DNA of 35,942 nucleotides from Alphaproteobacteria bacterium (GTDB lineage Bacteria > Pseudomonadota > Alphaproteobacteria > UBA2136 > UBA6156): contig JAIXUT010000136.1 of assembly GCA_027483385.1 (NCBI GenBank), positions 1-35,942 on the forward strand. The letters run 5' to 3'. How positions within the stretch are numbered: the stretch's first letter is position 1; every line of letters begins with the position of its first letter. Of this stretch, positions 1-35,942 are shown in pieces. Made by a program: the position numbers and the translations under genes. The notes beneath the pieces are model-generated. The model was given only the letters and a program-made list of their open reading frames with translations. It searched no databases and was not told the origin of the DNA.

Positions 1-383
1 ACCCGCCCCTGCCGCCAGGCCCAGACTTTGGGCGCCACATAATGCACATGCGGCACGCCCAGTGGCTTCAGGCGCTTGGCCAAGCGCTGGTTAAAATCCT
101 GACCATCGATGGTAACAATTAATGCAGGTTTGGCTTGCGTGGCCAACGCTGCCAGCTGGTTCAAGCGGCGCCAGATACGGGGAATGGCTGGCAGCACCTC
201 GGCCAGCCCCATCACGGCAAGGTCTTCATACGGAAACAAACTTTGTAGCCCTTGCACGGCCATCTGTTCCCCGCCAACACCCATAAATTTTACCCCAGGC
301 ACTTGGCGATTTATTTCTGCCATCAGGGCGCCGCCCAAGCGGTCAGCACTCGGCTCGGTCGCGACGATGAAAATGCTAGGCAT
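1..383 (-). CDS. lpxB: Lipid-A-disaccharide synthase LpxB (N-terminal part; runs off the left edge)
   Basis: Reverse-strand translation from CAT 381-383 gives MPSIFIVATEPSADRLGGALMAEINRQVPGVKFMGVGGEQM..., matching the LpxB N-terminus (GE.SAD..G). It follows lpxI in the same cluster and is absent from the ORF list because it is open at the edge. Confidence 0.88.
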   Translation of the reverse strand, partial: MPSIFIVATEPSADRLGGALMAEINRQVPGVKFMGVGGEQMAVQGLQSLFPYEDLAVMGLAEVLPAIPRIWRRLNQLAALATQAKPALIVTIDGQDFNQRLAKRLKPLGVPHVHYVAPKVWAWRQGR

Positions 384-1197
384 CGGATTCCAGAAACAAC
401 CGATGCTGATTGGCCAGCTCCACCATTTTGGCCTGATTCAACAGCAGGGTTTTTTGCGCCTGAATCGCCAACCCCGTGTAGCCATACTTGGCCAACAGTT
501 CAATCGTGGTGGGGCCAACAAAGGGCATATCGGCCAGTTCGGTTTGCAGCAGTTTGGCGCGCTTAATTAAAACACCGCCCACGGTTTTGGCGTTACGGTC
601 GCCGCGCAGGTTGGCGCAGCGTTCGATCAGGGCATCGGTGCCTTCAACTGCCTCCACACCCAGCACCGCGCCGTTATGCACAATACAGGCCTGACCAATA
701 TCCAAATCCCCCAAAATTGCCAACGTGCTACGGCCCAGCGCAATGTTTTCGGCATCGGTGGGGGTGGGGCGGGCCTTGGCCAAAGCGCCCGCTGGCGCGA
801 GCAAGTGCGGCACCAGTTCGGGCACCCCCACCAACGCAAAACCCTGTTCGGTTAAAAAGTCGGTCACGCTGCGCAGCAAAGCATCATCGTGGTTCACCAG
901 CGCGCGGGCCATCAGTTTCAGGCCCGTGGCATCGGGCTTGAGGTTGAGAATACTCGGCTTATGCAAATGGCCAGCCAGCGCCACATGGGTGGTTTCGGTG
1001 GCCTTCAAATGCGCCAGAATATGCCCCACCTGCCCCAGATAAAATTGCTGGGCATGCACCTCGGGGGGGAGGCTTTCGGGCTGGGGCTGGCCATGAAAGA
1101 CCACCACCTGCACGTTCCAGCCCTTGGCCTGCGCGGCGGCGGCCATCAGGCTCGGCAGCGGCCCACCGCCTGCGAGAATGGTGAGTGTAGGGCTCAT
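376..1197 (-). CDS. lpxI: UDP-2,3-diacylglucosamine pyrophosphatase LpxI
   Basis: ORF protein from MSPTLTILAGGGPLPSLMAAAAQAKG... with VNHDDALLRSVTDFLTEQGF. Position between lpxA and lpxB is typical of alphaproteobacteria. The annotated ORF start (1284) lies inside lpxA, so an internal ATG at 1197 is preferred. Confidence 0.88.
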   Translation of the reverse strand: MSPTLTILAGGGPLPSLMAAAAQAKGWNVQVVVFHGQPQPESLPPEVHAQQFYLGQVGHILAHLKATETTHVALAGHLHKPSILNLKPDATGLKLMARALVNHDDALLRSVTDFLTEQGFALVGVPELVPHLLAPAGALAKARPTPTDAENIALGRSTLAILGDLDIGQACIVHNGAVLGVEAVEGTDALIERCANLRGDRNAKTVGGVLIKRAKLLQTELADMPFVGPTTIELLAKYGYTGLAIQAQKTLLLNQAKMVELANQHRLFLESDA

Positions 1198-1201
1198 TAT
1201 C

Positions 1202-2035
1202 TTACTCCTCGGCAAAGCCCGTGATGCCGCGTTGGCTACCCAGCACGAAGGCGGCCAGCGATTTGACATCGGCCTGCTTCGCACTGCGCTGTAATTTACG
1301 GGCGCGTTCCTGCAGCGAAAGCGCTGTGCCGTCGCTCGCTACAAATAAATAATCGTAGGCTTCTTCCAGCTGGCGCAGCAGCGCATTTTCAAACCCGCGC
1401 CGACGGAGCCCAATGAGATTCAACCCCTTCAAGTTCGCGCGCTTGCCCGCCACACTGGCGTAGGGGGGGACGTCTTGATCCACCGCCGTGTGCCCGCCCA
1501 CAATCGCAAACTGGCCAATCCGTACCCGCTGGTGAATGCCGCTGAGGCCACCGATATTCACGTCATCGGCCAGCTCCACATGCCCCGCCAATTGAGCGTA
1601 GTTGGCCACAATGCAGCGGTCGCCCACCAGGCAATCGTGGGCCACATGGCTGCCTGCCATAAATAAATTATCGCTCCCCACCACTGTTGTGCCACCACCC
1701 AAGGCGGTGCCCACGTGCATGGTCACGCCTTCCCGAATATCGTTGTTATCGCCAATCAGTAAGGTGGTTTTTTCACCTTTAAATTTGCGGTCGGGGCTCG
1801 GTTGGCCAAGGCTTGCGAAGGGGTAGACAATGTTATCCTTGCCCAGGGTTGTTGCGCCCGTAATCACCACGTGGCTGACCAGCTTGGTGCCTGCGCCGAG
1901 CACCACGCCGGCACCCACTGTGCAGAAGGGACCCACACTCACTCCCGCCGCCAACTTGGCGCCTGATTCTACCACTGCGGTAGGGTGAACGCTGGGTTTT
2001 GCCGCAGCTTTGGCGGCAGCTTTTTTAAGTGTCAT
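1202..2035 (-). CDS. lpxA: Acyl-ACP--UDP-N-acetylglucosamine O-acyltransferase LpxA
   Basis: Left-handed beta-helix hexapeptide repeats; VHPTAVVESGAKLAAGVSVGPFCTVG, HVAHDCLVGDRCIVAN, GGLSGIHQRVRIG, NLIGLRRRGF. Confidence 0.95.
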   Translation of the reverse strand: MTLKKAAAKAAAKPSVHPTAVVESGAKLAAGVSVGPFCTVGAGVVLGAGTKLVSHVVITGATTLGKDNIVYPFASLGQPSPDRKFKGEKTTLLIGDNNDIREGVTMHVGTALGGGTTVVGSDNLFMAGSHVAHDCLVGDRCIVANYAQLAGHVELADDVNIGGLSGIHQRVRIGQFAIVGGHTAVDQDVPPYASVAGKRANLKGLNLIGLRRRGFENALLRQLEEAYDYLFVASDGTALSLQERARKLQRSAKQADVKSLAAFVLGSQRGITGFAEE

Positions 2036-2475
2036 CGGGGCAAAACTTTCGCGGTAAAATTGGCTTCACACACCAAGGTTTCGCCCACATGGGCGGTGGC
2101 TGAAAATTGCAGAAAACCCATTTTTTCGCGCAGCTTCTGCACGTGTAAAATCACGGTCTGGTCGGGTTCCACGGGGGCCTGCCAGCTCAATTCGTTCACT
2201 TTGGAAAAGCGGTAGGCCACCTGGTCGGCCCGCAGCAGTTTATTCAGGCTGGTGTGGAGGGCGGCAGCCTGGGCCATGGCCTCCAGAATAATCACGCCAG
2301 GTAAAATGGGGTGGCCAGGAAAATGGCCCTGAAAGAAAAATTCATCGGCGCGAAACAGGCGCGTGGCGGTCAGCCGTTCGGCATCGGCTTCGTGTACGCG
2401 ATCAATCAGCAACATGGGTGCCCGGTGTGGGATCCATTCTGCCACGGCCTCTGGGGTGGTGGGCAAGTTTTGCAT
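2032..2475 (-). CDS. fabZ: 3-hydroxyacyl-ACP dehydratase FabZ
   Basis: IPHRAPMLLIDRV, FFQGHFPGHPILPGVIILEAMAQAAA catalytic motif; overlaps lpxA start by 4 nt. Confidence 0.95.
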   Translation of the reverse strand: MQNLPTTPEAVAEWIPHRAPMLLIDRVHEADAERLTATRLFRADEFFFQGHFPGHPILPGVIILEAMAQAAALHTSLNKLLRADQVAYRFSKVNELSWQAPVEPDQTVILHVQKLREKMGFLQFSATAHVGETLVCEANFTAKVLPR

Positions 2476-3614
2476 TAGTAAACCTCGCCAACAAAGGCTT
2501 CGGGCATGAACGGGTTGGCGCTATCGGGACCGATGGGCAAGGCCGTTTTGGTGGTTGCGGGTTTGGCTTGCGCAGGGGTTTCAGGCTTGGCTGCCGCAGA
2601 TACTGGCCGCGTGCCACGCTTCACGCTTAACGCCAGCGCCGCCATTTGCTGGCGCCATTGCTGGATCGGCACCGCCGGCACGCCTGCCACCACGCTGCCC
2701 GGCGCTTCAATGGTTTTGGTCACTGCACTCTTGGCCGCCACCATACATTTGGCGGCAATGCTTAAATGCCCCGCCACCCCAACCTGCCCACCCAGCACGC
2801 ACCAATCGCCAATGGTGGTGCTGCCGGCAATCCCGCTTTGTGCGGCAATCCGCACGCCGCGGCCTAAGGCTACGTTATGGGCAATCTGCACTTGTTTATC
2901 CAGTTTGGTATCATCGCCGATGGTGGTGTCGTTCAAAGCGCCTGCATCGATGGTGCTGTTGGCGCCAATTTCCACGCGGTTACCAATTGTTACGCGGCCC
3001 AGATGCGGGATTTTAATCAGCTCATCGGCCGCTTGGGCAAAGCCAAAACCATCTTGGCCAATCCGTACCCCGCTATGAATTAAGCAATCGGCGCCCACAC
3101 TGCAGCGTTCCAGCGTTGCATGGGCGCCAACCTTGCTGCCTTTGCCAATCACCACGCCTGCGCCAATCACCGCATGGGCGCCAATGTGGGCGCCTTCACC
3201 CACCTGAGCGTTGGCATAAACCACCGCGTAGGGTTCGATGCGCGCCGTGGGATGAATGCTGGCCGAGCTGCTGACCACCGCAAACTGCGAAACCCCTGCA
3301 ACCAAAGGGCTGACCGGGTAAAACGCATGCAATGCGCGGGCGTAAGCTACGTAAGGCTGTGGGCAGATAATCGCAATGGTGGTGGCAGGGAGTAGTTGGG
3401 CATCGGCCTGGCGCACCAACACGGCGCCCGCTTTGGTGGCCTGGGCCATGGTCTTGTAACCCGAATTATCCAGGAAGCTTAAATCGGCAGCGGTGGCTTC
3501 ATTTAACGGGCGAATGGCGGCAAGTTCCAACGCCCCGCCATTGGCTGGCACTGGCACCCCCAAACGGGCACAGAGTTCAGCCACCGTTTGCCGCACGGGC
3601 GCGTGCTCAGTCAC
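2475..3614 (-). CDS. lpxD: UDP-3-O-acylglucosamine N-acyltransferase LpxD
   Basis: ADLSFLDNSGYKTMAQATKAGAVLV plus hexapeptide repeats, IGQDGFGFA, IAHNVALGRGVRIAAQSGIAGSTTIGDWCVLGGQVGVAGHL. Has an extra Pro/Ala/Lys-rich C-terminal tail. Confidence 0.95.
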   Translation of the reverse strand: MTEHAPVRQTVAELCARLGVPVPANGGALELAAIRPLNEATAADLSFLDNSGYKTMAQATKAGAVLVRQADAQLLPATTIAIICPQPYVAYARALHAFYPVSPLVAGVSQFAVVSSSASIHPTARIEPYAVVYANAQVGEGAHIGAHAVIGAGVVIGKGSKVGAHATLERCSVGADCLIHSGVRIGQDGFGFAQAADELIKIPHLGRVTIGNRVEIGANSTIDAGALNDTTIGDDTKLDKQVQIAHNVALGRGVRIAAQSGIAGSTTIGDWCVLGGQVGVAGHLSIAAKCMVAAKSAVTKTIEAPGSVVAGVPAVPIQQWRQQMAALALSVKRGTRPVSAAAKPETPAQAKPATTKTALPIGPDSANPFMPEAFVGEVY

Positions 3615-3625
3615 AGCTTGGCGCT

Positions 3626-4135
3626 TTATTTATCCAGCAACGCATTGGTGCGGGTCAGCACGTCAGGGGTAATATCGGCCACGCTGGCGCCACTGAAAAA
3701 TACCATGCCTTTGGGCAGCACCAAATCGAAGCCTTTATCTTTGGCCAGCTGGGCTACCGCACTGCGCAGGCCTTCACTGAGGCGCTGACGCTGTTGCTGG
3801 TTTTCCTTTTCCAAACCAGTCTGGATTTTCTCGGCCTGCTGGCGAAACGCGACCAGTTCCTTGGCAAATTGGGCCTGCGCTTCGCGGGCTTTTTCAGGCG
3901 TCATAATCGCAGCCTGCTGGCGCAACAACTGCTGCTTGGCCAGCAGGGGCTTTTCCAGCCCGTCAATCTCGGCGCGGGCAGCCGCCACGCGGCCTTCCAT
4001 CACGCTGGCGGCGCGCTTGCTGGCGTTGGCTTTACCAATCACTTCGTTGGCATCGAACACGGCCACTTTCAGCTCGGCCCACACGGGTGCGGCCATCCCA
4101 AGCAGGGCGGTAACCAGAATAATTATTTTTTTCAT
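3626..4135 (-). CDS. skp: OmpH/Skp family periplasmic chaperone
   Basis: N-terminal signal peptide, coiled-coil (RVAAARAEIDGLEKPLLAKQQLLRQQ...), C-terminal KGFDLVLPKGMVFFSGASVADITPDVL; located between bamA and lpxD. Confidence 0.88.
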   Translation of the reverse strand: MKKIIILVTALLGMAAPVWAELKVAVFDANEVIGKANASKRAASVMEGRVAAARAEIDGLEKPLLAKQQLLRQQAAIMTPEKAREAQAQFAKELVAFRQQAEKIQTGLEKENQQQRQRLSEGLRSAVAQLAKDKGFDLVLPKGMVFFSGASVADITPDVLTRTNALLDK

Positions 4136-4162
4136 GAGGTCATTTCTTTTGTTAAAGCTGGA

Positions 4163-6424
4163 TTAAAACCGCGTCCCCACCGCAAAGCTGAAGATCTGGT
4201 CGCGGTCGCCATCGGCCTTGACCAAAGGCACCCCAAGCTGCAACCGCAGTGGCCCAATCGGGCTACGCCAGTTAAGCCCTGCCCCTGCCGTGATGCGGTA
4301 GGTCTGGTCGTCAATCACGCTGTTGTTGGTGCGGTCAAACTCGGTCACCACGCCGCCATCGGTAAACAGCACGCCTTTCACGCCAAGCTCGTTTAAGGCA
4401 TTGGAAATCGGGAACACCAAGTCCACGTTATGCCCCACCATGTACTTGCCGCCCAAGGCGTCATCGGTGGCGCGGTCGCGCGGGCCAATCCCGCCGTATT
4501 CAAAGCCGCGCAGCATATCCTGCCCGCCGCCTTGGAAGTGCTCGTAAATTGGCAGCTCGTCGCCCAAGGGTTCAATCAGGCCCACACGGCCACCCAGCGT
4601 TAGCGCCCAATCTTCCCAGATGGAATAGGTATAGGCCCCGGTTAAGTTACCGCGCAGGTAGCTGGTATCAAGGCCAAAGCCCGCGTACTCCGCCCCTGCG
4701 GTAATACGCGTCCCACGGGTTGGGTTCAGGACGCTGTCACGGGTATCGTAGGCCCAGGTGTTGGCGAGCGAAAGCGCACTACGCTCACGTTCTTCCAGCT
4801 TCACAAACTGGTTGGCACTGGCACCCACGCCTTCAATTTTCGTTTGCTTAAGGCCCAAGCGCACATCGTTGCGGGCAAATTCGTTCAGCGGGAAACCCAT
4901 GCGGAAGGCACCACCACTTACGGCCGTATCGTACCCGCTTTCATCCTGGAAGTCGGTACGGGTATTGAAGGCATCGGCACCCACGGCCAAGGGTTGGCCC
5001 ATAAAATAGGGCTCGGTAAAGCTTAAGTTAAAGTTTTGCTGGCGCTGGCTTAAGGCGTAATCAATCCCCACTTCTTGCCCGCGACCCAAAAAGTTGCGCT
5101 CGCGCACGTTGGCGGTGGTGAGGAGGCCGTCGTAGGTGCTAAAGCCTGCGCCAATGTTAAATTCGCCCGTGCTTTGTTCTTTTACCTTCACGTTTAAATC
5201 CATACGGTCGGGCTGATCGGTTTCCGCACGGGCAATTTCTGCCTTTTCGAAAAAGCCCAAGTAGGTCAGGCGGTCTTGGCTGCGCTTCACCTTTTCGCTG
5301 CTAAACGCATCGCCTTCGGCCAGCCGCATTTCGCGCCGAATCACGTAGTCGCGCGTACGGGTATTGCCTTCAATGTTGATCCGATCCACGTAAACCCGTG
5401 GCCCTGGCGTAATGGCGTAGCTCACGTCCACGCGCCGCGCGGCTTCATCTTTTTGGTAACTTGGTTTTACATCCAGAAACGCAAAACCCTTGCTGCCCAA
5501 AGCATCAATCAGTTTATCGGTGGTGTCATCCACGCGCTTGGCATTAAACAGTTCGCCTGGCTTCATGGTCACCACGGGTTGCAGTGTATTGATATCCAAC
5601 CCCTCGGCTTCGGCCTGCAGCGCCAACGTTACGTTGCCAAAATCGTACTGCGGGCCTTCAAACACAGTGTAGGTAATCACGAAATCTTTTTTGTCGCGGG
5701 AAAGTTCGGCCACTGCACTGGTAATTTGCACATCGGCGTAGCCGCGTTGCAGGTAAAAGCGGCGCAGTAGGTCGCGGTCTAGCTCTAGCCGCGCTGGGTC
5801 GTAGGCGGCATTGCCCGAAAGGAACCGCCACCAGGCGCTTTCCTTGGTGGCAATGACGGCATCGAGGTCGGCACTACTAAACCGCTGATTGCCCACAAAA
5901 TTGATTTTGGCAATCTTGGTTTTTTCGCCTTCGGCAATGTTATAAATTACGTCAACACGGTTCTGGTCACGCTGAATCAGTTGCGCATTAATTTGCGTGG
6001 TGAACCGCCCACGGGCGCGGTAGGCGGCCTGCAGCGCCTGCACATCGGCCTGTACTTTGGCGGGGCTGTAAATGGCGCGAGGCTTTAGCTGGGTCAGCTC
6101 TTCTAACCGCTTGGCATCCACATCCTCGTTTCCTTCGAACACCACACGGTTCACCAGCGGGTTTTCCACCACCTTAACAGTCACCACCCCAGCGGCATCT
6201 TGCACCAGCTCCACATTGGCAAACAAGCCCGTGGCAAACAGGCTGCGCACGATGCTCCCCGTTTGCGCGTCATCGAAGCTTTCACCAACCTTAAACGGTA
6301 AGTAGCTGGTGATGGTGCTGTCCTCCACGCGCTCGGCGCCCACAACTTTTATTTCAGTCACGGGGGCAGCAAAGATAATCCCCATAAGGCCTGAAAAAAA
6401 CACAATCAACGCGACGCGCAACAT
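4163..6424 (-). CDS. bamA: Outer-membrane assembly factor BamA (Omp85; POTRA domains plus beta-barrel)
   Basis: Signal peptide, POTRA repeats (ITEIKVVGAERVEDSTI..., RVVFEGNEDVD..., KINFVGNQRFSSADL..., INIEGNTRTRDYVIRREMRLAEGD), barrel with LRGFEYGGIGPRD loop and terminal Phe. Confidence 0.96.
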   Translation of the reverse strand: MLRVALIVFFSGLMGIIFAAPVTEIKVVGAERVEDSTITSYLPFKVGESFDDAQTGSIVRSLFATGLFANVELVQDAAGVVTVKVVENPLVNRVVFEGNEDVDAKRLEELTQLKPRAIYSPAKVQADVQALQAAYRARGRFTTQINAQLIQRDQNRVDVIYNIAEGEKTKIAKINFVGNQRFSSADLDAVIATKESAWWRFLSGNAAYDPARLELDRDLLRRFYLQRGYADVQITSAVAELSRDKKDFVITYTVFEGPQYDFGNVTLALQAEAEGLDINTLQPVVTMKPGELFNAKRVDDTTDKLIDALGSKGFAFLDVKPSYQKDEAARRVDVSYAITPGPRVYVDRINIEGNTRTRDYVIRREMRLAEGDAFSSEKVKRSQDRLTYLGFFEKAEIARAETDQPDRMDLNVKVKEQSTGEFNIGAGFSTYDGLLTTANVRERNFLGRGQEVGIDYALSQRQQNFNLSFTEPYFMGQPLAVGADAFNTRTDFQDESGYDTAVSGGAFRMGFPLNEFARNDVRLGLKQTKIEGVGASANQFVKLEERERSALSLANTWAYDTRDSVLNPTRGTRITAGAEYAGFGLDTSYLRGNLTGAYTYSIWEDWALTLGGRVGLIEPLGDELPIYEHFQGGGQDMLRGFEYGGIGPRDRATDDALGGKYMVGHNVDLVFPISNALNELGVKGVLFTDGGVVTEFDRTNNSVIDDQTYRITAGAGLNWRSPIGPLRLQLGVPLVKADGDRDQIFSFAVGTRF

Positions 6425-6482
6425 GCAAAAGGCTTCCTTTTATTATGCCAATACTACGAGGAGCCGACCGCTGGTGCAAGCC

Positions 6483-7676
6483 TTAAGGGCGTGCTTCAGT
6501 GCCCTCTGGCGCGGCAGTGGCAGGGGTTTCATCGACCCAGCCAAAGCGCTTAACGTCGTTGAAGGTGGAAAGCAACGCCAGCCCCACAATGGCGATAAAA
6601 CCCACTCGAAAGGCCCACTCCTGCGCCATAGCACCCAGCGGCCGACCGCGCAGTTTTTCCAACACCAAAAAGACCAAATGGCCACCATCCAGCACTGGCA
6701 GCGGAAACAGGTTCACCACGCATAAATTGATGGAAATCAACGCCATCAAAATCAGCAGCGCATACACGCCACTGTGCGCGGTTTGGCTGGTGATATCGGC
6801 AATGCCCAAGGGGCCAGTCAGGTTTTCGGTGCCAATCGCCCCCGTAATCAGCTTCCAGAGCGATTTCACTGTCAGCACCGTAAACTCGGTCGATTTTTCA
6901 ACCGCCCGCTGCAGGGCACTGAATGGGCCATGGGCCACCGTGTACATCGCCCCACTTGGCGTAATGCCAAGGCGGCCTACGGTGTGGGTGTCGCCAAAAA
7001 TATCGGTATGGGTTTGTACCTTGGGGGTAAGTACCACGGTTTGTAGGCTGCTGGCGCGTTGCACCGTTAACTGCAACGGCGCGCCCGTGTTGGCTGAAAT
7101 GGCCTGCAACAATTCTTCCCACCCTGCCACGGGCTGGCCATTGAGGGCCGTGATGACATCCTTGGGCTGCAAGATTGCGGTGGCGGGCATGTTGGGCATC
7201 ACGCTGCCAATCTGGGCCTGTAGCCGTTGCTCACCCAACATAAACGCACCCCACAGCACCACTGCACCCAGCAGCAAATTCGCCAAGGGGCCCGCGAGAA
7301 TTACGTACGCGCGCTGGGCAATGGATTTGCTCATGTAATGCCCGGCCAAGCGGCTGCTGGTACTGGCTTTTAAATCTTCCTGCCCGAGCATCTGCACATA
7401 GCCGCCCAAAGGCAACCAGCCAACTTTCCAGCGTGTGCCGTGGCTGTCTTCCCAGCTCGCCAAAGCCCGACCAAAACCCAAGCTAAACGCCAGCACCTTT
7501 ATCCCTACGTGGCGCGCGGCCAAATAATGGCCGAGTTCGTGCACAAACACCAGCCCCGAAAGCAGCACAATAAACAGCACCACCGTGAAAGCCAGTTCAC
7601 CACCTGGGATTTGTTGGGCCAGATTGGCGAGGCGGGCAAGAAGGTCGGGGGTAGGATTGGTCAACATGCCCTGCAC
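6483..7676 (-). CDS. rseP: RIP site-2 metalloprotease RseP
   Basis: FVHELGHYLAARHVGIKV zinc motif, PDZ domain, NLFPLPVLDGGHLVFLVLEKLRGRP motif. Confidence 0.94.
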   Translation of the reverse strand: MQGMLTNPTPDLLARLANLAQQIPGGELAFTVVLFIVLLSGLVFVHELGHYLAARHVGIKVLAFSLGFGRALASWEDSHGTRWKVGWLPLGGYVQMLGQEDLKASTSSRLAGHYMSKSIAQRAYVILAGPLANLLLGAVVLWGAFMLGEQRLQAQIGSVMPNMPATAILQPKDVITALNGQPVAGWEELLQAISANTGAPLQLTVQRASSLQTVVLTPKVQTHTDIFGDTHTVGRLGITPSGAMYTVAHGPFSALQRAVEKSTEFTVLTVKSLWKLITGAIGTENLTGPLGIADITSQTAHSGVYALLILMALISINLCVVNLFPLPVLDGGHLVFLVLEKLRGRPLGAMAQEWAFRVGFIAIVGLALLSTFNDVKRFGWVDETPATAAPEGTEARP

Positions 7677-7715
7677 CCTACGCTGAAGATTTTTAACTGA
7701 AAAGGCTTAAATTTA

Positions 7716-7745
7716 TTGACACTTAGTATACATTAAGATTAATGA
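7716..7745 (+). promoter_or_regulatory. Candidate promoter for the 7807 ORF
   Basis: TTGACA at 7716-7721 followed about 17-18 nt later by an AT-rich TTAATG/TAATGA; no experimental support. Confidence 0.3.
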
Positions 7746-7806
7746 TTTATTCAACTGACACATCGCCATTTAGGCCGCCCTGTGGGCGAGAATTCGGAGA
7801 TATATC

Positions 7807-8148
7807 ATGGGATTTCTTGACCTTGAGGATGAGGTTGGAACACAAATCTACATTAGTGCTCCAAAACCCCAACGTAAGTTCGTTGGGATTCCTCAAACCT
7901 CCACACACGAGGTTATTAAACAGTTAAAAGAACAAGAGGTTGGATTCAAACACACAAAAGATCCAAGCCAGCGTCCATTTATCTCAACCAATGAGAAATA
8001 CGAATTTATCTGCTTACGCGTTGATGATCATCGATCCTGGAAAACTCGACTAAGCAATCTCATTCGCGCGAAACGAATCGGTTGCCCTGATTGCGCGAGG
8101 GTCGTCACAATCAAGAACCTTACGAAGCCGAAGCCGCCCCCTGAATAA
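7807..8148 (+). CDS. Small hypothetical protein with possible treble-clef/zinc-binding C-terminal half
   Basis: 113 aa ORF with SD-like GGAGA upstream of ATG; visibly AT-richer than neighbours; C-x5-H...GCPDC pattern (YEFICLRVDDHRSWKTRLSNLIRAKRIGCPDCAR). Confidence 0.65.
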   Translation: MGFLDLEDEVGTQIYISAPKPQRKFVGIPQTSTHEVIKQLKEQEVGFKHTKDPSQRPFISTNEKYEFICLRVDDHRSWKTRLSNLIRAKRIGCPDCARVVTIKNLTKPKPPPE

Positions 8149-8166
8149 GAGGAGGGCGGCTTCGGC
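8127..8166. terminator. Hairpin between the convergent 7807 ORF and uppS (possible bidirectional terminator)
   Basis: Perfect 13-bp inverted repeat gccgaagccgccc (8127-8139) / gggcggcttcggc (8154-8166). The left arm lies inside the last codons of the ORF. Only a short T-run follows. Confidence 0.6.
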
Positions 8167-8169
8167 CGT

Positions 8170-8859
8170 TTAAGCCTTCCCAAACCGCCGCTGGCGGGTG
8201 GTGAACCACTCTAAAGCCTCGTGCAGTGCGGCCGGAGTAAAATCGGGCCACAGGGTTGGGGTAAAATAGAGTTCGGTGTAGGCCAGTTGCCAGGGCATGA
8301 AGCCCGAGAGGCGCTGCTCGCCGCTGGTGCGGATGAGCAGGTCGGGGTTGGGGATGCCCGCAGTATCCAACGCCGCCGTCAGCGTTTCAGTCGTAATTTT
8401 TGTGCCAGCATCGGCCAAACGCTGGGTGGCCCGCAGCAGTTCATCATGGCCGCCGTAGTTTATCGCAATCAGCAGCACCGTGCCTGTATTACTGGCCGTC
8501 TCGGCGTCGGCCCGCTGTATAATTTCGCGTACTTTCTGGGGCAGCGGGCTGGTCGCGGTGTGGTCGCCCAAAAAACGCAGCCGAATGTTGTGGGCTTTCA
8601 GGCGGGCCAGTTCGTGGGTAAAATAAACTTCAAGCAACGCCATCAGGCCGCTCACCTCTTCGGCACTGCGGCCCCAGTTTTCGGTACTAAAGGCGTAAAA
8701 GCTGGCATAGGGCACTTGAAGCTTTACCAGTTCCTCCACCAACTTATTGAGACTTTCAACGCCGGCCTTATGGCCCGCCAAGCGCGGCAGCCCACGGGCG
8801 GTAGCCCAACGGCCATTGCCGTCCATGATAAAGGAAATATGGTTTGGAGGATTGTTCAT
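8170..8859 (-). CDS. uppS: Isoprenyl transferase / undecaprenyl diphosphate synthase UppS
   Basis: MNNPPNHISFIMDGNGRWATARGLPRLAGHKAG, FYAFSTENWGRSAEEV, PDLLIRTSGEQRLSGFMPWQLAYTELYF. Start placed at 8859; the ORF upstream of it is repeat sequence. Confidence 0.95.
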   Translation of the reverse strand: MNNPPNHISFIMDGNGRWATARGLPRLAGHKAGVESLNKLVEELVKLQVPYASFYAFSTENWGRSAEEVSGLMALLEVYFTHELARLKAHNIRLRFLGDHTATSPLPQKVREIIQRADAETASNTGTVLLIAINYGGHDELLRATQRLADAGTKITTETLTAALDTAGIPNPDLLIRTSGEQRLSGFMPWQLAYTELYFTPTLWPDFTPAALHEALEWFTTRQRRFGKA

Positions 8860-8896
8860 GCGGTGGGCTGGGTGAAATTGTTGGGCTGATTCCTTC

Positions 8897-9023
8897 AACA
8901 GGGCATGGAGCGGAGGTGATTTTTTCGTTTCTTCGCCAGCCGAGCACCGCAAGCGTACATTTAAGTACGTGCGGAGCGGACGATCAGAAAAACGGAAAAA
9001 GCGCTCCGCCTCCGTGCCCTGTT
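8897..9023. repeat. Long imperfect palindromic element, copy 1 (core 8938-8980)
   Basis: Outer arms aacagggca (8897-8905) / tgccctgtt (9015-9023) and inner hairpin ccgca-ag-cgtac(atttaa)gtacgtgcgg; core shared with 19016-19058. Confidence 0.85.
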
Positions 9024-9564
9024 AAACCGTCGTAATATCTTTTTCCTTAATCACCAGCAACTCATCGACCTGCTTCACGAAGCTTTCAATTTCCTTTTCC
9101 ACTTCCGCACTTGCGCGCTTGGCGTCGTCTTCGCCCAGGCCTTCATCTTTTTCGGCCTTTTTAATTGCGTCCATGCCGTCGCGGCGGATGTTACGGATGG
9201 CGATACGGCTTTCCTCGGCGCTTTTCCGGGCCAGTTTCACCAATTCCTGGCGGCGTTGCTCGTTCAGTTCGGGCAGCGGCACGCGCACCAGCTGGCCGTC
9301 GGCAGCGGGGTTCAGGCCCAGGCCCGCATCCCGAATTGCCTTTTCCACCGCCGAAACCATGCCTTTATCCCATACGTTCACCGTCAGCAGTCGGGCTTCG
9401 GCGGCCGTGACCGTGCCGACTTGGTTGATGGGCATCTTGGCGCCATAAGCCTCCACTTCCACGTTATCGAGCAACGCGGGGCTGGCGCGGCCCGTGCGCA
9501 GCCCCGCAAATTCGTGCTTCAGCGCGGTGATTGCGCCGTTCAAGCGTTGGGTGAGGTCAGACAT
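9022..9564 (-). CDS. frr: Ribosome recycling factor
   Basis: MSDLTQRLNGAITALKHEFAGLRTGRASPALLDNVEVEAYG, ...RVPLPELNEQRRQELVKLARKSAEESRIAIRNIRRDG. Confidence 0.96.
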   Translation of the reverse strand: MSDLTQRLNGAITALKHEFAGLRTGRASPALLDNVEVEAYGAKMPINQVGTVTAAEARLLTVNVWDKGMVSAVEKAIRDAGLGLNPAADGQLVRVPLPELNEQRRQELVKLARKSAEESRIAIRNIRRDGMDAIKKAEKDEGLGEDDAKRASAEVEKEIESFVKQVDELLVIKEKDITTV

Positions 9565-9646
9565 GTAAGTTCCCTTTATAAAGTGGCCGCACCATGCGCA
9601 GAGGTGCGGCTGGCGTCAAGCCCCAAGGTGGGGTAAGCTTGGGCAC

Positions 9647-11539
9647 ATGCAACGCCGCCGTGCCACTTCTTCAGTTCGTAACCGTGGCCCCCTTGCCAAA
9701 CATCCTCGCGGTAAAACAGGCACCGCTTCCAAAGTCGCCAATCGTTACCAACCACCCACCGCCCCGCCAACCTTGGTGGCCGAAGTGGTGAACCTGGGCG
9801 CCCACCTGCGGGGCCGCGTGCTGCACCGCGAACTGGCGAGCCTGGAATGGCGCCTGCAGCTGCCCGCAGGGCTGGATGTGGCGGCAGGGCAATTTGTGCA
9901 CGGCACCGCCCACCCCACCGAACGCGGCGTATTGGTGGTGCAAAGCCTCGTCCCCGCCACCATGGCCGCCACTGCCGCCGCAGTTGCCAACCACGCCTTG
10001 CCTGAAGGCTTTAGTACGGCCGAACTTAAGGCGGCAGAAAAGTTTCCTGCCTACCATTTTTCCAAACATGAAGCCCGCGAAGATTGGCGCGACCTGCCGT
10101 TCATCACTATCGACGGCGAAGATGCCCGCGATTTTGACGACGCCGTGTGGGCCAGCCCCACGAATGACGGCCACCACGTGCGCGTGGCGATTGCCGATGT
10201 GGCCTATTACATTGCTCCAGGTAGCGTGCTCGATGCTGCCGCGCGGGAACGTGGCAATAGCACCTACTTCCCCAACCGCGTGCTGCCGATGCTGCCCGAG
10301 CGCCTGAGCAACGACCTTTGCAGCCTTAACCCTACCACCGACAAACCCGTGCTGGCCGCCGAGCTGTGGTTAGACACGGCTGGCAACCTGAAGTCGTACC
10401 GCATCTGTCGCGCAATCATTCACTCCGTGCGCCGCTGCACCTATACCGAAATTGAGGCGCAGCTAAACGCCCTTGAGCCCCAGCGAAACCCAGTTTTAAG
10501 CCCCTTGCCCGCCGCCTTGTACCAGCCCGTGCAACACCTCCATGCTGCCTACCGAAGCCTGCTGCAGCAGCGCGATGAACGTGGCGCAATCAGCCTTGAA
10601 ATTCCTGAGCTAAAACTTGAATTAGATGACAAAGGCATGGTGACGGGTGCCGCCCCGCGGCCGCGGTTGGTGGCCCACCAAATTATTGAAGAGCTGATGA
10701 TTGCCGCGAACGTGGCTGCCGCCACGGCCCTGAGTACCGGCTGCGCCGATACCCGCCCCAAGGTGGCCCGCACCCACCAGGCGGCAGCGGGCATGTATCG
10801 CGTCCATGCGCCGCCCAGCAAGGAAAAGCTGGAAACCCTGCGCAGTGTGCTTACGCCCTTGGGCTTTACCGCACCGCCGCCGAATGCGCGGCCTGCGGCG
10901 TGGTCGGCACTGGCCCAGCGGGTGCAAACCCACCCCGCCGCACCCACGCTGCAACGGGCACTGCTGCAAGCCCAGATGCAGGCGCAGTACCGCACCGAAA
11001 ACATCGGCCACTTTGGCCTGGCCTTGCCGCTTTACACCCATTTTACCAGCCCAATTCGGCGCTACGCCGATTTATTGGTGCACCGCGCGCTGCTGGCCAT
11101 GATTGCCCACGAACCCCTTGAAAATCCGCACCTGGAAGCCACCTGTACGGCTATTAATTTATGCGAACGCCGCAGCCAGCAGGCCGAATGGGAAGCCCGT
11201 GACCGCATGTTGGCGGGGTTTTTGGCTACGCAGGTGGGGCAGCAGTTTACCGCTATTGTGACCAACGTGGCGCCGTTTGGCTGTTTTTTAAGCCTCGGCG
11301 CCACGGGGGCCGAAGCGCTGCTGCCCAAATGGAAATTGGCCGACTACGCCTACGTGGGAGGGCAAAACGCCTTCCGTAAACTGCGCGGCGGCAAAGGGCT
11401 GCTGCGGGTGGGTAGCCGCCTGCAGGTAAAACTGATTCAGGCCGACTTCGCGGCGGGGCGGCTGACTGTTGGCCTGCCTGGTGAAGAGGAATTCACCCCA
11501 GCATTCGCAGGCTTGACAGCGCGGCCAAAACGGCGCTAA
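9647..11539 (+). CDS. rnr: RNase II/RNase R family exoribonuclease (N-terminally short)
   Basis: RNB domain TIDGEDARDFDDAVWA, VAIADVAYYI, NSTYFPNRVLPMLPERLSNDLCSLNP, HFTSPIRRYADLLVHRAL; C-terminal S1 domain. Confidence 0.92.
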   Translation: MQRRRATSSVRNRGPLAKHPRGKTGTASKVANRYQPPTAPPTLVAEVVNLGAHLRGRVLHRELASLEWRLQLPAGLDVAAGQFVHGTAHPTERGVLVVQSLVPATMAATAAAVANHALPEGFSTAELKAAEKFPAYHFSKHEAREDWRDLPFITIDGEDARDFDDAVWASPTNDGHHVRVAIADVAYYIAPGSVLDAAARERGNSTYFPNRVLPMLPERLSNDLCSLNPTTDKPVLAAELWLDTAGNLKSYRICRAIIHSVRRCTYTEIEAQLNALEPQRNPVLSPLPAALYQPVQHLHAAYRSLLQQRDERGAISLEIPELKLELDDKGMVTGAAPRPRLVAHQIIEELMIAANVAAATALSTGCADTRPKVARTHQAAAGMYRVHAPPSKEKLETLRSVLTPLGFTAPPPNARPAAWSALAQRVQTHPAAPTLQRALLQAQMQAQYRTENIGHFGLALPLYTHFTSPIRRYADLLVHRALLAMIAHEPLENPHLEATCTAINLCERRSQQAEWEARDRMLAGFLATQVGQQFTAIVTNVAPFGCFLSLGATGAEALLPKWKLADYAYVGGQNAFRKLRGGKGLLRVGSRLQVKLIQADFAAGRLTVGLPGEEEFTPAFAGLTARPKRR

Positions 11540-11553
11540 TAAACCATATAAAT

Positions 11554-11577
11554 GTATCCCCCACGGGATACTTTTTT
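11554..11577 (+). terminator. Rho-independent terminator after rnr
   Basis: gtatccc (11554-11560) ccac gggatac (11565-11571) followed by tttttt. Confidence 0.8.
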
Positions 11578-11607
11578 ATGCCCACCAACAGGCTGAAGGA
11601 GCCCGCA

Positions 11608-11847
11608 ATGGCCGACCAAATAACGCAAAATAATAAACAAAACCAAGGTGTAACCTTACAGGGCGCGATGAAATTTCTCCGCGAAGTACGCGGCGAACTG
11701 AACCGCGTTACCTGGCCGAGCGTGGCCGACACCCGTCGCATGACACTCATGGTCTTTGTGCTGGTCACCATCATTGCGCTGTTTTTGCTGGCCGTGGATT
11801 TGCTGATTGGCGCGGGGTTAAGCGCGCTGTTGGGCCTTAATTTATAA
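11608..11847 (+). CDS. secE: Preprotein translocase subunit SecE
   Basis: MKFLREVRGELNRVTWPSVADTRRMTLMVFVLVTIIALFLLAVD signature; ATG 11608 preceded by AGGAG; followed by nusG. Confidence 0.93.
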   Translation: MADQITQNNKQNQGVTLQGAMKFLREVRGELNRVTWPSVADTRRMTLMVFVLVTIIALFLLAVDLLIGAGLSALLGLNL

Positions 11848-11870
11848 TTTTAACAACGGAGCCTTATATC

Positions 11871-12665
11871 ATGGCCAAGACCAAAGCCGAAAAAGCCACC
11901 GCCAAGCGCCTGAAGGCGCCTGCCACCAAAAGTGCTGCCAAAGCTGCTCCTAAAAGCGGCAAGAATAAAGCCGTTACTGCTGCAAAACCTGCTGCCAAGC
12001 CTACCGCCGCACGTAAACCCTTGGCCGTCAAAAAAACCGCCAAGGCCACCAAGCGCCCCAGCACCGGCAAGGCTGCCCCCAAAGGCAAGCAGGCCGAAAC
12101 CCGGATTTTATGGCAGCCCCGTGAAGTGGTAGGCGCCAAATGGTATGTGGCACAAACCGCCAGTAACTACGAAAAGCGCGTGCAAACGCTCATTCGTGAA
12201 GCCGTGCTGCTGCAAGCCATGCAGCCCTTTGTGGAAGATGTGGTCATCCCCACCGAGCCCGTGATGGAAGTGAAAAAAGGCATTAAGGTGCAGGTGGATA
12301 AAAAGTTTTTCCCCGGCTACGTGCTCATTAAATGCAACCTGACCGACGCCGTCTGGCACCTCATTCGCTACACCGCGCACGTGTCGGGCTTTCTGGGCAG
12401 CGAACGCGGCAAAAAACCCTACCCGATTAGCGAAGCCGAAGCGCAAAGAATTCTTAACGTCATGGCCCACGGGGCGGAGAAGCCTAAAAATCTGGTGGCG
12501 TTCGAAGTGGGCGAAGCGGTACGCGTGAAGGAAGGCCCGTTTGCCAACTTCAGCGGTGCCGTGGAAGCAATTGATGACGAAAAAGAACGCCTCACGGTTT
12601 CTGTTTCCATCTTTGGCCGCAGCACACCGATTGAGCTGGACTATGGGCAGGTGGAGAAGGCTTAG
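11871..12665 (+). CDS. nusG: Transcription termination/antitermination protein NusG with long Lys/Ala/Pro-rich N-terminal extension
   Basis: KWYVAQTASNYEKRV, FFPGYVLIKCNLTDAVWHLIR, GFLGS, GEAVRVKEGPFANFSGAVEAIDDEKERLTVSVSIFGRSTPIELDYGQVEK (KOW); the first ~80 residues are AKTKAEKATAKRLKAPATKSAAKAAPKSG.... Confidence 0.95.
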   Translation: MAKTKAEKATAKRLKAPATKSAAKAAPKSGKNKAVTAAKPAAKPTAARKPLAVKKTAKATKRPSTGKAAPKGKQAETRILWQPREVVGAKWYVAQTASNYEKRVQTLIREAVLLQAMQPFVEDVVIPTEPVMEVKKGIKVQVDKKFFPGYVLIKCNLTDAVWHLIRYTAHVSGFLGSERGKKPYPISEAEAQRILNVMAHGAEKPKNLVAFEVGEAVRVKEGPFANFSGAVEAIDDEKERLTVSVSIFGRSTPIELDYGQVEKA

Positions 12666-12680
12666 TTAATAGATCGATCA

Positions 12681-12703
12681 AAACGGGCTCGGGCCCGTTT
12701 TTT
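12681..12703 (+). terminator. Rho-independent terminator after nusG
   Basis: aaacgggc (12681-12688) tcgg gcccgttt (12693-12700) followed by ttt. Confidence 0.82.
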
Positions 12704-12773
12704 ATTGTTATGTTTATAATAATCCATTATAAATTGGATACCTAATTCTGCCTTTTCTCTTGGAGGACGTTAA

Positions 12774-13112
12774 ATGCACTTCAGCTTCAAAACACTCTGC
12801 CCGCATTGCAAGCATGAATCTGAGGAGAGCGGATCTTGGAATCCACCTCTCTCAATGCAAGTCAAGCGTTGCGAAAAATGCAAAGAAGTCTTTGCATCTC
12901 GGCCAAATAGCTACGGTGACAGCAATATGGGGACACAAATATGCTTCAGATCTACGCCCGAAAACCCCTCTAAAGAAGTTTCTCCTGAGCTTATGGAGAA
13001 ATTGCTGCAACACGAAGCCGAAGAGCGTAGCCAGGAAAAAACAAAAGTTTCAGCTAAACCTGGCGAACAGCTATATGTCTGGCGTGATGGGGTTTATGTT
13101 CCTGTCGCCTGA
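12774..13112 (+). CDS. Small hypothetical zinc-ribbon-like protein
   Basis: GGAGG 12762-12766 upstream of ATG; two CxxC knuckles (LCPHCKHE ... RCEKCKE); AT-richer than neighbours; own downstream hairpin. Confidence 0.65.
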   Translation: MHFSFKTLCPHCKHESEESGSWNPPLSMQVKRCEKCKEVFASRPNSYGDSNMGTQICFRSTPENPSKEVSPELMEKLLQHEAEERSQEKTKVSAKPGEQLYVWRDGVYVPVA

Positions 13113-13133
13113 AATCGGCAAAAAATCTAAGGG

Positions 13134-13160
13134 AAGGCAGCTTTGTAAGGCTGCCTTTTC
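13134..13160 (+). terminator. Probable terminator after the zinc-ribbon-like ORF
   Basis: aaggcagc (13134-13141) tttgtaag gctgcctt (13150-13157) followed by a T-rich stretch. Confidence 0.65.
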
Positions 13161-13199
13161 TGTTGTTTAAGGTAGGTTTTTTATGTTAACGATATTGTT

Positions 13200-14681
13200 A
13201 TGCATACCCCCGTCCGCGTCCGCATCGCGCCTTCCCCCACGGGCGAGCCCCATATTGGCACCGCCTACACCGCACTGGTGAACGAAGCCTTTGCCAAACA
13301 GTATGGCGGCACCTTTGTGGTGCGCGTGGAAGATACTGACCAAGTGCGCAGCACGAAAGAAAGCGAAGACGCGATTTTTTCTAGCCTGAAATGGCTGGGC
13401 TTTGAGTGGCAAGAAGGCCCCGATATCGGCGGCCCCTACGGCCCCTACCGCCAGACCGAACGCCGCGAGATTTATAAAAAGTATGTGAATGACTTGCTGG
13501 AAAAAGGCCACGCGTTTGTGTGCTTTTGCACCCCCGAGCGCCTCGATACCATGCGGGCTATCCAGAAAAAGCTTGGTAAAAGCCCCAAATACGATGGCCA
13601 GTGCCTGAATTTAAGCAAAGAGGAAGTGGCGCAACGCATTGCTGCTGGCGAACCCCACGTGGTGCGGATGAAAGTGCCCACCGAGGGCGTGTGTACCTTC
13701 CACGATCACGTCTTTGGCGAGATTTCAATTCCCTACGCCGATGTGGATATGCAAGTGATTATGAAGGGTGACGGCCTGCCCACCTACCACCTGGCCGTGG
13801 TTGTGGATGACCATTTGATGAAAATTACGCACGTGATTCGCGGCGAGGAATGGCTTTCCTCCGTGCCCAAGCACATTTTATTGCATCAGTATTTTGGCTT
13901 TGCGGTGCCTGAATTCATGCACCTCCCCGTGCTGCGTAACCCCGACAGAACCAAGCTCAGTAAGCGCAAAAACCATACCAGCATTTCCTGGTTTGAACGC
14001 CAAGGCTACCTGCCTGTGGCGGTGCGCAACTTCCTGATGAGCTTCTTTGTGCAGGCCGCCGAAGGCGAGGAAGAAATGCTCACCAACGAAGAATTCTACG
14101 CCAAGTTTAAGCCCGAAAATATCAACCGCGCGGGCGCGGTGTTCGATTTGCAAAAGCTGGATTGGTTCAATGGCCGCTGGCTGCGCGAGCGCACCAGCGA
14201 TGCCGATTTTTTGCAGCAGGTGCAAGCTTGGGCCACCCAGCGCGGCACACTGAAACAGGCACTTTTATTGGCCAAAACGCGCATTGGCAAGTTTGCCGAC
14301 CTCCCCAGCCTGGTTGGCCCGCTGTTAAGTGGTAGCTTCACCCCCACTGCCGAGCAATTTGCGGGGCTGAAAACCACCCCCGCACAAACCGCCGCAATTT
14401 TAGCCGCCGCCTTGGAAATTGCCGAAAAATCGCCGCAGTTTACCGCCGAAGTGTTGTGGGAAAAACTGAAGGCGCTGGAAGAACCGCTGGGGGTAAAAGC
14501 CCGCCTGATTACCGCGCCGCTGTTCATCGCCATCGGTGGCAAAGCCCAAGGCCTACCGTTAACAGAAAGCATGGCCGTGCTCGGGCGCGCCCTGTGCCGC
14601 GACCGCTTGCGGGCGGCGTTGAATGTGTTTGCCGAAGCGAAGCCAGAGCAGGAGCCTGGGACCGATGACAAGCATCTTTAG
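13200..14681 (+). CDS. gltX: Glutamyl-tRNA synthetase
   Basis: VRVRIAPSPTGEPHIGTAYTALVN, LSKRKNHTSI (KMSKS-like), class I GlxRS fold. Confidence 0.95.
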   Translation: MHTPVRVRIAPSPTGEPHIGTAYTALVNEAFAKQYGGTFVVRVEDTDQVRSTKESEDAIFSSLKWLGFEWQEGPDIGGPYGPYRQTERREIYKKYVNDLLEKGHAFVCFCTPERLDTMRAIQKKLGKSPKYDGQCLNLSKEEVAQRIAAGEPHVVRMKVPTEGVCTFHDHVFGEISIPYADVDMQVIMKGDGLPTYHLAVVVDDHLMKITHVIRGEEWLSSVPKHILLHQYFGFAVPEFMHLPVLRNPDRTKLSKRKNHTSISWFERQGYLPVAVRNFLMSFFVQAAEGEEEMLTNEEFYAKFKPENINRAGAVFDLQKLDWFNGRWLRERTSDADFLQQVQAWATQRGTLKQALLLAKTRIGKFADLPSLVGPLLSGSFTPTAEQFAGLKTTPAQTAAILAAALEIAEKSPQFTAEVLWEKLKALEEPLGVKARLITAPLFIAIGGKAQGLPLTESMAVLGRALCRDRLRAALNVFAEAKPEQEPGTDDKHL

Positions 14682-15150
14682 TTTTCGTGTCGCCACACAA
14701 AACGATGTTAAGGCTTTAATCGATTTAAGCGTTGAAGCGTTTGGGGAAGGAACGCGTGAAATTGCGGAAGAAGAGTTTTTAACAATTGGCAAGGATGTCC
14801 GCTGCCCCTTGCATATGTTGGTTGCAACTGCTGAGGGGCGTATCGTAGGGATGGCCAGCTTATGCGAAAGCTATATTTACATCGATACATTTTGCATTGC
14901 TTGGGTGGCTGTTGCCAAGGAGTATCAAGGCAAGGGTATTGGCACCAAACTGATTCGTGAATGTATGGAATATGCAAAAACCCTTACCAAGCGCCAACAT
15001 GGTTGTGTCATGTTAGTTTCTGCGGATAAAAATTTAACTTATTACGCGCAATTCGGTTTTAAGGGCCAAACGAAAATTCATCCATACATCAATGAAGATA
15101 GTGATAATACCATTTTAACTCACGTTTTTCAGAAATCTTTCCATGCTTAA
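14665..15150 (+). CDS. GNAT family N-acetyltransferase
   Basis: FRVATQNDVKALIDLSVEAFGEG..., AWVAVAKEYQGKGIGTKLIRECMEYAK (acetyl-CoA binding motif A), YYAQFGFK. Confidence 0.85.
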   Translation: MTSIFSFRVATQNDVKALIDLSVEAFGEGTREIAEEEFLTIGKDVRCPLHMLVATAEGRIVGMASLCESYIYIDTFCIAWVAVAKEYQGKGIGTKLIRECMEYAKTLTKRQHGCVMLVSADKNLTYYAQFGFKGQTKIHPYINEDSDNTILTHVFQKSFHA

Positions 15151-16327
15151 CCTCACCAATACCCTCACCCGCAAAAAGGAACTTTTTACACCACGCGACC
15201 CAAGCCGCGTGACCATGTACGTGTGCGGCATTACGCCCCAAGAAGCCCCGCACCTCGGCCATGGGCGCGGCTATGTGGTGACGGATATTCTCTTCCGCCT
15301 GCTGCGCCACACCTATGGTGAAAATAGTGTGGTGTACGTGCGCAACTACACCGATGTGGATGATAAAATTATCGAAAAGGCTGTGCAGATTGGTACCACG
15401 CCCGAAGCTGTCGCGAACGACAACATTGCCATCTTTCAGCAATGCATGAACGACTTGAATATTTTAACTCCTACCCACGAGCCGCGCATCACCACCTCGA
15501 TGCCCGAAATTATTGCCTTCGTGCAAACGCTGTTGGATAAAAAAATTGCCTACACCACCCCCGAAGGCGACGTGTACTACGACCTGCAAAAACTCCCCGC
15601 CTGCGGCTGCGGCTACCACTACGGGCAACTTTCTAGCAAAAAGCCCGAAGACCTCATCATGGGCAGCCGGGTGGAGCCCAACCTAAGCAAGCGCAACGCG
15701 GGGGATTTTGCGCTGTGGAAAGCCGCCAAGCCCGACGAAATTTCATGGGCGACGCCTTGGGGCCGTGGCCGCCCGGGCTGGCATATTGAATGCAGCGCCA
15801 TGAGCCTGGCCACCATTGGCCCGCAGATGGATATCCACGGCGGCGGCGAAGACCTGCAATTCCCCCATCACGAAAACGAGCTGGCACAAAACATCGGCGC
15901 GTTCAGCGAGCTTTATACCGATGCGGAAAATGGCTTCGCCAAGCTGTGGTTCCATTGGGCCTTCATTACGGTGAATGGCACCAAGATGAGCAAGAGCCTG
16001 GGCAATTTTACCTACCTCGACCACGCCATTGCCGCGCACGGCGCCGCCGCCATTCGCTATTGGTTGCTGCAAACCCATTACCGCAAGCCCGTGGATTATT
16101 CCGAAGACGCACTTAAGGCGGCCGCCAAGCCTGCCAAACGGCTGATGGCGGCGCTGAAAGAACCTGCTGCAGGCGCCCCTGCACCCGCGTTTCAGGAAAA
16201 ATTCCTCAGTATGCTGAACGATGACCTGAACACTGCCAAAGCGCTGGCCGCGCTGAACACAGCACTCTCCGCCAACGAACTGGCCAACGTGCAGTGGGGG
16301 GCCAAGCTGCTCGGCTTCAAGGCCTAA
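15143..16327 (+). CDS. cysS: Cysteinyl-tRNA synthetase (C-terminally short)
   Basis: MYVCGITPQEAPHLGHGRGYVVTDILFRLLRH, YVRNYTDVDDKII, GWHIECSAM, DIHGGGEDLQFPHHENELAQN, GTKMSKSLGNF. Confidence 0.93.
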   Translation: MLNLTNTLTRKKELFTPRDPSRVTMYVCGITPQEAPHLGHGRGYVVTDILFRLLRHTYGENSVVYVRNYTDVDDKIIEKAVQIGTTPEAVANDNIAIFQQCMNDLNILTPTHEPRITTSMPEIIAFVQTLLDKKIAYTTPEGDVYYDLQKLPACGCGYHYGQLSSKKPEDLIMGSRVEPNLSKRNAGDFALWKAAKPDEISWATPWGRGRPGWHIECSAMSLATIGPQMDIHGGGEDLQFPHHENELAQNIGAFSELYTDAENGFAKLWFHWAFITVNGTKMSKSLGNFTYLDHAIAAHGAAAIRYWLLQTHYRKPVDYSEDALKAAAKPAKRLMAALKEPAAGAPAPAFQEKFLSMLNDDLNTAKALAALNTALSANELANVQWGAKLLGFKA

Positions 16328-16330
16328 GCA

Positions 16331-16729
16331 ATGACGTTTGCCGAAGCCCTCGAAACCCTGCAGTTGCTCCCCGATTGGGAGAGCCGCTATGGTTTTTTAA
16401 TCGAGCTGGCCAAGGTTCTGCCGCCGTTTCCTGAAGCTGCCAAAAACGAGGCCAATTTTGTGAAGGGCTGTACCGCGCAAGTGTGGATGACAGGGGAGTT
16501 TACCGAAGAAAAATTGCAGCTTAAGCTCGCCAGCGACGCGTTGATTGTGCAAGGCCTCCTCGCCCTGCTGTGGCTTGCGTTCAATGGCAAGTCCCGCGCC
16601 GAGATTACAGCGATTCACCTCCCCGAACTGCTGGCGCCAACGCACCTGCTCAATCACCTTTCTCCCAACCGCCGCAGCGGCTTTGCGGCCGTGACGTATA
16701 GGATTCAGGAATTAGGAACTAGGAACTAG
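16331..16729 (+). CDS. sufE: SufE family cysteine desulfuration protein
   Basis: LQLLPDWESRYGFLIELAKVLPPFPE, NFVKGCTAQVWMTG (active-site Cys), LSPNRRSGFAAVTYRI. Confidence 0.92.
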   Translation: MTFAEALETLQLLPDWESRYGFLIELAKVLPPFPEAAKNEANFVKGCTAQVWMTGEFTEEKLQLKLASDALIVQGLLALLWLAFNGKSRAEITAIHLPELLAPTHLLNHLSPNRRSGFAAVTYRIQELGTRN

Positions 16730-16806
16730 GATTTTAGGTGATGCAAATTTTTTTACTCGCTTGCTTTCAAGCTTGCCTAGTTCCTAGTTCCTAGCTACCT
16801 AGTTCC
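16708..16806. repeat. Inverted repeat built of short tandem aggaact/agttcct units
   Basis: Left arm ggaattaggaactaggaactagg (16708-16730); right arm cctagttcctagttcctagctacctagttcc (16776-16806). Confidence 0.8.
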
Positions 16807-16808
16807 AT

Positions 16809-18952
<2,144 letters not shown>

Positions 18953-18984
18953 GTTGCAGCGTCATAAATAGTTTTTAGTATTCG

Positions 18985-19091
18985 CTAGGCGGAGTTGATT
19001 TACTTGATTTTTGCCGACCGAGCACCGTAAGCATACTTTTCAGTATGTGCGGAGCGGAGGGCTAGAAAAGCAAGTAAAGCAACCCGTCTAG
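18985..19091. repeat. Long imperfect palindromic element, copy 2 (core 19016-19058)
   Basis: Outer arms ctaggcggagttgatttacttg... / ...caagtaaagcaacccgtctag; core gaccgagcaccgtaagcatacttttcagtatgtgcggagcgga matches copy 1 at 36/43 positions by hand alignment. Confidence 0.85.
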
Positions 19092-19105
19092 TAGAATAAT
19101 GAAAG

Positions 19106-19900
19106 CTATTTAACCCAGTTCAAGCGCCAGCTGGTGCCCAACGGGTTGGTAAAGCTGACGGCAAAATTCATGCCTGTTTGCGGCGGCAGGGTGGTGGTGA
19201 CCAAGCTTACAGTTTGGAAATCCTGCACCGCGTTGTTGGCATCTACCAGGCTTGCCTGCAACACGGGCAATGCGTGTGGCAGGCCAGTGGTGTTCGCCAC
19301 CTGCCCCAAAATGGTTAAAATTCGGGTGTTGCTGATGATCTCGGTCTGGGCTTGCACCTGATGCAGCACCACACCCGCAGGGGCGGCCACAGGGGTTGGT
19401 AAGGCCGTGGCTGGAGCCTGAAACAACGGTACCGTGGGGGCTGCGGCAGGGGGCTGCAAACGCTGCCAGAGCGCCACCACCGCACTGGCTAACCCCACCA
19501 AGGCAATGGTAAACGCCAGCGTGAGCCATTTTTGCTCGCCCAAAATATAGGGCTGCCAGCTTGGCGGCCGTTGGATAAGCTCCTCCAGCCGCACCACAGG
19601 TGCTGCGGAAATTTCTGCAACTGGGGCAGAATGTGCAATGGGGTCTGTGCTTGGGGTTGCTGCGCTTGAGGAATCGGGCGATGCATCTTCGGGCGGGCTT
19701 GGCACTTGGGGCGAATCTAAGGTCTCTTGCGCGGGTGCCTCGGCAGGCGTTTCAGGCGCGGGCCGCGGCACCAGCCACAGGTGCCCGCAGCTGGCACACT
19801 TAAGCTTGCGGCCCTTCGGCCCAATCTTGGCCAAAGGCACCGCGTAGCCTGCCCCGCACTTGGGGCATGCCACCTGCACAGTTGCCGCATTGCCTGTCAT
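19106..19900 (-). CDS. MJ0042-type zinc-ribbon protein with a TM segment and DUF3426-like C-terminal domain
   Basis: QVACPKCGAGYAVPLAKIGPKGRKLKCASCGHLWLVP; Pro/Ala-rich linker; single TM; C-terminal ILTILGQVANTTGLPHALPVLQASLVDAN...; divergent from ftsE. Confidence 0.85.
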   Translation of the reverse strand: MTGNAATVQVACPKCGAGYAVPLAKIGPKGRKLKCASCGHLWLVPRPAPETPAEAPAQETLDSPQVPSPPEDASPDSSSAATPSTDPIAHSAPVAEISAAPVVRLEELIQRPPSWQPYILGEQKWLTLAFTIALVGLASAVVALWQRLQPPAAAPTVPLFQAPATALPTPVAAPAGVVLHQVQAQTEIISNTRILTILGQVANTTGLPHALPVLQASLVDANNAVQDFQTVSLVTTTLPPQTGMNFAVSFTNPLGTSWRLNWVK

Positions 19901-19950
19901 GCATCCATGCTAGACGATTTCTGAATGTTCGGCTACATTCATGGCCTATC

Positions 19951-20631
19951 ATGTCAGCAACTGCGGCACCCCCGATGTTTTCACTTTCAGGTGTGGGCTA
20001 CCGCTATGGCCCCGCCATGCCGCTGGCTCTCAAAAACCTGAGCCTCACCGTGCCCCAGGGCAGCTTCCATTTGCTGACGGGCCCCAGTGGGGCAGGCAAA
20101 ACTACGCTGTTTAATTTACTTACTTTGGCCATGTTGCCGACCGAAGGCAGCCTAACTTTTTTAGGTACCGACGTCGCCACCGCCAGCCGCGCCGAACGCG
20201 CCGCCTTGCGGCGCCAAATTGGCGTGGTGTGGCAGGATTTTCGGCTGCTGCCGCACCTCACAGTGCGGGAAAACATTTCCCTGCCATTGCAACTTCAAGG
20301 CACATTGGGCCAAGCCGAACACGACGCGATTGCCCAATTGCTGGGTTGGGTGGGCCTCGAAGCCCTGGCCGACCGCCCTGCGGGTGGCCTCTCGGGCGGC
20401 GAACAGCAGCGCACCGCCATCGCCCGTGCGGTGGTGCATCACCCCAAATTGCTGATTGCCGATGAACCCACGGGCAACGTGGATGCTGCGATGGCGCGGA
20501 AAATTTTGCACCTGTTTACCGAACTGCACAAACAGGGCACCACCATCGTGCTCGCCACCCACGATTCGGCCCTGATTGGCAGCAAACAGGCGCCCGTCCT
20601 TACCCTGGCACATGGAGAATTGGTGGCATGA
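19951..20631 (+). CDS. ftsE: Cell-division ATP-binding protein FtsE
   Basis: Walker A GPSGAGKTTL, LSGGEQQRTAIARAV signature, Walker B LLIADEPTG; followed by ftsX. Confidence 0.9.
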   Translation: MSATAAPPMFSLSGVGYRYGPAMPLALKNLSLTVPQGSFHLLTGPSGAGKTTLFNLLTLAMLPTEGSLTFLGTDVATASRAERAALRRQIGVVWQDFRLLPHLTVRENISLPLQLQGTLGQAEHDAIAQLLGWVGLEALADRPAGGLSGGEQQRTAIARAVVHHPKLLIADEPTGNVDAAMARKILHLFTELHKQGTTIVLATHDSALIGSKQAPVLTLAHGELVA

Positions 20632-21470
20632 ACCGCACCCTCGCCCAAGCCCTGAACCTGCCGCGTACCCGCCTGTTTCGGGCACTGGGCATCATTGCCG
20701 CCCTGTTGGCCTGCACGATTGCCTTACTCGCCGCAGGCGCTGGCCTGCTGCAAAACCTTTATGGCAACTGGCAGCTACAAAAGGCCAACAGCATTTTGGT
20801 TTATCTGCCACCCGAAACCCCTGCCAGTGCCCTTTCGCCGCTCACCACCACCCTGCCAACTTTGGCAGGTGTGGCTGCGGTGCGGCAAATCCCGCAGGCC
20901 GAATTGCAGCAAAGCCTGGCGATGGTGCTGCCCGCCAACCTGCCCGCCAGCAGCCTGCCCTTGCCCGTAGTGGCTGAAGTGGTGCTGCAACGCGGCGCCA
21001 ACCGAGCCCCAATTTTAAGCGCCTTGGCCCAAGCCTTCCCGCAGGCCGAGCTGGATGACCAGCAAACCTTGCTGAGCCGCGTGGCCGAAAGCGTGCGCGT
21101 GCTGCAGCTGGCGGCGGGTGGTTTGGGGTTAATTTTATTGGTGGTCTTGGGGCTGTTCATGGCCCTTACCTTGCGGGCAGGGTTGCTGGCCCAAGAGGCC
21201 GTGGTACGGCTGCTGTTGCAACTTGGCGCGACCGATGGGGCCCTGGCCCGGGCCATTACTGGGCAAACTCTGTGGCCCGTGGCATTGGGCACGGCCGTGG
21301 GTACGGCGGTGGCGGCCATGGTGCTACTGGCCAGTGCGGCTTGGCCTGCGGTGGCCGCGTATCACGGCGCGAACATTTGGCTTGCGGTGGTGCTCATGCC
21401 GCTGGTGTTGCCGTTGGTGGCGGCGGCAACAGCCTGGCTTGTCAGTTTAAAATTGCTGCGTCAGGCCTAA
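20628..21470 (+). CDS. ftsX: Cell-division permease-like protein FtsX
   Basis: Four predicted TM segments, 4-nt overlap with ftsE, FtsX-like topology; N-terminal TM followed by an extracytoplasmic domain. Confidence 0.85.
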   Translation: MNRTLAQALNLPRTRLFRALGIIAALLACTIALLAAGAGLLQNLYGNWQLQKANSILVYLPPETPASALSPLTTTLPTLAGVAAVRQIPQAELQQSLAMVLPANLPASSLPLPVVAEVVLQRGANRAPILSALAQAFPQAELDDQQTLLSRVAESVRVLQLAAGGLGLILLVVLGLFMALTLRAGLLAQEAVVRLLLQLGATDGALARAITGQTLWPVALGTAVGTAVAAMVLLASAAWPAVAAYHGANIWLAVVLMPLVLPLVAAATAWLVSLKLLRQA

Positions 21471-21475
21471 CTTAA

Positions 21476-22012
21476 GTGCGCCTGCTGGCCAAATTATTTC
21501 TGGTGTTGGGCCTGCTCTATGGCCTGGGGCTGGCGGGGTTTGTGGCGCTGCTGCCAAGCCCTTTTACCACGCTGCCGCCAGGCCTGCAGGGCCTCGCCAC
21601 CTTTACGGGTGGCGCTGGGCGCGTGGCCACCACATTGCGGTTGGTGCAGGCGGGCTTTGCGGGCCCGGTGCTGATCAGCGGTATTAACCCGCAAAGCCAG
21701 CTGGCCGAAATTGAAGAACTGACGGGCCTTGAAAGCCCCCTAGTCCCCGCGCAACGGCAGCAAATCATGCTCGATAGCGCCAGCACCACGCGCGAGAACC
21801 TTCTCAGTTTACAAATATGGGCCACCACCGCCAACCTGCAGCGGGTTGGGCTGATTACCAGCACCTACCACGCCGCGCGGGTGCGGGCCTTAGGCTGGTG
21901 GCTGGCGCCCGAACTTAACTTGGTGCTGCTGCCCGTCCAGCCCGAAGATACCAGCTTTCGGGTGCTGCTGCGCGAGTACCACAAGCTGCTGGCGGCCCCG
22001 ATACTCCGTTAA
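21476..22012 (+). CDS. YdcF/DUF218 family protein
   Basis: N-terminal TM, FTGGAGRVATTLRLVQAGFAGPVLISG, SASTTRENLLSL, VGLITSTYHAARVRAL. Confidence 0.85.
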   Translation: MRLLAKLFLVLGLLYGLGLAGFVALLPSPFTTLPPGLQGLATFTGGAGRVATTLRLVQAGFAGPVLISGINPQSQLAEIEELTGLESPLVPAQRQQIMLDSASTTRENLLSLQIWATTANLQRVGLITSTYHAARVRALGWWLAPELNLVLLPVQPEDTSFRVLLREYHKLLAAPILR

Positions 22013-22019
22013 TCGTGGC

Positions 22020-22865
22020 TTAAGGTGCTGCCAGTTCGGCCGCAAGGGCTTCAGGCAAGCTGGGGTGCTGAAAGGTAAAACCGCTGTGCTGTAACTTGGC
22101 GCTGCTCACTGCACAGCTTTTTAGTAAAAGCTGTTCGCCCATTTCACCAAACATGAGTTTTATCATGAACGCGGGCATGGGCAAACAGGCTGGCCGCCGC
22201 AAGACGTGCCCAAGCGCTTTGGCCAAGGCCGCCTGCGGCACAGGGTGGGGTGCCACCAAATTCACGGGCCCCGATAGCGAAGGCATTAACAGGCAGTGCT
22301 GTAAGGCACGGGCCACGTCGGTGCGCGAAATCCAGCTGAGTACCTGCTTACCCGTACCCACTGGCCCACCTACACCTAGGTAAAACGCAGGCAGCATTTT
22401 GGCCAGTGCGCCACCGCTCTTGGCCAGCACCACCCCAATGCGGGCGTGCACCACGCGGACGCCCGCGGGGTAACTGCCAGCCTCCAGCACCTGGCAAATA
22501 TGGGCGGGGAAGCCCGTGCCACGCGGGGCGTCTTCGGCGGCTGGTTGCCAGGTTTCGCCGTAGTGGCCAATCGCGCTGGCAATGATGACCACCGCAGGCG
22601 GCTTGGCCATGTGGGATAAAACCGTTTGTAAACCTTGCACGCCGGCGGCCCGTTCGGCCAGCATGGTGCGTTTAAAAGAATCGCTCCAGCGGGCGGCAAT
22701 GTTGCGGCCCGCCAGGTGTACAACGGCGTCAACGCCATCCAGCACGTCCCAATCCAAGCCCGCGGAAGAACGCCCGACTTTGCGCACGGTGTGGCCCTGT
22801 TCCTGCAATAAGGCGACCAGAGCGCCACCAATCAGGCCACTGGCGCCACTGACTGCGACAATCAC
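22020..22865 (-). CDS. TIGR01777 family (YfcH-like) NAD-dependent epimerase
   Basis: VAVSGASGLIGGALVALLQEQGHTVRKVGRSS, DAVVHLAGRNIAARWSDSFKRTM, ASAIGHYGE, VNLVAPHPV. Confidence 0.88.
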   Translation of the reverse strand: MIVAVSGASGLIGGALVALLQEQGHTVRKVGRSSAGLDWDVLDGVDAVVHLAGRNIAARWSDSFKRTMLAERAAGVQGLQTVLSHMAKPPAVVIIASAIGHYGETWQPAAEDAPRGTGFPAHICQVLEAGSYPAGVRVVHARIGVVLAKSGGALAKMLPAFYLGVGGPVGTGKQVLSWISRTDVARALQHCLLMPSLSGPVNLVAPHPVPQAALAKALGHVLRRPACLPMPAFMIKLMFGEMGEQLLLKSCAVSSAKLQHSGFTFQHPSLPEALAAELAAP

Positions 22866-22871
22866 CGTTAT

Positions 22872-23501
22872 TTACTTCTTAGATTTCATGTCGCGCTCCA
22901 CCAGCACGTGGTCAATCAGGCCGTACTTTTTGGCCTCGGGCGCGGTCATGAAGTTATCGCGCTCAGTATCTTCGGCAATTTTGGCTTCGCTCTGGCCCGT
23001 ATGGCCCGCCAAAATTTTGTTAATCATGTCGCGCGTACGCTTGATTTCTTCGGCCTGAATCAGAATATCGCTGGCCTGCCCCTGCGCCCCACCCAAGGGC
23101 TGGTGAATCATCACACGGCTGTTACTCAGGGCATAGCGCTTGCCCGCCGCCCCACCTGCCAGCAACAAGGCCCCCATGCTGGCGGCCTGGCCAATCACGA
23201 TGGTCGAAACCGGGCACTTGATGTATTGCATGGTATCGTAAATCGCCATACCGGCGGTGACGACGCCGCCTGGTGAATTGATGTAAAAATTAATATCGGC
23301 CTCGGGGTTTTCGCTTTCCAAAAACAGCAGCTGAGCCACAATTAGGTTCGCCATATGCTCTTCCACTTGGCCGGTGCAAAAAATCACACGCTCCTTCAGT
23401 AGGCGGCTGTAAATATCGTAGGCCCGTTCGCCCCGGGCCGATTGCTCGACCACCATTGGCACCAGATTATTTTCGGGGCTGAAGAGATTTTTTACAAACA
23501 T
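22872..23501 (-). CDS. clpP: ATP-dependent Clp protease proteolytic subunit
   Basis: [108 protein letters not shown]. Confidence 0.96.
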
Positions 23502-23609
23502 AGGGAGGTGCCTTTCGGGTTGGCGCTGATTGTTGTTGAACGGGTTGCCTGTGGCAGCACTTTAAGGGTAATGATGGCCCATCAGCAAGACTATGAGAGG
23601 CAACCAGTG

Positions 23610-24674
23610 ATGAAAACCCGCCCACTTGGCACCACCGACCTGCACGTGTCCGAAATTTGTCTCGGCACCATGACCTGGGGCACCCAAAACACCGAGGCCG
23701 AGGCCTTTGCCCAAATGGATTACGCGCTTGGCGCCGGTGTTACCTTTTGGGATACCGCCGAAATGTACCCCACCAATCCCGTGAAGCTGGAAACTATGGG
23801 CGACAGCGAACGGATGATTGGCCGTTACTTTGCCCAGCGCCCGACCGTGCGCAACAGCGTGGTGCTGGCCAGTAAAATTACCGGCCCCGGGCGCTACAAA
23901 CTGCGCGAGGAAAGCAACATTACCCCCACCACCTTGGCGCAGGCGCTAGAAGCCAGCCTGGAGCGCCTCAATACCGACTATCTCGATTTATACCAGCTGC
24001 ATTGGCCAAACCGTGGCAATTACCACTGGAGCGGCCACTGGCATTACGCCGGCGTGGGCAGCGCGATAGTGCAGCAAAAAACCGAGCGGATTGAGGCCGA
24101 CTTGCTGGCCATTTTAGAAACCCTCGATGGTTTTGTGAAAGCGGGGAAAATTCGACACTGGGGCCTAAGCAACGATAGCAGCTGGGGCACTATGAAGTAT
24201 CTGCAGCTGGCCGAAAAGCACGGGCTCGCCAAGCCAGTTTCAATTCAAAACGAGTTTAACCTGACGTGCCGCCTGTTCGAGCCTGATCTGGCTGAAGTAA
24301 GCCTGCGTGAAAAGGTCGGGCTGCTGGCCTGGAGCCCGCTGGCGGGCGGCTTCTTAAGTGGCAAATATTACGGGGGAACGCGCCCCGCAGGCAGCCGCGC
24401 AGCCTTGGCGGGCTACAGCGGTGGCCAACGCCACACGCCGCAAGCGCAGGCAGCCGTGGATGCCTACACCGATCTCGCCCGTGTCCATGGCCTGGAGATG
24501 AGCCAAATGGCCATCGCCTTTACGCTGGCGATGCCCTTTACCACCAGCAGCATTATTGGTGCCACCACCATGGAGCAGCTGAAAAGCAACATTAGCGCCG
24601 CCGACTTAACCCTTTCCGCCGAAGTGCTGGCCGGGATTGCGGCAATTCATAAGCAGTACCCAATGCCGTATTAG
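23610..24674 (+). CDS. Aldo/keto reductase (Tas-like)
   Basis: MKTRPLGTTDLHVSEICLGTMTWGTQNTEAEAFAQMDYAL, FWDTAEMYP, LDLYQLHWPNR, KIRHWGLSN. Confidence 0.9.
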   Translation: MKTRPLGTTDLHVSEICLGTMTWGTQNTEAEAFAQMDYALGAGVTFWDTAEMYPTNPVKLETMGDSERMIGRYFAQRPTVRNSVVLASKITGPGRYKLREESNITPTTLAQALEASLERLNTDYLDLYQLHWPNRGNYHWSGHWHYAGVGSAIVQQKTERIEADLLAILETLDGFVKAGKIRHWGLSNDSSWGTMKYLQLAEKHGLAKPVSIQNEFNLTCRLFEPDLAEVSLREKVGLLAWSPLAGGFLSGKYYGGTRPAGSRAALAGYSGGQRHTPQAQAAVDAYTDLARVHGLEMSQMAIAFTLAMPFTTSSIIGATTMEQLKSNISAADLTLSAEVLAGIAAIHKQYPMPY

Positions 24675-25240
24675 TGAAAACCAATTTTGTGACTTCTCCA
24701 TGTGTCATCCTGAGTGAAACGAAGGACCCAGGTCTTTTTCATGAGGCCAAGACCTGGGTCCTTCGCGTTGCTCAGGATGACAGGCTTTTTTTATATGTTT
24801 GGTTCGTTGTTTTGGTAAGCAGTCTCATTGCGTGCACCCCCCTTCAAAACATTCCCCCACACACTCCCACCCAAACCTTTGGCCCGTGGAATGTCAGCCA
24901 ATGCACCATTTCAACCCGCGCAGCCGATGTTTGGGTAATCACCACAGGCAGCCTTACGTTTGGCGGCGAACTTGAGTTTCAGGCCCAGTTTACCCCGCCC
25001 TTGGTGCGGCCACCCTTTGCCACCATCAGCGGGCGGCCCATACCTGTGCGCATCGAAGGCGCCAACCGAACCTATAACCTATTCATCCCTTACAACCCCG
25101 AGAATGGGGCGCATTTTCTGCAAACTGGCAGCTTCATCACCCTTACTTACCAGCCACTGGGGCGTACCGACCTGCAAGATGTCAGCTTCCCAACGGCGCC
25201 TTTGATGCAGGCTTTGGGCGCCATTGCGGGCTGCCCGTAG
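24674..25240 (+). CDS. Putative lipoprotein; N-terminus read through a palindromic repeat
   Basis: Hydrophobic stretch RLFLYVWFVVLVSSLIAC (lipobox-like LIAC) followed by TPLQNIPPHTPTQTF. The only in-frame GTG starts found lie upstream of the repeat (24674, 24689). Confidence 0.6.
   Translation: MKTNFVTSPCVILSETKDPGLFHEAKTWVLRVAQDDRLFLYVWFVVLVSSLIACTPLQNIPPHTPTQTFGPWNVSQCTISTRAADVWVITTGSLTFGGELEFQAQFTPPLVRPPFATISGRPIPVRIEGANRTYNLFIPYNPENGAHFLQTGSFITLTYQPLGRTDLQDVSFPTAPLMQALGAIAGCP
24703..24782. repeat. Palindromic dispersed-type repeat (tgtcatcctgag...ctcaggatgaca)
   Basis: Left arm 24703-24737 tgtcatcctgagtgaaacgaaggacccaggtcttt; right arm 24748-24782 is its near-perfect reverse complement. 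Confidence 0.9.
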
Positions 25241-25261
25241 GCATTTCCCCACTTTTTAGCC

Positions 25262-25291
25262 TTGACAGCCCCCGTACCGACGGCCTAAAGC
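25262..25291 (+). promoter_or_regulatory. Candidate promoter for rpsA
   Basis: TTGACA at 25262-25267, then about 17-18 nt later CTAAAG/TAAAGC; lies in the intergenic gap before rpsA. Confidence 0.4.
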
Positions 25292-25393
25292 AAAGTTATT
25301 CTTGGCAAAAGCCGATGCCAAGGCCGCGATATCCGCGCCGCCCGTGCACTGCATGAGGGGGCATCAACCTCGGCCTACCTTGAAAGTGACCTT

Positions 25394-27244
25394 ATGTCCG
25401 AAACCCCCAAAACAGCTGCCGCTACCACCGAATTTGCCGTGGCCAACGAAACCTTGCAGGCCGCCTTCGATATCGATTTTGCCCGCCGCCTGGAAGATAC
25501 CTTCACCGACGCCCACCCCGTGATTGGCAGCGTGGTGAAAGGCGTGATTGTGCACGTGGATTCCGAAGCCGTCAGCATCGATATTGGCCTCAAAACCGAA
25601 GGCCGTATTCCGCTGAAGGAATTTGAAGATTTTAACACGGGTGAAGTGAAGGTTGCCGTGGGCGACCTGGTAGATGTGTTTGTGGAAAACCTCGATGACC
25701 GCAAGGCCGAGGCCCGCCTCAGCCGCGAAAAGGCCCGCCGCGAGGAAGTGATGGGCGCGCTGGAAAACGCCCAAAAGGCCAACGAACCCGTGAAGGGCGT
25801 GATTTTTGGGAAAGTTAAAGGCGGTTTTATGGTAGATATGCAAGGCGTGCTGGGCTTCTTGCCTGGCAGCCAGCTCGATGCCAAGCCAATCACCGACGCC
25901 AACCCCTACATGTACACCCCGCTGGATTTTCAGGTGGTGAAAGTTGACCGCAAGCGCAACAACCTGATTGTAAGCCGCCGCGCCCTGACCGATGACGGCA
26001 CGCTGGCCGACCGCGACAGCCTGCTCTCGGGCCTGAAAGAAGGCAGCCGCACCAAGGGCACCGTGAAGAACATTACCGACTACGGCGCTTTCCTGGATTT
26101 GGGCGGAATTGACGGGCTGCTGCACATCACCGACATTGCCTGGCACCGCATTGGCCACCCTTCCGAAGTGCTGAAAGTGGGCCAGATTGTTGACGTGGTC
26201 GTCACCCGCTTCGATGAAAAAACCCAGCGCGTCAGCTTGGGCATGAAGCAGCTGAACGATGATCCTTGGAAGACTGTCGATAAAACCTACCCCATCGGCG
26301 GCAAGGTGGAAGGCAAGATTACCAACCTGACCGACTACGGCGCCTTTGTGGAATTGGCGCCCGGCGTCGAAGGCCTCATCCACGTGACCGAAATGAGCTG
26401 GACCAAGAAAAATCTGCACCCCTCCCGCGTGGTGCAAAGCGGTCAGACTGTCACCATTCAGGTACTGGAAATCGACCGCGACAAGCGCCGCATTTCGCTT
26501 GGCCTGAAGCAATGCATGGAAAACCCTTGGGATGCCTTTACCCGTGCCAACAAGCAGGGCGATAAGGTGGAAGGCACCGTGCGTTCGATGACCGACTTTG
26601 GCCTGTTCGTGGCTTTAACCGAAGAGATCGACGGCCTGGTCCACGTGAGCGACATTGCTTGGGATAAGGCTGGCGAAGAAGCCCTGAACACCTTCAAAAA
26701 AGGCGACAAGGTAGAAGCCGTGATTCTCTCCATCGACACCGCCAAGGAGCGCGTGGCCCTGGGCATCAAGCAGCTGAGCGGTGAAGGCCCCGCCACCAGC
26801 AGCCAGACCGAAGGCAGCAGCCTGAAAAAGGGTGATGTCGTAATGGTGAAGGTGACTGACACCGACGCCGACAGCATCACGGTTTCCTTGGGTGGCAACG
26901 ATGTCATCATCAAGGCCCGCGACCTGGGCGTTTCCAAGGCCGAACAAGACCCGAACAAGTTCAAGGAAGGTCAGGAAATTCAGGTCAAGGTCATTTCCAC
27001 CATGGGCCGCAAGGTGGGGCTTTCCATCCGCGCCCTGGTGCAGGATGAAGAGCGCGCCGCGGTGGCCGAATACGCCAACCAATCGGAAGAAGGCGAAAGC
27101 GCCCTGGCCGCAGCCCTGAAGGCGGCTGGCGCCAAGAGCAAAACCAAAGCGAAAGCTGCGGACACGACTGAAGCCCCTGCTGCTGAAGCCGAGGCCGAGT
27201 CCGACGCCAAGCCCAAGAAGGCCGCCAAGAAAAAGGCTGAGTAA
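25394..27244 (+). CDS. rpsA: 30S ribosomal protein S1 (multiple S1 domains, A/K-rich C-terminal tail)
   Basis: Repeated S1 motifs: GTVKNITDYGAFLDLGGIDGLLHITDIAW, GKITNLTDYGAFVELAPGVEGLIHVTEMSW, GTVRSMTDFGLFVALTEEIDGLVHVSDIAW. Confidence 0.95.
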   Translation: MSETPKTAAATTEFAVANETLQAAFDIDFARRLEDTFTDAHPVIGSVVKGVIVHVDSEAVSIDIGLKTEGRIPLKEFEDFNTGEVKVAVGDLVDVFVENLDDRKAEARLSREKARREEVMGALENAQKANEPVKGVIFGKVKGGFMVDMQGVLGFLPGSQLDAKPITDANPYMYTPLDFQVVKVDRKRNNLIVSRRALTDDGTLADRDSLLSGLKEGSRTKGTVKNITDYGAFLDLGGIDGLLHITDIAWHRIGHPSEVLKVGQIVDVVVTRFDEKTQRVSLGMKQLNDDPWKTVDKTYPIGGKVEGKITNLTDYGAFVELAPGVEGLIHVTEMSWTKKNLHPSRVVQSGQTVTIQVLEIDRDKRRISLGLKQCMENPWDAFTRANKQGDKVEGTVRSMTDFGLFVALTEEIDGLVHVSDIAWDKAGEEALNTFKKGDKVEAVILSIDTAKERVALGIKQLSGEGPATSSQTEGSSLKKGDVVMVKVTDTDADSITVSLGGNDVIIKARDLGVSKAEQDPNKFKEGQEIQVKVISTMGRKVGLSIRALVQDEERAAVAEYANQSEEGESALAAALKAAGAKSKTKAKAADTTEAPAAEAEAESDAKPKKAAKKKAE

Positions 27245-27260
27245 TTTCAGCTTGTCTCTA

Positions 27261-27285
27261 CCGCCCCACCTGGGGCGGTTTTTTT
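27261..27285 (+). terminator. Rho-independent terminator after rpsA
   Basis: ccgcccc (27261-27267) acct ggggcgg (27272-27278) followed by ttttttt. Confidence 0.9.
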
Positions 27286-27321
27286 ATTGCGCCTAGAATT
27301 ATTTCGTTCAAAAGTATAAGG

Positions 27322-27978
27322 GTGGAAAGCTTGCTTGCCCCGGTCTTGGTTGTTTGCGAACGCACAGCAATGGGCTGGTGGGCCGAGCCGTTCAATGCGC
27401 TCAGCAGCCTTGCGTATGCTGCGGTGGCCATTTATTTTATCTGGCGTTGGCGCAACACCCTGCGCGAACAGGTTTGGTTGGCAAGCTTGCTCGGCCTCCT
27501 CTTGGCGGTCGGGGTGGCTAGCTTCGCCGCCCATACCTTTTCTGTGCGCCTCACGCATCTGCTTAATGGCGCCTTCACGGCCGCCTTTATGGCATTGGCG
27601 TTTTACTTATTGGCCACCCACGCCTTGCGGCTAACTATGTTGCACAGCCTTGGCCTTACAGCTGGTCTGTTGGCCCTCAGTGGGGCCCTTGGCAGCCTGG
27701 CGGGGATGTTGCATGCCCAGCAACAATTGGCCTACCTGCCAGCCTTAATCTTGCTGATGGTTGCGGGAGCAGCCGTGCCGCCGCCTGCCAAGTTTTGGCT
27801 GTGGGGGGCGGCGGCGGCCTTTGCCATTGGCCTGATTTTCCACGCCATCGACTTCCCCACCTGCGCCCTTACCCAAGGGGTTGGCACGCATTGGCTTTGG
27901 CACTTGGCCAACGATGTCCTCATGACCTGTTTGCTCTTGGCGTTGTACCAGCTCATGAAAGACCCACGCCATGCTTGA
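27322..27978 (+). CDS. CREST/ceramidase-like multi-pass membrane protein (paralog A)
   Basis: CERTAMGWWAEPFNALSSLAYAAVAIYF ... AAHTFSVRLTHLLNG ... DFPTCALTQGVGTHWLWHLAND; seven-TM-like hydropathy; motif pattern of the alkaline ceramidase superfamily. Confidence 0.65.
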   Translation: MESLLAPVLVVCERTAMGWWAEPFNALSSLAYAAVAIYFIWRWRNTLREQVWLASLLGLLLAVGVASFAAHTFSVRLTHLLNGAFTAAFMALAFYLLATHALRLTMLHSLGLTAGLLALSGALGSLAGMLHAQQQLAYLPALILLMVAGAAVPPPAKFWLWGAAAAFAIGLIFHAIDFPTCALTQGVGTHWLWHLANDVLMTCLLLALYQLMKDPRHA

Positions 27979-28636
27979 AGCGTTCTTTGCCCCTGTTGAT
28001 AGATTCTGCGAACGCACCACCCCCTACGTCATGGGCCAGGAAGTATTGAACGACTGGACACATCTGGCTTTTTTTGCCGCCTGCTTCGTGGCCTGTTACG
28101 GGCTCTGGCGGCGTGGGCAGTTTCGGGGGCTACCCCGCGTGCTGGCGCTCTGGATTGGCGTGATTGGGGTGGCTTCAACCAGCCTGCACCTCTACCCGAT
28201 TGGCCTGACGTACCTGGCCGATACCACCGCAATTGCCGTTTTCATGGCGCTTTATACTGCCTATGCACCGCAGGTGTTGCGGGGCTTTACGCCGCGGCAA
28301 GGGCTGCAATTCATGGGCGCCTTTTTACTGGCAACCGTGCTGTTTGGCCTGCCAAGCAAGCTGATGGGCCAGGAATATCTCACGCTCACGTTTCTCCCAA
28401 GCCTGGCATTCATGGTTTGGCTGGCCACCACCGCGCAGCCCGCCAAGCAACGGCGGTATTATGCAGCCGCCGCAGCAGCTTTTGCACTTTCCATGGCCGC
28501 CCACGCCGCCGACCTTCCCACCTGCGCCCTCACGCAGGGCCACGGTACGCATTGGCTTTGGCACCTGTGTAACGGCCTGATGCTGGGCTTACTGGTACTG
28601 GGTTTGCCTGTGGCAAAAGCTCGTTTAAGTCGCTAG
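27971..28636 (+). CDS. CREST/ceramidase-like multi-pass membrane protein (paralog B)
   Basis: CERTTPYVMGQEVLNDWTHLAFF ... STSLHLYPIGLTYLADT ... DLPTCALTQGHGTHWLWHLCNG; overlaps paralog A by 8 nt. Confidence 0.65.
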   Translation: MLEAFFAPVDRFCERTTPYVMGQEVLNDWTHLAFFAACFVACYGLWRRGQFRGLPRVLALWIGVIGVASTSLHLYPIGLTYLADTTAIAVFMALYTAYAPQVLRGFTPRQGLQFMGAFLLATVLFGLPSKLMGQEYLTLTFLPSLAFMVWLATTAQPAKQRRYYAAAAAAFALSMAAHAADLPTCALTQGHGTHWLWHLCNGLMLGLLVLGLPVAKARLSR

Positions 28637-28645
28637 AATAATTTC

Positions 28646-29149
28646 ATGCATCCTCGCCGCAAAGTTATCCAGCAGCTTGGCACGTTTGCCGCCAGTGCGG
28701 CGCTTGTTGCTTTATACCCTTATGAAAGTATGGCCATGAAGCCGTCCGCCGCAGCCTTTGAAGTAACTAAAACCCCCGAGGAATGGCGCAAAATCCTTAC
28801 GCCCGAACAGTACCGCGTGCTGCGCGACCACGGCACCGAACGCGCCGGCACCAGCCCCTTGAACCTTGAAAAACGCGCCGGGGTTTTTCATTGTGCCGGC
28901 TGCCAGCTGCCGGTGTTCAGCAGCGCCACCAAGTTTGAAAGCGGCACAGGCTGGCCCAGTTTTTTTCAGCCGCTTGATGGCGCCATCGGCACGCGGGCCG
29001 ACAACGGCTTTTTTATGCGCCGCACCGAAGTGCACTGCCGCCGCTGTGGCGGGCATTTGGGGCATGTGTTTGATGACGGCCCCCCGCCCACTGGCTTGCG
29101 CTATTGCCTGAATGGCATGGCCCTCAGTTTTACGCCATCTGCCCCCTAG
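28646..29149 (+). CDS. msrB: Peptide-methionine (R)-S-oxide reductase MsrB with export-type N-terminus
   Basis: HCAGCQLPVFSSATKFESGTGWPSFFQP, VHCRRCGGHLGHVFDDGPPPTGLRYCLNGMALSF; N-terminus MHPRRKVIQQLGTFAASAALVALYP looks like a Tat-type signal. Confidence 0.93.
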   Translation: MHPRRKVIQQLGTFAASAALVALYPYESMAMKPSAAAFEVTKTPEEWRKILTPEQYRVLRDHGTERAGTSPLNLEKRAGVFHCAGCQLPVFSSATKFESGTGWPSFFQPLDGAIGTRADNGFFMRRTEVHCRRCGGHLGHVFDDGPPPTGLRYCLNGMALSFTPSAP

Positions 29150-29181
29150 ATTTTTCCCCCAAGCTGGGCTAAAGCTGAAGC

Positions 29182-29457
29182 ATGGCCGAACTTTCTCCAT
29201 CCTTCAGCTTTCAGGTACTCACCCCCGCGCAGCAAATGGCGGCAGGCGAAGCCACCTACGCCCAAATCCCGGGCGCCAGTGGCAGTTTTGGCGTGCTGGC
29301 AGGCCACGCACCCTTGGTAAGTTTGCTGGCCCACAACAAACCCCTGATTCTTACCTTGCCCGATGGCAGCACCCAAACCTTTCGCGTGCAAGGCGGCGTG
29401 GCCGAAGTTACCCCTGGCGGCCTCACCATTCTGGCCGAAGCCGCGACCCAAGGTTAA
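29182..29457 (+). CDS. atpC: F1F0 ATP synthase epsilon subunit, short form
   Basis: FQVLTPAQQMAAGEATYAQIPGASGSFGVLAGHAPLVSLL ... FRVQGGVAEVTPGGLTILAEAATQG; ends after the beta-sandwich domain. Confidence 0.85.
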   Translation: MAELSPSFSFQVLTPAQQMAAGEATYAQIPGASGSFGVLAGHAPLVSLLAHNKPLILTLPDGSTQTFRVQGGVAEVTPGGLTILAEAATQG

Positions 29458-29461
29458 GCCG

Positions 29462-30043
29462 TTGGCACGCGCTGCCCCGCGGCCAAAGGCTGCGGCAACA
29501 ACCCCGCTGGTGCTGGCCCCGCTGGTGCTAGATTTCGACGGCACCCTGCAGCACGATGACCTTTCCAAACTGGCACTGAAGTGGCTCTGGCGCACGGCCC
29601 CGCTGCAAGCTGGCATGGTGGTTTTACAAGGGGTTTTTTGGGGCAAGCCTGCTGCCAAACTGGCGTTGGAAGACGCTGCCTTTCGGCAAAATTTTATGCC
29701 CAAATTGCGCTGGAATCGGCCCCTGATTCAAGCGGCCAAAGCCAGCAAGCAGCCCATTTTGGTGGCCACTGGCAGCCCCGAACGCTGGGTGGCCGCGCTG
29801 CTGGCCGAGGCGGGGATACACTGGCCCGTGCTCGGCACCACGGCACAGAGCGGGAATTTTATCAGTAAAACCAAAGCCAAGGCACTGGTTGCCAAATATG
29901 GTCATGGCGGCTTCGATTACGCCGGCAACAGCCGCGCCGACTTGGCCGTCTGGCAAGCCTGCCGCTATGCGTGGGTTGTGGATAGCAAGGGGAAACTCAC
30001 CAAACGGGCCGCCAAACGGGCGGCGGTCAAGAAAGTCTTTTAA
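29462..30043 (+). CDS. HAD-superfamily hydrolase resembling the HAD domain of UbiA/HAD fusions (PRK08238-like)
   Basis: LVLDFDGTLQHDDLSKLAL, ILVATGSPERWVAALL, SKTKAKALVAKYGHGGFDYAGNSRADLAVW; TTG start at 29462 inferred. Confidence 0.7.
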   Translation: MARAAPRPKAAATTPLVLAPLVLDFDGTLQHDDLSKLALKWLWRTAPLQAGMVVLQGVFWGKPAAKLALEDAAFRQNFMPKLRWNRPLIQAAKASKQPILVATGSPERWVAALLAEAGIHWPVLGTTAQSGNFISKTKAKALVAKYGHGGFDYAGNSRADLAVWQACRYAWVVDSKGKLTKRAAKRAAVKKVF

Positions 30044-30046
30044 GCC

Positions 30047-30352
30047 ATGCGCACAATGAATGACCGCCAACGCAAAGTGGCCAACGAAGTGCAGCAGCAC
30101 GCGGCTTTGGCCCTGTTGCAAGGCCGCGTGCATAGCACGTTGCCGCTTACGCGTCTTACGGTTGTTGCCTGCTGGGTCAGTGCCGATTTACGCCTGGCAC
30201 GGCTTTATATCGATGTGCCGCAAGAACTCGACAACGCCCAGACCTACGCCCGCGCCACCCACGAACTGGCCAAGCCGCTGCGGCATTTTCTGGCCACCCA
30301 GCTGCACCTTAAAAATGTGCCAGCTTTGTCATTTCACCCACGCGAGGTTTAA
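30047..30352 (+). CDS. rbfA: Ribosome-binding factor A
   Basis: NDRQRKVANEVQQHAALALLQGRVHST...LTVVACWVSADLRLARLYIDVP ... ELAKPLRHFLATQLHLKNVPALSFHP. Confidence 0.85.
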   Translation: MRTMNDRQRKVANEVQQHAALALLQGRVHSTLPLTRLTVVACWVSADLRLARLYIDVPQELDNAQTYARATHELAKPLRHFLATQLHLKNVPALSFHPREV

Positions 30353-30355
30353 CTA

Positions 30356-31387
30356 CTAAATAACCTCGGCAGCCCGCAGCACCTTGTGCATTAATGTTGG
30401 CAATGGCGGCAAAGCAATAGGGCTAAACCGCTGGGCAGCGGGAATGTTACCTAACTCGCCAACCCGCACTTCCAAGGTGAGTTTAAAATGCGTGAAGGTG
30501 TGCTGAATGGTACCACCTTCACGCAGCACTTCAGGGAATTCTGGTATGGCTTGGGCAGGGGTTTTTGTGACCTCCCAGCCCGTATGCGGCACTTCCCACA
30601 GCCCCGCCAACAACCCCGTACTTGGGCGCTGGCGCAAGTACAGGTGCCCTTTGGAATCTTTCAAAACATAGGCCACACCGTATTTTTCAGGCAACTTGGC
30701 TTTGGCAAGTTTGATGGGGTAGGCGGTGGGTGTGCCTTGCGCGAAGGCTTGGCACCAGCCGTTCACGGGGCAGCTGGCGCACTGCGGCGTGGTGGGCGTG
30801 CACACGGTCGCACCTAACTCCATAATCGCGTTGGCATAGAGCCGCGGTGGCGCGCCATCCGCCAAGCTTGCCGCTGCTGTGCGTAAGCTTGGGCTGGTTG
30901 GCACCAGCGCTTGCGGCAAGGCCCTTACCCGCGCCACCACCCGCAATACGTTGCCGTCAACCACGGTGGTGGGGGTTTCATAGGCACAGGCCGCCACCAC
31001 GGCGGCGGTGTAGGGGCCAACCCCAGGCAACTGCAGCAGGGCAGCTTCGGTGCGTGGAAATTCGCCCTGATAGTGATGGACTACCTGCTGGGCGCAGCGG
31101 TGCAGCAAATGGGCGCGGCGGTAGTAGCCAAGGCCTTGCCAGAGGTGCAGGATTTCATTTAACGGCGCCGCCGCCAAGGCCTGCACGGTTGGGAATTTTG
31201 CCAGAAACCGCGCATAGTACGGCAGTACCGCCGCCACCGTGGTTTGCTGCAGCATAATTTCGGCCAGCCAGAGGCGGTAGGGGTCGGCCGTTTCGCGCCA
31301 GGGCAACGGGCGGTGGCCCTGTTGGTACCAGCGCACCAACAATTCCTGAAAGCTTGGCTTGGCGGCAGGTGGCATTGGCGTTACCAT
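30356..31387 (-). CDS. mutY: A/G-specific adenine glycosylase MutY
   Basis: RPLPWRETADPYRLWLAEIMLQQTTVAAVLPYYARFLAKFPT, LPGVGPYTAAVVAACAYETPTTVVDGNVLRVVARV, 4Fe-4S Cys cluster near CTPTTPQCASCPVNGWC. Confidence 0.96.
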   Translation of the reverse strand: MVTPMPPAAKPSFQELLVRWYQQGHRPLPWRETADPYRLWLAEIMLQQTTVAAVLPYYARFLAKFPTVQALAAAPLNEILHLWQGLGYYRRAHLLHRCAQQVVHHYQGEFPRTEAALLQLPGVGPYTAAVVAACAYETPTTVVDGNVLRVVARVRALPQALVPTSPSLRTAAASLADGAPPRLYANAIMELGATVCTPTTPQCASCPVNGWCQAFAQGTPTAYPIKLAKAKLPEKYGVAYVLKDSKGHLYLRQRPSTGLLAGLWEVPHTGWEVTKTPAQAIPEFPEVLREGGTIQHTFTHFKLTLEVRVGELGNIPAAQRFSPIALPPLPTLMHKVLRAAEVI

Positions 31388-31393
31388 GGCCTT

Positions 31394-31885
31394 ATGCAAC
31401 ACTCAACGCAACCCGAAATTTCTCGCAGGCGGCGCACCACCGCCGTGGGCGGGCTGCTGCGCGAGGTGCTGGCCCCCGCCGCCGCCAAGCAGGGGATTTT
31501 GCTGGCCCAACTGCTGCCCTATTGGCCGAGCATCTGCCCGCTGTTGGCGGCCCATGCAGTGCCCGAAAGCGTACGGGCGGGGACGCTTACCTTGGCCACC
31601 ACCACCAGCAGCGTGCAGCGCGAACTGCACTTTCTGGCCCCGAGCATCATTGAAGGAGTGAACGCCATTTTGGGCTATGCGGCCATTACCAGCGTCAAGG
31701 CCATGGTGCGCGGCGAAACGCGTGGCATGGCTGGAGCGCCTGGTAAGGCCCCCAAGCTTACCGCGCCCCTACCACCCAGCCGCGCGCTCACTGACAAAGC
31801 CGCCAAGGCCTGCCAAACTATCAACGATGATGATTTACGCACCGCACTGGCCAAGCTGGGCGCGGTGGCGCTAAAAGGTTCATAA
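31394..31885 (+). CDS. dciA: DciA/DUF721 family protein
   Basis: Divergent from mutY and followed by a dsbA-like gene (typical alphaproteobacterial order); LTLATTTSSVQRELHFLAPSIIEGVNAILG matches the DUF721 pattern. Confidence 0.8.
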   Translation: MQHSTQPEISRRRRTTAVGGLLREVLAPAAAKQGILLAQLLPYWPSICPLLAAHAVPESVRAGTLTLATTTSSVQRELHFLAPSIIEGVNAILGYAAITSVKAMVRGETRGMAGAPGKAPKLTAPLPPSRALTDKAAKACQTINDDDLRTALAKLGAVALKGS

Positions 31886-32649
31886 TGAAAGATTGGTTCA
31901 TGGCTCTTGCTCCGCGTACCCGCTTGGTTCTAAGCGTTTCGGTTGGTTTGGTTTTGGTTGCTGCCGCCAGCTTAAGTTTTGCCGAAGGCTGGTTCAGTGG
32001 CCTGTTTGGCAGCAAAGCTTCCCCCGCGGCTGCCGCGCCTGCGGCCCTGCCCGTGGCCCAAAATTTAGGCGCCAAACCCACCCGCGCCGAAGCCCTGCAA
32101 ATCCAGTCCACCGACCGCGTGCTGGGCCAGTTCGCCGCACCCGTTACGATTATTGAATACGCCAGCATGACCTGCGGCCACTGCGCCGAGTTTAAAACCG
32201 CCACCATGCCAAGCGTAAAAAAGGAATGGATTGAGACCGGCAAAGCCAAATATGTGCTGCGCGATCTTCCCTGGGACCCATTGGCCCTGGGCATGAGTGC
32301 GGTGGCCCGATGCGTGCCTGCCGAGCAATTCTACCCGCTTAGCGATGCCTTGTTTGCGGCCCAAAAACGGATTGTCACCAGCGGCAACCCACTGCCCGAA
32401 ATTAACGCAGTCGCCGCCATGGCAGGCCTCAACGAGGCTGCGGTGCAGGCCTGCATCCGCGATGAAGCCAAGCAGCAGGAAATTCTGCGCAGCAAGGAAA
32501 TTGCCCTGCATGTGCTGGAAGTTAAGGGCACCCCCGCCATCTTTGTGAACGGCGAACTGGTGCCAGGCGCGGTGAAATACAGCGTACTGAAGCCAACCCT
32601 TGAAAGCGCCTATGCCAAAGCGACACAAGCTGCCACCCCAGCCAAGTAA
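31885..32649 (+). CDS. DsbA family thiol:disulfide oxidoreductase
   Basis: N-terminal TM/signal; VTIIEYASMTCGHCAEF, GTPAIFVNGELVPGA thioredoxin-fold motifs. Confidence 0.9.
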   Translation: MKDWFMALAPRTRLVLSVSVGLVLVAAASLSFAEGWFSGLFGSKASPAAAAPAALPVAQNLGAKPTRAEALQIQSTDRVLGQFAAPVTIIEYASMTCGHCAEFKTATMPSVKKEWIETGKAKYVLRDLPWDPLALGMSAVARCVPAEQFYPLSDALFAAQKRIVTSGNPLPEINAVAAMAGLNEAAVQACIRDEAKQQEILRSKEIALHVLEVKGTPAIFVNGELVPGAVKYSVLKPTLESAYAKATQAATPAK

Positions 32650-32842
32650 ACCCAATCTTGGCGCGGCCAGCCACTTGGTGGCCTATGTGCTGGGTGGCGG
32701 GTTATTGGGCTTTGGCTTTGATTGGCTGCTGGGCAGCCTGCCGTGGGGCATGATTGGTGGAATTTTAGTGGGTTTTGCCGCCTGGATTTATCTACTCATG
32801 CAGGCCGAAGCACAGGTTGACGAACCCGCCAAGCCACGCTAA
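32612..32842 (+). CDS. atpI: AtpI-like small membrane protein
   Basis: Two TM segments, SHLVAYVLGGGLLGFGFDWLLGSLPWGMIGGILVGFAAWIYLL; immediately upstream of atpB. Confidence 0.8.
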   Translation: MPKRHKLPPQPSKPNLGAASHLVAYVLGGGLLGFGFDWLLGSLPWGMIGGILVGFAAWIYLLMQAEAQVDEPAKPR

Positions 32843-32854
32843 AAGCCACATATT

Positions 32855-33640
32855 ATGGCGCTTAACCCTCTCCAGCAGTTTGAAGTGCAGGCCTTGGTGC
32901 CGCTGCACATTATGGGGTTTGATCTCTCCATCACCAATCAGGTGGTCTGGACTGGCATTGCCACTGCGGCAATTCTCACTCTGTTTTTAAGCGTGATGGG
33001 CCGCATGGCCCTCGTGCCAGGCCGCTGGCAAAGTGTGGTGGAGATGTCGGTCGAATTCATTCGCGACCTAACTGTGGGCACCGCGGGCAAAGAAGCACTG
33101 CCGTTTTTACCGCTCATTTTAAGCATATTCCTGTTCATTGCGGGCTTGAATCTGGCGGGGATGATCCCCACCAGCTTCACCGCCACCAGCCAAATTACCA
33201 CCACCGTGCTGATGGGCCTGAGTGTCTTTTTACTGGTCATTGGGGTTGGGGTGTACAAGCAAGGCCTGCACTTTTTTGCGATGTTCCTGCCGCACGGCAC
33301 GCCGCTGTGGTTGGCACCGCTGATTGTGGTACTGGAAATTATCACCTTCTTGGCCCGCCCCTTAACTTTGGCGGTGCGGTTGGCCGCCAACATGGTGGCT
33401 GGCCACGTACTGCTTAAACTCTTCGCGGGCTTTTGCGTCATGTTGCTTGGGCTGGCAGGCCTTGAAAGCAGCGCCCTCAGCTTCAGCGACCTTAATTTGC
33501 TGACCGGCCCGATTGCGCTGCTCACGCTGCTCATGCTGGTGGTCTTCACGGCACTGGAAGTATTTGTGGCGCTGTTGCAGGCCTATGTGTTCACGCTGCT
33601 CACGGTGGTGTACCTCAAGGATGCCTTGCACGGGCACTAA
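32855..33640 (+). CDS. atpB: F0F1 ATP synthase subunit a
   Basis: LNPLQQFEVQALVPLHIMGFDLSITNQ, NLAGMIPTSFTATSQI, FLARPLTLAVRLAANMVAGHVLLKLF (essential Arg), ALLQAYVFTLLTVVYL. Confidence 0.95.
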   Translation: MALNPLQQFEVQALVPLHIMGFDLSITNQVVWTGIATAAILTLFLSVMGRMALVPGRWQSVVEMSVEFIRDLTVGTAGKEALPFLPLILSIFLFIAGLNLAGMIPTSFTATSQITTTVLMGLSVFLLVIGVGVYKQGLHFFAMFLPHGTPLWLAPLIVVLEIITFLARPLTLAVRLAANMVAGHVLLKLFAGFCVMLLGLAGLESSALSFSDLNLLTGPIALLTLLMLVVFTALEVFVALLQAYVFTLLTVVYLKDALHGH

Positions 33641-33693
33641 AAATTTGTTAAACGCCAGTACCAGAATCAACCGAACCAAAGGATAAAACCACG

Positions 33694-33948
33694 ATGGAAC
33701 CCCAAGTTATTCAAGCCGCCACCGATCTTTCCATGCTCAAGGCCATTGGTGCGGGGATTGCCGCGCTGGGCGTACTGGGCGCAGGGATTGGTCTGGGGCT
33801 GATGTTCGGTAAATTTTTTGAAGCAGTGGCCCGTCAGCCTTCGGCCGAACCCGTGATGCGTGCCCAGCTGGTGGTCGGGATGGCCCTGGCCGAAGCGACC
33901 GCAATTTTCGCGCTGGTGGTGGCCCTGCTGATTATCTTTGTTGCCTAG
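33694..33948 (+). CDS. atpE: F0F1 ATP synthase subunit c
   Basis: IGAGIAALGVLGAGIGLGLMFGKFFEAVARQPSAEPVMRAQLVVGMALAEATAIFALVVALLIIF; carboxylate in helix 2. Confidence 0.96.
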   Translation: MEPQVIQAATDLSMLKAIGAGIAALGVLGAGIGLGLMFGKFFEAVARQPSAEPVMRAQLVVGMALAEATAIFALVVALLIIFVA

Positions 33949-33967
33949 GTAGCAGCTTCTTACAGCA

Positions 33968-34465
33968 ATGGAACTTTTTGTTCTCACTTACCTGCAAAGC
34001 CAGTACTTCTGGACAAGCCTGGCGTTCCTCATTCTGCTGGCGGTGATGTACCGCGTGGTGGTGCCAAGCGTGCTGGCGACTTTAGACGCCCGCGCGGCCA
34101 AAATTGCGAGTGACCTCGACGCTGCCCGCACCACCCGCACCGAAGCTGAAGAAAGCCTGGCTGCCTACGCCGCCAAAATTGCTCTGGCCAAAAAAGAAGC
34201 GGCTGAACTGTTAAGCCAAGCCCGCGCCGAAGCCGAAGCCCTGACCAAACAACGCCTGGCCCAGGCCGACGAAGAGCTAGCCCGCAAGACCGAGCTGGCC
34301 AAACAACAGATTGACGCCAGCAAGGCTGAAGCGCTTCGCGAAGTTCGTACGGAAGTGGCCAAAATGGCCGTAAATATTGCTGAAAAATTGCTCGGCCAGA
34401 CAGTCGACGCCAAATTGGCCAACACCCTGACCGACAAAGCCCTGACCAAAGGTTTCGACGCATAA
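33968..34465 (+). CDS. atpF: F0F1 ATP synthase subunit b
   Basis: N-terminal TM followed by a long Ala/Glu/Lys coiled-coil (DARAAKIASDLDAARTTRTEAEESLAAYAAKIA...). Confidence 0.92.
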   Translation: MELFVLTYLQSQYFWTSLAFLILLAVMYRVVVPSVLATLDARAAKIASDLDAARTTRTEAEESLAAYAAKIALAKKEAAELLSQARAEAEALTKQRLAQADEELARKTELAKQQIDASKAEALREVRTEVAKMAVNIAEKLLGQTVDAKLANTLTDKALTKGFDA

Positions 34466-34487
34466 ACCGTCAGGTTTTAAAGTTCCC

Positions 34488-34510
34488 CCCGCCCCAGGGC
34501 GGGTTTTTTT
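34488..34510 (+). terminator. Rho-independent terminator after atpF
   Basis: cccgcc (34488-34493) ccag ggcggg (34498-34503) followed by ttttttt. Confidence 0.9.
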
Positions 34511-34526
34511 ATGCTAGTATCTAGCT

Positions 34527-35363
34527 ATGTCTGCAGCCGCCCCTTTGCCCCTGATTGTTTGTATGAAGTGGGGCACGCGTTATGGCGCCGACTACGCCAA
34601 CCGCCTGTACCGGGCCGTGGCACGGGGCATGGCAGGCGTGCCCTTTCAGCTGGTGTGCTTCACCGATGATTTTACCGGTTTGCTGCCCCAGATTGACGCC
34701 CGCTCATTGCCCGCGTTTGCGGGTGTGGCGTTACACCTGGCCAACAAGCCGTGGCGTAAACTAAGCCTCTGGCGCGCCGATCTGGACGCCGATTTGCTGG
34801 GTCGGCAGGCCCTGGTACTCGATCTCGATTTGGTGATTACCGGTAACCTGATGCCCTTTTTTACGCATGCCCCCGCTTGCCCGTTTGTGGTCTGGCGCAA
34901 CCCGACCAAGCCCACCAGCGGAGTGGGCAACACCAGCGTGTTTCGCTTTTTGGTGGGCAGCCACCCGGAAATTTGTGACCGCTTTTTGGCGAACCCCGAA
35001 CAAGTCTGGCAGCAGGAATTCCGCATCGAGCAGGAATTAATTGCCGCGCGGATGGGCGACGGCACCGCCACCCGCAGCACCGCCCTCAGTGCCGCCGCCA
35101 AGGCCGATCCGTTCTATGCAGGCTTAAATGTCATGGAATACTGGCCGCAGGGCTGGGTGGTGAGTTTTAAGGAAGACTTACTGCCGGGCTGGCCGCAGCG
35201 CCTGTGGCAGCCGGTGCCACTGCCAGAAGCGGCCAAAATTGTGGTCTTTCACGGCAAGCCCGACCCCGACGAGGCCGCGCTGGGCCACTGGCCCGCGCCC
35301 TGGTACAAGCGGCTGTATAAAACCATCCGGCCGGTTGGCTGGATTGGGCAATTTTGGGGCTAG
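34527..35363 (+). CDS. Glycosyltransferase-like protein (GT-A type)
   Basis: IVCMKWGTRYGADYANRLYRAVARGM...FQLVCFTDDFTGL, LVLDLDLVITGNLMPFF (DxD-like), FHGKPDPDEAALGHWPAPWYKRLYK. Confidence 0.75.
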   Translation: MSAAAPLPLIVCMKWGTRYGADYANRLYRAVARGMAGVPFQLVCFTDDFTGLLPQIDARSLPAFAGVALHLANKPWRKLSLWRADLDADLLGRQALVLDLDLVITGNLMPFFTHAPACPFVVWRNPTKPTSGVGNTSVFRFLVGSHPEICDRFLANPEQVWQQEFRIEQELIAARMGDGTATRSTALSAAAKADPFYAGLNVMEYWPQGWVVSFKEDLLPGWPQRLWQPVPLPEAAKIVVFHGKPDPDEAALGHWPAPWYKRLYKTIRPVGWIGQFWG

Positions 35364-35463
35364 TTTTTGTGTTTTTGATTGTCTTTCAATTGGAAATCCA
35401 TAATTGTTGTTAGGCTAAGTTCGCTACATATATTTTTCGTAACCTGCTTCGTGGAGGGGGAAC

Positions 35464-35942
35464 ATGCCTGAACTATCATTAGTTTCTGGACTTGATTTGC
35501 CAACCATCGATGGTGAACTCAAAGCCAATGGGTTTATTTTCAATAATCCCGAACATGCCCAACAGGTTCTGCTCACCCAAGCCTATAACTATGGGTATCA
35601 TCAGGATCAAGATGGGCGATTTTATTTTGGTGTCTATCTCAAGTCTTCGCCTCAGCATAAAAAGGTGGATAAAATATTGACCTTAAATATGCTCGTTCCA
35701 CCAATCTCGGCACGTTTGCACAAGGAAACTGCTACCGCGTGGCAGGCCGCTCAACCGATCTGTGCGGCCGAAGCTTGCCTTGGGTTTTTGCAACTTGGTT
35801 GGGGAAACCAAAGGGCCGAAGTATTACGTCGAGGTGTTAAGTTCGATACGCAAGATTGGCTGACAATCCAGCATGAAATCCTGCGCGCTGGGCCATGCAA
35901 ACTGTATGTTTCAGTGGAATCGGTGCCGCAGTCTGGGCGCAT
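35464..35942 (+). CDS. Hypothetical protein, open at the right edge (missing from the ORF track)
   Basis: Strong SD (GGAGGGGG) before ATG 35464; uninterrupted frame MPELSLVSGLDLPTIDGELKANGFIFNNPEHAQQVLLTQAYNYGYHQDQDGRFYFGVYLKSSPQHKK... to the window end. Confidence 0.7.
   Translation, partial: MPELSLVSGLDLPTIDGELKANGFIFNNPEHAQQVLLTQAYNYGYHQDQDGRFYFGVYLKSSPQHKKVDKILTLNMLVPPISARLHKETATAWQAAQPICAAEACLGFLQLGWGNQRAEVLRRGVKFDTQDWLTIQHEILRAGPCKLYVSVESVPQSGR

Follow-up and report, generated by a model that had tools for sequence, protein, structure and literature searches.

A head-to-head pair of REP-like hairpins was found at 24703-24782 between an aldo/keto reductase gene and a lipoprotein gene. 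It is probably a gene-less miniature mobile element which was inserted directly behind the native ATG of the lipoprotein gene, and on whose arms a GIY-YIG nuclease acts. The window, the whole stretch of 35,942 nucleotides that was analysed, is part of a 1.94-Mb MAG. The pair (TGTCATCC...GGATGACA, no strand assigned) was delimited by inverted-arm, copy and fold analyses. For its insertion into the reductase-lipoprotein operon we rely on a comparison with relatives and in part infer it.

An earlier note on this DNA had described a near-perfect palindrome in frame between GTG 24674 or 24689 and a lipoprotein signal, and its arms, fold and open frame were confirmed. The arms (24703-24736 and 24749-24782) are 34 nt each, 88% complementary and separated by a 12-nt spacer. 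The RNA fold of the region was calculated to be -59 kcal/mol, compared to a shuffle mean of -27.6 (z = -10). By unit alignment the left unit, 24703-24730 on the forward strand, consists of the tag TGTC, the hairpin ATCCTGA-GTGAAAC-GAAGGAC and the tail CCA, and the inverted right unit, 24755-24782 on the reverse strand, of a TGTC tag, ATCCTGA-GCAACGC-GAAGGAC and a CCA tail. All four mismatches between the arms fall within the central 7-mer, which forms a mini-hairpin in each arm (GTGAAAC versus GCAACGC), and GTGAAAC in the left arm is a compensatory variant in which an inner T-A pair replaces C-G. Two complementary pairs in the 7- to 9-base centre were preserved in 35 of 35 units, and the triloop was freely variable (AAC, GCA, GTA, GAA, TCA, TTA, AAA). 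The confinement of the window-arm mismatches to the centre suggests a constraint on the hairpin of each arm, and not solely on the large palindrome. By calculation the DNA mini-hairpins in the family are weak, at -1.4 to -2.2 kcal/mol. Animal and plant microRNA families of Rfam matched 24702-24782 below threshold (38 bits, cut-off 99) and were rejected, since any long hairpin would probably give such matches. Three bases past the hairpin, in a terminator-like position, the forward strand carries a run of seven T (24786-24792) within native Leu-Phe codons. The run may also stop transcription; a consensus terminator scan did not report the site.

The reductase gene (PF00248, E = 1.1e-68) occupies 23610-24674 on the forward strand and its stop TAG overlaps GTG 24674-24676 on the same strand (TAGTG). 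This GTG and GTG 24689 are the only upstream starts that are open through the palindrome into the lipoprotein-type leader RLFLYVWFVVLVSSLIAC. The frame contains one further start, TTG 24812, which lies within the hydrophobic core. The earlier note had overlooked ATG 24700 abutting the repeat. Based on ortholog starts and leader comparison, this ATG (24700-24702, forward strand) is the probable native start of the lipoprotein gene, and it is now out of frame, reading MCHPE followed by a stop. The remaining coding sequence (24782-25240, forward strand) holds the leader from AGG 24782, the lipobox LIAC and an intact mature part, as judged by ortholog identity. Same-genus orthologs in two genomes (G003 and G001) were 62-64% identical over query residues 14-142, and weaker orthologs were found elsewhere in the family and order; profile searches of Pfam and NCBIfam gave no family for the protein. 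In both same-genus genomes the ortholog immediately follows the same aldo/keto reductase gene, has no palindrome and starts at an ATG 11 nt (G003, CCTCC-ATG) or 20 nt (G001, CCTCCCCCC-ATG) past the reductase stop. The counterpart in the window, CTTCTCC-ATG, lies 25 nt past that stop and the palindrome starts at the next base. Joining ATG 24700 to AGG 24782 gave the leader MRLFLYVWFVVLVSSLIAC, which is normal for a lipoprotein and similar in length to those of the relatives. Because orthologs without the element start at this same place and the rejoined leader is normal, the element was most likely inserted right after ATG 24700-24702, leaving the ATG out of frame from its gene. The start-site comparison proposed in the earlier note thus marks ATG 24700 as the native start, and its suggestion that the palindrome had taken the native start from the gene was borne out. 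A counter-point is that the restored frame requires an insert of 79 nt (24703-24781, between ATG and AGG 24782 in the ancestral reading) and not the full 80 nt; the last A of the palindrome may belong to the host, one base may have been lost, or alternatively the length of the T run may have changed.

Initiation at ATG 24700 should be hindered by the hairpin that starts at the next base, and would yield only five residues. The sole route to the lipoprotein would be GTG 24674, from which coupled translation could give a product of 188 residues with a 37-residue n-region. Of the tested copies of the repeat, most have only one or two stop-free frames out of six, and two have none; the open frame in the window is therefore no sign of selection and most likely accidental. 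Of the two outcomes offered earlier, extended n-region and inactivation, either may apply: the gene has been knocked out or is weakly rescued from GTG 24674 by coupled translation. Insertion of such an element can detach a start codon from its gene, and gene finders will annotate the deceptively open frame as a long N-terminus.

The earlier expectation of a dispersed repeat was supported by the genome-wide search. The tag pattern TGTCATCCTGAG had 48 sites at no more than one mismatch in the MAG, compared to none for the reversed pattern, and about 22 two-armed copies were found. The copies are 80-121 bp long (80, 84, 106, 119, 120, 121 and others), are not multiples of three and consist of two inverted units that flank a variable middle part. 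They are intergenic and often near the 3' ends of genes. A related 20-base pattern occurred at 0-3 sites per genome in the same genus and at none in other members of the family and order. No consistent target-site duplication was seen by eye in the copy flanks, and most copies have no close empty site. At L011:1492-1929 (G000:C125) a further copy was found in the 5' leader of an ORF. This ORF has an ATG of its own past the repeat, and gene finders would wrongly extend it through the palindrome.

Few short repeats are as widespread in bacteria as the CGTC-tagged palindromes. The latter were surveyed by Di Nocera et al. 2013 (PMC3733652), with the Rickettsia conorii repeats RPE-4 and RPE-6 and the Neisseria repeat dRS3 among them, and the survey found no dedicated transposase. 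The window family resembles these repeats in its CGTC/TGTC tag, hairpin and CCA tail, and in forming head-to-head dimers that are mostly intergenic and near 3' ends. Of the published tags (CGTC, TGTC or CCTC), TGTC was found at the outer end of both window units. Both units end in GAAGGAC-CCA, and the copies are many, mostly head-to-head dimers and mostly intergenic. However, the published stem is 8-9 bp long and starts with AT, with a loop of 4-5 bases (PMC3733652), whereas the window stem is interrupted (4 bp, tandem G-A, 2 bp), begins with an A-C pair and closes on a triloop. The window units deviate in stem and loop from the four published CGTC families, and are thus regarded as a variant and not a member. 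Many of the arms found here to frame GIY-YIG genes fit the published description exactly and, in contrast to the repeats without a dedicated transposase reported in 2013, have a GIY-YIG gene between them.

Five GIY-YIG genes were found in the genome, one of which, a frame of 728 residues, is probably UvrC. A small gene at C198:26204-26559 is exactly framed by arms of the window repeat family. A second small gene, on C52 (L094), is likewise framed exactly, by a distinct subfamily of it in which both arms match each other, and the gene at C143 by arms of a third family with a different palindrome (GGTCATTGCGAG..., 20 tags in the genome). The gene on C184 is flanked by repeat units at just one of its ends. 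The match to PF01541 had E = 3e-15, and the two Tyr, the Arg and the Glu that are taken as catalytic positions of the GIY-YIG domain were invariant in alignment A1.

Framing was examined at 80 named GIY-YIG loci from many phyla, of which 78 could be tested for inverted arms and 77 for tagged hairpins. Inverted arms within 150 nt and with a score of at least 30 were found at 54 of 78 loci (69%). Among 1262 shifted boxes the rate was 0.55%, and among cross-paired flanks 9.6%. Outward-tagged GTCA-hairpin-CCA units stood on both sides of 46 of 77 loci, but in only 1 of 1109 shifted boxes. Median arm identity was 0.87 within a locus and 0.67 between loci. Distances between proteins and between arm stems were not correlated (Mantel rho 0.055, a value reached or exceeded in 429 of 2000 permutations). 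A given enzyme may therefore accept stems other than its own, or arms may have been exchanged. Between two genes of one genome (G297), which by our own reading are gltX and pth, lies a unit of 351 bp in which a GIY-YIG gene is flanked by a hairpin on one side and an inverted hairpin on the other. In the genome of a sister species (G305) the same two genes adjoin, with neither GIY-YIG gene nor repeat pair, as an empty site. Across the class sample, relatives of the nuclease were present in 89 of 289 genomes, in up to 11 copies. With REP-rich genomes defined by at least three CTTGA-loop CGTC-type units, the nuclease was found in 33 of 48 REP-rich and 56 of 241 other genomes, an odds ratio of 7.3 (p = 3e-9) that is uncorrected for phylogeny; 15 of the 48 REP-rich genomes had no such GIY-YIG gene. 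At L231:2135-2539 (Porphyrobacter sp. AAP82) a REP dimer, a GIY-YIG gene and a single inverted REP were observed just upstream of an apparent sucD.

Because the same arms frame its gene here and across phyla, the GIY-YIG nuclease is the likely mover of the palindromic repeats, and it is the best candidate for moving CGTC-tagged REPs in general. The nuclease would recognise each unit (TGTC/CGTC tag, hairpin and CCA tail) as a folded single strand and cut there, after which the arms, and anything between them, could move. The arms would be the ends of the mobile unit, and the window copy a gene-less derivative of an arm-GIY-YIG-arm unit. Cutting of folded single strands by this enzyme is suggested by the arm hairpins, by analogy with RAYT and by the reported activity of the Ssn family. 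RAYT transposases (TnpA-REP) have been proposed to act on GTAG-tagged REPs. REPINs and REPtrons are alike in that inverted hairpin repeats flank an enzyme gene and that gene-less dimers are numerous. They differ in that the enzyme here is GIY-YIG (PF01541) and not Y1 (PF01797, of which none was found in the MAG, 89% complete), and in that the tag is TGTC/CGTC and not GTAG. Ssn, reportedly described by the Veyrier laboratory in 2025 (Nat Commun), is said to be a GIY-YIG family which cuts single-stranded DNA at the repeat NTS in Neisseria. The study is said to include many homologs, each with its own sequence, and to focus on DNA uptake and tools; it may already cover part of the link between GIY-YIG enzymes and repeats. 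The open-access papers searched gave nothing linking GIY-YIG to REP, RAYT, REPIN or MITE and no report matching the DNA or peptide of the window repeat, and GIY-YIG is not mentioned in a part of the later literature citing the 2013 survey (PMC3733652). We give an even chance to the broader proposal of a multi-phylum class of mobile elements, with an orphan GIY-YIG gene between inverted CGTC-tagged hairpins, that would generate, by cutting and copying single strands, the CGTC-type REPs, the long-known palindromes of Rickettsia and Neisseria among them. Such a class would be the counterpart of RAYT/REPIN with an unrelated enzyme. The outward-tagged framing would name a testable enzyme for CGTC-tagged repeats and would explain why the arms fold by themselves.

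The earlier note had likened the window copy to the palindromic elements of Rickettsia (RPE-1 and others), which are likewise read in frame at an N-terminus, and had proposed counting how often the copies are in frame. R. conorii proteins with an N-terminal RPE-1 are indeed expressed (2013 survey, PMC3733652). A palindrome that codes for a working extended n-region, with the lipoprotein made from GTG 24674, would also suit the open frame, the TAGTG overlap, which favours coupled translation, and the intact and conserved remainder of the gene. This is nevertheless unlikely. The count gave a single case, the window copy, among about 22 two-armed copies in which the repeat lies in an ORF without a later start codon, so that the likeness to Rickettsia was not supported: the repeats here avoid genes, their lengths do not keep the frame and the one in-frame case is probably gene-damaging. 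Furthermore, the native ATG is displaced out of frame, and an intact downstream frame is equally expected after a recent insertion. It is likewise unlikely that the repeats are the target and not the ends, with GIY-YIG genes homing into existing pairs and the repeats spreading by other means. The lack of correlation between protein and arm-stem families agrees with homing, as does the far greater number of gene-less than gene-bearing pairs, but the match between arms is far closer within a locus than across loci, and the sister genome at gltX-pth is without the repeat pair as well as the gene.

The size of 80-121 bp, the terminal inverted repeats and the intergenic spread would fit a MITE. The copies could then be ordinary MITEs belonging to a DDE-type insertion sequence; another option is a REPIN of the GTAG type, with a RAYT as its mover. 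Either is improbable given that the copies have no GTAG tag and no target duplication visible by eye in their flanks, that each arm folds by itself and that a search of the MAG for Y1 transposases found none. It is very improbable that the hairpin is a fixed, non-mobile structure that terminates transcription of the aldo/keto reductase gene or stabilises its mRNA. The T run 3 nt past the strong hairpin, and the many copies near gene 3' ends, speak for such a function, but the hairpin is absent from the same place in both same-genus relatives, has a high copy number and was passed over by the terminator scan. A gene-less mobile element behind the native ATG, moved by the GIY-YIG nuclease, is the preferred reading of the window copy.

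Related structures were also observed. At L081:1140-1566 (G000:C190) two arms of the family surround about 350 nt of AT-rich DNA without a GIY-YIG gene; a frame of about 90 codons in this interior could encode a small membrane-type protein and is possibly captured cargo. Longer relatives of the repeat with the shared TGTCATCCTGAG ends and a different interior, ACCGAAGTTC...GCGAAGGATCCAGTGG, were found at L074, L082, L086 (near 3041-3201) and L091, and form a further subfamily. In the window itself, a small ORF of 113 aa with foreign-looking composition (7807-8148) was noted beside the uppS-rseP genes.
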